Shown here: in pieces, positions 1-64,000 of the stretch | How positions within the stretch are numbered: position 1 is the first letter of the stretch | How the letters are laid out: every line of letters starts with the position of its first letter | Source of the DNA: Chloroflexota bacterium | Lineage (GTDB): Bacteria; Chloroflexota; Dehalococcoidia; Lucifugimonadales; Australimonadaceae | Assembly: GCA_009838965.1 (NCBI GenBank) | Contig: VXQP01000078.1 | Location: 29,957 to 93,956, forward strand | Direction: 5' to 3' | DNA: 64,000 bases | Translations under genes and position numbers: made by a program | The notes under the pieces: model-generated | Told to the model about the DNA's origin: nothing | The model's input: the letters and a program-made list of their open reading frames with translations, nothing else | Databases searched by the model: none

Positions 1-999
1 CGGAGCATCGCCATCGACCTCGCGAACCCGAAAGGGCGCGAGGTGCTGCTGCGGCTCGCCGAGACCGCCGACGTGCTCATCGAGAACTTCCGCCCGGGCT
101 CGATGCAGCGGCTGGGGCTGGACTACGAGGCCGTGCGGGCGCGCAACCCGCGCATCGTCATGTGCTCGGTCTCGGGCTTCGGTCAGACGGGGCCGTACGC
201 CCAGCGCGCGGCGCTCGACGTCATCGTGCAGGGAATGGGCGGGATGCTGAGCATCACGGGCGAGCCCGGACGCGGCCCGGTGCGCCCCGGCGCGAGCATC
301 GGCGACATCACCGCGGCGCTCTTCTCCACCGTCGCCATCCAGAGCGCGCTGCTGGAGCGCGAGCGCTCGGGCGAGGGGCAGTACATCGACATCGGGATGC
401 TGGACTGCCAGGTCTCCATCATGGAGAACGCGTTCATGCGCTATTTCACGCTCGGGCAGGTGCCACAGCGCATCGGCACGCGCCATCCGAGCTCCACGCC
501 GTTCCAGGCGTTCCAGACCGCCGACGGCTACGTCGTGGTCGCCATCATGGGCGGCGGGACGGACCAGTGGCCGCTCTTCTGCGCGGCGATAGACCACGTG
601 GAGCTGATGGACGACCCGCGCTACCTCACCGGCTGGTCGCGCACGCAGCACTACGACGAGCTGATCCCGGTGATCGAAGAGGCGATGCTGCAGAAGACGA
701 CCGCCGAGTGGGTGGAGATACTGAACGAGATGGGTGTTCCGGCGGGGCCGGTGCAGGACATCGCGCAGGTGGCCGACGACCCGCAGGTGAACCATCGCGA
801 GATGTTCGTGGAGATGGAGCACCCGGTGCTGGGGCCCGTGCGGTTCACCGGCAACCCCATCAAGATGTCGCGGACGCCCAGCGGCCCCAACCGCGTCCCG
901 CCGCAGCTCGGCGAGCAGACGCTGGAAGTGCTGACCGCCGACCTCGGCATGCCTCAGGACGAAGCGGCGGCGCTCATGGCTGAGGGAGTCGTGGCGTGA
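1..999 (+). CDS. CaiB/BaiF family CoA-transferase (5' truncated by window edge)
   Basis: Frame 1 is open from base 1 (RSIAIDLANPKGREVLLRLAETADVLIENFRPGSMQRLGLDY), typical class III CoA-transferase; GTGA overlap with next gene. Confidence 0.9.
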   Translation, partial: RSIAIDLANPKGREVLLRLAETADVLIENFRPGSMQRLGLDYEAVRARNPRIVMCSVSGFGQTGPYAQRAALDVIVQGMGGMLSITGEPGRGPVRPGASIGDITAALFSTVAIQSALLERERSGEGQYIDIGMLDCQVSIMENAFMRYFTLGQVPQRIGTRHPSSTPFQAFQTADGYVVVAIMGGGTDQWPLFCAAIDHVELMDDPRYLTGWSRTQHYDELIPVIEEAMLQKTTAEWVEILNEMGVPAGPVQDIAQVADDPQVNHREMFVEMEHPVLGPVRFTGNPIKMSRTPSGPNRVPPQLGEQTLEVLTADLGMPQDEAAALMAEGVVA

Positions 1000-1931
1000 T
1001 ATTCGGCGCGCTGCTCGCGCTCGTCTCCGCGTTCTCGTTCAGCGTCAACTTCATCCTCGTGCGGCGGGGCTTCGCCGACGCCGGAGCGACTGCGGCGCAG
1101 GGTGCGTTCATCACCGTACTCCTGGGCGTGCCGTTCGGCCTCGTGTCCGTGCTCGTGACCGGCCAACTGTTCAACTTCGGGCAGCTCGCGCCGGACGAGT
1201 ACCTCCTGCTCGCCGCGGCGGGCATCGTGCACTTCGGCATCGGGCGCTACTGCAACTACCGCGGCATCGCCGCGATCGGCGCTCCGCGCGCGGCCACCAT
1301 CCAGGCCATCGCAGTGCCGTACAGCATCGTCATGGCGATGCTCCTCCTCGACGAGCGTCCCACCATCCTGATGTACGCAGGCATCGCGCTCATCCTCGGC
1401 AGCCCTGCGCTGATGATCGACCGACGTAAACGTCCTGCTCCCGCCGGCGGCGCCGCAAGCGCCACGCCTGCCGTCGAGATGCGCATGGTGGAGGGCTACA
1501 CCTTCTCCCTGCTCGCGGCGGGGGCGTACGGCACCAGCCCGATCCTGATACGCGCCGCCGTGGAGGACGCGACCGGCGTAGCCGCCATCGGCACGTTCGT
1601 CGCCTACGTCGGCGCGTCGGCGATGCTCATGGCCACGCTGGCGCTGCCCACGCAACGGCACCTCGTCGGCACCATCAACCTTCGCTACATGCGGCTGTTC
1701 GGCGGCGCGGGCTTCGCCGTTTTCTTCGCGCAACTGCTGCGCTTCTTCGCGCTGTCGATCGCCGACGTGAGCATCGTGAACCCGCTCATGCGCATGATCG
1801 GCGTCTTCACACTCATCCTCTCGTACCTGGTCAACCGGCGACTGGAGCACATCACGGTGGGCGTCGTGCTCGGCGTGCTGGTGTCGTTCGCCGGGTCGGC
1901 GCTGCTGGTTACCGCGGCGGCGGGCCGCTGA
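996..1931 (+). CDS. EamA/DMT-superfamily transporter, tandem copy 1
   Basis: MIFGALLALVSAFSFSVNFILVRRG..., about 10 hydrophobic segments; GTG start overlapping upstream stop. Confidence 0.85.
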   Translation: MIFGALLALVSAFSFSVNFILVRRGFADAGATAAQGAFITVLLGVPFGLVSVLVTGQLFNFGQLAPDEYLLLAAAGIVHFGIGRYCNYRGIAAIGAPRAATIQAIAVPYSIVMAMLLLDERPTILMYAGIALILGSPALMIDRRKRPAPAGGAASATPAVEMRMVEGYTFSLLAAGAYGTSPILIRAAVEDATGVAAIGTFVAYVGASAMLMATLALPTQRHLVGTINLRYMRLFGGAGFAVFFAQLLRFFALSIADVSIVNPLMRMIGVFTLILSYLVNRRLEHITVGVVLGVLVSFAGSALLVTAAAGR

Positions 1932-1947
1932 GTGATAGGCTCGCGAC

Positions 1948-2904
1948 GTGATATTCGGCGCGCTCCTCTCGCTCTCTTCCGCATTGTCGTTCAGCGTCAA
2001 CGCCATCCTCGTCCGGAGGGGCATCGCGGGCGCGGGCGCGACGGCGTCGCAGGGCGCGTTCATCACCGTGCTCCTCGGTGTGCCGTTCGGCTTCGCGGCT
2101 GTCGTCATCACCGGCCAGATGCTGCGGTTCGGCGAGGTAGCGCCGATGGGTTACCTGCTGCTGCTCGCGGCGGGCATCGTCCACTTCGGGGTCGGCAGGT
2201 ACTGCAACTACCGGTCCGTCGAGGCGATCGGTGCGGCGCGCTCCGGCCCCATCATGGGCGTGACCACACCTTTCAGCGTCCTGATGGCCGTCATCCTGCT
2301 CGACGAGGTGGTGACGCTGGCGATGCTGTTCGCCATCGGGCTCGTGCTGCTCGGCCCGGCAGTGATCCTCGAACGCAGGCCGCGTACTTCTGCCCCTGCG
2401 GCTTCGAGCGGAGGAGCGGAAAGCCCGCGCGCGACGCGGAACCCGCTCGAACTGCGCTTCCTCGAGGGGTACGTGTTCGCCACTCTCGCGGCAGTCGCAT
2501 ACGGGACGAGTCCCCTCCTCATCCGCGCCGCGCTGATGGACGCGACACGGACGGCGGCGATAGGCACGTTCGTCGCGTACTTCGGCGCCTCGGCGGTGCT
2601 CCTCGCGACCCTCGTCATCCCCGGAAGGCGGCAGCTCATCCGCGCCATCAACCTGCGCTACATGCGGCTGTTCGGCGGCGCGGGGCTCATGGTCTTCCTC
2701 GCCCAACTGCTGCGCTTCTTCGCGCTGTCGGTAGCCGACGTCAGCGTCGTGACCCCGCTGCAGCGCATGGCGAACGTCTTCACGGTCATCCTCACGTGGA
2801 TATTCAACCGCTCGCTGGAGACGATAACGCTGCGCGTCGTGATCGGCGTGCTGGTCTCCTTCGGGGGATCGGCGCTACTGGTCTACGAGGCGGCAACGCG
2901 GTGA
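1948..2904 (+). CDS. EamA/DMT-superfamily transporter, tandem copy 2
   Basis: Paralog of preceding ORF (MIFGALLSLSSALSFSVNAILVRRG...GVGRYCNYRSVEAIG); GTG start. Confidence 0.85.
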   Translation: MIFGALLSLSSALSFSVNAILVRRGIAGAGATASQGAFITVLLGVPFGFAAVVITGQMLRFGEVAPMGYLLLLAAGIVHFGVGRYCNYRSVEAIGAARSGPIMGVTTPFSVLMAVILLDEVVTLAMLFAIGLVLLGPAVILERRPRTSAPAASSGGAESPRATRNPLELRFLEGYVFATLAAVAYGTSPLLIRAALMDATRTAAIGTFVAYFGASAVLLATLVIPGRRQLIRAINLRYMRLFGGAGLMVFLAQLLRFFALSVADVSVVTPLQRMANVFTVILTWIFNRSLETITLRVVIGVLVSFGGSALLVYEAATR

Positions 2905-2929
2905 GGGCGGTGAGCGAGGAGGTGTCTGC

Positions 2930-3892
2930 GTGATATTTGGCGCGCTCCTCGCGCTCGCTTCCTCGTTCTCGTTCAGCGTCAACTCCATCCTCATCCGGCG
3001 GGGTCTCGCCGACGCGGGCGCAACGGCTGCGCAGGGCGCGTTCATCACCGTGCTGCTCGGCGTGCCGTTCGGTTTCGCGGCAGTCGTCATCACCGGCCAG
3101 ATCCTCAACTTCGACCAGGTCCCGCTGAACGGCTACCTGATGATCGCCGCGGCGGGCATCATCCACTTCTGCATCGGGCGCTACTGCAACTACCGGAGCA
3201 TCGCGGCGTTCGGCGCGTCACGCGCCGTCACCGTCCAGGCCTTCGCCGTGCCCTACAGCATCATCATGGCGATCGTGCTGCTCGGCGAGCGGCCGACCGC
3301 CTTCATGTACGTGGCTATCGCGCTCATCCTCGGCAGTCCTCTGCTGATGATCGACCGCGGGAAACGGCCTGCCCGGGGGGCGGAACGGACGGGGGCGCCT
3401 CCCTCGGGCGCCGCCAGGAGCGGCGCGCCCGCCGTCGAGATACGCATGGTGGAGGGCGTCGTCTTCTCTCTTCTCGCGTCGGTGGGGTACGGCACCAGCC
3501 CCATCCTGATACGCGCCGCGCTGGAGGATGCGACGGGCGTCGCAGCCGTCGGCACGTTCGTCGCATACGTCGGCGCGTCGGTCGTGCTCCTCGTGTCGCT
3601 CGCGCTGCCCGCGCAGCGGCACCTCATCGGCGCCATCAACTTCCGCTACATGCGGCTGTTCGGCAGCGCGGGGCTGAGCGTCTTCATGGCGCAACTGCTG
3701 CGGTTCTTCTCACTCGCGCTCGCAGACGTGACCATCGTCGACCCGCTCATGCGCACCGTGGGCGTCTTCACGCTCATCCTCTCGTACCTGGTCAACCGAC
3801 GGCTCGAGCTCATCACGCTGGGGGTCGTGCTCAGCGTACTGGTGTCGTTCGCAGGGTCGGCGATGCTGGTCATCGCAGCGGCGCAGCGCTAG
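2930..3892 (+). CDS. EamA/DMT-superfamily transporter, tandem copy 3
   Basis: Paralog of both preceding ORFs (MIFGALLALASSFSFSVNSILIRRG). Confidence 0.85.
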   Translation: MIFGALLALASSFSFSVNSILIRRGLADAGATAAQGAFITVLLGVPFGFAAVVITGQILNFDQVPLNGYLMIAAAGIIHFCIGRYCNYRSIAAFGASRAVTVQAFAVPYSIIMAIVLLGERPTAFMYVAIALILGSPLLMIDRGKRPARGAERTGAPPSGAARSGAPAVEIRMVEGVVFSLLASVGYGTSPILIRAALEDATGVAAVGTFVAYVGASVVLLVSLALPAQRHLIGAINFRYMRLFGSAGLSVFMAQLLRFFSLALADVTIVDPLMRTVGVFTLILSYLVNRRLELITLGVVLSVLVSFAGSAMLVIAAAQR

Positions 3893-3896
3893 TCAT

Positions 3897-4520
3897 CTAC
3901 GCCTGCGCCAGCCGCAGCGCGGCCTCGTACTGCTCACGCGTGTTCAGGTTCGTGAGCGTGAGCGGGTCGTCGACCGGCACGAGCATACGCTCAGCGCGAT
4001 GGCGCGAGACGACCTCCCGCAGCCCCTGCCCTTCCTCCGTGATGGCGCGCAGCTCCGGCAGCAGCGCAGTGTCGAAGAGCGGCGGATGCCCGGCGTTGCC
4101 GTCGAGCGACGGCACGGCGATGGCGGGCCGCGACGCAAGCCACACCTCGCGCAGCCGCGACAGCAGCGCGCCCGAGCGGGGCTGGTCGACCGAGATGATG
4201 AGCACGCCCGAGACGTCGTCCGGCACAACGGCCAGGCCAGCGGTGATGGAGGTGGTTCGCCCTTCGCGGTAGCGTGGGTTCTCGACGATCTGCAGCGGCT
4301 CGGGGCCGGTGAGCACCTGCCGCAGCCGCTCGGCGAGGTGTCCGAGCACGACAACGATGGGCTCGTAGTCCGCCGCCGCAAGCGCGTGCGCCTGGTGCGC
4401 CAGCAGCGACCTGCCGCTTATCCAGGGCAGCAGCGCTTTCATCTCGTGCATCCGCGTCGATTCGCCCGCCGCGAGCAGCACTGCCGCGACGCGAGTCTCG
4501 TTCCCGGTCATGGCGGACAT
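3897..4520 (-). CDS. MobA-like nucleotidyltransferase (molybdenum cofactor cytidylyl/guanylyltransferase family)
   Basis: AAVLLAAGESTRMHEMKALLPWISGRSLL N-terminal NTP-transferase signature. Confidence 0.8.
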   Translation of the reverse strand: MSAMTGNETRVAAVLLAAGESTRMHEMKALLPWISGRSLLAHQAHALAAADYEPIVVVLGHLAERLRQVLTGPEPLQIVENPRYREGRTTSITAGLAVVPDDVSGVLIISVDQPRSGALLSRLREVWLASRPAIAVPSLDGNAGHPPLFDTALLPELRAITEEGQGLREVVSRHRAERMLVPVDDPLTLTNLNTREQYEAALRLAQA

Positions 4521-4588
4521 CTTACGCGCTCAGGCAGTCTGACAACGGCTGCTAAACTACGCCGCAGCGTTCTCACAGGGAGGCTGCC

Positions 4589-5377
4589 ATGCCGGTACCG
4601 CACGACCAGTTGCACGCACTCGCCCACGCGCTGAGCGAGGCTGAGCACAACGCGACGCCCATCCCGCCGCTGACGGAGCAGGCGCCGGAGATCACGTCCG
4701 AGGACGCGTACGCCGTCGCCGCGGACATCGTCGTGCACGAGCTGGAGCACGGGCACCGCATCGTCGGGCGGAAGGTCGGCCTCACGAACGAGGCGATGCA
4801 GGCCGTGTTCGGCATCGACACGCCCATCTACGGCACGATATTCGACGACACGACGGTGCGGGACAACGGGCGCATCAAGTCGTCGGAGCTGATCCACCCG
4901 AAGGCGGAGCCGGAGCTGGCGTTCCGGCTAAAGTCGCCGCTGAGCGGGCCGGGCGTGACGCTGGAGGACGTGCTCGCCGCGACGGAGTACGTGTTCCCGG
5001 CGCTGGAGATCGTGGACTGCCGCATCGAGGGGTGGCGCATCAAGGAGCAGGACATCATCGCGGACAACGGCGTGGCGGCCCGGGTCGTGGTCGGAAGCAC
5101 GCGGCTGCCACCCGGCGCGTTCAACCTCTCGATGGAGGAAGTCGTCCTCTACCGCAACGGTGAGGAGTTCGAGCGTGCGCAGGCGTCGGCGGTGCTTGGC
5201 AACCCAGCGCGCTCGGTGGCGTGGTGCGCGAACAAACTGGCGGAGTTCGGCCAGGGGCTGCGGGCGGGCGAGTTCGTGATGACGGGTACCATCACGACGG
5301 CGATGGACGTCCGCGTGGGCGACACGGTCCGCGCGGAGTTCGCAACGCTCGGCGGGGTGAGCGTTCGGTTCACGTAG
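4589..5377 (+). CDS. 2-keto-4-pentenoate hydratase / fumarylacetoacetate hydrolase family (MhpD-like)
   Basis: GRKVGLTNEAMQAVFGIDTPIYG ... EPELAF ... VMTGTITTAMDVRVGDTVRAEFATLGGVSV. Confidence 0.85.
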   Translation: MPVPHDQLHALAHALSEAEHNATPIPPLTEQAPEITSEDAYAVAADIVVHELEHGHRIVGRKVGLTNEAMQAVFGIDTPIYGTIFDDTTVRDNGRIKSSELIHPKAEPELAFRLKSPLSGPGVTLEDVLAATEYVFPALEIVDCRIEGWRIKEQDIIADNGVAARVVVGSTRLPPGAFNLSMEEVVLYRNGEEFERAQASAVLGNPARSVAWCANKLAEFGQGLRAGEFVMTGTITTAMDVRVGDTVRAEFATLGGVSVRFT

Positions 5378-5485
5378 GGGTGAGGCGAGTACCTACCCTG
5401 CTTCGACTCCGCGCAGTTGCCTCCTTCACCTGACGTGCTGCAACTTGCGCGTTCTTCGCTACCACAGTGCTCACCTGCGTGATGC

Positions 5486-6565
5486 TTACGTTCTTGGTGG
5501 CCTTGTTGGCAAGAACACCAGCCGTGAGTCCGGCGAGAAGGGCCACTCCTGCTGGCCCCCCAGCGACCCCGACGAGAGAACTGCCGCCAGCGTGCTCCCT
5601 GTACCAACGAGACCCTTGGCCTGACCGTCGACAAAGGCCTCGTAGTCCCCGGTCCGACGTGCCTCATGGAATGCCTTGGCCAGCGCGACCACGGTGACGA
5701 CGAGAAGCGCCGGATTAGCCGCCGCGATAGAGGACAATCCCAGCCCGCCTGCCAACCTTGCGAATGCTTCCGTATCTGCGCGATTCCAGTGCAGGAACAA
5801 GGCAACCGTACCGATTGTTCCTCCCAGAAGCTCAGTCGCATCATAGGTGTTGAGGTCATAGAACCAGCCCTTCGGTATCTCAAGATGCGACTGCAGGGCT
5901 ATTGCCACTCTGTCAAAGGTCGCTTCATCCCAGGTGACGATGGGAAGCCCCATCGACGTTGTCCCGTCCCGAAGCAGGCCCAGCACGGTCCCAAACGCCT
6001 CTTGGACAATGTTGTCGTCCGCCGAGGCATTGTGGCTGGTACTCACTGCCCCAGCGATCGTGTGCCCTCCGTCGAACAGCCGGTGCTGACCGCCTCCCTG
6101 GTGAGTGGCATTGTAGGCAGCGTCCATCGCCTGGTCGTAGATGGTTGGGGCACCATCGACAGCGTCCTGCATGAGTTGGTTCAGGTCGTTGGACAGGTTG
6201 CTTGCAAGTAAGGCCTGTGCGGACTCCACCAAGCTCAAAGCCCTGTCGGTCGCCTTATCCAGTACCTGTTTGGAGCCTGAGGTGGCACGCCTCGCGGACG
6301 CCTTGACGGTTTGTGCGGCAGTTCCGGAAGCGCCCTTGGCGGACTCTCCCACGACTGAGGCACGACGTCTTGCCTCATGCGATGCGGCCTTGAGACCAGC
6401 ACCGGCATCCGACAACCGCTGCTTCGGTCCAGCCGTAGGGGGAGTTCCGCCCTGCTCGTCAGTGAGGATGTCTTCCTCTCTGGTCGTCGGAGGCGTCTCT
6501 CCAGATTCGGAAGTTGTAGAGTCCTTGGTCGCCCTCGTGGGCAGTATCTTCTTCAATCTCTGCAT
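5486..6565 (-). CDS. Uncharacterised protein: low-complexity N-terminus, conserved-looking C-terminal domain with two hydrophobic segments
   Basis: ORF with likely start MQRLKKILPTR; GGGQHRLFDGGHTIAGAV...IPKGWFYDLNTYDATELLGGTIGTVALFLHWNRADTEAF; lower GC than flanks by eye. Confidence 0.6.
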   Translation of the reverse strand: MQRLKKILPTRATKDSTTSESGETPPTTREEDILTDEQGGTPPTAGPKQRLSDAGAGLKAASHEARRRASVVGESAKGASGTAAQTVKASARRATSGSKQVLDKATDRALSLVESAQALLASNLSNDLNQLMQDAVDGAPTIYDQAMDAAYNATHQGGGQHRLFDGGHTIAGAVSTSHNASADDNIVQEAFGTVLGLLRDGTTSMGLPIVTWDEATFDRVAIALQSHLEIPKGWFYDLNTYDATELLGGTIGTVALFLHWNRADTEAFARLAGGLGLSSIAAANPALLVVTVVALAKAFHEARRTGDYEAFVDGQAKGLVGTGSTLAAVLSSGSLGGQQEWPFSPDSRLVFLPTRPPRT

Positions 6566-6723
6566 CCGTGTGTCTCCGCGTGACAGCACCGGCACGCCTG
6601 GGGGCAAGACCGTGAATCACGTCCGCTATCGACCTTATACGCCATCTATCCTGTACGTCACCCGTCGGTGCGATGAACAGAAGTGAGCAGCAGTCTCCCC
6701 GAACGCTGCCGTGCGGGGATGAG

Positions 6724-7266
6724 CTAGCCCATCGCGGCGGTGATGATGCCTTCGATGAAGGCGGCCTTGGCGTCGGTGTAGGCCTCGCGGTCGTTTCTGT
6801 GCTTCGCGGCGAGTTCCCGCTTCAGCCGTTCGTAGTCGCGGGCGGCGCCGGGGTGGGTGCGGAGGTAGTCGCGGAAGGCGAGGTGCGTCCGGATGGCGGG
6901 ATGGCCCGGCGGGAACATGTGGGCATGCGCGACGATGCGGCCGTCGACGGCTTTGTCGAAGTAACAGCGCCCGGGTATGCCGTTCTCACCATGGTACCGG
7001 TAGCCGAGCGCCGTCATGCGGGAGACGGTTTCGAGTCCCTCCTCCGGCCCTGCGGCAACCGGCATGACGTCCAGAATGGGCTTCGCGGCCAGTCCCGGCA
7101 CCGAAGTGCTGCCGACGTGGTGCACCTCGACGACCCCAGGCCCGCAGGCCTCCCGGATGGCCGCCGCCTCGCGCTCGAAAGCCAGGGGCCAGTCGGCGCT
7201 GTACTCGACTATCTCGATGCGTCCGCCCTGCGTGCCGAGCGAATGCCAGCGGCCAGTGGCGCTCAT
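6724..7266 (-). CDS. GrpB-family protein (UPF0157, nucleotidyltransferase fold)
   Basis: IEIVEYSADWPLAFEREAAAIREACGPGVVEVHHVGSTSVPGLAAKPILDVMPV. Confidence 0.9.
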   Translation of the reverse strand: MSATGRWHSLGTQGGRIEIVEYSADWPLAFEREAAAIREACGPGVVEVHHVGSTSVPGLAAKPILDVMPVAAGPEEGLETVSRMTALGYRYHGENGIPGRCYFDKAVDGRIVAHAHMFPPGHPAIRTHLAFRDYLRTHPGAARDYERLKRELAAKHRNDREAYTDAKAAFIEGIITAAMG

Positions 7267-7450
7267 GCCTCACTCCCGAAAGGACCGGCTGGACGGTGAA
7301 GGTACTTCCTCAACAGGTCGCCGTCCACCTTGCCCCCTCTGCCTGCCAGTGCTAGTGTCAGCGCTCCAAGCGATAGAGGACCGGTCTCGACGGCGCACCC
7401 CACACTCGACCGGCCTCGTTGACCGCAAGGGATGAACGGGAGGCGACAGA

Positions 7451-9088
7451 GTGGAGATCCACGAAGCCCTCTTCGCCGTTGGCGTACTCATCGTCACGGC
7501 CAAGCTGCTGGAAGGCGTCTTCAAGCGCGTCGGCCTGAACGCCATCTTCGCCTACGCCATCGCCGGCGTGGTCCTCGGCCCCATGACCGGCCTCGTCCAC
7601 ACCGGCAGGGAGATCGACCTCATCCTCAGCATCGGCATCTTCATGTTCTTCTTCCTCATCGGACTGGAGGAGCTGGACATCGCCGGCTTCCTCGCCGCCA
7701 TCCGGGGCCGCATCTTCTTCACCGCCGTGCTTGCCGTCACCCTCTCCATGCTCGTCTCCCTCGCGGTCACGACCGACTACATCTTCGACCTCGGGCTGGG
7801 CCTCAGTTTCACCGAAGCCCTAGGGCTCGCGGGCGTGCTCTCCCTCTCCAGCCTGGGCGTCGTCGCGAAGGCGCTCATCGACGAGGGCCGGCTGCGCGAG
7901 CCCGTCGGCGTGCAGATATTCACCGCCGTCATCATCGTCGAGCTGATCGCCCTCTTCATCGTGGGCTTCGCCATCAGCGGGCACTTCTCGGCGGACGAGC
8001 ACGGCGCCCTCGACGCGGCGGGCGTGGGCATCGTCATCGCACAGATCCTGGGGTTCGCCGTCGTCACGTGGTTCGTGGCCAGCAAGCTGTTGCCGCGGGC
8101 CCTCGGTCTGCTACACCGCATCCTGCGCGTGCCGCAGTTCGCCCTCGGCATCCTTCTCGGGGGTCTCTTCCTCGTCGTCGTCGCGGCCGAAGAGGTGGGG
8201 TTGCACGGCTCCCTCGGCGCGCTCCTCTTCGGCGCCGCCCTCTCCTTCCTGCCGTACCAGATGCGGCGCGACATCATGCCCGGCATGCGCGGGGCTGCCG
8301 AGGGCTTCTTCGTGCCGCTGTTCTTCGCTTCCGCGGGCCTCTACCTCAGCCTGGAATTCACCAAACTCCCCATCGAAACGATTCTCGCGCTGGCCCTCGT
8401 CCCCCTGGCGGGCAAGATCGGCGCCTCATTCGTCAGCGCCTACGTCACACGAGTCGACGCGCCCTTCGCCACGGCGGTGGGGCTCACGGCGAAGGGCGTC
8501 GCGGAGATCGCGCTCCTCCTCGTGATGCTGCAGAGCGGCGCCATCGGCAAGGACATCTTCTCCCTGCTGGTGCTGGTGATGCTGGCTTACATCATGCTCA
8601 CGCCCATGGGCATCGGTTACGCGCTGCGGCGGATGGCCCGCCCGACACGCGATCTCTCGTTGGACAAGATCCCTCCGTCGTTCGAGCGCTTCGTGCTGGA
8701 CGAGGTCAGGGTGCGCGACCTGCTGGACCCCTACCGCCTCCACCCGGAGGCCTCCCAGACGGTCAAGACCTTCGCGGAAGACTGGCTGTTGCAGGACCAG
8801 CACGACTACGTGGTCGTGGAGCACGGTGCGCTGGCCGGCATCGTGTCCGTGAGCATGCTGCGTTACCTGCCCCGAGCCGAGTGGGAACACACGCCGCTCA
8901 ACCAGATGCTGCGGCAGCAGACGCCGACCGCTTCCACCAACGACTACGTGGAGGACGCGCTGCAGCACATGACCGAGAACTCCCTCTCCGCCCTCCCCGT
9001 CGTCGACGCCGAGACCGGCGCATTCAAGGGCTCCATCACCGCCCACGAGATACTGGAGATGCTGCTTCTCAGCGCACGGGGGCAGTAG
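7451..9088 (+). CDS. CPA2-type monovalent cation:proton antiporter with C-terminal CBS domains
   Basis: Na+/H+ exchanger transmembrane pattern (LLEGVFKRVGLNAIFAYAIAGVVLGP; FFLIGLEELDI) and C-terminal CBS-like EDALQHMTENSLSALPVVDAETGAFKGSITAHEIL. Confidence 0.85.
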   Translation: MEIHEALFAVGVLIVTAKLLEGVFKRVGLNAIFAYAIAGVVLGPMTGLVHTGREIDLILSIGIFMFFFLIGLEELDIAGFLAAIRGRIFFTAVLAVTLSMLVSLAVTTDYIFDLGLGLSFTEALGLAGVLSLSSLGVVAKALIDEGRLREPVGVQIFTAVIIVELIALFIVGFAISGHFSADEHGALDAAGVGIVIAQILGFAVVTWFVASKLLPRALGLLHRILRVPQFALGILLGGLFLVVVAAEEVGLHGSLGALLFGAALSFLPYQMRRDIMPGMRGAAEGFFVPLFFASAGLYLSLEFTKLPIETILALALVPLAGKIGASFVSAYVTRVDAPFATAVGLTAKGVAEIALLLVMLQSGAIGKDIFSLLVLVMLAYIMLTPMGIGYALRRMARPTRDLSLDKIPPSFERFVLDEVRVRDLLDPYRLHPEASQTVKTFAEDWLLQDQHDYVVVEHGALAGIVSVSMLRYLPRAEWEHTPLNQMLRQQTPTASTNDYVEDALQHMTENSLSALPVVDAETGAFKGSITAHEILEMLLLSARGQ

Positions 9089-9099
9089 CGGACGGCCGG

Positions 9100-9837
9100 C
9101 TAGGACGACGACAGCAGGAGGCGGGTGTATTCGTCGCCGGGGGACTGGATGAGCTCCTGGTACGTCCCGGTGCGGAGGATGCTGCCGTCCCGGATGATGG
9201 CGATGCGGTCCGCCATGGCGCGCGCGTCGGTGACATTGTGCGTCACGTACAGCGTCGTTGCGCCGAACTCGTCGTGGACGCGCCGGATCTCCGTGCGCAT
9301 CTTGGGCCTGCTGATGGGGTCGAGATTGCTCAGCGGCTCGTCCATCAGGAACGACGTGGCCTCTGTGACCATCGCCCGGGCGAGGGCAACGCGCTGGCGC
9401 TCGCCGCCCGACAGTTCGTCGGGTTTGCGCGGGAAGAGGTACTCCCTGAGCCCGACACGGCGCGCCACGTTGTTCACGCGCGAACGGATCTGCTCATCGC
9501 CCCAGCGGCGGGCCTTCAGCGGCAGGCTGAGGTTGGAGTAGCCGCGCTCCTCCATGACCCGCAGGTGCGGCCAGAGGGCGAGGCTCTGGAAGATGAGCTG
9601 CACCGGCCTGCGCCCGACCGGGACGTCGTTCATGTACTCGCCGCCGATGTAGATGCCGCCCTGCTCAGGCCGCTCGAGGCCGGCGATGAGGCGCAGCAGC
9701 GTGGTCTTGCCCGACCCCGACTCGCCCATGATCGCGACGAACTCACCCGCGCCGACCTCGAGGTCCGCGATGTCGACCGCGGGAGCCTCGGTCTTGGGGT
9801 ACTGGAACTTGAGCCGCAGCACTCGTATGCCACTCAT
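9100..9837 (-). CDS. ABC transporter ATP-binding protein (no permease adjacent)
   Basis: Walker A GESGSGKTT, signature LSGGERQRVALARA, Walker B SFLMDEPLSNLD. Confidence 0.9.
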   Translation of the reverse strand: MSGIRVLRLKFQYPKTEAPAVDIADLEVGAGEFVAIMGESGSGKTTLLRLIAGLERPEQGGIYIGGEYMNDVPVGRRPVQLIFQSLALWPHLRVMEERGYSNLSLPLKARRWGDEQIRSRVNNVARRVGLREYLFPRKPDELSGGERQRVALARAMVTEATSFLMDEPLSNLDPISRPKMRTEIRRVHDEFGATTLYVTHNVTDARAMADRIAIIRDGSILRTGTYQELIQSPGDEYTRLLLSSS

Positions 9838-9931
9838 GACTTCCTACCTGCCGGAAGTATAGGGCAAAGACTGCGATGTTATCTGCCTCCAACCACGTCA
9901 TGGGCAACTATTCACCCTCCAGGGCATCATC

Positions 9932-9937
9932 TATAGT
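9932..9937 (+). promoter_or_regulatory. Candidate leaderless -10 box TATAGT
   Basis: TATAGT ends 7 nt before ATG at 9945. Confidence 0.4.
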
Positions 9938-9944
9938 AGGGTGC

Positions 9945-10757
9945 ATGCAGATCTGTCCAGCGTTTGTGGATGAGACTGGTATCCTTACCGGGTCAGTCAA
10001 GAAGCAACCGGTCTATGGCATTGGCTTGCTTGTCGTTCCTGACACAGGGGAAATTACGGACAGATTTTATCGATTGCACTTCAATTTCTTTGCCGAGAGG
10101 GCTGCCGAAAGAAAAAGGGTCCGCAAAGCCATTCAGACGAGAGAGACCCTGCCGACTCTGCAGGAGATTGACCATCTGATGTCTTCAACACGCCACCATG
10201 AGTACAAGTTCGCTGATGCCAATCGCTTCAACATGCAGCAGTACATTGACCTTCTCAACGTGTATTTCTCCTGTCCTGGCTTGGAATTCCACGCACTCCT
10301 AATGGACCGAACGGATTCTGAAGCAGGTCTGCATAGGTGGAACAATGACGAATGGGAGGCATATACACATTTCGCACATGAGCTATTGGCAAACACGCTT
10401 ACTAGAGACGTATTTGCAATCGTGGATCTCCAAGGCAAGCCACGTCGGTCAAAGGTCCATTTGGAAGATGTTCTATGCTCCATAGACGCAGTGAAGGGGT
10501 GCCTCAGGGCTACTTCTGATATGTCAATATATCTGCAGCTCGTTGACGTGCTGCTTGGGTGCGTACAATTTGATTATAAGGACCAGATGAGCTACTACAG
10601 TCCTGGAACCAGGAGGTCCAATGAGAAGCGGCTCATGGTTAACTTCATCAAGAGTCAACTAGGTCTACAGCAACAAGATCCTTTTCTGCAGGCAGACATG
10701 GCCTTCAGCAAATGGGGAGTAAATTCTCTCTTCACAATCCGACGAGGGGTGTGGTGA
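9945..10757 (+). CDS. DUF3800-like protein (predicted RNase H-like fold)
   Basis: N-terminal MQICPAFVDETGILTG, internal EYKFADAN, overall length and layout typical of DUF3800; markedly lower GC than flanks; start ATG at 9945. Confidence 0.65.
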   Translation: MQICPAFVDETGILTGSVKKQPVYGIGLLVVPDTGEITDRFYRLHFNFFAERAAERKRVRKAIQTRETLPTLQEIDHLMSSTRHHEYKFADANRFNMQQYIDLLNVYFSCPGLEFHALLMDRTDSEAGLHRWNNDEWEAYTHFAHELLANTLTRDVFAIVDLQGKPRRSKVHLEDVLCSIDAVKGCLRATSDMSIYLQLVDVLLGCVQFDYKDQMSYYSPGTRRSNEKRLMVNFIKSQLGLQQQDPFLQADMAFSKWGVNSLFTIRRGVW

Positions 10758-10851
10758 CCGGAGAAGGGAGTGCGGCTATGACCGGCGTCCATCCCATAGG
10801 CGGGACGACGTTCCCCGGCCACTCCGCACTTACGCTTTCCATTATCACTGC

Positions 10852-11550
10852 CTAGGCGGTGCTGTCAATGGCATCGTCTTCCGCGGTCGATGGCTCCTCG
10901 TCCTGCGGAGGCTCGACGGCGGGAGCCGGTTGCGCACGCTTCCCCCGCCGGAAGATGCCCCTGAGCACCGCCCGCACGATCCGCAGCGCAAACTCCAGCA
11001 GCACCAGGAAGAGCAGGTAGTAGAGGATGGTCTCGCGGTGGTCGTTGGCCCGCTCCAGGAGCGACAGCGACTCGCCTATCTCGAAGAAGGACGCGTCGAT
11101 CAGGAAGATGGCGAGCACGGCGAACGGCAGTATCTTCGCGAGGTCGCGCGAGAGGTCTTCGTCGTAGTACGCCGTCACACGGATCGCGCTCACGGTCGCC
11201 AGCGCGATCAGCAGGGTGTCCGCGAACGAGCGGTCCTTCGCCAGGAACGCCAGGATGAGCGTGAGCACGGCGAACCAGAAGAACGCGAACAGCGGGAAGA
11301 CGATGAGGTACCTGGCCACGTACATGACCACGCCGAGGACGCGCCGCACGAACCGGCGGCGCGACTTCTCGTACCGGGAGAGGTCCAGCGCGAACATGTC
11401 CCTGGCGGCGAGGAAGCGGTAGAACCTGAAGATGAAGATGGCGTAGACGCTCATGCCGAGAACGTAGACCGCCACAGGCCCCAGCAGGTCGAGCGCGTGG
11501 GCCACGTACAAGCCTTCGGGGAACAGGTCTTCGAAGTTCATACGCGGCAC
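10852..11550 (-). CDS. Conserved hypothetical integral membrane protein with charged C-terminal tail
   Basis: Several long hydrophobic segments, acidic/Pro-rich tail; overlaps end of next upstream gene. Confidence 0.65.
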   Translation of the reverse strand: MPRMNFEDLFPEGLYVAHALDLLGPVAVYVLGMSVYAIFIFRFYRFLAARDMFALDLSRYEKSRRRFVRRVLGVVMYVARYLIVFPLFAFFWFAVLTLILAFLAKDRSFADTLLIALATVSAIRVTAYYDEDLSRDLAKILPFAVLAIFLIDASFFEIGESLSLLERANDHRETILYYLLFLVLLEFALRIVRAVLRGIFRRGKRAQPAPAVEPPQDEEPSTAEDDAIDSTA

Positions 11551-12185
11551 CGGCCGGTCGCCAACTGCGACAGCTCCTTCAGCACATCCCGCCAGTGAGC
11601 CCGCATCCGCTCCCGCTCCTCGAGGCTGGACAACCGTTCCTGGTGGAACCTGACCGAGGCCTTCCCTCCCGACGGCACGACGGTGACCTGCAGGGTGGAC
11701 GGATGCGCCAGGGCCGGGCTGCTCCAGGTCAGCCTGACACGCTCTCCGGGAACCATAGAGCGGACCTCTCCCGAGGCGCCTTCGAGCGTGCGATACCGCT
11801 CACCCTTGCGGAAATCGATGCCGTCGGCCGTCCCCAGCCAGACACCCAGGCCGGGGCCTTCTATCAGCAGATCCCACGCCTCCCCTGCCGATACCGGCAA
11901 GGTCATCTGGACGCCGATCTGGAAGCCGCCTGCGGATGTCTGTCCCACGACCCGCAGGCCGCGCGCCTGCTCGTATCCCACCGCGACCATCTGCTGCCAC
12001 CAGCCACTGGATAACGCTCCCGGCCCGGCGATGAGCGCCACGATCTTCTTGTGGTCCATCTCCTGCGCGCCCAGGCCGTCGAGGAACTCCACCCAGACGT
12101 CCCAATCCCTGCCGGTCGCTCTGTCCACGGCCTCACCGGACAGGCCACCATACCTCTGCTCGTTGCTCGACACAGGCGCTCCCAA
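11538..12185 (-). CDS. SRPBCC/AHSA1-domain protein
   Basis: MTLPVSAGEAWDLLIEGPGLGVWLG...VRSMVPGERVRLTWSSPALAHPSTLQVTVVPSGGKASVRFHQERL. Confidence 0.8.
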   Translation of the reverse strand: MGAPVSSNEQRYGGLSGEAVDRATGRDWDVWVEFLDGLGAQEMDHKKIVALIAGPGALSSGWWQQMVAVGYEQARGLRVVGQTSAGGFQIGVQMTLPVSAGEAWDLLIEGPGLGVWLGTADGIDFRKGERYRTLEGASGEVRSMVPGERVRLTWSSPALAHPSTLQVTVVPSGGKASVRFHQERLSSLEERERMRAHWRDVLKELSQLATGRCRV

Positions 12186-12186
12186 G

Positions 12187-12960
12187 CTAGGCCTCAGAAC
12201 TCAGGCGGTAGCCGCCGATCAGGGCATTGCTGCCGTCGCGCCAGAAGCACTCAGCCTCGTCGAACCCGGCGGCACGCAGCCAGCCGAGATGGTCCATGAG
12301 CGTGGGACGGCTCCTGCGCGCTCTCCGGCCAACGCCCCCTGAGGGCCGTCGTCTCTCCCGCTCGGCGGCCAGCTCTTCGAGCGAGGGCCGGACGCCGGTC
12401 TCTTCGAACAGGCTCCGCTGTTTCATCACGAGCGCGGCCCTCGTGTTCGCTGCTCGCGACGTGTCTCCCTGCTGTATGAGCTCCCAGTTGAGGAAGGCGC
12501 CTCCCGGCTTCACGAGCGTGAAGACGTCGGCATAGACCCGGGCGATGAGCTCGGGCTCGCGCAGGTTGTGGATGGCGATGCCGGAGACGACACCGTCCAC
12601 CGGTCCTCCGACCGCCTGCGTCCACGCCGGGTCTGCGAGGTCGGCCATCACCTGGGAGGTGCGGCTCTCATATCGCTCCAAGCGCTCGCGGGCGTGCTCC
12701 AGCATGGGCGCCGAGAAGTCGTGCAGCACGACGTGCGCGTTGGGGAACATGTCCAGCACGGCCTGGCTGACGGCCCCATAGCCCGCGCCGACATCGAGCA
12801 CGCGGATCTCCGCATCGGGCTCGTACGGCAGCAGCGCGGCCATCCGCAGCAGGTGCTCGCGCCTCTCGTCGTCGCGGGTGACGTCTCGCCCTATCCAGTA
12901 GTCGACGTACTCCCGGGACTGCCAGTCGTGCTCATGATGCTGTTCCGTACCGGTCGTCAT
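12187..12960 (-). CDS. Class I SAM-dependent methyltransferase
   Basis: IRVLDVGAGYGAVSQAVLDMFPNAHVVLHDFSAPMLEHARERL motif I region; SD-like GGAG upstream. Confidence 0.88.
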   Translation of the reverse strand: MTTGTEQHHEHDWQSREYVDYWIGRDVTRDDERREHLLRMAALLPYEPDAEIRVLDVGAGYGAVSQAVLDMFPNAHVVLHDFSAPMLEHARERLERYESRTSQVMADLADPAWTQAVGGPVDGVVSGIAIHNLREPELIARVYADVFTLVKPGGAFLNWELIQQGDTSRAANTRAALVMKQRSLFEETGVRPSLEELAAERERRRPSGGVGRRARRSRPTLMDHLGWLRAAGFDEAECFWRDGSNALIGGYRLSSEA

Positions 12961-13037
12961 TGCCGTGCTCCTCGAGGGCAGGCCTTCCCAACGAACCGAC
13001 TGTATACGCCGCAGACGCGCGCGTCACGCAGCGAACG

Positions 13038-13490
13038 TTAATCCCGCGGGTCGAGCCTGCGCAGGAGGTCGCGGGGGTTGTCGGAGAGCCCCGCGAGGTA
13101 GCAGAGCGCCGCTACGAACGACGCGACGCCGGTCAGCACGAACAGCGCCCCGGCGGACGCTCCGCCGAGCGAGAGCGCAGCCGCCACCAGCAGCAGCGCA
13201 CGCCGCTCCATGCCTTCACGCCGGAACGCGGCCCAGAGTGCGAGCAGCGCCGCTGCGACGCTGAGCAGCGGCAGCAGGAGCAGCCACGGCGTCGCGAGGT
13301 CGGCGGTGGCGGCGGTGAAGACGCCGAAAGCGATAGCGCCCTGCCCGCCGCCGAGCACCGCGCCGCCGAGGACGAGCACGTTGGCGTCCCGCCTGCGCCG
13401 GGTGCGGGTGCGCTCCAGCCAGACGAACGGGACGGCGGCAGCCGCCGCGACGACGATGAGGACGGCGATGAGGACGGCCTGGGCAGCCAT
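13038..13490 (-). CDS. Hypothetical small membrane protein
   Basis: Four hydrophobic stretches; ORF fits gap between flanking genes. Confidence 0.55.
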   Translation of the reverse strand: MAAQAVLIAVLIVVAAAAAVPFVWLERTRTRRRRDANVLVLGGAVLGGGQGAIAFGVFTAATADLATPWLLLLPLLSVAAALLALWAAFRREGMERRALLLVAAALSLGGASAGALFVLTGVASFVAALCYLAGLSDNPRDLLRRLDPRD

Positions 13491-13519
13491 GGTGGGCTAG
13501 CCTCCCCGCCGGGCCGGGC

Positions 13520-14788
13520 TCACGGCTCGAACCGATAGACGACGGGCAGTTCGCCGGGGTCGGTGACGGTTGCGTCGGTGTGGTGGTAGACGGCCTGGAC
13601 GCCAGAGCCGCAGTCGCCGAACTCGTCGCAGGCAAGCGCGCCGGTGAGGCCCGAGAAGTCTTCCGACGCTGCTCGCATCGCCCCTCTGAGCGCGCTGCGG
13701 TCCACGCGAAGCGTGCCCCGCTCGTCGATGCCGAGGAATCGGGTGAAGAAGTTGCCGTCGTCGCGGACGGCGGCCCTCTCGATGGCGGCGAGCAGGAGCG
13801 TCGTGGCGTCGTAGGCATGCATCCAGAAGAGGGCGCCCTGGGCCAACTCGGGGTAGGCGGCCGCGTACGCCGTGAGCGCCTCGTCTACGGTCCTGCCTGT
13901 CGCGGCGTTGAAGTTGCTCTTCTCGTTCGGCGGCGGCGCAGCGAAGTAGACGCCCTCACTCTCGGGCACGGCGAGGAAAGCGGAAGTGAGGGCGGCATCG
14001 GCCGTTATGTACGTGACGCCTTCCAGTCCGTCCGACTCCCGTGCCTGCCGGATGAAGTGGGCGGCCTCGTCGTCGAAGAGCGGAAAGAAGACGCTGTCCG
14101 GCGCCGCCCCTGCGACCCCAAGAAGGACGCCTGCCATGTCGGTCTGACCCTTCTCCACAGTGCCAGTGAACGGGACATCGCCGCCGCGCGCGGCGAACGC
14201 GGACCGGAACGCCCGTGCGAGGGCGCTCGTGTACGGGTCGCCGTCGTGCACTGCAGCCGTACGGCGCAGGCCGAGTTCACGGTAAGCGAAACCCGCGACC
14301 GCCTCGGCCTGGTAGAGGTCGTTGTTGACGACCCGGAAGAAGCCGGGGTGGTAATCGGCCCCGGGATTGCCCCGCAGGTCCGAGGTGAGGACGGGCGATG
14401 TGGCCGCCGGCGAGACCATGACGAGTCCCGCCGCGCTGAGCACCGGCATGGCGGTCACCGACGACGCCGAGCACGACGTGCCGACGACGCCGAGCACCTC
14501 CGGTTCGGCGGCGATGCGCTCCGCGCCCGCGCGTCCTCCGTGCGGGTCGCACATGCTATCGACAACCGGGCCGAGTTCGACCTCGTGGCCGTGAACGGCG
14601 CCGAAGTGGCCGACGGCCAGCTCGACGCCGGCGCGCAGCGACTCAGCGTCGAGCGAGATGAGGGTGCGGACCTGCACCGGGTCGTCCGGGCCGAGCACGA
14701 TGGTGTCGGGGTCGTCGCTGCCGCAGGCGGCGGCGGTGAGCACGAAGGCAACGAGCAATCCGACCGACACAGTCCTCAGCACGCGCAA
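13520..14788 (-). CDS. ABC transporter substrate-binding lipoprotein (LivJ-like periplasmic binding protein family)
   Basis: LLVAFVLTAAACGSDD lipobox, then LEAL-type PBP fold with GVVGTSCSASSVTAMPVLSAAGLVMVSPAATSP. Confidence 0.85.
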   Translation of the reverse strand: MRVLRTVSVGLLVAFVLTAAACGSDDPDTIVLGPDDPVQVRTLISLDAESLRAGVELAVGHFGAVHGHEVELGPVVDSMCDPHGGRAGAERIAAEPEVLGVVGTSCSASSVTAMPVLSAAGLVMVSPAATSPVLTSDLRGNPGADYHPGFFRVVNNDLYQAEAVAGFAYRELGLRRTAAVHDGDPYTSALARAFRSAFAARGGDVPFTGTVEKGQTDMAGVLLGVAGAAPDSVFFPLFDDEAAHFIRQARESDGLEGVTYITADAALTSAFLAVPESEGVYFAAPPPNEKSNFNAATGRTVDEALTAYAAAYPELAQGALFWMHAYDATTLLLAAIERAAVRDDGNFFTRFLGIDERGTLRVDRSALRGAMRAASEDFSGLTGALACDEFGDCGSGVQAVYHHTDATVTDPGELPVVYRFEP

Positions 14789-14794
14789 GGCCTC

Positions 14795-16495
14795 CTACCA
14801 GACGCTGCCCTGAAGGCCGGGGCTGGTGATGGCGCCCTCGCTGGCGGAGGCGACGCTGCGCGCGTACTTGGCGAAGACGCCGGTGGTGTAGCGCGGCGGC
14901 GGAGCGCTCCAGCCCTCGCGGCGTCGCGCCATCTCCTCGTCCGGCACCTCGGTCTCCAGCACGCGGCGCTCCACGTCCAGCACGATCGTGTCGCCGTCCC
15001 GCAGGAAGGCGAGCGGGCCGCCGTTCGCGGCCTCCGGCGTGATGTGGCCGACCATGAAGCCGTGCGTCGCGCCGGAGAAGCGTCCGTCCGTGATGAGCGC
15101 GACGGTGTCGCCGAGGCCCGCGCCCTGGATGGCCGCGGTGACGGCCAGCATCTCCCGCATGCCCGGCCCGCCGACCGGCCCCTCGTAGCGGATGACGACC
15201 ACGTCGTTGTCCTGCACCTTGCCGGCGCGGACGGCGGCGAAGCAGTCCTCCTCGCGGTCGAAGACGCGGGCGGGGCCGCGGTGCAGCCTGCGGCCGTGCC
15301 CCGCGAGCTTGACGACGCAGCCCTCAGGCGCCAGGTTCCCGCGCAGGATGGCGATGCCGCCGTTCGGGTTGATGGGGTCGCTGGCGGAGACGACGACCTG
15401 CTGGCCGGGCTCGGCGACCGCCGCGGCGCCGATCTGGCCGAAGCTCTGGCCGCTCACGTTGGCCGCGCCCGCGTGCGCCAACTCCGCGCCGACGAGCTCC
15501 TTGGAAACGAGGCCGTAGCCGCCCGCCGCGTACAGGTCCACCGCGTTATACGCGCCGCCGGGCTTCATGCTCGCGACGATGGGCGTTCGCCACGCGATCT
15601 CGTCGAAGTCGTCGATGGAGAGCTCGACTCCCGCCTCGCGCGCTATCGCGAGCAGGTGGAGCACCGCGTTCGTCGAGCCCGCGGTCGCCGCGACTCCGGC
15701 GATGGCGTTCTCAAACGCCTCGCGCGTCATGATGTCGCGGGGCGTCGTGCCGCTGCGGAGCAGTTCCATGGCGAGCCTACCCGCGTTCCGCGCGGCCTCC
15801 GCCTTCGCGTCGAAGACGGCGGGGACGGCGTTCGCGCCCGCGGGACTGATGCCGAGGAACTCCAGCGCCATCGCCATGGTGTTCGCCGTGAACTGGCCGC
15901 CGCACGCACCCGCGCCGGGGCAGGCGTGGTCCTCGACCGCCTTCAGCCGCGCGTCGTCGATGCGTCCCGCGCCGTGGGCGCCGACGGCCTCGAAGACGTC
16001 CAGGATGGTGATGTCCTTCCCATCCAGCTTGCCGGGCAGGATGGAGCCGTTGTAGAAGGCGAGGCCGGGCAGGTTGAGGCGCGCGAGCGCCATTCCGCCC
16101 GCCGGGAGCGTCTTGTCGCAGCCGACGAGGACGACGATGCCGTCGAACGAGTGGCCGCGCGCGACCGTCTCGATGGAGTCGGCGATGACCTCGCGGCTGA
16201 CGAGCGAGCCGCGCATGCCCTCGGTGCCCATCGCGACGCCGTCGGAGACGGAGATGGTGTTGAACTCCATGGGCGTGCCGCCGGCCTCCCTGATCCCCTC
16301 CTTCACGTACTGCGCCAGCTCGCGCTGGTTGTAGTTGCAGGGCATCGTCTCGATCCAGGTGGTGGCGACGCCGATGAGGGGCTTGGCGAGGTCGTCGTCG
16401 GTGAAGCCGATGGCCTTGAGCATCGCGCGCGCCGGAGCGCGGGACGGGCCGTCGGTCATCTCTGCTGAGTGCTTCTTGAGCGGGTTGGTTGCCAT
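14795..16495 (-). CDS. ilvD: Dihydroxy-acid dehydratase
   Basis: Full-length IlvD motifs: [89 protein letters not shown]. Confidence 0.97.
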
Positions 16496-16621
16496 GAGGA
16501 CTCCTCCGGGTGGTTACCTGACGATTATAGCCCGCCGTCGCCAACCCCTCTCCCGGCCCCTTCCTGCCCAGTGGGCGGCGGGCGGCGAGGTTCCTGCCTC
16601 CCCAAGAACGACAGAGCCCCC

Positions 16622-17383
16622 CTACGTGTATCGGTACGGCGCGGGGTTGAACGTCTCCCAGAGGGCGGGGTCGTGGCTGGGGACGAGGGTGCCCTTCGTG
16701 ACGGCGGCGAGCATCTTGAGGCGGCGGATCGACTCGTAGGCGTCCTGGAGGTTGTAGAAGCCGTTGAAGGGGCGCTCCTTCTCAGCGTTCTCCCAGACGT
16801 GGATGGCGTCGCCGCTGAAGATCATCGGGCCGGACGGCAGCTCCACGAGCAGGCTCTGGTGTCCGGGCGTGTGGCCGTACGTCTGCAGCGCCCAGACGCC
16901 GGGCACGATCTCGGTGTCGCCCATGACGGTCTCGAAGTCGAGGGGGTGGTCGAAGTACTGCTTGCGGAGGATGCGGTCCATCCCCATGTCGGGGTGCATC
17001 CCTGCCCGGTACTCGTTGTTCTGCACGTAGACCTTCGAGTTCCTGAAGTAGCGCAGGCCTCCGACGTGGTCGTAGTGGAAGTGCGACATGATGACCGTCC
17101 CGACCGCTTCCTCGGTCGTGCCGGCGTCGCGGAGGCGGCTGCGGACGTCGTCCTCCTCCGTGAAGGAGTGGAGGCTGCGCGTGATGCCCTCGAGCGCCTT
17201 CGGGTCGTAGGCGGCGTCCGGGTCGATGCCGGTGTCGTAGAGGACGTCGCCGTCGTCGGTGCGGACGAGGACGCTGTAGACGGGTGTGAGGAGCCGCTCG
17301 TCGCTCAACTCGCCGTAGATGACGCGCGAGCGGGGCAGGCTGAGGACTCCGTTCGGAAGCAGGTAGAGCTCGTGTGCGGCCAT
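16622..17383 (-). CDS. MBL-fold metallo-hydrolase (lactonase-like)
   Basis: VIMSHFHYDHVGGLRYF, YGHTPGHQSLLVELPSGPMIFSGDAIHV. Confidence 0.9.
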   Translation of the reverse strand: MAAHELYLLPNGVLSLPRSRVIYGELSDERLLTPVYSVLVRTDDGDVLYDTGIDPDAAYDPKALEGITRSLHSFTEEDDVRSRLRDAGTTEEAVGTVIMSHFHYDHVGGLRYFRNSKVYVQNNEYRAGMHPDMGMDRILRKQYFDHPLDFETVMGDTEIVPGVWALQTYGHTPGHQSLLVELPSGPMIFSGDAIHVWENAEKERPFNGFYNLQDAYESIRRLKMLAAVTKGTLVPSHDPALWETFNPAPYRYT

Positions 17384-17419
17384 GGGGACCTCCGTGGGGG
17401 GATGTTACACCTGAGGGTG

Positions 17420-17812
17420 TCAGCCGCGGAGGTCGGAGGTGGGGGCGCTGCCGGCGTCCGGGGCGTCGGTGTCGTGGGCGGCGTCGGAGGGTGCGTCGTC
17501 TGGCGAGGAGGCGTCGTCTGGGGAGGACGGGTCGTCCTCGTTGATGACGCGGAACTCGGCGGGGATGGTGTCGTCGCGCTTGCGCTGCGCCTCCAGGACG
17601 CGGGCCCAGCCCTTGTTGACAAACGTGCCGATGAAGAGCCCGCCAACGATGAAGTCGTCCAGGAAGCCGAAGGCGCGGAAGTCGAACCAGAGGTCGCGCG
17701 GGAAGACGAGGTAGATGAACGCGAGCACGGGCAGCACCTTCAGGTGCACCGGCACCGCCGGGTGCGTCATCAGGTAGACTACCGACAGGAGCCGCCTCAG
17801 GAACAGGAACAT
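17420..17812 (-). CDS. DUF1232-like (YkvA) membrane protein with acidic SSPDDA-repeat tail
   Basis: HPAVPVHLKVLPVLAFIYLVFPRDLWFDFRAFGFLDDFIVGGLFIGTFV; start at MFLFLRR likely, upstream extension overlaps holA. Confidence 0.75.
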   Translation of the reverse strand: MFLFLRRLLSVVYLMTHPAVPVHLKVLPVLAFIYLVFPRDLWFDFRAFGFLDDFIVGGLFIGTFVNKGWARVLEAQRKRDDTIPAEFRVINEDDPSSPDDASSPDDAPSDAAHDTDAPDAGSAPTSDLRG

Positions 17813-17881
17813 CCCCACGCCAAGCCTCCTGCTACGAGTATACGCCCGCGCGCTCCATTCCCCTACGGTGGCTGACGACTC

Positions 17882-18907
17882 GTGATATACGTCCTGCACG
17901 GTGAAGACTCGTTCTCGGCCACGGAGGCGCTCCGCGGGCTGCTGGAGGCCGTCGGGCCGGAGGACGTGCGCAGCTCCAACGTCTCGGAGCTCGAGGCGCG
18001 CGAGTTCTCGGTCGACAAGCTCGCCGCGGCCGCGATGGTCGTGCCGTTCCTCGCGGACCGCCGCGCGGTCGTCGTGCGCGGGCTGATGGGGACGGCGGAA
18101 GGCGGACAGCGCCGCGGCGGACGCCAGAGGCAGGACGGCCCGCAGGCACGGTCTCCGGCGGAGCTGACTGCGCTGCTCGCCGAGCTGCCCCCGACCTCGG
18201 ACGTCGTCTTCTTCGAGGGGAAGCTCTCGCCCGCCAACCCGTTCCTGAAGGCGGTCGCGGAGGCCGGCGGCGAGCAGGCGCGGGTGCGCGAGTTCGCCCC
18301 GCTGCGCAGGGACGCGCTCGGGGCGTGGGTGTCGGAGCGCGCGGCGCAGAAGGGCGGCGAGATCGACCGTCGCACAGCGTCGATGCTCGCGGAGCAGATA
18401 GGGCCGAACCTGTGGGTGATGGACTCCGAGCTGGAGAAGCTGACCATCTACTGCGACGGCAGGCCCATCGGGGAGGACGACGTGAAGGCGCTCGTGAGCA
18501 GCACGAAGGACGCCAACGTCTTCGCGCTCGTGGACGCCATCATGGAGCGCCGGACGGGCGCGGCGCTCAACTCGATGCGGCAGCTGCTCGACGAGGGCGC
18601 GGCAGGGCCATACCTGCTCACGATGGTCGCGCGGCAGGCACGCATGGTGGCGCTCGCCCAGGAGCTACTGGCGCGCAAGGCGCCGCCGCAGGAGTGGCCC
18701 GCGCGGCTGGGGACGTCGTCCGACTTCGTGGTCCGCAAGACGATGGAGCAGGCGCGGCGGTTCCCGCCGGAGGCGGTGCGGTCGCTGTACCGTCTGCTGC
18801 TGGAGACCGACATCGCGCTGAAAACGGGCACGTCGGACGAGCTCGCACTCACGGAGATGCTGGCGCGCACGTCGGCGCTGCCGTCGGGGGCTCGGGCTGC
18901 GCGGTAG
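17882..18907 (+). CDS. holA: DNA polymerase III delta subunit
   Basis: MIYVLHGEDSFSATEALRGLLE...DVVFFEGKL...LWVMDSELEKLTIYCDGRPIGEDDVKALV...ETDIALKTG. Confidence 0.92.
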   Translation: MIYVLHGEDSFSATEALRGLLEAVGPEDVRSSNVSELEAREFSVDKLAAAAMVVPFLADRRAVVVRGLMGTAEGGQRRGGRQRQDGPQARSPAELTALLAELPPTSDVVFFEGKLSPANPFLKAVAEAGGEQARVREFAPLRRDALGAWVSERAAQKGGEIDRRTASMLAEQIGPNLWVMDSELEKLTIYCDGRPIGEDDVKALVSSTKDANVFALVDAIMERRTGAALNSMRQLLDEGAAGPYLLTMVARQARMVALAQELLARKAPPQEWPARLGTSSDFVVRKTMEQARRFPPEAVRSLYRLLLETDIALKTGTSDELALTEMLARTSALPSGARAAR

Positions 18908-18910
18908 GAG

Positions 18911-18935
18911 TGGTTCGACAGGCTCACCATGAGCG
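18911..18935. repeat. Dispersed intergenic repeat containing GGTTCGACAGGCTCACCATGAGCG
   Basis: Shares core with 40467-40518; located just after holA stop. Confidence 0.5.
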
Positions 18936-19037
18936 TGGCACCCTTACGCGCCCCGGCCCGGCAAGTGTGACACCGGCACCTTGCAGGTACCGAAGTACCG
19001 GTGTATCGTAGCCTCAGAGGAGTGGAGCACAGGTACC

Positions 19038-19244
19038 ATGACCACAGGGTCGCTCGAACAACGCGTGGCGCATCTCGAAGGCGCTTACCAGCATCTGGCT
19101 ACCAAGGCCGACCTCCGCGAGTTGGAAGGCAAGCTCTACCAGATGGAGAGCAGGCTGCTGCGCTGGTTGGTGGGGACGATCCTGGCAAGCGTGGGCATGG
19201 CATCGGGCATCACTCTCGCGCTCAACCGGCTGCTGAACAGCTAG
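19038..19244 (+). CDS. Small coiled-coil, single C-terminal TM protein
   Basis: MTTGSLEQRVAHLEGAYQHLATKADLRELEGKLYQMESRLLRWLVGTILASVGMASGITLALNRLLNS. Confidence 0.65.
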   Translation: MTTGSLEQRVAHLEGAYQHLATKADLRELEGKLYQMESRLLRWLVGTILASVGMASGITLALNRLLNS

Positions 19245-19314
19245 GCCCTACACCGGCAGCCTTTCCCCTGTGTGGTATCCTGAGTGTGCTCGTTAACGAG
19301 CGGGAGTCTGCGCG

Positions 19315-19542
19315 ATGCCATTCGGACTGGGCTGGCCGGAACTGGTCATCATCCTCGTCATCGTGCTCGTCATCTTCGGGGCGAGCCGCGTGCCGGAGAT
19401 CGGGCGCGCGCTCGGCAAGGGCATCCGCGAGTTCCGCGGCTCCGTCAGCGAGGTCAAGGAAGGCGTCGAGGACAAGGCCGCCGAGTCCGGCTCAAGCGAA
19501 CCGGAGAAGGCCGAGTCGACGTCCGACAAGCCGTCGGCCTGA
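19315..19542 (+). CDS. tatA: Twin-arginine translocase subunit TatA/TatE family
   Basis: [47 protein letters not shown]. Confidence 0.92.
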
Positions 19543-19562
19543 GTCCTGCGTCGCGTAAGCCG

Positions 19563-20810
19563 TCAGGCTGAGACGCCCACCGGCAGCCGGGGCCGTCGCG
19601 CGAACCCCATCAGCACCGCAGCCGTCGCCGAGAACGCCCCGAACGCGATCCACGCCGCCTCGTAGCCGATCCCGTCTATCAGCAGTCCTCCGATGACCGG
19701 GCCGCTGCCGAGGCCGAACCCCCGCGCCATGTGCACCGTCCCGCCTATCGCGCCGATGTGCGCCCGCCCGAAGTAGTTGGCGAGGAGCATGGTGGGCAGC
19801 TGGATGGAACCGCCCACGAGCATGCCGAACGCCAGCGCCGCCATGAACGCCTGCCACGGGGCGTGCACCTGCAGCATCAGCATCATGGTGCCCACGCCGG
19901 AGAGGTAGAGCCCCGTGAGGATGAAGCGGACGGGCAGGCGGTCGGCCAGGGGCGCCCAGGTCACGCCGCCCGTGAAGAACCCGAACGCGAAGCTGCTCAC
20001 GACGTACGCGCCGATGGTGGGGTCGATTCCGCGCTCGGTGTAGTAGGCGAGCTGGTGGAACCCGACGCCGGTCATCACCGACGAGACCATGAACACGGCG
20101 AAGACGATGGCCCAGAGCGCCGGGGTATGGACCGCCTGGCCTGCGGTGAAGCTCTGCCGCTGGACCGGCGCGCTCGCCTGCGGAGCGCCGTCCGGCTGGA
20201 GGCCGAGGTCCTCCGGGCTACGGACGAGGAGCAGCAGGGACGGCACGGTGCCTATCCCCAGCGCAAGGCAGCCGAAGAACATCCACGCTACGGCGATGCC
20301 GGGGCCGTCGATGAGCGCCTGCGCAACGGGCGGCGCGCCGACGAGGCCGACGCTCGATATGAGCGTGATGAGCGCGATGGCGCGTCCACGTCGACGCTCG
20401 AACCACTTGGCGGCAGTGATCTGACTGGAGAGCTGCACCATCCCCTGCCCAGCCATGCGGAGCAGGCCGTAGAAGGCGATGTAGAAGAGGATGGACTGCG
20501 TGGCCGCGAGCACGAAGCAGGAGACGCCGACGAGCGCCGTCCCCAGGGCGGTGACGAGGCGCGGGCCGCGCCTGTCCAACAGGCGCCCGACGAACGGGCC
20601 GCCCAGCGCGCTGCCGGAGCTGCCGATCAGGGTGGGCACCGCGAGCAGGGTGGCGCTCCATCCGTACTCGGCAGTGAGCGCGGCGACGAAGACGCTCGCC
20701 GCCTCGACCGAGCCCACGACCCGCGACGTGACCGCTGCCGCGCCCACGCCCACGACGACCCAGCCGTAGTAGAACGGGAGCGTGCCTGCGAGTCGCTCGG
20801 GAACTCTCAA
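19563..20810 (-). CDS. MFS transporter
   Basis: 12-TM MFS pattern (GTLPFYYGWVVVGVGAAAV...GPFVGRLLDRRGPRLV); likely TTG start at 20810 directly after tatC stop. Confidence 0.87.
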   Translation of the reverse strand: MRVPERLAGTLPFYYGWVVVGVGAAAVTSRVVGSVEAASVFVAALTAEYGWSATLLAVPTLIGSSGSALGGPFVGRLLDRRGPRLVTALGTALVGVSCFVLAATQSILFYIAFYGLLRMAGQGMVQLSSQITAAKWFERRRGRAIALITLISSVGLVGAPPVAQALIDGPGIAVAWMFFGCLALGIGTVPSLLLLVRSPEDLGLQPDGAPQASAPVQRQSFTAGQAVHTPALWAIVFAVFMVSSVMTGVGFHQLAYYTERGIDPTIGAYVVSSFAFGFFTGGVTWAPLADRLPVRFILTGLYLSGVGTMMLMLQVHAPWQAFMAALAFGMLVGGSIQLPTMLLANYFGRAHIGAIGGTVHMARGFGLGSGPVIGGLLIDGIGYEAAWIAFGAFSATAAVLMGFARRPRLPVGVSA

Positions 20811-20811
20811 C

Positions 20812-21657
20812 CTACGGCTCGCCGCGTCCGCGCCGGAAGAGCTTGCGCCACAGGAAGCCGGGCAGCCGCCAGAACGCGAGGCGACGCCCGATGCGGCGCA
20901 GGAGGCCGGGGCCGCGCTCCGCTTTCTCCGCCCGCGCACCGCGCCGCAGCCGCTCGCCGAACCGCGCCAGCAGGATGCCGAACAGGTAGAGGACGATGAT
21001 CGGCACGGCGACGAACGTCTGGTTCACGGGGTCGAACGTCGGGGTGATCATCGCGGCGGCGATGAACGCGAGCAGCACGGCGAAGCGCCACCTGCGCATC
21101 AGCCATCGCGAGCTGACGACGCCGAGGCGTCCGAGCGCGAAGAGCACCAGCGGTATCTGGAAGACGACGCCCATCCAGAACATGAGCGACGTGATGACGT
21201 TGACATAGCTGGCGATGCGTATCTCCGGGTTCACGTTCTCCGAGCCGAAGTTGAAGAGGAAGTAGAACGCCGGAGGGAAGAGCACGTAGTAGCCGAACGC
21301 CACGCCGGCGCCGAACGCGATAAGCACGCCCGGCAGGAAGAGGAAGACGTAGAGCCGCTCCCGCGCGGTGAGGCCGGGCGAGGCGAACATGATGACGTGG
21401 TAGAGCACGACGGGGAGCGAGGCGGCGAATGCAACGAGGAGCGTCACCTTGAACGTCACGCCCACCGTCTCCAGCACTTCGGTCGCTATCGGTTTCTCGT
21501 CGAGCTGCGAGAAGCCGGGCTCCAGCAGGAAGGCGAAGATGGGGTTGCGGAAGACGAATGCCACGATCATCGCGAGGATGACGAACCCGACGACGATAAC
21601 GAGCCGCCTGCGCAACTCCTCCAGGTGCTCGCGGAGCGTCATCTCCTTCGCGGCCAT
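20812..21657 (-). CDS. tatC: Sec-independent protein translocase TatC
   Basis: MTLREHLEELRRRLVIVVGFVIL...FASPGLTARERLYVFLFLPGVLIAFGAGVAFGYYVLFPPAFYFLFNF. Confidence 0.95.
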   Translation of the reverse strand: MAAKEMTLREHLEELRRRLVIVVGFVILAMIVAFVFRNPIFAFLLEPGFSQLDEKPIATEVLETVGVTFKVTLLVAFAASLPVVLYHVIMFASPGLTARERLYVFLFLPGVLIAFGAGVAFGYYVLFPPAFYFLFNFGSENVNPEIRIASYVNVITSLMFWMGVVFQIPLVLFALGRLGVVSSRWLMRRWRFAVLLAFIAAAMITPTFDPVNQTFVAVPIIVLYLFGILLARFGERLRRGARAEKAERGPGLLRRIGRRLAFWRLPGFLWRKLFRRGRGEP

Positions 21658-21659
21658 CG

Positions 21660-21950
21660 CTACCGCGCCTCCGGGGGCCCGTCTTCAGCGCCGTCTGTCT
21701 CATCGCCCGAGCCTTCGCGGGCGACGGCATCCTCCGGTTCGGGGAGCGGGTCGCGGGGTGCGCTGCGGGGCGGCGGCGCATCGAGGCTCACTGTGGCCGC
21801 GTCGGCCGCGGCGCGCAATACGTGTTGGGCCTCGCGCCAGAACTTCCCCGCCGCACGCGCCGCATCGACCATACGTCCCGGCCCCAGCAGCACGAGCGCG
21901 AGCAGCAGTATCCAGATGAGCTCGAGGTTGCCGATGCCGAGGATGTTCAT
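21660..21950 (-). CDS. TatA/TatB-like translocase subunit
   Basis: MNILGIGNLELIWILLLALVLLGPGRMVDAARAAGKFWREAQ; next to tatC; ATGA overlap with upstream fusion gene. Confidence 0.85.
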   Translation of the reverse strand: MNILGIGNLELIWILLLALVLLGPGRMVDAARAAGKFWREAQHVLRAAADAATVSLDAPPPRSAPRDPLPEPEDAVAREGSGDETDGAEDGPPEAR

Positions 21951-23857
21951 CGCTTGCTGCGTCCGCTGAGGGGTTTCGGGTGCACCTGCCCTGTGCACGC
22001 CGGGCAGCGCTCCAGCGCGGGCCACTGCTCCCATGACTCATTGAGGGGGAGACGCGGGCGCAGCCGGAGCCCGAAGCGCTCAGCCAGTTTAAGCGTCTCG
22101 CAGACCGGCAGGCCGACGACGTTCAGGTAGCAGCCGCGCACCTCAGACGCCGGAGCGAACGCCTCGTCCTGCACGCCGTACGCGCCCGCCTTGTCCATCG
22201 GCGCGCCGGAGGCGACGTAGGCCGCGATCTCGTCGTCGGTGTAGTCGCGCATCACCACGCGCGACGCCCGGTACGCCTCCGCCGTCTCGCCGGTCGCGGC
22301 GTCGACGAGCGCCACCGCGGTGATGACGCGGTGCTCGCGGCCACGGAGGTCGCGCAGCATCCGCGCGGCGTCTCCATCGTCGACGGGTTTGCCGAGCACG
22401 GCACCGTCCAGCTCGACGACGGTGTCGGCGCCGAGCACCGTTCCCGCGCTCCTTCGGGATGCGACGGCGCGGGCCTTCGCGAGCGCCAGCCCCTGAGCGA
22501 CTTCGACCGGGTCCGCTCCGGGGGCAGCTTCCGGTTCGTCCACGCCCGGCTCCACCGTCTCGAACGGCAGCCCCAGCCGTCCGAGTATCTCGGTGCGGCG
22601 CGGCGACGACGACGCGAGTACGAGCGCCTCCCGCGCACGCAGCGCCGCAAGCCGTTCGTCGTCACGGGCGAGCGTCGCAACCGCCTCGACGTGGTACGTC
22701 TGCGGGAACATATCGACGGGCCGCACCTGCTCGATGCGGAACGGCCCCGCGGTGAGTATCGCGAGGTCGCGCGCAAGCGTTTCGGGGTCGCACGAGACGT
22801 AGACGACGCGCTCGGGCGGCACGTCCAGCAGCGCGTCGAGCGTCCCGGGCATGCAACCGGCACGCGGCGGGTCCAGCAGCACGGCATCGACGCCTTCCGC
22901 GGCGAGTTCCGACAGCACGTCCTCTGTGCGCGCCTGCCGCAGCTCCACGTTCGGGATGCCCTCGATGTTCACGCGTGCGTCGGCCACCGCCGACTTGGAC
23001 TCCTCGACCGCGATGACGCGCTGCGCGCGATCGGCCATGAGCACGGCGAACGTCGCGACGCCGGCGTAGGCGTCGACGACGGTCTGCGAGCCGTCCAGGC
23101 GCAGTAGACTCATGACGAGCTCGGCCATCTGCTCGGCCTGGCGGGTGTTCACCTGGAAGAAGGACGGGGAGCTCACGCGGAAGCGGTGGCCGAGCAGCGC
23201 CTCGTGGTAGTGCCTCTGGCCGGACGCAAGTGGCACGTCCATATTCTGGAAGGTCGGCTGCAGCAGGTAGTCGCCGGTGTGGACGCCGTAGCGGAGGGAG
23301 AGCTGGGTCGTCTCGGCGGCGTGTCCCTGGAGCGACGCCAGCGCGTGGTTGATCCACGGCGCCATCAGCAGGCACTCCTCTACCTCGACGTGGCGGCGGC
23401 GCTCCTTGTGGACGTAGCCGAGCCGTCCGCCCTGCTTGCTCACGGTGAACCGCGCGTGGTTGCGGTAGCCCAGCGTGTCGGGGCTGGGGAGTGTGGGCTG
23501 CGGCTCGACGTCCAGCCCGCCGACGCGCTGCAGGGCGTCCGACAGCGCCTCGCGCTTCATCTCCAACTGGCGTTCGTAGGCGACGTGCTGCCACTGGCAG
23601 CCGGTGCACTCGCCGAAGTAGTGGCACGCGGGCTCGACGCGGTGCGGCGAGGGGTCCGCAACGTCCGTCACGCGCGCGGCGACGTAGCCCCGGCGGGTCG
23701 CGACGACTTCCGCGGTAACGGTCTCGCCGGGGATGCCGCCGAAGACGAACACGGGCTTGCCGTCGTCGGTCTCGGCAAGCGCCTCGCCGTGCCTGCCGAA
23801 GGCGTGCAGGCGCAGCGTGAGCGTCGGCGTCTCCTCGTTTGAGGGCGAATCGGGCAT
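21947..23857 (-). CDS. Fusion: RlmD/TrmA-family 23S rRNA/tRNA (uracil-C5)-methyltransferase (N-term) + Maf nucleoside triphosphate pyrophosphatase (C-term)
   Basis: N-term TRAM-like, CxxxCxGCxW Fe-S motif, VDAYAGVATFAVLMADRAQRVIAVE, DPPRAGC, VVYVSCDPETLARDL; C-term ALVLASSSPRRTEILGRLGLPFETVEPGVDE...GADTVVELDGAVLGKPVDDGDAARML...GAYGVQDEA; no stop between. Confidence 0.93.
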   Translation of the reverse strand: MPDSPSNEETPTLTLRLHAFGRHGEALAETDDGKPVFVFGGIPGETVTAEVVATRRGYVAARVTDVADPSPHRVEPACHYFGECTGCQWQHVAYERQLEMKREALSDALQRVGGLDVEPQPTLPSPDTLGYRNHARFTVSKQGGRLGYVHKERRRHVEVEECLLMAPWINHALASLQGHAAETTQLSLRYGVHTGDYLLQPTFQNMDVPLASGQRHYHEALLGHRFRVSSPSFFQVNTRQAEQMAELVMSLLRLDGSQTVVDAYAGVATFAVLMADRAQRVIAVEESKSAVADARVNIEGIPNVELRQARTEDVLSELAAEGVDAVLLDPPRAGCMPGTLDALLDVPPERVVYVSCDPETLARDLAILTAGPFRIEQVRPVDMFPQTYHVEAVATLARDDERLAALRAREALVLASSSPRRTEILGRLGLPFETVEPGVDEPEAAPGADPVEVAQGLALAKARAVASRRSAGTVLGADTVVELDGAVLGKPVDDGDAARMLRDLRGREHRVITAVALVDAATGETAEAYRASRVVMRDYTDDEIAAYVASGAPMDKAGAYGVQDEAFAPASEVRGCYLNVVGLPVCETLKLAERFGLRLRPRLPLNESWEQWPALERCPACTGQVHPKPLSGRSKR

Positions 23858-23906
23858 GCGGTAGATGGTATCAGGGTTGAGGTGGGCGACAGACAGGGAG
23901 TGGGGA

Positions 23907-24968
23907 CTAGCCGACAGCCTTGAAGGCCTCCAGAAGGCGGGTGGCGGCGGCGCGGGGGTCGTCGGACTGGGTGACGGCGGCGATGACACAGATCCCGTCG
24001 GCGCCGGCGCGGGCGACCTCTCCGACGTTTTCCGCCGTGATGCCGCCTATCGCAAGCAGCGGCGGACCACCGGCCGGCATGGCGTCGCGCACAGCGCGCA
24101 GCGTCTCCGGCCCCGCCGGGCGGGTGTCGGCCTTCGAGCCGGTGGGGAACATGCGCCCCACCGCGACGTAGTCCGCGCCTGCCTGCACCGACACGTCAGC
24201 CTCGGTCGTGAGTGCGTTGGACGTGCCCGCTATCTGCCACGGGCGCAGCGAGGCACGGGCAGCCGCAACGGGCATGTCGTTCTGTCCGAGGTGGACGCCG
24301 TCCGCGTCCACGGCGACGGCGACGTCCGGATGATCGTTGATGATGAGCGCAGCGCCCGCTTCCGCACAGACGCCGCGCAGCGCCTCGGCGAGCGGCAGCC
24401 AGCGACCCTTGTCGGTCTCCTTCACACGCAGTTGGATGGCGGTCGCGCCTCCGGCAACGGCCTGCTCCGCGACCCAGACAGGGTCGCGGTCGAGCGTCAG
24501 CGACGGGTCGACTATGACGTACAGCCCGTGCAGCCGCTCGGCCCTGCGCCTGCGGACGAGGCTCGCGGCGGCGAGTTCCGTGCGTGCCATCGTCTCCGCG
24601 AGGTAGGTGAGGTGCGGACTCTCGGGCGTGCGCTCGTTGAGAGCGCTGCTCGCCTGTCCGAGCGTCCGGAGCGCGCCGAGGAGCGCGGTGTAGCGCACCT
24701 CCAGCCTGCCCGGCCATTCGAGGCGCGCAGCCTCCTCGACGGCGCGGTCTATCGCGGCCATCGCCTCGTCCGCGAGCGCGTCCAGCCCCATGCGGCGCGC
24801 CGCCTCCATGCGTGAGCGCGCACGGGCGTCATTGGCCGCGACGCCGGAGATGGCCACCTCTCCAGAGGCGGCAGCCTCGAAGTCGCGCCGTACGTAGCGC
24901 AGCGCGTCGATCAGCCACTCACGCGTGAAGTGTGGGGCCTCAGCGGGGTTGGAACCGTTCGATGTCAT
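23907..24968 (-). CDS. thiE: Thiamine-phosphate synthase with N-terminal helical extension domain
   Basis: LHGLYVIVDPSLT...TAIQLRVKETDKG...LIINDHPDVAVAVDADGVHLGQNDMP...GRMFPTGSKAD...AIGGITAENVGEV; about 150 aa N-terminal domain. Confidence 0.9.
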   Translation of the reverse strand: MTSNGSNPAEAPHFTREWLIDALRYVRRDFEAAASGEVAISGVAANDARARSRMEAARRMGLDALADEAMAAIDRAVEEAARLEWPGRLEVRYTALLGALRTLGQASSALNERTPESPHLTYLAETMARTELAAASLVRRRRAERLHGLYVIVDPSLTLDRDPVWVAEQAVAGGATAIQLRVKETDKGRWLPLAEALRGVCAEAGAALIINDHPDVAVAVDADGVHLGQNDMPVAAARASLRPWQIAGTSNALTTEADVSVQAGADYVAVGRMFPTGSKADTRPAGPETLRAVRDAMPAGGPPLLAIGGITAENVGEVARAGADGICVIAAVTQSDDPRAAATRLLEAFKAVG

Positions 24969-24994
24969 AGGCGTGTCCTCCAGCGTTGCTACGC

Positions 24995-25000
24995 TACAAT
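24995..25000 (+). promoter_or_regulatory. Candidate leaderless -10 box TACAAT
   Basis: TACAAT ends 6 nt before ATG at 25007; no SD-like sequence between. Confidence 0.4.
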
Positions 25001-25006
25001 AGCCGT

Positions 25007-25657
25007 ATGCCCGCCGCACGGCCAGCAAGCAGCCCGTCCCCCTCCTCCGACCCCACGACCGCAGACCCCGGCGCAACGAAGTTCGGGGAGGTCGTCGAGG
25101 CGTCGGTGGACAGTGTCACGGGACAGTGCCACACGCTGTACGGCGCGCCGCCGCTCGGAACGCTCGTGCGTGTTGGCGCATCGCTTTTCGCCGTCGTAGA
25201 CGGCGTGAGCACGGCGGCACTCGACCCGGGCAGGCGCGTCATCGCGCGCGGCGCCGGGCTGGAGTCGGAGTCGGACGTGTACGCGGAGAACCCGCAGTTG
25301 GAACGACTGCTCCGCACCGACGTGACGCTCACGGTCGTCGGCCACGAGGAGGGCGGACGTTACTTCCAGCACCTGCCGCCGCTGCCGCCCCGCATCCACA
25401 CGTTCCTCTATGCCTGTTCCGGAGCGGAGGTGCGCGGGTTCATGGAGCGGAGCGACTGGACGGCGCTCGTGCTCGCAAGCGCGCTGCCCACCGCCGACGA
25501 CGTGCTCGCCGCGGCGCTTCGAGAGGCGGCGCCGCATTTCGACGCTCCCCGCGCGTTCCTGATGCAGACGTGCCGGGCGATAGCGTCGCAACTGCCCACG
25601 GATGCCGCACGGCTCGCCGCGATCATGCGGCGGCTCCCCCTGAGCGAGGACTCGTGA
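25007..25657 (+). CDS. Uncharacterised protein upstream of HerA-like ATPase, possibly with N-terminal HAS-barrel-like region
   Basis: FGEVVEASVDSVTGQCHTLYGAPPLGTLVRVGASLFAVVDGVSTAALDP; GTGA overlap with HerA-like gene. Confidence 0.6.
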   Translation: MPAARPASSPSPSSDPTTADPGATKFGEVVEASVDSVTGQCHTLYGAPPLGTLVRVGASLFAVVDGVSTAALDPGRRVIARGAGLESESDVYAENPQLERLLRTDVTLTVVGHEEGGRYFQHLPPLPPRIHTFLYACSGAEVRGFMERSDWTALVLASALPTADDVLAAALREAAPHFDAPRAFLMQTCRAIASQLPTDAARLAAIMRRLPLSEDS

Positions 25658-27282
25658 CCACGAACGGCACGGAACCCGCGTTCCCCGTCCGCATCGGCGC
25701 GGTCGTGGGCGGTTCGCTGTCGCGCGGGCTCGACGTGCGGCTGGAATCGGCGCGCGCGGTCGAGGACGTGAAGGTCGGCACGTTCGTCACCGTGCAGGGG
25801 CAGTTCAACCGTTTCTTCGGCATCGTGACGGACCTGCAGCTGGAGAGCAGCGACCCGCGCATGGCATCGGCGGTCGCCGGAGGCGGCGCCGCGCTGGCTG
25901 AGGCGCTCTCCGGCACGACGGCGTACTCGACGGCGTCGGTGACGCCGATGCTGACGATGACCGCGGGCGACGAGGGGCCGCAGCCGGCGCGCTCGATGCC
26001 GCCGCACTTCGCGAACGCCTACCGGGCGTCCAACGACGACGTGGCCGCCGTCTTCGGCAGCGAGGACGCGCGCCACATCTGGATCGGCAGCCCGCTGGAC
26101 ATGGAGGACACGCGCGTCTGCCTGAACCTCGAGGAGTTCGTGAAACGCTCCAACGGGGTCTTCGGCAAGAGCGGCTCCGGCAAGAGCTTCCTCACGCGCA
26201 TCCTGCTCGCGGGCATCCTGCAGCGCAACGCGGCCATCAACCTCGTGTTCGACATGCACAGCGAGTACGGCTGGCAGTCCACGTCCGAGTCCGGCTACGC
26301 CGCAAAGGGGCTGAAGCAGCTGTTCGGGAGCAGGGTCTCGGTGTTCACGCTGGACCCTGCGTCGTCGCGCCGCCGAGGCGCCCCAACGGATTACGACGTG
26401 GTCATCGGGTTCGACGAGATCGAGCCGGACGACATCGCGGTGCTCGCCTCCACGCTGCACGTGACCGATCTCGGCGTGCAGTCGTGCTACGCGCTGGAGC
26501 GCCGCTTCGGGCGGAACTGGCTGCTGGAGTTCCTGAACCACTCGCAGGAGGACCTGGCATCCCTCGCGGACTCGATGGGCGAGAACCCGGGGACGCTCGG
26601 TGCGCTGCGGCGCAGGCTCTCCCAACTGCAGCGGTTCGGGTTCATGTCGGAGCATTCGACGGGCGGCAGCGCTGTGCGCCAGGTGCTGGAGCACCTGCAG
26701 GACAACCGCCACGTCGTGCTGGAGTTCGGCAGCTACGGCGACAACATCGCGGCCTACCTGCTGGTGGCGAACCTCATCACGCGGCGCATCCACGGCGAAT
26801 ACCGCGAGCGGACCGAGAAGGCGCTCGCCGAGGGCAAGCCCCAGCCGACACCGCTCCTCATCACCATCGAGGAGGCGCACCGCTTCCTCGACCCCGGCGT
26901 CGCGGGGCAGACGATCTTCGGGACGATCGCGCGGGAGATGCGGAAGTACCGCGTGACGCTGCTCGTGGTGGACCAGCGTCCGTCCGGCATCGACGGCGAG
27001 GTGCTGAGCCAGGTGGGCACGCGCATCGTCTGCCAACTGGACAACGACCGCGACGTCGACGCGGTGCTGACCGGCGCGCCGGGCTCCCGAGAGTTGAAGA
27101 CCGTGCTCTCGCGGCTGGAGTCGCAGCAACAGTCGCTCATGTTCGGGCACGCGCTCCCGATGCCGGTGGTCGTGCGGACCCGGGCGTACGACGAGTCGTT
27201 CTACGCAGATATGAGCGTGCCCGGACACGGCTCGGCGCCTGGGGCGGCTTCCACTCCATCGAGGAGCGACCTGTTCGGCTGA
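25654..27282 (+). CDS. HerA-like ATPase (HAS-barrel + FtsK/HerA ATPase)
   Basis: Walker A GVFGKSGSGKSFLTR, Walker B TPLLITIEEAHRF, VDQRPSGIDGEVLSQVGTRIVCQLDND; GTG start at 25654. Confidence 0.88.
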   Translation: MTTNGTEPAFPVRIGAVVGGSLSRGLDVRLESARAVEDVKVGTFVTVQGQFNRFFGIVTDLQLESSDPRMASAVAGGGAALAEALSGTTAYSTASVTPMLTMTAGDEGPQPARSMPPHFANAYRASNDDVAAVFGSEDARHIWIGSPLDMEDTRVCLNLEEFVKRSNGVFGKSGSGKSFLTRILLAGILQRNAAINLVFDMHSEYGWQSTSESGYAAKGLKQLFGSRVSVFTLDPASSRRRGAPTDYDVVIGFDEIEPDDIAVLASTLHVTDLGVQSCYALERRFGRNWLLEFLNHSQEDLASLADSMGENPGTLGALRRRLSQLQRFGFMSEHSTGGSAVRQVLEHLQDNRHVVLEFGSYGDNIAAYLLVANLITRRIHGEYRERTEKALAEGKPQPTPLLITIEEAHRFLDPGVAGQTIFGTIAREMRKYRVTLLVVDQRPSGIDGEVLSQVGTRIVCQLDNDRDVDAVLTGAPGSRELKTVLSRLESQQQSLMFGHALPMPVVVRTRAYDESFYADMSVPGHGSAPGAASTPSRSDLFG

Positions 27283-27292
27283 GACCGCGCCC

Positions 27293-28294
27293 ATGGCTTT
27301 CCTCTCCACGCTCTTCTCCATCATCAGGAGCCCACGCTTCCTCGTCCCGTTCGGGTTCGCGCTCGGCGGGTTCTTCCTCTACCTGACGATACGCGGCATC
27401 GAATGGGGAGAGGTGGGCGAGCAGCTGGCGGAGACGTCGCTCCTGGCAGTAGCAGCCGCCGTCGCGATCATGCTCTTCTCCAGCTTCCTGCGTGCCTACC
27501 GGTGGCGGCTGATGTGGACGTCCGAACGCGTCACCACCTGGCGTCTCTTCAACGTGGAGATGGCTGCGCTGGGCCTGAACAACTTCGCGCCGGTGCGCCT
27601 GATGGACGAACCCGCCGTGCTGACGATGCTGACGCTGCGGGACAGGCATCCGGCGGCGACCGTGGTGGCCACCATCGTGATGACGCGCGTGCAGGACATC
27701 ATGTTCACGATGGTGTTCGCGTTCACGGCGATCGTGTCCGAGCCGCGGATAGCAGACTTCGCAGGCCCCGCGATCTACCTGAGCGGGATACTCATCGTCT
27801 TCTTCGTGCTGTTGCTGAACCTGGGGCGGGTAGCGCGCCGCATCACTCTCCTGGGAAAGATACCGGGGATCCTCACCTACGAGCAGACGATAAGCGAGGC
27901 GATGCGGCGGAAGCGGGAGTTGGCGACCACGGGATCGCTGACCATCATCTACTCGCTCCTGCTGGGGCCATGCGCATGGGTGCTGGCGCAGGGCATGGGG
28001 ATCGAGATCTCGATCTTCCAGGCGACCATCGTCGCGCTCGGCGCGATCTTCTTCGCGACGTCGCTGCCGGGGCTGCCGGGCGCCGTCGGCACATTCGAAC
28101 TTGCTGTGGTAGAGATACTGGCGCTATGGGACGTACCCCGCGAGCTGGGGATCGGGTTCGGGCTCATCCTGCACCTCGTGCTGCTCGGGCCGACGACCCT
28201 CTTCGCCGTCGTGGTGCTGCCACGCGAGGGCATCGGGCTCATGCAAGGCTGGCGGGGACTCCTGCACGAACCGCACCACGATGAGGGAAGCTGA
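27293..28294 (+). CDS. Lysylphosphatidylglycerol synthase TM-region/flippase-like membrane protein (UPF0104/COG0392)
   Basis: FLYLTIRGIEWGEVGEQLAETSLL...FLRAYRWRLMW...GLNNFAPVRLMDEPAVL...SLPGLPGAVGTFELAVVEIL. Confidence 0.8.
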   Translation: MAFLSTLFSIIRSPRFLVPFGFALGGFFLYLTIRGIEWGEVGEQLAETSLLAVAAAVAIMLFSSFLRAYRWRLMWTSERVTTWRLFNVEMAALGLNNFAPVRLMDEPAVLTMLTLRDRHPAATVVATIVMTRVQDIMFTMVFAFTAIVSEPRIADFAGPAIYLSGILIVFFVLLLNLGRVARRITLLGKIPGILTYEQTISEAMRRKRELATTGSLTIIYSLLLGPCAWVLAQGMGIEISIFQATIVALGAIFFATSLPGLPGAVGTFELAVVEILALWDVPRELGIGFGLILHLVLLGPTTLFAVVVLPREGIGLMQGWRGLLHEPHHDEGS

Positions 28295-28363
28295 ATCTCT
28301 ACATGCGTGCACGTATCCGCCGTAAGTGCTACGATTAACATAGCGCCGGAGGGGGTATGAGCC

Positions 28364-29425
28364 ATGGAATTCATCGAGTACATGCAGGCGAGCGGGCACG
28401 AAGAGCTGGCCGTCTGGACAGACCCCGCTAACGGTGTGAAGGCGTTCATCGCCATCCACGACCGCACGCTCGGTCCATCGCTCGGCGGCACGCGCATCTG
28501 GCCGCATCCCACGGACGAAGACGCCATCATGGACGTCCTGCGTCTCTCCCGTGCGATGACGTACAAGTCCGCGGCTGCGGGCCTCAACCTCGGCGGGGGC
28601 AAGGGGCTCATCGTGGCCGACCCGCGCACCGACAAGACGGAGGCGATGTTCCGTTCCTACGGCCGGTTCGTGGAGTCGCTCGGCGGGCGCTACGTCACGA
28701 CCGAGGACGTGGGCGCGAACACGCAGAACATGGTGTGGATAGCGGAGGAGACGCAGCACGTCGTAGGCCTGCCGGAGGAGTTGGGCGGCAGCGGCAACCC
28801 CGCGGGGATGACCGGGTTCGGCGTGTTCCAGGCGATGCGCGCCTGCGCCGAGGCTGCATGGGGCAGCGATTCGCTGGAAGGGCGGCGCGTCGCCATCCAG
28901 GGTTTCGGCAACGCCGCGTCGTCGCTCGCGGCGCACCTCGTCAAGGCGGGCGCGGAGCTCATCGTGACCGACATCCACGACGACGCGCTGCAGCGAACCG
29001 CGGGTCTTCCGCGCACATCGCTCGTGGCGGCGGACGCCATCTACGACGCGGAGTGCGACGTGTTCGCGCCATGCGCGCTCGGCGGCACGCTGAACGAGGC
29101 AACTCTGCCCCGGCTGCGGTGCCGGGTGATCTGCGGCGCGGCGAACAACCAGCTCGCCACGCCGGAGGACGCGCACCGGCTCGTTGAGCGCGGCATCGTG
29201 TACGCGCCCGACTTCATCGCGAACGCAGGCGGCGTGACGAACGTGTACTTCGAGCTGGGGCAGCCCTACGACCGCGAAGGCGCGCGCGCCCACACCGCAA
29301 CCATCTACGACACGATGCAGCGGGTGCTCGCGATAGCAGACGCTGATGGCATCACCACAGCAGAGGCGGCGAACCGGCTCGCGGAGGAGCGTCTCACGGC
29401 GGCGCGCGCCGCCCGCGTGGGATAG
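28364..29425 (+). CDS. Glu/Leu/Phe/Val dehydrogenase (leucine dehydrogenase-like)
   Basis: GPSLGGTRIWPHPTDEDAIMDVLRLSRAMTYKSAAAGLNLGGGKGLIVADP; VAIQGFGNAASSLAAHLVKAGAELIVTDI; SD GGAGGGGG. Confidence 0.93.
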   Translation: MEFIEYMQASGHEELAVWTDPANGVKAFIAIHDRTLGPSLGGTRIWPHPTDEDAIMDVLRLSRAMTYKSAAAGLNLGGGKGLIVADPRTDKTEAMFRSYGRFVESLGGRYVTTEDVGANTQNMVWIAEETQHVVGLPEELGGSGNPAGMTGFGVFQAMRACAEAAWGSDSLEGRRVAIQGFGNAASSLAAHLVKAGAELIVTDIHDDALQRTAGLPRTSLVAADAIYDAECDVFAPCALGGTLNEATLPRLRCRVICGAANNQLATPEDAHRLVERGIVYAPDFIANAGGVTNVYFELGQPYDREGARAHTATIYDTMQRVLAIADADGITTAEAANRLAEERLTAARAARVG

Positions 29426-29431
29426 CTGCGG

Positions 29432-29836
29432 CTACGCAACGCCCCACGCTTCGAGTTCCGCGTCCGTGATGCTGAAGTGGTGCGCGACCTCGTGCACGAG
29501 CGTCTTGCGCACTTCCTCCATCACCTCTTCCTCGGTTTCGCACATCTCCTCGATGGGGACCTGGAAGATGGTGATCACGTCCGGCAGGACCATGTTGTAG
29601 CCATCGCGGTCGGTGAGGGGCACGCCCTCGTAAAGTCCGAGCAACGTCTCGTCCTGCCTGAGTCCCAGCGACCTGCGTTGCCGTTTCGTCGGCTGGCGCC
29701 GCACCTGGATGTCCACGTTGTTGCTCAGGAGGTTCTCCACAAATACGGGCCATCCTTCTTTCTTCTCGTCAGGCCAGTCGTCCGCTACCTCTTCGACCGC
29801 GCGCCTGACCAGTTCCTCGAACCGCCGCTTGCGCAT
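29432..29836 (-). CDS. Metallopeptidase-like zincin family protein (HExxH)
   Basis: TLVHEVAHHFSITDAELEAWG; VTIFQVPIEEMCETEEEVMEEVRKTLVHEVAHH. Confidence 0.85.
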   Translation of the reverse strand: MRKRRFEELVRRAVEEVADDWPDEKKEGWPVFVENLLSNNVDIQVRRQPTKRQRRSLGLRQDETLLGLYEGVPLTDRDGYNMVLPDVITIFQVPIEEMCETEEEVMEEVRKTLVHEVAHHFSITDAELEAWGVA

Positions 29837-29842
29837 CGCGGA

Positions 29843-30703
29843 TCAGCCCGCGTCCGGCGCGGCGCGCTCACGCACGTCTTTCATGGTGGTGATGTTCGGC
29901 TCGTCCGGCCCCTTGCCCTCGTAGCCCGGCACTTCCAGGTAGAACGGCACGTTGGCGAACGCGGAGTGGCCGAGTATCGACTCGAACGCGCCGATACCCA
30001 TCTGCCCCTCGCCGATGTTCTCGTGCCGGTCGACCGCGCCGCCAAGGGGAGGCTTGGAGTCGTTGCAGTGGACGGCGACGAGGTGCCCTATGCCGATGTC
30101 GCGGTCAAACTCGTCCATCACAGCGTCGACGCCGTCCGGGGTGCGGAGGTCGTAGCCCGCGGCGAAGGAGTGCTGCGTGTCGAGGCAGACCTGCACGCGC
30201 GGGTCATCCAACTCGCGGACGAACGCGCCGATCTCGGCGAACTTGGAGCCGATGTGGTTGCCCATGCCCGCGCTGTTCTCCAGGATGAGCTGCACGTCCG
30301 GCGGCGACTCGGCCAACACCTCGCGGATGCCCTCGATGACCTGACCGAACACACCCTCGAAGCCGCGTCCCTTGTGGCTGTTAAGGTGGAAGATGACGCC
30401 CTGCACGCCCATGTCGCCCGCGACGTTCATGTACTTGACGAGCGACGCCTTGCCGCGCTGAACGAGCGCGGGATCGTCCGCGGCGAGGCTGACGAGGTAG
30501 ATGCCGTGGAAGACGTTGGGGCCGACGCCGTTCTCGAACGCCTTCCGCTTGAACTCCGCGACGATCTTCTCGTCAGGGACCTTGAAGCCCCACCCCTGCG
30601 GGGCCGAGGGGAAGAGTTGGATGCACTCCGCGCCGATGTCCAGCGCCCTGTCTATGGCCTTGTCCAGCGAACCCGATCCTGAAACGTGAGCCCCGATGCG
30701 CAA
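29843..30703 (-). CDS. nfo: Deoxyribonuclease IV (endonuclease IV)
   Basis: RIGAHVSGSGSLDKAIDRALDIGAECIQLFPSAPQGW; LENSAG; CLDTQHSFAAGYDL; VHCNDSKPPLGGAVDRHENIGEGQMG. Confidence 0.92.
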   Translation of the reverse strand: MRIGAHVSGSGSLDKAIDRALDIGAECIQLFPSAPQGWGFKVPDEKIVAEFKRKAFENGVGPNVFHGIYLVSLAADDPALVQRGKASLVKYMNVAGDMGVQGVIFHLNSHKGRGFEGVFGQVIEGIREVLAESPPDVQLILENSAGMGNHIGSKFAEIGAFVRELDDPRVQVCLDTQHSFAAGYDLRTPDGVDAVMDEFDRDIGIGHLVAVHCNDSKPPLGGAVDRHENIGEGQMGIGAFESILGHSAFANVPFYLEVPGYEGKGPDEPNITTMKDVRERAAPDAG

Positions 30704-30757
30704 TGCATCCCTCCTGCGGCAGCGGCTGTGCCCGACCCACCCCGCACAGGATGCGAG

Positions 30758-30777
30758 ATTCCCGCCTTCGCGGGAAT
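30758..30777. repeat. Short palindromic intergenic repeat ATTCCCGC-CTTC-GCGGGAAT
   Basis: Perfect 8-bp inverted repeat with 4-nt loop in intergenic DNA. Confidence 0.7.
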
Positions 30778-30857
30778 GACGGGTACCCAGGCAGACCGCC
30801 GATAGCGATAGCCCATTATCCCGGAAGCGCCGTGCGGGACGCTACTGCGCGTCGATG

Positions 30858-30898
30858 TCGTAACAGAGACGGGCGCGGCTGCGCCGCGCCCGTTACGA
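30858..30898 (-). terminator. Strong GC-rich hairpin downstream of UbiD gene
   Basis: ACGGGCGCGG-CTGCG-CCGCGCCCGT perfect 10-bp stem, flanked by CGTAAC/GTTACG; no clear U-tract. Confidence 0.6.
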
Positions 30899-30922
30899 TG
30901 CGTAGACCCTGCATCCGCCGGA

Positions 30923-32401
30923 CTAGAACCCCGGGAACGGGAGGATGTCGCGGTACTTCTCTATCACGCTCTGGCGCAGGTCAGCCGGAGTGCGGCTGAC
31001 CACGGGGAACTCGTCCTTCCAGTGAAAGGGGCGCACGGCGTAGAAGATAGCCCTGCTGTTGGTGTGGTCGCCGCTCGCGCGCTTGTCCGGCGGCATCCGG
31101 GGGTCGAGCGGCGTGCTCCACGTCCCCTCTATCGTTTCGATGTCGGTGTAGGGGTCGACACGCGTCTGCATCGCCCAGATGACCTCCTTGAGGTCCGTGA
31201 CGTCGATGTCCTCGTCGACGATGACGACGTACCGCCCATTGCGCGCGCCCGAGGCGGCAGAAATGGCTGCATGGCCGGTCTGCTTCGCGTGTCCGGCGTA
31301 GCGCTGCTTGATGGAGATGGCAACGAGGTACCCTGTGTAGGAGAAGACGCCCGTGATGTCCTGTATGCCCGCTGCCTCCAACTGGTCCCACAACAGCCCT
31401 GCGCCGATCGGGATGGCGAACTTCGCCGCGCCCGGCCACATGGGGGCCTGATTGTGGATGATGGGCGAGTTGCGGTGGTAGAGCGCCTTGATGCGGATGA
31501 CCGGCTGCGGTTCGCCGGTGCCACGCGTGCCGCCGGAGTAGTAGCCCGGCCACTCGCCGAACGGCCCCTCCTCCTCGGCCTGCTCCCAGGGGGGCGGCAC
31601 CTCTCCCTCGATCGCTATCTCCGCCCCGGCCGGTATGGGCAATCCGGTAATCGGGCCCGGGATGACGTCCACTGAACGTCCACGCAGACCGCCGGCCAGA
31701 TCCAGTTCGCTCTTCCCCCACGGGAGCTTCATGTGTCCGGCAGAGAACGTGAGCGGGTCCAGCCCGTAGGCGGCGACGACCGGCGCAGCCTTGCCCTGGT
31801 CCCAGTAGCGCTGGCATATCTGCCTGCCCTGCTGACCGGGACTCATCCACAGGCCGAGCAGGTCTTTCTCGTGCGCCTGCATCCGGTAGGTGCCGACGTT
31901 GATGAAGTCCGACTCCGGGTCCTTGTTGATGAGCACACCGCCGGTGCCGAGATAGCGGCCTCCGTCCGCGGCGTGGTAGCGGGGGATGGGCAATTGCCAG
32001 ACGTCGACGTGCTCGCCCTCGAACACGTTCTCCATCACGGGGCCACTCTTGACCTCGGTAGGGCCGATGAGGTTGTCGTGCGCGGCCTTCAGTTTCCGGG
32101 CCGCCATCCGCACCAGTTCCAGTTTCGGGCGGTCCAGGGGCAGGCCCAGTGCGATGCACGCGCGCTTCCACGAGGACTCGGTGAGGCTGACGACGCGGTA
32201 GCCCTCCGGGTAGCCCTTGATGTTGTCGAACAGGAGCATCGGCGGCTCGGGTATGCGGTCGGCCGCCGCCTCGGTCAGCGCTCCTATCTCGGCGTCCCAG
32301 TCTGCGCCTTCGATGAGCCGCCAGTCATCGGCTGCCTGGCATGCCTCGATGTAGGAACGCAGGTCGTCGTACGCGACCCCCATCTCCGCTTCAGTCGTCA
32401 T
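30923..32401 (-). CDS. UbiD family decarboxylase, copy A
   Basis: Start MTTEAEMGVAYDDLRSYIEACQAADD; GPVMENVFEGEHVDVWQLPIPRYHAADGGRYLGTGGVLINKDPES; paralog of next. Confidence 0.92.
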   Translation of the reverse strand: MTTEAEMGVAYDDLRSYIEACQAADDWRLIEGADWDAEIGALTEAAADRIPEPPMLLFDNIKGYPEGYRVVSLTESSWKRACIALGLPLDRPKLELVRMAARKLKAAHDNLIGPTEVKSGPVMENVFEGEHVDVWQLPIPRYHAADGGRYLGTGGVLINKDPESDFINVGTYRMQAHEKDLLGLWMSPGQQGRQICQRYWDQGKAAPVVAAYGLDPLTFSAGHMKLPWGKSELDLAGGLRGRSVDVIPGPITGLPIPAGAEIAIEGEVPPPWEQAEEEGPFGEWPGYYSGGTRGTGEPQPVIRIKALYHRNSPIIHNQAPMWPGAAKFAIPIGAGLLWDQLEAAGIQDITGVFSYTGYLVAISIKQRYAGHAKQTGHAAISAASGARNGRYVVIVDEDIDVTDLKEVIWAMQTRVDPYTDIETIEGTWSTPLDPRMPPDKRASGDHTNSRAIFYAVRPFHWKDEFPVVSRTPADLRQSVIEKYRDILPFPGF

Positions 32402-32433
32402 GGCAGTCGTCCTTTCGTGCGGCGCGCGTGCCG

Positions 32434-33897
32434 CTAGTCGAGCCCCAGCTCCCGCCAGCGCCCGTCGACGCGCGCCTTGAGGTCCCTGCTCAACGCATTG
32501 ATGGGGCGGTCGAACCCGCGCTTCGTCTTGAAGGTCGCGTCGACGAAGACGCACGAGCCTGCGTCGAACTCCACCTCCAGCGGCTCGTGCCATATCACGT
32601 TGTTGCGTTCACTGATACTCAGGTGCGCATCCGGCATGACGCCGAGCGCGACTCGCCACATCACCTCCGCCCAGTCCCGAACGTCGCAGTCGTCGTCCAC
32701 GACGATCGTCCATCGGGGCCTGCGGACGAGGTAGCGCTCCTCCTTGAGGTTGGTTATCGCATCCTTGATGCGCGCCACGTCGGCGGGTGTCCTGGCCTTC
32801 GCGGCGATAATGGCGAAGACGCCAAAGCCGCCGCCCGTGCTGTCCGGGCACCAGACGTCCTCCAGCAGGTCGCCGATGCCCATCTGCTCGAGGCGCGTGC
32901 GCATCCCCGCCGAGTACATGAACTTGGGGTAGTCCTCCTGCTGGCGGCATATCAGACCGTAGTGGATCGCATCCGTCCGGTGCGAGATCGACTTCACGTG
33001 CACGATGAATACGTTGTCCACCGCCGTGTAGAAACCCTGGTGCTCGCCGTGCGGCCCCTCATTGATGCGCTCGTAGGGCAGTATCTCGCCCTCGATGATC
33101 ATCTCGGAGTAGGCGGGGACGAGCAGGTCGCTGTTGAGGCACTTCACGATCTCGATGGGCTCGCCCTTCAGCGCGCCCGCGAAGGCGTACTCGGCGTGCT
33201 CTATCTCGTCCGAGTGCACGAACGCACCGGCGGCGTAGGTGAGCGCGGGGTCCATGCCGATGGCGAGCGCGACCGGAGTTGGTTTCCCTTGGGCCTCGTT
33301 CATCAGGATGTGGGACTGCCCGCCGTAGCCGGTCTTCGTGGGGTTCTCGCCGATCTCGTGGCCGCCGCGCGCCTGCAGGGAGAACGTCTTGTCGTCGAGG
33401 ATCATGCAACGATAGAGCCCCTGGTTGATGTAGCCGGTCTCGGGGTCCATCGTCGTGACGCCTGCGGTCGTCCCGATGTAGCGTCCGGCGTCCCCCTCGT
33501 GCCACCACGGGATGGGCAGGTCGTGCAGGTTCACGTCCTCCTCGGCGATGACCTCCTCCTGGCAGACCGCCTCCGACACCTGCACCGGAGCGATGGGACT
33601 CTGCCGCGCCTCCCCGATGCGTTCGTAGAGCGTCATGTCGTCCGGCTCAGCGCCGATAGCCAGCGCGAGCTGCTCCGTCTTGGCGAGGATGTTCGCGACC
33701 ACCCGCTTGCCGGGGTAGCCATTGATGTTCTCGAAGAGCAGCCCCACGAGGCTGTTGCCGCCTTTGTCGAGCCCACGCGCCGCGATGCCTCCGAGCTCGT
33801 AGTCGAGGTCGACCGGTGCGGTGACGTGCTTGAGCAGGCCGTTCTCCTCCAGAACGCCGAGGTAGTCCCGCATGTCCTTGTAATCGACGTGCGCCAT
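32434..33897 (-). CDS. UbiD family decarboxylase, copy B
   Basis: YKDMRDYLGVLEENGLLKHVTAPVDLDYELGGIAAR...VNLHDLPIPWWHEGDAGRYIGTTAGVTTMDPETGYINQGLYR. Confidence 0.93.
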   Translation of the reverse strand: MAHVDYKDMRDYLGVLEENGLLKHVTAPVDLDYELGGIAARGLDKGGNSLVGLLFENINGYPGKRVVANILAKTEQLALAIGAEPDDMTLYERIGEARQSPIAPVQVSEAVCQEEVIAEEDVNLHDLPIPWWHEGDAGRYIGTTAGVTTMDPETGYINQGLYRCMILDDKTFSLQARGGHEIGENPTKTGYGGQSHILMNEAQGKPTPVALAIGMDPALTYAAGAFVHSDEIEHAEYAFAGALKGEPIEIVKCLNSDLLVPAYSEMIIEGEILPYERINEGPHGEHQGFYTAVDNVFIVHVKSISHRTDAIHYGLICRQQEDYPKFMYSAGMRTRLEQMGIGDLLEDVWCPDSTGGGFGVFAIIAAKARTPADVARIKDAITNLKEERYLVRRPRWTIVVDDDCDVRDWAEVMWRVALGVMPDAHLSISERNNVIWHEPLEVEFDAGSCVFVDATFKTKRGFDRPINALSRDLKARVDGRWRELGLD

Positions 33898-34082
33898 TCG
33901 CCGCCTCCTCCCGGGAGTCGCTTCGCGCGCCTATCCCGCTCGGCGATAGTACCGAGCAGGGGTAGACCGGTCAAGCAAAGCCGTCGTTGTGCAGTTTCAC
34001 GCGGCGATTCCCGTTACTTCTTACGAATATCGTCTGCTTGCACGACCCCACCCGGCCCCAGCGGGAGATATATCCTGACGGC

Positions 34083-34475
34083 ATGGCCAGCCCTTCCATC
34101 AGCGTTCTTCAAGCGGGCCGGGCGTCCGGCGAGCCGGGTGCGTGGCAGGTCGCGTTCGAGGTGCGGAACGCGGGGGGTGAGCCGGTGGATTTGCTGGAAG
34201 CATGGCTGCCACACGGGCGCTTCCGGGCGGAGGCGGTACTGCTGACAACGCAGCCGCCGTTGGCGTCCGGCGCAAGCGCACGGCTCGAGTTCATCGTCGG
34301 GTTCGACGAGCCACCGGGCGAACCGGTGGAGAACGCGTTCGTGATCCTTCGCGTGCGGTGGCAGGGCCGGGAGTGGCGCGTGCTCACGCGGCTCACGGTG
34401 ACGGCAGACGCCGACGGCAGCCCTGTCGCGTCGACGGAGTTGATCACGTTCCATCCCGTGGGGTTCTCGCGGTAG
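34083..34475 (+). CDS. Hypothetical small protein (beta-sandwich-like)
   Basis: ORF MASPSISVLQAGRASGEPGAWQVAFEVRNAGGEPVDLLEAWLPHG; TATATC 8 nt upstream of ATG. Confidence 0.65.
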   Translation: MASPSISVLQAGRASGEPGAWQVAFEVRNAGGEPVDLLEAWLPHGRFRAEAVLLTTQPPLASGASARLEFIVGFDEPPGEPVENAFVILRVRWQGREWRVLTRLTVTADADGSPVASTELITFHPVGFSR

Positions 34476-34505
34476 CAGTACGCCGCGCAGGCTTGCGGAG
34501 GCAGC

Positions 34506-34511
34506 TACAAT
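34506..34511 (+). promoter_or_regulatory. Candidate leaderless -10 box TACAAT
   Basis: TACAATAGCGTC-ATG, nearly identical to TACAATAGCCGT-ATG at 24995. Confidence 0.4.
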
Positions 34512-34517
34512 AGCGTC

Positions 34518-34733
34518 ATGCGCGAAGACGACCGCTACCTCATGGAGCGGATGCGCGGCTGATACCGGAACTGAAGGGGAGACTTCGAGGAGACCACGGG
34601 TATGGTCTCGAGCGTGTTCCGGATGCCGGTCGAGGAGCTCGCCGAGCGCCTCGAAAGCATCGCCAACGAGTACGCCGGCGACCCTGAGTACGCCGAGCTT
34701 CGGTCAGCGCTGCCCGACGAGTTCCCGTTCTAA
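34518..34733 (+). pseudogene. Micro-gene interrupted by two in-frame TGA codons (34560-34562, 34572-34574), or two compensating indels
   Basis: MREDDRYLMERMRG*YRN*RGDFEETTGMVSSVFRMPVEELAERLESIANEYAGDPEYAELRSALPDEFPF; TACAAT box 6 nt upstream of ATG. Confidence 0.5.
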
Positions 34734-34966
34734 GGGCCTGCTGCTTCGCCAGGACTCCCGGCCTGCTCTTCTTCACTGCCCTTGCTGTTCAGCCGCGGCC
34801 AGAGCACGATCCCGGCGAGGATGGCCAGCATCACTCCGATAGCGATCACCGCACCCCACACCGCGCCGAAGTACGCGGTCCCGACGCGCTCCACGAAGAA
34901 CCCCAGGGCCACCATCGTGGCTGCCCGCCCGACGAAGCTTGCAGCATCGAGCTGTTTGTCCTTCAT
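34730..34966 (-). CDS. Hypothetical small membrane protein
   Basis: Two hydrophobic segments (AATMVALGFFVERVG; AVWGAVIAIGVMLAILAGIVLW). Confidence 0.6.
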   Translation of the reverse strand: MKDKQLDAASFVGRAATMVALGFFVERVGTAYFGAVWGAVIAIGVMLAILAGIVLWPRLNSKGSEEEQAGSPGEAAGP

Positions 34967-34983
34967 GAAGCCACCCGGGATGC

Positions 34984-35742
34984 CTATGACAGAGGGACGC
35001 GCATCGGCGGGTTCTGGTGGATGAGCGGGTGGCCGCCGTCCCAGTGGTCGCGAAGGCCGGTCATCGCCTGCACGTGGCCGTCATACTCGAGGTTCCACGC
35101 CGTCAGCCCGAGGCGTACCGCGCGCCGGATCTTGTCCTGCATCTCGTCGGTGGTCGCGTAGCGCCTGATGACGTCGATCTGGCTCTGACCGTGCCCCACG
35201 TCCTGCTCGGCGTGGATGCGGTACGTCTCCGCCGCCCACTCCGAGAAACCATAGTGACCGACGAGCGCCGGATAGGCGGACGCCGCCGCGCCATCCGGTC
35301 CGCCGTGCTGGCTCTCCACGAACGCCAGCATCGCGACGCCCTCGAGCGCAGAGCGCCGCTGGCAGTGGCCGAGGATCATCTCGATAGCGGCGAGCGTGCC
35401 GGGCGCCGGGTCCGCGTTGTCGGCGTCCTCGCGCGACACGCCGCCCTCCTCCAGGAACTGGAACATTATGTCGACGTGGTTACGCTCCCCGGAGATCTCC
35501 TCCATGTAGTTCTGCATCACCGCCTCGCTGAGGCCGGGGAGACGCTCCTCGGCCGCGTGCGCCGCCATGTAGCCGAAATAGACGGGGTTCTCCCGCACGC
35601 GCAGGTAGTGTTGCACCTCGCCCGCGATGATCTGCTCGCGCGTCCACCAGTGCTCCGCGATGCCGCGGAACCACGGGTGCTCCCGCATGGGGAAGCTGTT
35701 CGCGTACGTCCAGAGTTCCTCGATGAAATCGTCGACGTGCAT
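34984..35742 (-). CDS. TenA/PqqC/CADD-like heme-oxygenase-fold iron-containing oxidoreductase family protein
   Basis: HPWFRGIAEHWWTREQIIAGEVQHYLRVRENPVYFG...MEEISGERNHVDIMFQFLEEGG...HAEQDVGHGQSQ. Confidence 0.75.
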   Translation of the reverse strand: MHVDDFIEELWTYANSFPMREHPWFRGIAEHWWTREQIIAGEVQHYLRVRENPVYFGYMAAHAAEERLPGLSEAVMQNYMEEISGERNHVDIMFQFLEEGGVSREDADNADPAPGTLAAIEMILGHCQRRSALEGVAMLAFVESQHGGPDGAAASAYPALVGHYGFSEWAAETYRIHAEQDVGHGQSQIDVIRRYATTDEMQDKIRRAVRLGLTAWNLEYDGHVQAMTGLRDHWDGGHPLIHQNPPMRVPLS

Positions 35743-35803
35743 GGCACCCCTCCTCTACGCGGACATCGTACACCCGCCGCCAAGTCCGGTTAGAGTATCC
35801 CGT

Positions 35804-36769
35804 ATGAGAGCCGTCCTTCTCGAAACCGCAGGGCCGGCGCTGCACCTGCGCGACGCGGTGCTGCCCGACCCGCAGCCGGCACCGGACGAGGCGTTGCTGC
35901 GCGTGACTTCGTGCGGGTTCTCCCACCACGACGCGCTCATCATGGAGGGCGCGCTCCGGCGGGGCGTGACGCTGCCCCGGGTCCTCGGGCATGAGGTCGC
36001 GGGCGTGGTGTGCGGGGTCGGTGATGGTGTGCCCACGCGTCTCATCGGAACCGAGGCCGTGGTCATGCCGGGCGACATCGGACACCGGCGCGACGGCGGT
36101 TTCGCGGAGATGCTGTCCGCGCCTGTGGCATCACTCGTTCCGCTCCCCCAAGGCATGGCCGCGACGGGCGGCGCACTGCTCGCCTCGCCCATCGGCGTTG
36201 CGCTCAGGGCGCTGGAGGCGTGCGGGGTCGCGGGGGGTGAGACGCTCGTGGTGACCGGCGCCAGCGGGGGCGTCGGCGCACACGCGGCGCAGGCGGCTCA
36301 TGCAATGGGCGCCAGCGTCATCGGCATCACCGGCTCCCCTGAGAAGGCGCAGCGACTCGAGGGCGAGCCGTGGCTCGACGCCGTCCTGCTCGACGATGAG
36401 CCATGGGAGGAAGTCGTCGCGGCGCTGACCGGCGACATGGGCGCGGACGCCGCGCTCGACACGACCGGAACGTCGCTGGGGCGGCTCGTCGCAGCTATGC
36501 GGCAGGGCGGGCGCATCGCGCTCGTGGGGCAGACCTCGCCGGACGCCGCGCCATTCGCCCCTGCTGAGGCGATCTTTCGGGAGTTGACGCTCGTAGGGAG
36601 CCTGGGCGTCGAGCGGCGGCACGTGGAACGCGCGCTGTCGCTGGTGGCGGGGGGACAGGTGACGCCGCTCGTCCACGAGGAGTTGCCGCTGTCGGTGGAG
36701 TCGGTGACGTGCGCCTACCGCGCGGTCAAGCGGCGCGAGGTCCTGGGGCGAGTGGTGCTTCGGCCGTAG
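35804..36769 (+). CDS. Zinc-type alcohol dehydrogenase/quinone oxidoreductase family
   Basis: MRAVLLETAGPALHLRDAVLPDPQPAPDEALLRVTSCGFSHHDALIMEG...VLGHEVAGVVCGVG...VVTGASGGVGAHAAQAAHAMGA. Confidence 0.9.
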   Translation: MRAVLLETAGPALHLRDAVLPDPQPAPDEALLRVTSCGFSHHDALIMEGALRRGVTLPRVLGHEVAGVVCGVGDGVPTRLIGTEAVVMPGDIGHRRDGGFAEMLSAPVASLVPLPQGMAATGGALLASPIGVALRALEACGVAGGETLVVTGASGGVGAHAAQAAHAMGASVIGITGSPEKAQRLEGEPWLDAVLLDDEPWEEVVAALTGDMGADAALDTTGTSLGRLVAAMRQGGRIALVGQTSPDAAPFAPAEAIFRELTLVGSLGVERRHVERALSLVAGGQVTPLVHEELPLSVESVTCAYRAVKRREVLGRVVLRP

Positions 36770-36773
36770 GGTT

Positions 36774-37721
36774 CTAGGCGGTGGCGCGCTTGAAGCGGAC
36801 GCGGCGCCAGAAGCGGCCTATCTCGCCCTCGTCCCAGGAGACGAGGAGCAGGCTCGCAATGAAGATGGAGCTGTACGTCCCCACCGTGACGCCCGCGAGC
36901 AGCACGTAGAGCAGCGGGCGGATGGAAGGGCCGGCGAAGAGGAGCAGCGCGACGACGACCACGATGAGCGTGATGGACGTGTTCAGCGAGCGGGCTATCG
37001 TCTCGCGGACGCTCAGGTTCACGAGCTCGCGCGTGCTCACTCCGGCGTAGCGCGCAACGTTCTCGCGCAGGCGGTCGAAGACGACGATGGTGTCGTTGAC
37101 GCTGTAGCCGATGGTGGTGAGCACCCCGGTGATGAACATGGCGTTCACTTCGAGGTTGATCGTCTCGCCCAGCACCGAGAAGACGCCCAGGACGATGAAG
37201 ACGTCGTGCACGAGCGCGACGACGGCTGCGACGCCGTAGCGGAACGGCGACGGCACGCGGCGGAACGCCCACGTCACGTAGACCAGGATGACGAGTGAGG
37301 CCACGATGACGGCGATGGTGGCGTTGCGCACGTTCTCCGAGCCGATGATGCCGGAGACCGAGTCGAACGAGCCGATCTCCACCGTGCCGGCCTCCGCGAG
37401 CGCATCCCGCACCCGGGACTCGTCGCCGCGGCGCACCACGTTCCCGGCGGCGTCGCGCTCATCCAGTTCCAGGATACCGAGGCGGATGAAGAACGTGTTG
37501 CCGCCGGAACCCTGCACGATGGCGTCCGGCTGGCCCGCGCGGGTAAGCGCGTCCACGACCCGAGAGGAGGTCACGTCCGTCTCGTAAGTGGCGGTGATGG
37601 CCGCGCCTCCGGTGAAGTCGATGCCCGGTTTCAACTGGAACGAGATGAGCGACGCGGCGGAAAGGAGCACCAGCAGCGCCGAGATGCCGAAGAACCACTT
37701 GCGGAAGCTGGCGACGCGCAT
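36774..37721 (-). CDS. secF: Protein translocase subunit SecF
   Basis: FQLKPGIDFTGGAAITATYE...MFITGVLTTIGYSVNDTIVVFDRLRENVAR...RSLNTSITLIVV; ATGA overlap with secD. Confidence 0.95.
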   Translation of the reverse strand: MRVASFRKWFFGISALLVLLSAASLISFQLKPGIDFTGGAAITATYETDVTSSRVVDALTRAGQPDAIVQGSGGNTFFIRLGILELDERDAAGNVVRRGDESRVRDALAEAGTVEIGSFDSVSGIIGSENVRNATIAVIVASLVILVYVTWAFRRVPSPFRYGVAAVVALVHDVFIVLGVFSVLGETINLEVNAMFITGVLTTIGYSVNDTIVVFDRLRENVARYAGVSTRELVNLSVRETIARSLNTSITLIVVVVALLLFAGPSIRPLLYVLLAGVTVGTYSSIFIASLLLVSWDEGEIGRFWRRVRFKRATA

Positions 37722-39079
37722 CAGCCGCCTCCTCCCGCCGGCGCAGCACGGTCGCGCCTGCCTGCGTCGGGAGTGAAGAGCCGCGCGGAGCGCCGCAGCC
37801 ACGTCGCGGCGACGATGCCCAACAGGTTCCGGCTGATGAAGATGGCGGTGAACATGCTCGTGAGCACGCCGAGGAGCAGGGCTACCGCGAAGCCGGTCAC
37901 CGCCGAGTTCGCCGACCCGCTGCCGAAGAAGAAGAGCACGAGCGCGATGAGGATGGTGGAGACGTTGCCGTCACGGATGGACGGCCAGGCACGGTTGAAG
38001 CCGATCTGCATGGCCAGCTGCACGGTGCGGCCTATCTGCAGCTCCTCCTTTAACCGCTCGAAGATGAGGATGTTGGCGTCCACCGCCATACCGAGCGAGA
38101 GGACGAACCCGGCCAGCCCCGCGAGCGTGAGCGTCACCGGAATGAGTTTGAAGAGGGCGAGGACGATGAGGATGTAGCAGATGAGCGCCATGCCGGCGAC
38201 GACCCCGGAGACCCGGTAGTAGGCCGCCATGAAGAAGAGCACCAGGAGCAGTCCGACGCCGCCCGCGATGAGCGCCTCGTCCAGCGACTGCGCGCCGAGC
38301 GACCCCGCCACGACGCTGGACGATAGTTCCTCGATGTCCACCGGCAGGCGCCCGGACTCGACCTGTATCGCGAGCTGCCGCACCTCTTCCGCGGTGAAGG
38401 TGCCCTGGATGATGCCGACGCCTGCAAGGATGGGGCTGTTCACGACCGCAGACACGAGCACCTCGCCGTCCAGCACGAACGCCAACTGGTCCGGGCTGTC
38501 GGTGATGTTCGTGGAGAAGATGCGCTGCGTCATCACCGCGAACTGCTGCGCTGCATCCCGGTTCAGCTCGAAGCTCAGGACCGGCCGGTTCGTCGTCTGG
38601 TCCTGGCTCGGGAAGGCGCGGGCCATGTCGCCACCGGTGAGCCCGCTCGGGCGGTCTTCGAACGCGGTGCAGGAGGCGTTGTCGCAGATGCGCTCGACGA
38701 TCTCCAACTGCGCGGTCTGACCAATGAGGTCCTTCGCCTGCTGGGTGTCCTCGACCCCGGGCAGCTGGATGAGCAGCCGGTCCTCGCCGAGTTGCTGGAT
38801 GGACGGTTCGGCTACGCCGAGCCGGTCGATGCGCCGCGTGATGGTGCTAACGAGGCCCTGCATCTGCTCTGCGGTCGGGACTTCGCCTTCCACTCCTGCC
38901 TGGTAGATGAGCTGGGTGCCGCCCGCGAGGTCCAGCCCCAGCCGCAGGCCGAGGATGTCCTGCGAACCACGCGCGCCGATGCCGGGTATGCGGTAGTCCG
39001 GCACAGCGAGCGCAGCAGCAGCGACGCCAACTATGACGATGATGGCGAGTAGTGATTTCCAGCGAAGTTGGCGGAGCAT
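37721..39079 (-). CDS. secD: Protein translocase subunit SecD
   Basis: LGLRLGLDLAGGTQLIYQ...ITRRIDRLGVAEPSIQQLGEDRLLIQLPGVED...GMAVDANILIFERLKEEL. Confidence 0.95.
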   Translation of the reverse strand: MLRQLRWKSLLAIIVIVGVAAAALAVPDYRIPGIGARGSQDILGLRLGLDLAGGTQLIYQAGVEGEVPTAEQMQGLVSTITRRIDRLGVAEPSIQQLGEDRLLIQLPGVEDTQQAKDLIGQTAQLEIVERICDNASCTAFEDRPSGLTGGDMARAFPSQDQTTNRPVLSFELNRDAAQQFAVMTQRIFSTNITDSPDQLAFVLDGEVLVSAVVNSPILAGVGIIQGTFTAEEVRQLAIQVESGRLPVDIEELSSSVVAGSLGAQSLDEALIAGGVGLLLVLFFMAAYYRVSGVVAGMALICYILIVLALFKLIPVTLTLAGLAGFVLSLGMAVDANILIFERLKEELQIGRTVQLAMQIGFNRAWPSIRDGNVSTILIALVLFFFGSGSANSAVTGFAVALLLGVLTSMFTAIFISRNLLGIVAATWLRRSARLFTPDAGRRDRAAPAGGGG

Positions 39080-39281
39080 TCCTTCCCGTTTCACACGACG
39101 CGCCGCGCACAGTGAAGCGCACGGCGCAACGAGGAGCCATTCTAGCAGGAAGCGCGCTCCCGCGTGAACCACCTCTCACGACGAGAGGCGCACACCCGAG
39201 GACAGGATGCTCCGGACGGAGGCGGCAGGGCCTCGTGCTACACTCGCAGCCATCCCACACCGGAACTTCGGAGGTCCCCTC

Positions 39282-40463
39282 TTGAGCAACGCCGTGCGTA
39301 AGCTGCTCCTCATCCTCTGCCTGCTGCCAGTCCTTGCGCTGGGAGCCGCCGCCTGCGGCGACGGCGACGACGGCCAGGACGAGCCTTTCAGGATCGGCGT
39401 GATGGAATCTCTGACGGGCGCCGGCGAGACGTACGGCACGGTCGCGAACCAGTCCAAGCAGATAGCCGCGGACGAGATCAACGCCGCGGGCGGCATCGAC
39501 GGCCGGATGCTCGAGTTTGTCGTCGAGGACTCCAAGTGCAACGCCGCGGACGCCATCGCCGCGTACCACAAGCTCACCGACGTGGACGGTGTGAAGATCA
39601 TCCTGGGCACCTCGTGTAGCGCCGCCATGCTCGGCGTTGCGCCGCTGGCGGAGGCCGACGGGGTGATCCTGTTCTCAGGGCTGGCGAGCAACCCGGACAT
39701 CGCCAAGGCGGGGGACTACATCTTCCGCACGCAGATCAGCGACATCGAGGTCGGCATCGCCACCGGCAACACGCTCTGGGCGGACGGGATACGCACGCTC
39801 GCGACCATCACCGAGGCGACCGACTACGCCGCGGGAGTGCGGCGCACGTCGGTGGCGCAGTTCGAGCAGCGCGGCGGGAGCGTCGTGGGGGCCGAGTCGT
39901 ACGCGTCCGACATCGCCGACTTCAGAACACAGCTGACCAAGCTGTTCGAGGCCGACCCCGACGCGCTCCACATCGTGCCCCAGTCCGAGTTCTCGGCGGG
40001 CACCATCATGAAGCAGGCGCGAGAGCTCGGTTACGAGGGGCCGATCTACGCCGAGACGGTGTCGGTGGGGACGACTGCCCTCGACATCGCAGGCGACGCC
40101 GCGACGGGCATGAAAGCCATCACCGCCGACCTGGACCCGGCCAACGAGAAGGCGCAGGAGGTGCTGGCCAACTTCCGTGAGCGCTACAACTACGTGACGC
40201 TGCCGTGGCACCTGGGCTCCGCGTACGACGACGTCTATATCACAGCGGAGTGCCTCAGGCAGACCGGCGACGACCAGGATGCGGACGGCTTCCGCGACTG
40301 CATGTACGGCATCACGTGGAGCGGCGCCATCGGCGACGACTACAGCTTTGACGCGGACGGCGAGGTTGTCGGGCTCTCGCGGGTGGTCGTGGAGGTCCTG
40401 CCGACAGCCGAGCGCACCGCGGACAGGAAGTACAAGGTGCTTGGCCCCGCGCCGAGGGGTTAG
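39282..40463 (+). CDS. ABC transporter substrate-binding lipoprotein (LivJ-like), orphan
   Basis: Signal peptide with lipobox ALGAAACG; FRIGVMESLTGAGETYGTVANQSKQIAADEINAAGGIDGRMLEFVVED; probable TTG start after GGAGG. Confidence 0.87.
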   Translation: MSNAVRKLLLILCLLPVLALGAAACGDGDDGQDEPFRIGVMESLTGAGETYGTVANQSKQIAADEINAAGGIDGRMLEFVVEDSKCNAADAIAAYHKLTDVDGVKIILGTSCSAAMLGVAPLAEADGVILFSGLASNPDIAKAGDYIFRTQISDIEVGIATGNTLWADGIRTLATITEATDYAAGVRRTSVAQFEQRGGSVVGAESYASDIADFRTQLTKLFEADPDALHIVPQSEFSAGTIMKQARELGYEGPIYAETVSVGTTALDIAGDAATGMKAITADLDPANEKAQEVLANFRERYNYVTLPWHLGSAYDDVYITAECLRQTGDDQDADGFRDCMYGITWSGAIGDDYSFDADGEVVGLSRVVVEVLPTAERTADRKYKVLGPAPRG

Positions 40464-40466
40464 GAC

Positions 40467-40518
40467 GCGGTTCGACAAGCTCCGCCACCTCGACGCGCTC
40501 AGCGAGTACCCCTAACCG
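40467..40518. repeat. Dispersed intergenic repeat containing GGTTCGACAAGCTC
   Basis: Shares GGTTCGACA(A/G)GCTC core with 18911-18935. Confidence 0.5.
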
Positions 40519-40524
40519 CACCAC

Positions 40525-40824
40525 TCAGCATCCATTTGCGCACATCAGGACTAGGAGCGGCCAGAGCAGCAACGACAAGACATCGTCGACATCGTAGTGG
40601 GGAATGATCTGGACACCCAGAACCACATAGAAGCTTAGTGAACCCACGGCCCATACCGAAATGAGAGCCACATACCGTGGCCTATGTCCTCGGCAGGCGT
40701 GCACGAGGGCAAACGCGGCAAGCGATATCCCCGCCCAAATCATGAACAGCAAGAGGCCGAAGAGAGTGTTACCAAAGTCTCCCATGGCTGGGCCCTCCGC
40801 CATCTGTCCTCCGACCTCGCTCAT
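40525..40824 (-). CDS. Hypothetical small membrane protein
   Basis: Three hydrophobic segments; lower GC than flanks. Confidence 0.5.
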   Translation of the reverse strand: MSEVGGQMAEGPAMGDFGNTLFGLLLFMIWAGISLAAFALVHACRGHRPRYVALISVWAVGSLSFYVVLGVQIIPHYDVDDVLSLLLWPLLVLMCANGC

Positions 40825-40949
40825 CCATGGTGGCCTAGCCTATCAGTTGTATCGCAGCCATCGGCTCACTACGAACGCCTGCTCTTGAGCGTGCGTGGCT
40901 GCACGCCTATGATGGCTGCGACACCCTCACGGTGCGAGGAGGTGGGGAG

Positions 40950-42182
40950 ATGCAGATCGTTCTCGATAACGCTGCGCTGCTGCTGGTCGACGTTCAACGC
41001 GACGCCCTCCATCCCGACGGAGCGCTGGGTCGCGCTGGGCAGGCGCCCGACGCCACCGAGGCGTCTCGCCTCATAGCAACGTGGGGCGGACTCATCGACC
41101 TCATGCGCGAGGCAGGCAGGCCCATCGTATGGGTAAAGACCAGCCTGCGCCCCGACTTCGCCGACAGCACCTACGCGCCTCTCTGGCTGGAGCGCCGCCT
41201 GGCAGAGACCGGGCCGTCCTTCATAGAGGGTTCGTGGGGCGCTGAACTCATGGATGGGCTCGACGCCGCGCCGGACGACTACGTCGTCGTCAAGAAGGGG
41301 CACAGCGCCTACGACAACACGCACCTCGACCGCCTCCTCACGAACCTCGGCGTCACCCAGTGCATCGTCGTTGGCGGCGGGGTGACGGACTCGATCGCCG
41401 AGACCGCCCGCACCGGAGGGCGATTGGGATACGAGCAGTTCGTGGTCGAGGACGCACTCTACCCGCCGAACGCCGCGAAGCTGCACGCGCCGCGCAAGCA
41501 GGCCGAGGTCGTGCTCGCGGAAGACGTCTATGCCGCCGCATCCGCCGCGCCGCCGTCCCCACGGCCTGGCCCCGACTACGCGATGGTGCTCGTGGACATG
41601 CAGAACGACTTCATGAACGCGGAGCGCCCGCACGTCCTCTACGGCCTCAGCGACCCGATGCCGGAGGAGAAGCGGGTGAGCATCGTCGAGAACACGCAGC
41701 AGTTGAGCGCGGCGATGCGCGAGCGCGGGTGGCCCGTCGTCTACGTGCGGGTGGTGCGCCGTCAGGACAACTCGGACGACGTCCACAGCAGGACTCACCG
41801 GCGCGCACGCACGCTCCCGCCGGGGGTCACGCACTGCGCCTACGGCACGTGGGGCGCAGAGATGGTGGACGAATTGCGCCCTGAAGAGGACGACTACGTG
41901 GTCGAGAAGAAGGGCGGCAGCGGCTTCGGCTACACGCCACTGCACCGCATCCTGCGGAACCTGAACGCGCAGCGCCTCATCATGACCGGCGGAGCCGTAA
42001 CCGGTTGCGTGTGGGCGACTGCGCTCGACGGCGTCGCGCTCGGCTACGACATCACCGTCATCGCCGACGCCACGTACCCGCCGGACTCGCCCGACCTCCC
42101 ATCCCTCGCGGAGTGGTGCTCGGTGCGCCCGACCGCCGAGGTGTTGGCGAACCTGGGGGCTCCCACAGCAGCACCCCGGTAA
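40950..42182 (+). CDS. Tandem two-domain isochorismatase-family (cysteine hydrolase) protein
   Basis: Two homologous halves (LLLVDVQRD / MVLVDMQNDF; VVVKKGHSAYDNT / VVEKKGGSGFGYT; VTDSIAETA / VTGCVWATA); SD GAGGAGGTGGGGAG. Confidence 0.9.
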   Translation: MQIVLDNAALLLVDVQRDALHPDGALGRAGQAPDATEASRLIATWGGLIDLMREAGRPIVWVKTSLRPDFADSTYAPLWLERRLAETGPSFIEGSWGAELMDGLDAAPDDYVVVKKGHSAYDNTHLDRLLTNLGVTQCIVVGGGVTDSIAETARTGGRLGYEQFVVEDALYPPNAAKLHAPRKQAEVVLAEDVYAAASAAPPSPRPGPDYAMVLVDMQNDFMNAERPHVLYGLSDPMPEEKRVSIVENTQQLSAAMRERGWPVVYVRVVRRQDNSDDVHSRTHRRARTLPPGVTHCAYGTWGAEMVDELRPEEDDYVVEKKGGSGFGYTPLHRILRNLNAQRLIMTGGAVTGCVWATALDGVALGYDITVIADATYPPDSPDLPSLAEWCSVRPTAEVLANLGAPTAAPR

Positions 42183-42262
42183 AACCGGGTGAAAACGTCG
42201 GGCTCGCCGGTTTGCTTGTTTGGCCGTAGAATGATTAACATCCGGCTACCAGTCCTGACCCC

Positions 42263-43762
42263 TTGAGCGAGGCTCTCTTGGCAATAGGCCGCAGGTTGCC
42301 TGTCGTTGAGTCCGACGCTCCCCACGAAGCGTGCGGGGTCATTGGCGCATACCTTCCCGGATCGACCCACGACGAAGCCGCACAGGTCGCCTTCTACGGC
42401 CTGTTCGCCCTGCAGCACCGCGGCCAGGAAAGCGCAGGCATCGCCGCCGCGGACGGGCGGACGCTCCGCAACTTCACCAACCAGGGGCTCGTGTCCAACG
42501 TCTTCCGCCAGGAGGACCTGGAGCGGCTGCCCGGCCACATCGCCATCGGGCACACGCGCTACTCCACCACCGGCTCCAGCAGCCCGCTGAACGCGCAGCC
42601 CATCGTCTCCAAGGGTCCGCGCGTCGAGCTGGCGCTCGCGCACAACGGCAACGTCATCAACGCAGTGGAGTTGCGCCAGCGGCTGCTGGACGACTGGGGC
42701 GTGACCTGCACAACCGGCACGGACTCGGAGGTCGTCGCACACCTGCTCGCATGGGCGCCCGGCGACTCGTGGGAGGAGAAGACGGCTTACATGATGCGCT
42801 CGCTCAAGGGCGCGTATTCGCTCACGGTCTGCACGCCGGACACGTTACTCGGCATCCGCGATCCGCTCGGCGTGCACCCGCTCTGCATCGGGCGCATCGA
42901 GCAGAGCGGCTGGATCATCGCCTCGGAGAGTTGCGCCCTCGACCACGTCGGCGCGCAGTTCGTGCGCGACGTCGAACCCGGTGAGACGGTCGTCATCAGC
43001 CGCACCGGGCTGCGGAGCATCCCTTCACAGGTGGCCAACACCCGCAAGGCGCACTGCGTCTTCGAGCACATCTACTTCGCCCGCCCGGACTCGATACTGG
43101 ACGGCTCCCTCACGCACACCTCGCGAACACGTATGGGGATGGCGCTCGCGCGGGCACACCCGGTAGACGCGGACATCGTCATCCCCGTGCCGGAGTCGGC
43201 CAACTCCGCGGCCATCGGCTATGCGCACGAGTCCGGCATCCCGTTCGCCTACGGGCTCATCAAGAACCGCTACATGGGCAGGACGTTCATCGAGCCGGAC
43301 CAGTGGTTCCGCGAGCTTGGCGTGCGCAACAAATTCAATCCTCTGCCGGAAGTGCTCAGCGGCAAGCGGGTCGTGGTTGTGGACGACAGCATCGTGCGCG
43401 GTACGACCACGCCGCGCATCGTCGCGCTCCTCCGCAAGGCAGGCGCCCGAGAGGTGCACGTTCGCGTCTGCGCGCCGCCCATCACCGACCCCTGCTTCTT
43501 CGGCGTGGACATGGCGACCAAGGCCGAGTTCATCGCAACCGGCAGGTCCATCCCGGACATATGCAAGGAGATCGACGCGGACTCGCTCGGGTACCTGAGC
43601 GTCGGTCAACTGCACGAGGCCGTCAGCGGCGATCCGTCCGGCAGGGGGTTCTGCGACGCCTGCTTCACCGGCAAGTACCCCATTCCGGTCCAGTTGCAGT
43701 TGGACAAACTCTCGCTCGAACGCACACTTGCAGCCACGAATCCCACAGACACGACGCTTTGA
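42263..43762 (+). CDS. purF: Amidophosphoribosyltransferase
   Basis: ACGVIGAY...LFALQHRGQESAGIAAADG...GHTRYSTTGSSSPLNAQPI...VVVVDDSIVRGTTTPRIVALLRKAGAREVHVRVCAPPI; start codon uncertain (TTG). Confidence 0.96.
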   Translation: MSEALLAIGRRLPVVESDAPHEACGVIGAYLPGSTHDEAAQVAFYGLFALQHRGQESAGIAAADGRTLRNFTNQGLVSNVFRQEDLERLPGHIAIGHTRYSTTGSSSPLNAQPIVSKGPRVELALAHNGNVINAVELRQRLLDDWGVTCTTGTDSEVVAHLLAWAPGDSWEEKTAYMMRSLKGAYSLTVCTPDTLLGIRDPLGVHPLCIGRIEQSGWIIASESCALDHVGAQFVRDVEPGETVVISRTGLRSIPSQVANTRKAHCVFEHIYFARPDSILDGSLTHTSRTRMGMALARAHPVDADIVIPVPESANSAAIGYAHESGIPFAYGLIKNRYMGRTFIEPDQWFRELGVRNKFNPLPEVLSGKRVVVVDDSIVRGTTTPRIVALLRKAGAREVHVRVCAPPITDPCFFGVDMATKAEFIATGRSIPDICKEIDADSLGYLSVGQLHEAVSGDPSGRGFCDACFTGKYPIPVQLQLDKLSLERTLAATNPTDTTL

Positions 43763-44856
43763 CCGCTGCCCCACTGTCCCCGTCCATACTGAACCTGCGC
43801 GAACAGGTGCAGCGCCTCGCGCCGGACGACGCCGCGCGTTTCCGCCGCATCTACGACGTGACCGAGAGCGAGGGGCGCCTGCGCGTCCCGTCGACGATGG
43901 CTCCGTGGGTGGAGCGCACGTTCGGGAGCGTGGCTGCGGTTGAGTCGCAGCGCGTCGTGCGCGTCGTGAACCTCATCACCGGCGAGGCGGCCATCTTCAA
44001 CGAGTTGCGGGCGCGGCGTCCGATGCGCGGCGGGGCTCCCCTCGACATCCAGGACGAACTGGCGAACGATCCGTGGGCGCAGCCCGAGGAGAACACGCCG
44101 GAGGACCTGTTCGGACGCCTCCGCAACGACGCCGCGCTGACCGCCGCGAACGTGGCGAAGTACGACGCGCACCACAGCCTGCTCATCTTCGCGGAGGCGA
44201 ACCCGCTGCAGTTCGACCGGACGTCGGTGCGCGGCTGCGTGGAACTGGCGAACCGCTGGTTCGCTGCGGCGCACGGGGCGGACCCGGACGCGACTTACCC
44301 ATTCTTCCTCTGGAACTGCCTCTGGCGGTCCGGAGGCTCCATCGTGCACGGGCACGCGCAAGTGCAACTGGCGCGCGGACGCCACTATTCCCGCATCGAA
44401 GCGCTCCGGCGCGCCGCCGCCGCGTATCGCGATGAGCACGGCGCAGACTACTTCGACGACCTCGCAGCCACGCATGACGCGTTCGGCCTCGCGTACGCAC
44501 GGGGGAACGTCCGGATGCTGGCGAGCCTCACACCCACGAAGGAGAAGGAGACGCTCATCATCGCGTCCGCGTTCGATGAGGGCGCAGCCGACGCCCTGTA
44601 CGATACGCTCGCTGTGTTCCGCGACGCGCTCGGTGTGCAGTCGTTCAACGCAGGCGCACTGCTGCCGCCGCTGGGCGAGACACCTGAAGACTGGCAAGGC
44701 TTCCCGTGCGTCATCCGCATCGTCGACCGGGGCACGCTAGGGCTGAGGACGAGCGACATCGGCGCCATGGAACTGTTCGCGGAGCCGGTCGTTGCGTCCG
44801 ACCCGTTCGGTGTAGCTGCGGCCCTGCGGCCCGTGGCATTGAAGGAGCAGCAGTAA
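43759..44856 (+). CDS. HIT-superfamily / GalT-like protein of unknown substrate
   Basis: GGSIVHGHAQVQL (HxHxQ motif), FNELRARRP, KYDAHHSLLIF; probable TTG start with TTGA overlap to purF stop. Confidence 0.7.
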   Translation: MTAAPLSPSILNLREQVQRLAPDDAARFRRIYDVTESEGRLRVPSTMAPWVERTFGSVAAVESQRVVRVVNLITGEAAIFNELRARRPMRGGAPLDIQDELANDPWAQPEENTPEDLFGRLRNDAALTAANVAKYDAHHSLLIFAEANPLQFDRTSVRGCVELANRWFAAAHGADPDATYPFFLWNCLWRSGGSIVHGHAQVQLARGRHYSRIEALRRAAAAYRDEHGADYFDDLAATHDAFGLAYARGNVRMLASLTPTKEKETLIIASAFDEGAADALYDTLAVFRDALGVQSFNAGALLPPLGETPEDWQGFPCVIRIVDRGTLGLRTSDIGAMELFAEPVVASDPFGVAAALRPVALKEQQ

Positions 44857-44859
44857 CCG

Positions 44860-45585
44860 ATGGCAACCATTGACGTCGTCATACCCGTCCTGAACGAGGA
44901 GCACTCGCTCGGACGCTGCATCGAGACGCTGGGGGCGTTCCTGCGCGAGAACCTTCCCCACGAGTGGCGCATCGTCGTCGCGGACAACGGCTCGACCGAC
45001 GCGACGCTGGCGGTAGCCACCGGGTTCGCCGAGTCGCGTCCGGACGAGGTGGGGGTCATCCACCTGGACGAGCGTGGGCGCGGGCGAGCGCTCAAACGCG
45101 CGTGGCGCGAGAGCACGGCGGACGTGGTCTCGTACATGGACGTGGACCTCTCGACGGGGCTCGAGGCGTTCCCGCCGCTCGTCGCCGCTGTCACGGACGA
45201 GGGCTTCCACCTGGCGTGGGGTTCGCGGCTCTCGCGGGAGTCGCAGACGGAGCGGTCGTTCAAGCGCGAGTTCATCTCACAGTCGTACAACCGCATCATC
45301 CGTTTGAGCATGGGGACGCACTTCCGCGACGCGCAGTGCGGCTTCAAGGCGATGAGCCGGGCCGCGGCAGACGTTCTGCTCCCGCACATAGAGGACAACG
45401 GATGGTTCTTCGACACGGAGTTACTCGTCATCGCGGAGAAGCGTGGGTTCCGGTGGAAGGAGATCCCCGTGGCGTGGGAAGAAGACCCGGACACGCGGGT
45501 GAAGGTGGTGAAGACCGCGCTGGACGATCTGCGCGGCCTCGCGCGGCTCCGGTTCGGGGGAATACCGCGCATAGAAGCGCCTTGA
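44860..45585 (+). CDS. GT2-family glycosyltransferase (dolichyl-phosphate mannosyltransferase-like)
   Basis: IDVVIPVLNEEHSLGRCIETL...VVADNGSTDATLAVA...DVVSYMDVDLSTGLEAFPPLV; SD AAGGAG. Confidence 0.9.
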   Translation: MATIDVVIPVLNEEHSLGRCIETLGAFLRENLPHEWRIVVADNGSTDATLAVATGFAESRPDEVGVIHLDERGRGRALKRAWRESTADVVSYMDVDLSTGLEAFPPLVAAVTDEGFHLAWGSRLSRESQTERSFKREFISQSYNRIIRLSMGTHFRDAQCGFKAMSRAAADVLLPHIEDNGWFFDTELLVIAEKRGFRWKEIPVAWEEDPDTRVKVVKTALDDLRGLARLRFGGIPRIEAP

Positions 45586-45679
45586 TGCACACAGCAGCGC
45601 AAATCAGGAATGTTCAGCGTATTGAAGCACGGTTCCGCGCGTCATAGCATTTACACGCCCTCCCCTATAGGTCTGCATC

Positions 45680-46678
45680 ATGCAGATGCGTAACCCCACA
45701 TTCGAAGTGCGTCCGTCGGTGATCACCGGCGACACTGCCGACGTTTACCTGCACCGCACGCAGCGCATCCTTCGGAACGAAGGACTGAACCCCACCGTCT
45801 CGATGCAGTTCTCCGCCAGCCGCGAGGCCGTGCTCAGCGGTTCGCTGGAGGTGAAGGCGCTCATCAGCAAGGTGACGTCCGAAGGCAACCGCGAGTTGTG
45901 GGCGGTCGAGGAGGGTTCGCACATCTCTCAGAACGAGGTCTGTCTGGAGATCAAGGCGCCCTACTCGTCGTTCGGGCTGTACGAGACCGCCATCTGCGGG
46001 GTCCTGGCGCACCAGACCGGCTGGGCAACCGCCGCCCGGGACGTCGTTAAGACCGCGAACGGCGTGCCCGTCGTCTCGCTGGGCGCGCACAACGTGCACC
46101 CGTCGGTCGCCGCGGTTATGGACTACGCCGCCGTCGTCGGCGGGTGCGTCTCCGGTTCGACGGTGCTGGGGGCGCAGCTTGCGGGCACCGCGCCCGTGGC
46201 CACGGTTTCCGGCGCGCTCGTGCAGCTGATGGGCACCGCCGTGCAGGCGATGCTGGCGTTCGACAAGGCGGTCGCGCCGGATGTTCAACGCATCGCCTAC
46301 GTCGATCCACGGAAGGACATCGTGGAGCAGGTAGAGCAGGTCGCACGGGCCTCAGGGACGAACCTGGACAGCGTCCGCCTCGCAAGAACGGCGGGTGGCA
46401 GGCCGGTCGCCGCGGAAGACGTGCAGCGCGTGCGGGAGAAGCTGGACAGTATCAGCGCGCGAAAGGTCGGCATCGTCGTGAGCGGACGCCTCACGCCGGA
46501 GCGGGTCTCGCAGTTGCTCGACGCAGGCGCGCCGGTTGACGTCTTCCACGACGTGAGTTACATCGCGTCCGCCGCGCCGGTGGCGTTCCTGCCCAACATC
46601 CGCACCATCAGCGACCGCGAGGTACCCCAGGAGACAGAGCCGCCCCCACCGAACCCGCGGCTCAGACGACTGCTCTAG
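45680..46678 (+). CDS. Nicotinate phosphoribosyltransferase family protein
   Basis: ITGDTADVYLHRTQRIL...YSSFGLYETAICGVLAHQTGWATAARDV...SLGAHNVHPSVAAVMDYAAVVGGCVSGSTVLGAQ. Confidence 0.87.
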   Translation: MQMRNPTFEVRPSVITGDTADVYLHRTQRILRNEGLNPTVSMQFSASREAVLSGSLEVKALISKVTSEGNRELWAVEEGSHISQNEVCLEIKAPYSSFGLYETAICGVLAHQTGWATAARDVVKTANGVPVVSLGAHNVHPSVAAVMDYAAVVGGCVSGSTVLGAQLAGTAPVATVSGALVQLMGTAVQAMLAFDKAVAPDVQRIAYVDPRKDIVEQVEQVARASGTNLDSVRLARTAGGRPVAAEDVQRVREKLDSISARKVGIVVSGRLTPERVSQLLDAGAPVDVFHDVSYIASAAPVAFLPNIRTISDREVPQETEPPPPNPRLRRLL

Positions 46679-46687
46679 TCCCCCACC

Positions 46688-47323
46688 CTACTCCACGACA
46701 TGAACGCCGAGGGCGAAGCCTGCGTCGTTGGCAAGGGCGGCGACGCTCGTGACCGGCTTCTCGAAGCCAGCGAACGCCCCGCCTGTCACAGTGAAGAGCG
46801 CCGCCTCCGCCGCCGTGCCTGCGTCGAACGCGCTCGACTGGTCGTCCCGCACGTCGTTCGTCTCGTAGGTAGCGACGTAGCGGGCGACGCCGTCCTCCAA
46901 CGGCACCTCCCGAACGACCAGCCCATCGCGCCGCACGACGGCCATCCAGCCGATGTCGCCGCGCAGCGGCACCGCTGCGGCGATGCGCGGGGTGTCGTAG
47001 GCGTCGTGCTCGTAGTCCATCGCGAGCAGCGTCAGCGCCATGGCGTCGCGCACCGGAAGGCCCGCGTTCACCTTCTCGGTGATGGGGTCGGTGTGGGAGC
47101 CGTTCGTGGCGATGGCCCAGTCCCCCGCCAAGCGGAGCGCGTTATAGGAGATGTACGGGCTCTGCTGGAGGTCGCTCTCGAAGCCGGGGCGCGGCACGAT
47201 AACCATCGTTCCCTCACGGTCCACAGCCATGCGGTTCGGGAAGGAGCGGCTGGAGACGCGATAGGCGACGGCGTTGTAGCCGCTGCGCGTCCTGCCCGCT
47301 GCGACGATGCGTCCGACGTACAT
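46688..47323 (-). CDS. purO: IMP cyclohydrolase, PurO (archaeal-type) family
   Basis: MYVGRIVAAGRT...YRVSSRSFPNR...SPYISYNALRL...IATNGSHTDPITEKVNAGLPVRDAMALTLLAMDYEHDAYDTPRIAAAV. Confidence 0.85.
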   Translation of the reverse strand: MYVGRIVAAGRTRSGYNAVAYRVSSRSFPNRMAVDREGTMVIVPRPGFESDLQQSPYISYNALRLAGDWAIATNGSHTDPITEKVNAGLPVRDAMALTLLAMDYEHDAYDTPRIAAAVPLRGDIGWMAVVRRDGLVVREVPLEDGVARYVATYETNDVRDDQSSAFDAGTAAEAALFTVTGGAFAGFEKPVTSVAALANDAGFALGVHVVE

Positions 47324-47335
47324 GCGTTCAGTCCC

Positions 47336-48355
47336 TCATGCCAGGGCTAGACTCGGAGCAACGTCGAGGTCGAGTCCGTGCGCTACCCCCCTGCTGTGCC
47401 GGAAATAGCCCGCCGCGGCGATCATGGAGCCATTGTCCGTGCAGAGACGCGGCGCGGGGATGAGCACGGGCACGTCCACCCGGTCCCGGCATGCCTGCCG
47501 CAGAGGGCCATTCGCGGAGACGCCGCCGCCGAGCACAAGTCCTTTCGCGTCGTACAGGCGCACCGCCTCCGCAGCCTTCGCCGAGATGACGTCCACCACG
47601 GACTCCTGGAACGCCGCCGCGAGCTCAGCGACGATCTCCTGGTCGGGACCTTCCTCCGGCGCGGGGTAAACGCCCATCTCCTGCGCCTTGTGCAGCAGCG
47701 CCGTCTTCAGGCCGGAGAAGCTGAAGTCCAGCGAGCCCCTGAGCCACGCGCGGGGCAGTTGGAAGCTCGGCGTCACGCCCTCGGCGGTACGCTGCACCAC
47801 AGGGCCGCCGGGGAAGCCGAGCCCCAGGAGCCGCGCCGCTTTGTCGAACGCCTCGCCCGAGGCATCGTCGCGAGTGCGCCCCAGTAGTTCGTAGTCGCCG
47901 TGGCCGCGCATCAGGATGAGGTCGGTGTGTGCGCCGGACGCGATGAGCACGATGAGCGGGAAGCCCGGATCGGTGGCGGGGTCGTCGTACTCCAGCCACG
48001 CGGCGTAGGTGTGTCCCTCCAGATGGTGAACGCCCACGAGCGGGAGTCCGCGTGCGAACGCCAGCGCCTTCGCGGCGTTGACGCCTACCATCAGCGCTCC
48101 CGCGAGGCCGGGCCCGTACGTGACGGCGACGGCGCCGATGTCGGCCAGCTCGACCTCGGCCGCGCTCAGCGCTCCCTCTATGACCGGAATGATCTGCAGG
48201 AGGTGCTGGCGCGACGCCACCTCCGGCACGATGCCGCCGTAGCGCGCGTGGAGCGCCACCTGCGACGAGACTGTATCGGACAGCACGCGGCAGCCGTCCT
48301 CCACCACAGCGGCGGCGGTTTCGTCGCAGGAGCTTTCGATACCCAGGATGAGCAT
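47336..48355 (-). CDS. tsaD: tRNA threonylcarbamoyladenosine biosynthesis protein TsaD
   Basis: MLILGIESSCDETAAAVVEDG...GVHHLEGHTYAAWLE...VLGGGVSANGPLRQACRDR. Confidence 0.96.
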   Translation of the reverse strand: MLILGIESSCDETAAAVVEDGCRVLSDTVSSQVALHARYGGIVPEVASRQHLLQIIPVIEGALSAAEVELADIGAVAVTYGPGLAGALMVGVNAAKALAFARGLPLVGVHHLEGHTYAAWLEYDDPATDPGFPLIVLIASGAHTDLILMRGHGDYELLGRTRDDASGEAFDKAARLLGLGFPGGPVVQRTAEGVTPSFQLPRAWLRGSLDFSFSGLKTALLHKAQEMGVYPAPEEGPDQEIVAELAAAFQESVVDVISAKAAEAVRLYDAKGLVLGGGVSANGPLRQACRDRVDVPVLIPAPRLCTDNGSMIAAAGYFRHSRGVAHGLDLDVAPSLALA

Positions 48356-48462
48356 GTCAGCAGAGAAGGGTCTTCGCGTCTCGTCTTATGCTACCATCCC
48401 CGCCATGACAGATAGTTACCGGCGCGGAGCGTTACTCCCGCGGCGGAGAGAGGTTTCCCACG

Positions 48463-49743
48463 ATGTGGAGCGACGTTAGCGCCGCCAGCCTTGTCCTGCT
48501 GGCGGTGTTTCTTTTCCTTTCGGCATTCTTCTCGGGTTCGGAGGCGGCGCTGCTCTCCGTGCAGCGGGTGCGTCTGCGGCGGCTCGTCGCCGACAAGACG
48601 GCGGGAGCCGCGCGCGTCGAGCGCATGGTCGAGCACCCGGAGCGCCTGCTGCCGCCCATCCTGTTCGGCAACAACCTCGTCAACACCGGACTCGCAGCCA
48701 TCGCCACGAGCATCGCGGCGTTACTGATTGCCGACCAGAACCTCGCCGTTATCGTCGCTACGGCCTCTGTAACTGTCGTCCTGCTCATCTTCGGCGAGAC
48801 GATCCCAAAGACCGTTGCCGCGCGGCACGCGGAGCGCGTCTCCATCATTGTCGCGCCAGCCATCCAGGGAGTCAGCTGGGTGCTCAAGCCGGTCTCCTTC
48901 ATCCTTCAGTGGATCAGCCTGCGTATCGCCGGGCTGTTCGGTGGCGGCTCGATCGCACAACTCGTGACCGAGGAGGAGATCAAGGCGATGGTGGAGGTCG
49001 GGAGCGAGTCGGGCGTCGTGGAGCAGGGGGAAGCCGATATCATCCGCCGTGTGCTGAGCTTCGGGGACCGGCGCGTCAGTGAACTGATGACTCCCCGCCC
49101 GGAGATCATCGCGCTGAAGGTTGGCGCAACCATCCGGGACTTCCAAGACCTCTACGGAAGCAACTACCACACCCGCTTCCCCGTGGTACGCGACGAACTC
49201 GACGACATCGTGGGGACGGTCAGCGTCAAGGACGTGATGCGCGCCCTTGCCAACGGAGCCGGCAGAGACTCCGCTGCACCGCTGGAGTCGCGCTCGCCCC
49301 GCTTCGTTCCCGAGACCAAGAGCCTGGACGATCTGTTCGATGAGATGCGCTCCAACGGCGACCCTATCGTGATGGTGGCGGACGAGTACGGCGGGGTCGC
49401 AGGTCTCGTCACGTTCAAGCGGCTCGTGGAGTCCATCGTGGGGAAGGTCGAGGAAGGAGCCGACGGGGAAGGCAACGTGCCGCAGGTCGAGATACTGGAC
49501 GATCGCACCGCCTACCTGGACGGCGGGCTCACCATCGCAGACGCCAACGAGCAGCTGTCGCTGAACCTGCCCAGCGGCGAGTACGAGACCGTCGCGGGTT
49601 TCCTCCTGGAGCAGCTGGGCAGCATACCGGAGGTGGGGGCAGAGGTCGCGTTCGCGAACCTGCACTTCGCCGTGCTGGAGATGCGGGGCGTCCGCATCGG
49701 GCGCGTGCGCGTCACGCGTGAGCCTGACCCGGAAGAGGAATGA
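48463..49743 (+). CDS. Hemolysin/CNNM-family transporter (DUF21 + CBS pair + CorC_HlyC)
   Basis: FFSGSEAALLSVQRVRLRRLV...GNNLVNTGLAAIATS...ELMTPRPEIIALKV...VADEYGGVAGLVTFKRLVESIVGKVEE. Confidence 0.93.
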   Translation: MWSDVSAASLVLLAVFLFLSAFFSGSEAALLSVQRVRLRRLVADKTAGAARVERMVEHPERLLPPILFGNNLVNTGLAAIATSIAALLIADQNLAVIVATASVTVVLLIFGETIPKTVAARHAERVSIIVAPAIQGVSWVLKPVSFILQWISLRIAGLFGGGSIAQLVTEEEIKAMVEVGSESGVVEQGEADIIRRVLSFGDRRVSELMTPRPEIIALKVGATIRDFQDLYGSNYHTRFPVVRDELDDIVGTVSVKDVMRALANGAGRDSAAPLESRSPRFVPETKSLDDLFDEMRSNGDPIVMVADEYGGVAGLVTFKRLVESIVGKVEEGADGEGNVPQVEILDDRTAYLDGGLTIADANEQLSLNLPSGEYETVAGFLLEQLGSIPEVGAEVAFANLHFAVLEMRGVRIGRVRVTREPDPEEE

Positions 49744-50753
49744 CGGTCCCCGGCTCACGCAACGCAACGCGGCGTGTGGCGATGGAGATGCGCCGCGCGC
49801 TCGCCCGCCATCGCGAGCGTCTGAGCAACGGAGTGCTGCTGCTCGCGGTATCAGGGGGCGCAGATTCAATGGCGATGCTGCTCGCCTGTGCCGAGACAGG
49901 CGCACGGACGCGGCGGCGCATGGCCGCGGCACATTTCTCCCACGGACTGCGCCCCTCCGCAGACCGCCGCGAGCGCGCATCCGTGCGGCGGGCCGCCGAG
50001 TCGCTCGGCGTGCCGTTCATGTCGGGCGCGGCACAGTCACCGTCGAACGAGGCCGGAGCGCGCGAAGCCCGTTACCGCTTCCTCGCCGGGGCTGCCGCCG
50101 AACAGGGTGCGGTCGCCGTCCTCACCGCTCACACACAGGACGACCAGGCCGAGACAGTGCTGCTGCGCCTGACACGGGGGAGCGGGCTGCGGGGCGCGGG
50201 CGCGATCCGCGAGTGCTCCGAGCACAGCGTGGACGGTCAGACACTGACGCTACTTCGTCCGCTGCTGCATGTCACCCGCGCCGATACGGAGGCCGTCTGC
50301 GCGGAATCCGGCATCCGCCCTGCCCGCGACGCGACGAACAGGTCGCTTCGCTACGCCCGGAACCGCGTCCGCTTGCGCGTGCTGCGCGAACTCACAGAGC
50401 TGAACCCGCACGTCCGCGCGGCGCTCGCAGGTTTCGCCGAGCGCGCAGCCGATGACGATGCGCTGCTCGACCAGCTTGCCGCTGGCGCCGTCAGCGAAGT
50501 CGAGGAGCGTTCTGCATCGGCGGTGTCGTGGCCGAAGAGCGCGCTGCGGACGCTGCCGCCCGCGCTGTTGCCGCGCGTGCTGGAGCGGGCATGGCGCTCG
50601 CTGCACGGTGACGGCGCGACGCTCGGACACCGGAAGCTGGCGCAAGCCGCGCATGTCGTGGCAAGGGGCGGTCGGCTATCGCTGGGAAGAGACGGGGAAT
50701 TACAGGTGGGGCCGGGGCCGCTGGCCCGGATGAGCGTGCAACGGGAGCAGTAA
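49740..50753 (+). CDS. tilS: tRNA(Ile)-lysidine synthase
   Basis: LLAVSGGADSMAMLLACAETG...TAHTQDDQAETVLLRLTRGSGLRGAGAI; ATGA overlap with previous gene. Confidence 0.94.
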   Translation: MTVPGSRNATRRVAMEMRRALARHRERLSNGVLLLAVSGGADSMAMLLACAETGARTRRRMAAAHFSHGLRPSADRRERASVRRAAESLGVPFMSGAAQSPSNEAGAREARYRFLAGAAAEQGAVAVLTAHTQDDQAETVLLRLTRGSGLRGAGAIRECSEHSVDGQTLTLLRPLLHVTRADTEAVCAESGIRPARDATNRSLRYARNRVRLRVLRELTELNPHVRAALAGFAERAADDDALLDQLAAGAVSEVEERSASAVSWPKSALRTLPPALLPRVLERAWRSLHGDGATLGHRKLAQAAHVVARGGRLSLGRDGELQVGPGPLARMSVQREQ

Positions 50754-50767
50754 GGGCCCCTACCGCG

Positions 50768-51508
50768 CTACCTGCGGCGGAAGATGTCCCAGAAGCTCGA
50801 ACGAGGCTCCGGAGGTGGAGAGCCTATATTCGCGTCCGCCTCGTCCACGAGCCTACCGATCGCGTCCTCCATCTCCTCCGGCTCATCCGCTTCCGCTTCG
50901 GTTTCAGGTTCGGCAGCGGCAGGCACTGCTTCGGGCTCAGGAGGTGGTGCAAACATCTGCGTGGGCGCCTCAGTCCGTGGCTCAGGCTGGCCGCCCCACC
51001 GTAGTTCGTAGATGCGCTGCATCGCGGTGTAGACCGACTCGCGCGCGGCGGCTGATTGCAACGGCAGGGCGATGGCATGGCCCGGCGCGTACAGTTGCAG
51101 GGACCCCGCGTTGTCCGGGAACGCCCAGCCGGTCAGCATGTAGATGCCCACAAGGATGGGCAGCCCGCCCAGGATGACCGAGAGCACCTGTATCTCGAGG
51201 ATGAACCAGCTCAGGCCTCCAAGGATCAGGCCGGCAGCGACCAGCACGATGCCCTGCCCCAGCTTTTCGAACGAGCGCCCATTGTCGGCGACTTCCATAG
51301 CGGCGAGTTCGCGGAGCGGGAACATACTCACGACCCGGGCGCCGTCGGCAACACCGTCACGTACCACGCGTTCATTCGTAACAACGAGAGCGTCGGTGCG
51401 CGGGGCAGGTTCGGCGACGAGCCCACCCTGGGCGTCGAATACGACCTCAACGGTTTCGCCCTGCATGAGCGGTACCTGAGGAGCGGCGTTTGCGGAGGAA
51501 TCCACCAT
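50768..51508 (-). CDS. Hypothetical membrane protein with acidic C-terminal region
   Basis: Two central hydrophobic segments (GIVLVAAGLILGGLSWFI; VLSVILGGLPILVGIYML), E/P/A-rich C-terminus. Confidence 0.6.
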   Translation of the reverse strand: MVDSSANAAPQVPLMQGETVEVVFDAQGGLVAEPAPRTDALVVTNERVVRDGVADGARVVSMFPLRELAAMEVADNGRSFEKLGQGIVLVAAGLILGGLSWFILEIQVLSVILGGLPILVGIYMLTGWAFPDNAGSLQLYAPGHAIALPLQSAAARESVYTAMQRIYELRWGGQPEPRTEAPTQMFAPPPEPEAVPAAAEPETEAEADEPEEMEDAIGRLVDEADANIGSPPPEPRSSFWDIFRRR

Positions 51509-51562
51509 CGAGGAGCTAGCATACGGGCGGGGACATACCGGGTCAACGAGACAGGGATGCGG

Positions 51563-51952
51563 CTATTCACGCACACGGACATAACGGCGCAGCTTCTCAT
51601 AGGTGCCGGGGCCGATGCCGGAGACCGCCATGATCTGGTCGATGCGGATGAAGGGGCCGTTCTCTTCGCGGTACGCGACGATACGTCCGGCGAGTGTCTC
51701 ACCGATGCCGGGAAGCTCCATCAGCCCCTGTACCGAGGCCGTGTTGAGGTTCACTGAAAGCGCCGCTTCGCCGGTCGGGCCCGGGCCAGCGCCAGACGCG
51801 TCCGGCAGCGCGGAGACGTTCGCCGCAGGCGTGGGCCGCGTAATCTCGACACCGGGGCTGGGCTCCGGCGCAACCACGAACCAGGCTGCACCGGCGAACG
51901 TGAGGAGCGCGATGAGGCTGAGGGCGATGCGATAGGTACTGCGCCAGTCCAT
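51563..51952 (-). CDS. ComEA-like helix-hairpin-helix DNA-binding protein
   Basis: N-terminal TM, then SVNLNTASVQGLMELPGIGETLAGRIVAYREENGPFIRIDQIMAVSGIGPGTYEKLRRYVRV. Confidence 0.9.
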   Translation of the reverse strand: MDWRSTYRIALSLIALLTFAGAAWFVVAPEPSPGVEITRPTPAANVSALPDASGAGPGPTGEAALSVNLNTASVQGLMELPGIGETLAGRIVAYREENGPFIRIDQIMAVSGIGPGTYEKLRRYVRVRE

Positions 51953-51985
51953 ACTGGCACAAATGTACCAGATACGCAGGTATCC

Positions 51986-52705
51986 TTAGCGGCGGAAGTT
52001 AATCCGCCGGAACAGCTCCGCGTAGGTGAGATCGTAGCCGTGCTCAGCCGCGCGTTCGGCGGCCGCCTCGGCGCGGCGCTTCACGAACCCCTCGATGCGC
52101 ACCGTGTCCGAGGAGAGCTGGCTCTCGTGCGCGGCAAGCGCCTGCATCTTGGTCTCGATGACGTCCGCGATGTCGACGACCACGTCCGGTCTCTCTGAAC
52201 CCCAGAGCAGGACGGAGCCTACCTTGTGCGGTTCCAAGCCCCATACGAGGTGCTCCGGGTAGTGCAGCCGGTCGCGAGCGTAGGGGAAGCAGGCATCCAT
52301 CGCCACCCGGCCTGAGATGCGGTGGTCGCGATGGCCGTGCCCTTCATTCCGGACGGGGTCCGTCGCCAGCACCACGTCGGGCTTCCACCGCCGGATCTGC
52401 TCCACGAGCCGTCCACGGAACTCCCGCGTGTCCTCCAACTCGCCGTCGCCGTAGCGGAGGAAGACCACTTCTTCCGCGCCCGCCGTCGCTGCCGCCTTGA
52501 GCTGCTCCTCCTCGCGTATCGCAGCGAGGCGCTCGCTCGTCATCTCCGGGTCGGACGTGCCCTTGTCGCCGTTGGTACAGATGACGTAGAGGATGCGGCT
52601 GCCATCACGCGACCATTTGGCAACGCTGCCTCCCGGGCCGGACTCGCCATCGTCGGGGTGTGGTATCACGAGCATGGCCCGTTCGGGGGTGTCGATCGTC
52701 TCCAT
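51986..52705 (-). CDS. PIG-L family deacetylase (MshB/BshB-like fold)
   Basis: AMLVIPHPDDGESGPGGSVAKW...DPVRNEGHGHRDHRISGRVAMDA zinc motifs. Confidence 0.9.
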   Translation of the reverse strand: METIDTPERAMLVIPHPDDGESGPGGSVAKWSRDGSRILYVICTNGDKGTSDPEMTSERLAAIREEEQLKAAATAGAEEVVFLRYGDGELEDTREFRGRLVEQIRRWKPDVVLATDPVRNEGHGHRDHRISGRVAMDACFPYARDRLHYPEHLVWGLEPHKVGSVLLWGSERPDVVVDIADVIETKMQALAAHESQLSSDTVRIEGFVKRRAEAAAERAAEHGYDLTYAELFRRINFRR

Positions 52706-52761
52706 GCGTCTCCGTGGGGTCGATTGGGGTCTGGCAAGATGATACGCTTTCCGCCGCGCTC

Positions 52762-53661
52762 ATGCCGAACCCTCCGACCATACGCTCCTACACGCCCGAC
52801 GATCTGGAGGCGCTCGGCGCGCTCCGGCTCGGGCACGCGCCTTCGCCCACCGAAGGGGCAGCACTCGCACGCTGGCTGGCACAGCCCAACATCGACGCCA
52901 AGCGCGACTGCATGCTCGCATTCAACGACGACGGCGCGCCAGCAGGCTTCGCCATCCTCATCCGCGAGCCCGCCATCAGGAGGGGCGTGGTGGAGGTGAA
53001 CGGCAGCAACCAGCACCGAGGAGGCGGTGCGGGTGACGCGCTGCTGCGGGAGGTGTACGAGCGCGGACGCGCAGCGGGGCTGGACGTGGTGCAGGTGGAT
53101 GTGCCGGAGTCCGACGAAGCACGCCGGAAGGCGTTCGCGGAACGAGGCTGGGCGCACATCCGCACGCACCTCCACCTGCGCAGAGAGGGAACGGAACGGA
53201 CGAACGTCCCCGCGCCGAACGGCATGACGCTCCGCCTCGCCGAACCCGTCGACGCACCGGCAGTCACTGACGTGCAGAACACCGCGTTCACCGGCAGCTG
53301 GGGCTACGCGCCCAATACGCCAGCCGAGATCGCGTACCGCATCTTCGAGCTGCCGGACCTGCGCCCCGATCCCGTCGTGCTGTTGGAGGAAGACGGCGCG
53401 CTCGTCGGCTACTGCTGGTGCCACCGCGAGGCGGAGGACGCGCCGGGCATCGTCGGGATGGTCGGCGTGCTGCCCGGACGGCAGGGGAAGGGGCTGGGAC
53501 GTGCGGTGACTGGCGCAGGGATGGACGCGCTGCTGGAACTCGGTTCCCCAAGCCTCGAGATCACGGTAGACAGCGAGAACCCGCCCGCCATCCGTGTCTA
53601 CGAGAGCCTCGGCTTCGTGCTGGACTGGCGGTCGTTCTGGTACGAGTTGCGGCTGACCTGA
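52762..53661 (+). CDS. Tandem GNAT acetyltransferase (MshD-like two-domain architecture)
   Basis: Two GNAT-like halves; C-terminal VGMVGVLPGRQGKGLGRAVTGAGMDALLELGSPSLEITVDSENPPAIRVYESLGFVLDWRSFWYEL. Confidence 0.85.
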   Translation: MPNPPTIRSYTPDDLEALGALRLGHAPSPTEGAALARWLAQPNIDAKRDCMLAFNDDGAPAGFAILIREPAIRRGVVEVNGSNQHRGGGAGDALLREVYERGRAAGLDVVQVDVPESDEARRKAFAERGWAHIRTHLHLRREGTERTNVPAPNGMTLRLAEPVDAPAVTDVQNTAFTGSWGYAPNTPAEIAYRIFELPDLRPDPVVLLEEDGALVGYCWCHREAEDAPGIVGMVGVLPGRQGKGLGRAVTGAGMDALLELGSPSLEITVDSENPPAIRVYESLGFVLDWRSFWYELRLT

Positions 53662-53669
53662 GCCGCCCT

Positions 53670-54845
53670 TCACCCATTAAGGCGCGCCGACACCACCTGC
53701 TCGTAGACCTCCGCGAGGCGGGCGGCGGACGCGTCCCAGGTGAAGCGACGCGCCTGCGCTGCGCCCGCCTCGCCCATGCGCTGCGCAAGCAGAGGGTCGC
53801 CCAGCATGGCGTCGAACGCTTCCGCCAGCGCTGCGGCGTCTCCCGGCTTGCAGAGCAATCCGCTCTCGCCATGACGCACGAGCTCCCGCAAGCCCCCTGT
53901 ATCGGACGCCGCCACCGGAATACCGCACGCCATCGCCTCGAGCGCCACGAGCCCGAACGTCTCGTGTAGCGACGGCACGGCGCACACATCGGCGGCGGCG
54001 TAGTACGAAGGCAACTCACGCTGCGGGACGGCCGCACGCCAGTCCAGCAGACCACTCACCTCGCTCGCTCGCGCCGTCTCCCGCAGCCACTCCGTCCCCG
54101 GTTCTCCTTCCCTGCCGCCGACGACGAGCAACCGGACGTCTTGCGACGTATCGAGGAGAGCGATTGCCCGCACGAGCACGTCGGTGCCCTTGAACGGCTC
54201 GATGCGCCCCACGGAGAGCACGACGCGCTCGTCGCCTCCAATGCCGAGCGCGGCCCGCGCCTCTGCGCGCGGCTGCGGCCCGAAGAGAGTCGTGTCCACG
54301 CCCATCGGCACGGCATGCGTCCTGTCAGGCGCAAGCCCGAACAGATCACAGAGCGAGGCGGACTCCGCCTCCGTGAAGGTGACGACGGCGTCGGAGCGCC
54401 GTATCGCGTCGGCCTCCGCGTACTTGCGCGGCTCCGGCTCGGGAGCGCCGCCGGCGCGCTCCTTGATGACAGCGATGGTGTGTCCGGTGAAGACGTGCGG
54501 CACGCCGAGGCGCTCCGCGAGCCGCAGACCCGGCTCGGCTGACGTCCAGTAGTGACTGTGGACGAGGGCGTAGTCCACGCCGGTTTCGTCGACGGCAGCG
54601 AGCAGGTCGTCCGCGAAGCCCGGCGCGTCTTCGGCGGCGACATGGGTTACGCGCGGAGGTTCCTGCTCGAAGGAGCCCGGGCATGGCCCGTCGGAAGCGG
54701 CGTAGACGTCCATCCACACGCCCGCGTCCGTCAGCGCCTGCATCATGCTGCGCAGGAAGACGCTCATCCCGCCTGCCGAACCCGCGCCGGGGGCAGCGAA
54801 GGGAGAGCCGTGGGCGGAAACGCAGGCGACGCGCAACGCGCTCAT
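53670..54845 (-). CDS. GT4 glycosyltransferase, MshA/sucrose-phosphate-synthase-like
   Basis: SAHGSPFAAPGAGSAGGMSVFLRSM...LVHSHYWTSAEPGLRLAERLGVPHVFTGHTIAVIKE...LSVGRIEPFKGTDVLVRA...PSLHETFGLVALEAMACGIPVAASDTGGLRELV. Confidence 0.9.
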   Translation of the reverse strand: MSALRVACVSAHGSPFAAPGAGSAGGMSVFLRSMMQALTDAGVWMDVYAASDGPCPGSFEQEPPRVTHVAAEDAPGFADDLLAAVDETGVDYALVHSHYWTSAEPGLRLAERLGVPHVFTGHTIAVIKERAGGAPEPEPRKYAEADAIRRSDAVVTFTEAESASLCDLFGLAPDRTHAVPMGVDTTLFGPQPRAEARAALGIGGDERVVLSVGRIEPFKGTDVLVRAIALLDTSQDVRLLVVGGREGEPGTEWLRETARASEVSGLLDWRAAVPQRELPSYYAAADVCAVPSLHETFGLVALEAMACGIPVAASDTGGLRELVRHGESGLLCKPGDAAALAEAFDAMLGDPLLAQRMGEAGAAQARRFTWDASAARLAEVYEQVVSARLNG

Positions 54846-54854
54846 CTCCGGCGC

Positions 54855-55823
54855 TTAGCGCGTCACGACGATGCGATGGATGCGCCCGTCTACCGCACCG
54901 AGGTGGTACTTGTAGTGCTCCGCGCCTCTGAGCAGATCGAAGTACGTGAGCCCGCTCTCTATCGCATCCTTGATGCAGAGCGCCTTGAGCATGAGCCCCG
55001 TGGCGAGATGGTCATAGCCGTGGCGGTAGCCGCTGTTGTAGAGGAGCCGCCTGCCTGCATAGTCGAACGAGAGAACGGCGGCTGCGGCGGGGTCATCGCC
55101 TACCTCCAGCAGGAAGAGGCGCAGATACCCTGCCTCGAACATGCGGTCCGTCATGCGCTGGAAGAACGCCTCGCGCGCGGGGTTGAGGAACTCACGCTTC
55201 TCCGCCCGGCTCTCCGCCATCACCTCCTGGAAGAGCGCCAGATCGCGTTCGAGCGTCTCAGCGTCAGCGAGCCGCACACGCACCTGACCAGCGGACTCCA
55301 GCCGTCGCAGCTTGCGCCGCAGTTCGTGCCGGTCCTTCTTCCGCAAGCCCGCGAGGTAGGCGTCCCACGACTCCGGCAGTGTCACGCCGGGCACCACGTC
55401 CTCCTCCTCGATCACAATGGCGTAGCCGCGCTCGCGGGCCGCCTGCGGGAGAAGGGTCAACGTCGGTGACCACTCCGGCACGGAGGAAAGCTCCATCGTG
55501 CGCCACGGTTCACTCTCCAGGCAATCGAACAGTTCGAAGTAGAACGCGGGGTCCGGAGCGATGAAATCGTGGTAATCGAAGAGGTCGGTGCCGCCAACGA
55601 AGGTGATGCGCCCGCTGCTCAACTGCAGCGGCGCGAGTCCAAGGGGAGCGTCGGGCGGGCCAACGGTGATGAGCCGCAACTCCTCATCGCGGCCGAATTC
55701 GTCCCACCACGCCTCCTGCCACTCCGGCGTCATGAAGATAGTGCTCCAAGGCAGACGGCCCAGCAGTTCCCGCCAGACCGCACGGACGGGCGCGAACGAC
55801 CTCGTTGCCTCGGCGCAGGTCAA
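54855..55823 (-). CDS. FemAB/BioF2-like (CelD-type) GNAT-fold acyltransferase
   Basis: [18 protein letters not shown]...[17 protein letters not shown]...[68 protein letters not shown]; probable TTG start overlapping folE stop. Confidence 0.85.
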
Positions 55824-56389
55824 TGCAGTCCCTCCTGCAGCAGGCTCAACGCCTCGGCCCGCGTCGCCTGGTCCGATACGAAGACGCCGCGCAGCGCGGA
55901 CGTGACGATGGACGTGCCCGGCTTGCGGACGCCGCGCATGGACATGCACAGGTGCTCGGCGCGCATCACCACCGCGACGCCTGAGGGCTCGACCGTCTCC
56001 ATGATGGCGTCCGCTATCTGGGACGTGAGACGCTCCTGCACCTGCGGGCGCTTCGCGAAGATGTCCACGGCGCGCGCGAGCTTGCTGATCCCAACGATCT
56101 TCCCATGCGGGATGTAGGCGACGTGCGCCGTACCGAAGAACGGGAGGAGGTGATGTTCGCAGAGCGAGTAGAACGGCATGTCGCGCATCAGCACCATCTC
56201 CTGGTGCGACTCGTCGAACTGCACGGAGAGCACTTCCCTCGCGTCCTGATCGATGCCCTCCGATATCTCCTCGTACATCCGTGCGACGCGCTCCGGAGTG
56301 TCACGCAGCCCTTCGCGTTGCGTATCCTCGCCTATGGCTAGCAGCAGTTCGCGGATGGCATGCTCCACTCTGGCCGAGTCTATCGTCAA
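55820..56389 (-). CDS. folE: GTP cyclohydrolase I
   Basis: [28 protein letters not shown]...[50 protein letters not shown]. Confidence 0.97.
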
Positions 56390-56399
56390 CGTCTCCTCC

Positions 56400-57455
56400 T
56401 CAGCCCGCTATGACCCGTGCGACCTCGCGCATATCCGGCGCCGCCGTCTCCGGGGGGCGCGTCATCAGCTGCTCCGCAACCGGGGTGTCCTTCAGCCCCG
56501 TGCCGGTGATGATGCACACCACTGTTGCCGACGAGAAGTCCGCGCCTGCACGCGCCTGCTTGATGAGCCCCGCTACGCCCGCGGCGGACGCGGGCTCGCA
56601 GAAGATGCCCTCCATGCTCGGGAGCAGCCCGTAGGCTTCGAGTATCTCACCATCAGTGACGGCGTCTATCGTTCCACCGGACTCGTCGCGTGCCGCAACG
56701 GCTCCCACCCAGTTCGCGGGGTTGCCGATACGTATCGCAGAGGCGACCGTCTCCGGTTTGAGGACGGGCGTACCCTGAACGATCGGGGCGGCTCCGGCAG
56801 CCTCCATCCCCATCATCCGGGGACGGCGAGTCGCCATGCCCGCCCGGTGGTACTCGACGAATCCCCGCCAGTAAGCAGTGATGTTGCCCGCGTTCCCCAC
56901 GGGGATGAACAGGTAGTCCGGCGCGTCGCCGAGGTCGTCGACGATCTCGAAGGCCGCCGTCTTCTGCCCCTCCAGGCGGTTGGGGTTCACGGAGTTGACC
57001 AGCGCGAAACGCTCCTCATACGCGGCCAGCTCGCGCGCGATGCGGAGAGCGTCGTCGAAGTTGCCCTGGATCGTCACGATGCGCGCGCCGTAGGCGACCG
57101 CCTGGCTCATCTTGCCCGGAGCGACACTGCCCTCGGGCACGAGGACGACCGTCTCCAGGCCCGATGCGGCCCCGAACGCAGACGCCGACGCGCTCGTGTT
57201 GCCGGTGGACGCGCACAGCAGGCGCGTCATCCCCTCCTCCATCGCCTTGGCCACGGCGACGACCATCCCCCGGTCCTTGAACGACCCGGTGGGATTGCAG
57301 CCCTCCAGTTTGAAGTAGAGCGCGCCGACCCCGAACTCCCGTTCCAAGCTGCGGGACCGTACGAGCGGCGTGCTTCCCTCGCCGATGGTCAGCGCCGGAG
57401 TCGCGGCCGTCAGCGGCAGGCGGCTCGCGTAACGCTTCAGAACTCCTTCGCTCAC
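56400..57455 (-). CDS. thrC: Threonine synthase
   Basis: [51 protein letters not shown]...[18 protein letters not shown]. Confidence 0.95.
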
Positions 57456-57476
57456 GCTTCCTCCGTGCTCCGGGGC

Positions 57477-58787
57477 CTACGCGGGGCCGTCTTCGATGCG
57501 TACGAGTTTCGGTTGGCCGTAGACCACCGACAGCGCTTCCAGTTTACGCGCGGCTTCCTGCACTGCCGACTCCAGGGCCTTGTGGGTGATGATGACAACC
57601 TCAGCCGGCGTCCCGGCGTCCTCCGGCACCTCTTTCTGGATGATGGAGGCGAGGCTGACGCCCATCTCTCCGAGGGCGCCTGTGATCTGGGCCATCACTC
57701 CGGGTTTGTCGTACGCCCGCAGTCGAAGATAGTACTTCGTCTCCAGCTCCGCCACCGGCAGGATGGGCAGGCGCTCCTGTACGTCCGGGTATGCGGGGGC
57801 CGCGCCTCCGGAGGTCGAAGCCCGCACGATGGAGAGCACGTCACCGATGATGGCGGAGGTAGTGGGAGCAGCGCCCGCGCCCGGCCCCTGGAACATCGTC
57901 CAGCCGACCAGGTCACCCTCCAGTTCAACCGCGTTGTAGACGCCGTCCACCTTTGCCAGCGGGTGCTGCTCGTGCAGGAAAGCGGGGTGCACCCGCGCTT
58001 GGACGGCGCCGTCCTGCACCCTGCTGGCCGCCAGCAACTTGATGACGTAGCCCAGCTCGCGTGCGTACTCGAAGTCTGCTGCGTCCAGTTCGCGTATGCC
58101 TTCGCGGTACACGTCCGGTTCACGCACGGTGCACCGGAAAGCGAGTGTGCTGAGGATGGCGAGCTTGTACGCGGCGTCCCTGCCGTCCACGTCGTCGGAT
58201 GGGTCGGGTTCGGCGTAGCCGCTGCGCTGCGCCTCCGCGAGCGCATCCGCGTATGACGCGCCATACTGCGCCATGCGGGTGAGCATGTAGTTCGTCGTGC
58301 CGTTGATGACGGCATTTACCGCAGTGACACGGTTCCCTGCGAGGTCGCGCACCAACGGACCGATGATAGGGATGCCCCCACCGACGCTCGCCTCGAACGC
58401 CAGCGTCACACCGTGCTCCGCCGCGAGGGCCAGCAGTTCCGGCCCGTGGAGCGCCATCACCTGCTTGTTGGCAGTCACGACGTGCTTGCCGGAGCGCAGC
58501 GCGGCTTCGATACAGCCGAGCGCAGGCTGCTCCCCGCCCATCACTTCGATGACGATGTCCACGTCGGCGGCGCCGGTCAGCGTTGTGGGGTCGTTGGTAA
58601 GACGTACGTCCTGCGGCAACCCCGGACGCTGCCGCGCGGTGTCACGCACCAGTACGCCGGCCAGCCGCAGCGGACGCCCCGCGTAGCGCGCCAGTTCGTC
58701 GGCTTTGCCGGAGAGCGTCTGCGCCACACCGGTCCCGACGGTACCAGCGCCAAGGAGTGCCACGCCGACTGCCTCATGCGTGCTCAT
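57477..58787 (-). CDS. hom: Homoserine dehydrogenase
   Basis: VGVALLGAGTVGTGVAQTL...VVTANKQVMALHG...FEASVGGGIPIIGPLVRDLAGNRVTAVNAVINGTTNYML; C-terminal ACT domain. Confidence 0.96.
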   Translation of the reverse strand: MSTHEAVGVALLGAGTVGTGVAQTLSGKADELARYAGRPLRLAGVLVRDTARQRPGLPQDVRLTNDPTTLTGAADVDIVIEVMGGEQPALGCIEAALRSGKHVVTANKQVMALHGPELLALAAEHGVTLAFEASVGGGIPIIGPLVRDLAGNRVTAVNAVINGTTNYMLTRMAQYGASYADALAEAQRSGYAEPDPSDDVDGRDAAYKLAILSTLAFRCTVREPDVYREGIRELDAADFEYARELGYVIKLLAASRVQDGAVQARVHPAFLHEQHPLAKVDGVYNAVELEGDLVGWTMFQGPGAGAAPTTSAIIGDVLSIVRASTSGGAAPAYPDVQERLPILPVAELETKYYLRLRAYDKPGVMAQITGALGEMGVSLASIIQKEVPEDAGTPAEVVIITHKALESAVQEAARKLEALSVVYGQPKLVRIEDGPA

Positions 58788-59794
58788 TGGAGACTCTCTA
58801 GTTGCTCCACCAACCATTGAGCGTCGTCCGCAGTGAAGTAGTACTGCAGTCCGAGGCTCTTGCCGTCTACCCATTCCTGGAAGTCGTTCTGCGCCCACAG
58901 CTCCCGCATGACGCCGGTCAGCGGCTTATCCGACGGGCCGTCGGTTACCCGGAATACGATAGTACCGAACGCCGTCGTGTGCGGTCCCTGCACCTCGCCC
59001 TGCTCGATGCCTTCGGCGAACAGCACGCCGTTCACGTCGGCCTGCAGCACCCCCTCGGGCACCCAGCCCAGGACTCCTTCCGCGTCCGAGAAGAGGAAGT
59101 CCTCGTTCGATTCTCCGGCGACGTCGGCGAACTCTTCGCCATCTTCGAGGCGCGCAACCGCAGCCCGCGCTGTCGTGACGCTCTGCGTCACGATCCACTC
59201 CACGTGTATCTGCTCGGTGGTCTCGGGCGCTTCCGCAGAGAAGTATTCGAGCGCTGACTGACGGCGCAACTGGCCCGTGAGCCATGCGCGGTAGTCCTCT
59301 TCGCTGACCCGCACGAAGTCGAGGAACTGGTCGAGGAAATCGCGCCCTTCCTCGCTCAGGCTCGTGGGAGGCTCGGCTTCTTCACCTTCCGGGAGCGGTT
59401 CGTACTGCCTGACGATCTCGGCGTCCACAGCGCCAGGGTCGATATCCCCGCCTACTTCACCGATGTTGCGCTCGATGATGCCGTCTCCGAGCAGGTTGTT
59501 CAGACCCTGGTCGGGGACGAAGGAGCCGGTGACTCCCGCGTCTAGAAGCGCGTAGGGGAGCGCCTCCCGCAACTGGTACTGCACGCCGTCGATCTCGGCC
59601 ACGACCTTGCGGGGAATGCGATACGAGTTGAGGTACCAGCCCACCGCGAGCATCGCTACGAGCCCCACGAGCACAACCGCGATGGCCACGTAGAGGAGGC
59701 GTTGGCGCTGGCGTTCGTTCAGGCGGCGGCCAGCGACCTGCGGAGACGCTGAGCGCCCCGAATGCTGGCGTTCCGCGCGTCGGCGTTGTCGCAT
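58784..59794 (-). CDS. Membrane-anchored parvulin-type peptidyl-prolyl isomerase/SurA-like
   Basis: N-terminal TM then SurA_N-like and HVEWIVTQSVTTARAAVARLEDGEEFADVAGE...GVLGWVPEGVL PpiC pattern. Confidence 0.8.
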   Translation of the reverse strand: MRQRRRAERQHSGRSASPQVAGRRLNERQRQRLLYVAIAVVLVGLVAMLAVGWYLNSYRIPRKVVAEIDGVQYQLREALPYALLDAGVTGSFVPDQGLNNLLGDGIIERNIGEVGGDIDPGAVDAEIVRQYEPLPEGEEAEPPTSLSEEGRDFLDQFLDFVRVSEEDYRAWLTGQLRRQSALEYFSAEAPETTEQIHVEWIVTQSVTTARAAVARLEDGEEFADVAGESNEDFLFSDAEGVLGWVPEGVLQADVNGVLFAEGIEQGEVQGPHTTAFGTIVFRVTDGPSDKPLTGVMRELWAQNDFQEWVDGKSLGLQYYFTADDAQWLVEQLESLQ

Positions 59795-59805
59795 GCAGGC
59801 GTGTA

Positions 59806-60381
59806 CTACTCTTCGGAGTCTGCCGCATCAGCGGCGGGAGCAGGGGGTTCGGCAGCGTCCTCTGCAGGAGAGGCTTCTTCTGCGACAGGAGCGTCCTCTG
59901 CGGGAGACGCAGCCTCGGCCTCTGCGACAGGCGCCGCTTCAGCCACGGGGGCGTCGCTCTCCCCAGTCCCTTCGGCAGCAGATGCGCTTTCGGCAGCGGG
60001 AGCACTGGTCTCTGCCGCCTCTCCCTCAGCGGGAGCGGCAGCCGCATCGGGGCGCGGGCCACGGCTGAAGCCGCCTTCTCGCTGGCCGAACCGGCGTCCG
60101 CCGCGGTCGGGACGCGTCAGTTCGATCAGGCTGTGCCCACCGGTGTACGGCAGGAGCGCGAGGAAGCGCGCACGCTTGATGGCGACGGCGAGCTTGCGCT
60201 GGTGGCGCGCCCGCGTGCCCGTGCGCCTGCTGGAGTCGATCTTCCCCCATTCGGAGATGAACCGGCGCAGGACGGGAACGTCCTTGTAATCAGGCGTCTT
60301 CTTCTCGGCGCTGAAGTAGCAGACCTTCCGCCTGGGGAAGTACCGGCGCCCGCCGGGACGCCGCCGTCGTATGTTCTGCAT
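59806..60381 (-). CDS. rpsR: 30S ribosomal protein S18 with long Ala/Glu/Pro-rich C-terminal extension
   Basis: [65 protein letters not shown] then about 100 aa acidic low-complexity tail. Confidence 0.94.
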
Positions 60382-60401
60382 CTACGTGCTCTCCTCTGTG
60401 C

Positions 60402-60842
60402 TCAGAACGGGAGGTCGTCGGGCGAGAGCACCTCCGGGCCGGTGTCGTACCCGCCGCCCGTGCTCTGCCCGTAGGAACCTCCGCCGTATTCGCCGCCTTC
60501 GTCGCCTGTACCCGGCCTGTCCAGGAACAACACCCGGTCCGCGATGATCTCGTTCCGGAACCGCATCTGCCCGTCGTTGCCCTGGTACGAGTGGCTGCGC
60601 AGCCTGCCGTCGACGTAGGCCCTGCGTCCCTTGGAAAGGTACTGGTTCACCTGCTCCGCGAGGGCGTTCCACGCGACCACGGTGAACCACTCAGTCTCCT
60701 GGCGCCGCTCGCCTTCGCGCGTGTTGTAGGAGCGGCTCGCGGCGATGCGGAAGGAGGTCACCGGCGCGCCGGAGGGTGTGTAGCGCATCTCCGGGTCCGT
60801 TCCCACGTTCCCGATCACCATGATCTTGTTGAGGCCGACCAA
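60402..60842 (-). CDS. ssb: Single-stranded DNA-binding protein
   Basis: GLNKIMVIGNVGTDPEMRYTPSGAPVTSFRIAASR...WFTVVAWNALAEQVNQYLSKGRRAYVDGRL...C-terminal SPDDLPF. Confidence 0.96.
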   Translation of the reverse strand: MVGLNKIMVIGNVGTDPEMRYTPSGAPVTSFRIAASRSYNTREGERRQETEWFTVVAWNALAEQVNQYLSKGRRAYVDGRLRSHSYQGNDGQMRFRNEIIADRVLFLDRPGTGDEGGEYGGGSYGQSTGGGYDTGPEVLSPDDLPF

Positions 60843-60857
60843 TGCGCGCTTCCCTCT

Positions 60858-61148
60858 CTACTCCTCGTCCTTGCGGATGAGGAGATGCCGGATAACGTCG
60901 TCCGTGAGTTTGAGCGAGTTGTCCAGCACGGTCGTTCCGGTGCCTTCCATCTCGATGTTCGCCATGTGGTAGTTGGCCTCAGTGAACCGGCCTATCTTGT
61001 ACGCCAGTTTGCGCCTGCCCCAGTTGTCCTCGCTCACGACCCCGCCGCCGTGGTCGGAGGCCACGCGACGAACGCGCTCGACGACCGCCCCCAGCCGCTC
61101 TTCGTCGGCATCAGGATGAACCAGCAGCATCAACTCGTACTGACGCAC
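60858..61148 (-). CDS. rpsF: 30S ribosomal protein S6
   Basis: YELMLLVHPDADEERLGAVVERVRRVASDHGG...WGRRKLAYKIGRFTEANYHMANIEMEG. Confidence 0.95.
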   Translation of the reverse strand: MRQYELMLLVHPDADEERLGAVVERVRRVASDHGGGVVSEDNWGRRKLAYKIGRFTEANYHMANIEMEGTGTTVLDNSLKLTDDVIRHLLIRKDEE

Positions 61149-61261
61149 TCCCCTCTCCCTCTGTTCCGCTGACGTCTTCCGTTATCTCAGCCGAACGGCG
61201 CGGCCGTTCGGCGCACGTCTGGCGATTATAGCACGCTCACCTCGAGCAGCGGCAACCGTGG

Positions 61262-62494
61262 CTAGTCGTCGAGCCCTGGCACCGGGAAGCCTGCCGTCAG
61301 CTGGCCGACCTCGTCGGCGATGGCGCTGAGCGCGGCCTCGTCGTCCCGGCTGTGCAGCGTCCGCACGAGGAGTTGCGCCACCTTCTGACACTCCTCCACG
61401 CCGAAGCCGCGAGCCGTCACCGCCGGGGTGCCCAGCCGCAGGCCGCTCGTGACACGCGGGGGCTGCGGGTCGTTCGGGATCGCGTTCTTGTTCACCGTGA
61501 TGCGCACGCTGCCAAGCGCTTCCTCGGCCTCCTGCCCCGTCCAGCCCAGAGGCCGCAGGTCCACGAGCATCAGGTGGTTGTCCGTGCCGCCGGAGACGAT
61601 GCGCAGTCCCTCGCCCTCGAGCGCCGCGGCCATGGCCTGGGCGTTCTCGACGATCCGGCGCCCGTAGTCCGCGAACTCGGGCTGGAGCGCCTCCCCGAAG
61701 CAGACCGCCTTCGCGGCGATGGCGTGCATGAGCGGCCCTCCCTGCGCGTACGGGAACACCGCACGGTCGATGTTCCGCCGGTGTTCCTCCGTGCAGAGGA
61801 TGAACGCGCCGCGCGGTCCTCGCAGCGACTTGTGCGTCGTGCTGGTCACGACGGACGCGTGCGGCAGCGGCGACGGGTGTGCGCCCGCAGCCACCAATCC
61901 GGCAATGTGCGCCATGTCCACCATGAGCACGGCGCCCACCTCTTCCGCTATCTCCGCGAACCGCGCGAAATCTATCGTCCGGGGGTACGCCGTGTATCCC
62001 GCCACCATGACCTTCGGCCTGACCTCCCGCGCCTGCGCTGCGATGGCGTCGTAGTCCAGCTGTTCCGTCTCAGGATCGAGACCGTAGGCAACGAAGTTGT
62101 ACAGCTTGGCCGAGAAGTTGACAGGGCTGCCGTGCGTGAGGTGTCCGCCCTGGTCCAGCTGCAGGCCCATGATGGTGTCGCCGATGTCACAGAGCGCGGC
62201 GTACGCCTCCATGTTGGCGGTCGCGCCGGCGTGAGGCTGTACGTTCACGTGCTCCGCCCCGAACAGCTCCTTCGCGCGGTCGATGGCCAGCTGCTCGGCG
62301 ATGTCGACGAACTCGCAGGAGCCGTAGTAGCGGCGTCCGGGGTAGCCCTCTGCATACTTGTTCGTCAGCGGAGAGCCCTGTGCCTCCAGCACCGCGCGGC
62401 TCGCGTAGTTCTCCGACGCGATGAGCACGATGTTCCGGCGCTGCCTGTCCGACTCCTTTCGGATGGCCTCCGCGATCTCGGGGTCACGCTCCAT
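61262..62494 (-). CDS. glyA: Serine hydroxymethyltransferase
   Basis: [64 protein letters not shown]...[20 protein letters not shown]. Confidence 0.97.
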
Positions 62495-62706
62495 CAACAC
62501 GCTCACGGCAATCCACCTCTGTCCTTGATGTGGTTCGAAGAACAGGATATGTCCCACGCCCGAACGCCCGCAAACCAGTGATGACGCGCTAGTGCATGCA
62601 GGGTTGACCCGTGCGGGAGCCCCCCCTATAGTCGACAGCCCCAGTCCCATAGCGATTGAAGGCGGTCGCCTGCAGCGGCTCACCCCAACGCCCAGGAGAC
62701 ATGTGA

Positions 62707-63129
62707 ATGGCAGGATTGCAAGGCACACAGAGCGAAGCGAACCTGAAGGCGGCGTTCGCGCGGGAGTCTGAAGCCAACCGACGCTACCTCTACTTCGCAC
62801 GCCGCGCGGACATCGAGGGCTTTCCCGAGATCGGCGGGCTCTTCCGGGACATCTCCGAAGCCGAGACCGGTCACGCCTTCGGGCACCTCGACTTCCTGAA
62901 GGAGACCGGCGACCCTGCGACCGGCGAGCCCATCGGCAATACCGAGGACAACCTCAAGTCCGCCATCGCAGGCGAGACGTACGATTACACCGATATGTAC
63001 CCCAGCTTCGCCCGTACCGCGCGTGACGAGGGCTTCGGCGAGCTCGCGGAGTGGTTCGAGACGCTCGCACGCGCCGAGCGCTCCCACGCCGGCCGGTTCA
63101 CCAAGGCCTTCGAGAACCTCAACTCCTAG
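62707..63129 (+). CDS. Rubrerythrin
   Basis: [64 protein letters not shown]. Confidence 0.92.
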
Positions 63130-63140
63130 AGCCTCGCTGG

Positions 63141-63998
63141 TCAGGCGCTCGCCAGCGCGGACTGCAGCGCTTCTTCCAACTCCTCGAACGTGGCGTAGCC
63201 CTCGAAACGCTCGGCGATGCGGCCGTCCGCGCCGAGGACGAATGTCCACGACTCGTTCCGGTAGTGCTCGACCTGGTCGATGCCCCACTCGGCCAACACC
63301 GGCGAGAGGACGCCCTTCGTGAGGTCGCCCTGTATCTCGTGCGGGTTGTCGTACACCTCGACGTGGATGTAGTCCCCCGCGTCCGGGTACGCCTCGCGCA
63401 ACTCGGTGACGGTCTCCACCTGCGGGCCGCAGGTTGCCGTCGTGCAGAACGCGGGTGACGCGAACACCACCACCGACGGTCTGCCGCTGAACAACGACTC
63501 CGCAACGGTTATCTCGTACAGGGCCGGGTCGGGCCTGTAGTGGGAGGTGATGCTGCTGATATCTCCGCCTGCGCTGTCCAACGTCTTCGTGTTGCTGAAG
63601 ACGCCGATCTGCCCGATGTCCCGCACGATCGACGTTTCAGCCACGTGCACGTCGAGCATCGCCTCGCCACTCTCTCCCTCGATGACCAGCCGCCACGTTC
63701 CCGCCTGCGGGAACGTCAGCCGCGTCACGTAGGAGCCGCGCGTGCCGAACGGCCACTCGTGGAACCGGGCAGTCGCGGTCTCGCCGACAGCGTCACCGCC
63801 CAGAAACGTCGTCGTGACGGTCGCCTCAGGCACGCGGACGAAATCAGTAGCCGTGGAAAGCAGGAATGCCACGCGCTGCGTTCCCGTGCGCAGAAGCGTC
63901 GTGCCGAGGATCGACTTCCATTCCTGCATCTCTGGCGTGGATGTGGCCGTAGGGGTTGGCGTTGGCTCGGGAGAGCACGCGGCAACGAGCAGGGATGC
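63141..63998 (-). CDS. Thioredoxin-fold lipoprotein, 5' end truncated by window edge
   Basis: SVVVFASPAFCTTATCGPQVETVTEL; frame stays open upstream of listed ATG and encodes SLLVAACSPEPTPTPTATSTPE (lipobox). Confidence 0.75.
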   Translation of the reverse strand, partial: ASLLVAACSPEPTPTPTATSTPEMQEWKSILGTTLLRTGTQRVAFLLSTATDFVRVPEATVTTTFLGGDAVGETATARFHEWPFGTRGSYVTRLTFPQAGTWRLVIEGESGEAMLDVHVAETSIVRDIGQIGVFSNTKTLDSAGGDISSITSHYRPDPALYEITVAESLFSGRPSVVVFASPAFCTTATCGPQVETVTELREAYPDAGDYIHVEVYDNPHEIQGDLTKGVLSPVLAEWGIDQVEHYRNESWTFVLGADGRIAERFEGYATFEELEEALQSALASA

Positions 63999-64000
63999 GA

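Follow-up and report, generated by a model that had tools for sequence, protein, structure and literature searches.

A conserved FemAB-GT4-PIG-L gene cluster of SAR202-type and Dehalococcoidaceae Chloroflexota as a candidate variant of mycothiol/bacillithiol-type biosynthesis

The mycothiol pathway of Actinobacteria consists of MshA, MshB, MshC and MshD, and the bacillithiol pathway of BshA, BshB and BshC. In a survey of complete genomes, mycothiol genes were reported only from Actinobacteria (PMC6282198). FemX has an active-site lysine and a basic helix in its second GNAT domain (PMC12945691). The related enzyme Orf11 (BD-12) is Gly-tRNA-dependent and acts on an amino sugar, and Ala and Gly are the residues taken from tRNA by FemX and Orf11 (reviewed in PMC12945691). 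Here we describe a gene cluster that combines features of these systems. Its core, a FemAB-like protein, a GT4 glycosyltransferase and a PIG-L deacetylase, is probably a variant of the mycothiol/bacillithiol type with a FemAB-fold aminoacyltransferase at the ligase step, a reading to which we assign a probability of roughly 0.58. A literature search found no paper on this cluster, and it seems that no small redox thiol is known for the Dehalococcoidaceae or the SAR202-type lineages.

The locus lies in a window of 64,000 nucleotides, the whole stretch of DNA that was analysed, from the genome of a deep-ocean Chloroflexota bacterium (3.0 Mb, 96.6% complete), which its named relatives place in the SAR202/Dehalococcoidia part of the phylum. 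The original prediction had placed a PIG-L deacetylase, a tandem GNAT protein, a GT4 and a FemAB-like enzyme side by side; all four open reading frames were intact and their coordinates were confirmed (Table 1). FolE, FemAB and GT4 follow closely upon one another behind ThrC and Hom, with a 4-bp overlap between the end of FolE and the start of FemAB and 9 bp between FemAB and GT4, and the GNAT gene is oriented opposite to the flanking GT4 and PIG-L genes. None of the four proteins passed a curated thiol-pathway cut-off of the NCBIfam profiles. FolE is probably outside the pathway. Pterin glycosylation, considered in view of the adjacent FolE, was rejected because FolE is missing from the Dehalococcoidaceae-type operons and the match of the GT4 to tetrahydrobiopterin glucosyltransferase is weak.

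Table 1. Positions of the cluster genes and their neighbour in the window, with the basis of each assignment.
Feature	Position	Strand	Basis
PIG-L family de-N-acetylase, BshB1-nearest	51986-52705	-	PF02585; TIGR04001 97.7 bits; HPDD and HRDHR motifs
Acetyltransferase with tandem GNAT domains, loosely resembling MshD; optional partner	52762-53661	+	PF00583; TIGR03448 76 bits; model resembles tandem GNATs
GT4 glycosyltransferase, MshA-like	53670-54845	-	TIGR03449 292 bits; CgMshA 3c48 215.8 bits
FemAB-like double-GNAT-fold protein, proposed aminoacyltransferase	54855-55823	-	PF13480 97.7 bits; model; Foldseek; K305 and basic helix
FolE (GTP cyclohydrolase I), next gene upstream of FemAB	55820-56389	-	62/80 loci

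In the profile search and in the sequence comparison with solved structures alike, the GT4 was closest to MshA, as had been predicted. Among the NCBIfam models MshA scored best with 292 bits, against 109 bits for BshA and 87 bits for sucrose-phosphate synthase, and its scores for MshA and BshA lie below the curated cut-offs (462.5 and 274 bits, respectively); the GT4s of relatives scored 326-400 bits against the MshA profile. The best solved structure was Corynebacterium glutamicum MshA (3c48/3c4q, 216 bits), and the sucrose-phosphate synthase 6kih, deposited as Tll1590, reached 187 bits. A function as sucrose-phosphate synthase was rejected on these weaker scores in both comparisons. Vetting et al. 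are said to have implicated Y110, T134, R154, N25 and K78 of CgMshA in inositol phosphate binding in 2008. The equivalents of Y110, T134 and R154 were invariant in 79 Chloroflexota GT4s, and those of N25 and K78 were retained in 70 of the 79. In the window GT4 the K78 loop is lost and a serine stands in place of N25, so that it may act on another acceptor than even the related GT4s do.

The PIG-L protein (PF02585, 103.5 bits) retained the metal motif, with HPDD and HRDHR conserved, and its profile matches placed it among the BshB/Mca/MshB-type deacetylases. The predicted MshB type holds at the level of the fold only; the protein is nearer to BshB1 (97.7 bits, cut-off 182.5) than to MshB (47 bits, cut-off 224), and both scores lie below the cut-offs. 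In the PDB comparison its nearest matches were diacetylchitobiose deacetylases. The GNAT protein, predicted to be of the MshD type, likewise agreed with MshD in fold and had MshD as its best NCBIfam model, but at 76 bits it fell below the cut-off of 163 bits; its structural model matched a range of tandem GNATs, among which MshD (2c27) came eighth, and it is only loosely MshD-like. Many loci contain a DUF502 membrane protein between GT4 and GNAT.

The FemAB-like protein matched a Pfam model that bears the name Acetyltransf_6. Its AlphaFold2 model, computed from 57 aligned sequences, had a pLDDT of 95.9. Foldseek ranks 1-10 for this model were occupied by FemX (6snr, 1ne9, 7z5y) and the aminoacyl-tRNA-dependent ligases Sbb17/Sba18, two of the matched entries holding streptothrisamine, and MprF-type and acetyl-CoA GNAT enzymes ranked lower. 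The link to FemX rests on the fold, since a search of PDB sequences with the family profile returned chance matches only, none of them significant. Across 20 phylum-wide loci K305 (motif GxExYK), YN 262-263, G309 and a basic helix (R165, E167, R170, K171, R173) were invariant, and K305 may be the counterpart of FemX Lys305. These observations bear on another reading, in which the protein is an acyl-CoA-type N-acyltransferase, its product an N-acylated glucosaminyl lipid or a glycoside of the envelope, and the likeness to thiol synthesis limited to the first two steps. The name of the Pfam model, the acetyl-CoA enzymes lower among the fold matches and the DUF502 membrane protein would suit such a product, but we regard it as improbable, given that aminoacyl-tRNA enzymes are the top fold matches, that a lysine and a basic helix like those reported for FemX do not vary in the family, and that the GT4 is nearer to soluble MshA than to lipid-linked PimA/PimB among solved structures.

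The locus had been described as lacking MshC, with the suggestion that MshC may be replaced by the FemAB-like enzyme or encoded elsewhere. The profile search gave no MshC above the cut-off, neither among 59 relatives nor among 50 selected genomes. The best match per genome among the 59 relatives resembled ordinary CysRS, some of them had a second, longer CysRS-domain protein, and the only match in the genome of the window runs into a contig end. In a tree, the FemAB carriers that were placed had ordinary CysRS, family f48 excepted. These results do not support an MshC elsewhere in the genome. BshC was absent from all 59 relatives, while the three control genomes expected to match did so, and it was rejected as the ligase. 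Because MshC and BshC were searched for and not found, the locus is not filed as a member of the mycothiol or the bacillithiol pathway. Inositol-phosphate synthase (Ino1) is encoded in the genome of the window and in most genomes of its genus; of the 59 relatives, however, only 15 have it and 44 do not, and it was found in 0 of 11 Dehalococcoidaceae-type genomes tested. As most carriers are without Ino1, inositol phosphate made by this enzyme is unlikely to be the general acceptor.

To the order that contains SAR202 the FemAB-GT4-PIG-L set is a conserved core. Thirty-nine order-wide loci were fetched, one of which was excluded as its contig was broken at GT4; FemAB and GT4 were adjacent and co-oriented in 38/38 testable loci, so this arrangement is not due to chance, and PIG-L and GNAT were close by in about half. 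Named contigs drawn by FemAB (n = 80) carried GT4 in 78, ThrC in 69, FolE in 62, PIG-L in 58 and GNAT in 42 cases, counts that are lower bounds because some contigs are short. The expected co-occurrence in relatives was seen for FemAB, GT4 and PIG-L, with GNAT as an optional member (42/80). Complete genomes of the Dehalococcoidaceae type (1.4-2.1 Mb) carry FemAB, GT4 and PIG-L as a compact operon, next to tuf and genes for ribosomal proteins, from which FolE and GNAT are absent, as read in detail in two genomes; this reduction defines FemAB, GT4 and PIG-L as the core. Five of five such genomes tested had 19-30 reductive dehalogenase matches each. In other Chloroflexota lineages GT4 is common but isolated (20 loci read), and PIG-L was not found among the neighbours of isolated GT4 genes or of MshC-like genes there. 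FemAB homologs apart from GT4 are surrounded by unrelated genes. A plasmid search with FemAB gave only matches of about 28-30% in Alphaproteobacteria.

Many GT4-carrying genomes of other Chloroflexota encode a second, short CysRS paralog (about 395-450 aa) with the MshC-like motif CG(I/V)TPYD. In the tree CysRS formed a clade with 100/99 support, and MshC (8hfm, a long branch) and 12 short paralogs fell outside it. With MshC-like genes called at E ≤ 1e-160 against the paralog alignment, a threshold set after the distribution had been viewed, the 279 GT4-positive genomes comprised 5 with both FemAB and the paralog, 110 with FemAB only, 93 with the paralog only and 71 with neither, an exclusion with Fisher p = 6e-22 in a test that ignores relatedness. 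When 14 further short-frame matches picked by eye were moved to the MshC-like class, the counts became 5/110/107/57, and the 71 genomes with neither may in part hold missed MshC-like genes. Both genes occurred in three genomes of family f48 and in G146 and G147. Given the 71 genomes with neither and the five with both, the ligase step is not always filled by FemAB or the MshC-like paralog.

The FemAB and MshC-like labels were strongly clustered on the full GT4 tree. Over 66 rows they require 8 changes, at least 6 of them forced by well supported branches; in the full tree one MshC-type row, for instance, is sister to three FemAB rows with 100/99 support. Label swaps of this kind are the pattern expected of repeated non-orthologous replacement of one step. 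Being built from one gene, the GT4 tree does not distinguish replacement in place from horizontal transfer of GT4. The clustering, together with a genome-level Fisher test blind to relatedness and the separation of FemAB from GT4 in 33 of the 53 genomes from outside the class in which both occur, would also agree with an exclusion that reflects nothing but clade membership, the two enzymes sharing no function and FemAB-GT4-PIG-L being an unrelated conserved operon. This is very improbable in our judgement: the at least 6 forced changes argue against it, as do the exclusion at the level of families (3 with both, 34 FemAB, 15 MshC-like, 14 neither; p = 1.6e-4) and the adjacency of FemAB and GT4, which persists in distant families. 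The proposal that FemAB replaces MshC instead gains support from the mutual exclusion around the same GT4 and from the FemX-like fold.

PF11716, a domain at the N-terminus of mycothiol-dependent maleylpyruvate isomerase and of related proteins of the DinB type, was found at the default threshold in 4 of 14 control genomes, namely the three BshC-positive ones and C. glutamicum, a mycothiol producer. Within the class it occurred in 22/38 FemAB-positive versus 0/14 FemAB-negative genomes. Phylum-wide it tracks GT4 (184/279 GT4-positive genomes versus 30/121) and does not separate genomes with FemAB (64%), with the MshC type (53%) or with neither, and it was dropped as a phylum-wide thiol marker for lack of specificity. 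Its distribution gives mild support to the thiol reading. A mycothiol maleylpyruvate isomerase is listed in a paper on SAR202 MAGs (PMC6123686).

The same enzymes could attach a residue other than cysteine, such as glycine, alanine or serine from tRNA, to the glucosamine of an acceptor, in which case a glycoconjugate or a solute would result in place of a thiol. The use of Ala and Gly by FemX and Orf11 (PMC12945691) fits this, cysteine is indicated by no sequence feature, and three small Dehalococcoidaceae-type genomes keep the operon and are missing PF11716. FemAB, however, alternates around the same GT4 with an MshC paralog that resembles a cysteine ligase, and the PF11716 frequencies of FemAB and MshC-type genomes are similar, which makes a non-cysteine product rather unlikely. 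Because of this alternation we infer cysteine as the attached residue.

In the thiol-type pathway that we propose, the GT4 would transfer GlcNAc to an acceptor X that is anionic and probably carries a phosphate group, and the PIG-L protein, judged by its family, would remove the acetyl group to give GlcN-X. The FemAB-fold enzyme would then aminoacylate the free amino group on the sugar of GlcN-X, most likely with cysteine drawn from Cys-tRNA; fold, context and replacement pattern suggest that it does the job of MshC or BshC elsewhere. Where present, the tandem GNAT might acylate the product as MshD does. Tentatively, and at less than even odds, SAR202 and Dehalococcoidaceae would make an undescribed cysteinyl-glucosaminyl thiol, with an acceptor that is often not inositol and a Cys-tRNA-dependent FemAB-fold ligase that was swapped with MshC several times within Chloroflexota. 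If true, this would provide a candidate thiol pathway for an abundant dark-ocean lineage and for organohalide-respiring bacteria of bioremediation, a new kind of ligase chemistry in thiol biosynthesis, and a natural experiment, two unrelated enzymes having come to fill the same step of a pathway. The presence of the minimal set of three genes in complete Dehalococcoidaceae-type genomes makes the reading directly testable.

The cluster shares with the mycothiol pathway a PIG-L deacetylase, an MshA-like GT4 that retains most residues of the acceptor site and, at some loci, a tandem GNAT; unlike that pathway it has no MshC over the cut-off and a FemAB-fold protein beside GT4, its PIG-L is nearer to BshB1, and inositol-phosphate synthase is mostly absent. 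With the bacillithiol pathway it has in common a PIG-L nearest to BshB1 and the logic of GlcNAc transfer, deacetylation and amino acid ligation, whereas its GT4 is MshA-like and not BshA-like and BshC was found in 0/59 relatives. The FemAB-like protein resembles FemABX, Orf11 (BD-12), Sbb17 and Sba18 in its double GNAT fold, its invariant lysine near the C-terminus and basic helix in the second domain may correspond to theirs, and it may aminoacylate an amino sugar as Orf11 does. In contrast to these enzymes its genomic partners are GT4 and PIG-L instead of genes for the cell wall or for antibiotics, its sequence has no significant match to a solved structure, and its use of tRNA is predicted. 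The MshC-like CysRS paralogs of other Chloroflexota, found in this analysis, accompany the same MshA-like GT4 lineage as FemAB but belong to the class-I synthetase type of ligase and hardly ever occur together with FemAB.

The acceptor site of the MshA-like GT4 in the window's own genus was conserved apart from two changes: the loop bearing the equivalent of CgMshA residue K78 was absent, and the N25-equivalent was replaced by S. No DUF502 protein was listed between the GT4 and the GNAT in the window. A DUF502 membrane protein (PF04367) occupied this position in many SAR202-type loci and was found, besides locus L087, in about 50 of the 80 named loci.

In the Chloroflexota family f48, the FemAB-like protein, the proposed substitute for MshC, and an MshC-like gene were both present. 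In one f48 genome (G283), the inositol-phosphate synthase Ino1 lay ∼3.3 kb from the GT4, with a sugar-epimerase-like gene between them. In families f81 and f68, the genomes that carried the MshA-like GT4 had neither FemAB nor a strong MshC-like match, and in most of them the thiol-enzyme marker domain PF11716 was detected. A third ligase may be present in these genomes.

Coordinates of the features discussed
Feature	Position	Locus (genome)	Domains, length
MshA-like GT4	53670-54845	window	
GT4	near 9200-10382	L183 (G283)	
Ino1	near 13682-14905	L183 (G283)	
DUF502 membrane protein	12229-13029	L087	PF04367
CysRS-family 2 glycosyltransferase fusion	2266-4593	L190 (G029)	PF01406 + PF00535, 776 aa

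In genome G029, the CysRS catalytic domain was joined to a family 2 glycosyltransferase in a single protein, and comparable long CysRS-domain frames of about 730-955 aa were second matches in many relatives. Short MshC-like CysRS paralogs were found in many Chloroflexota lineages (loci L195-L206), in contrast to a survey of complete genomes that reported mycothiol genes in Actinobacteria only (PMC6282198).
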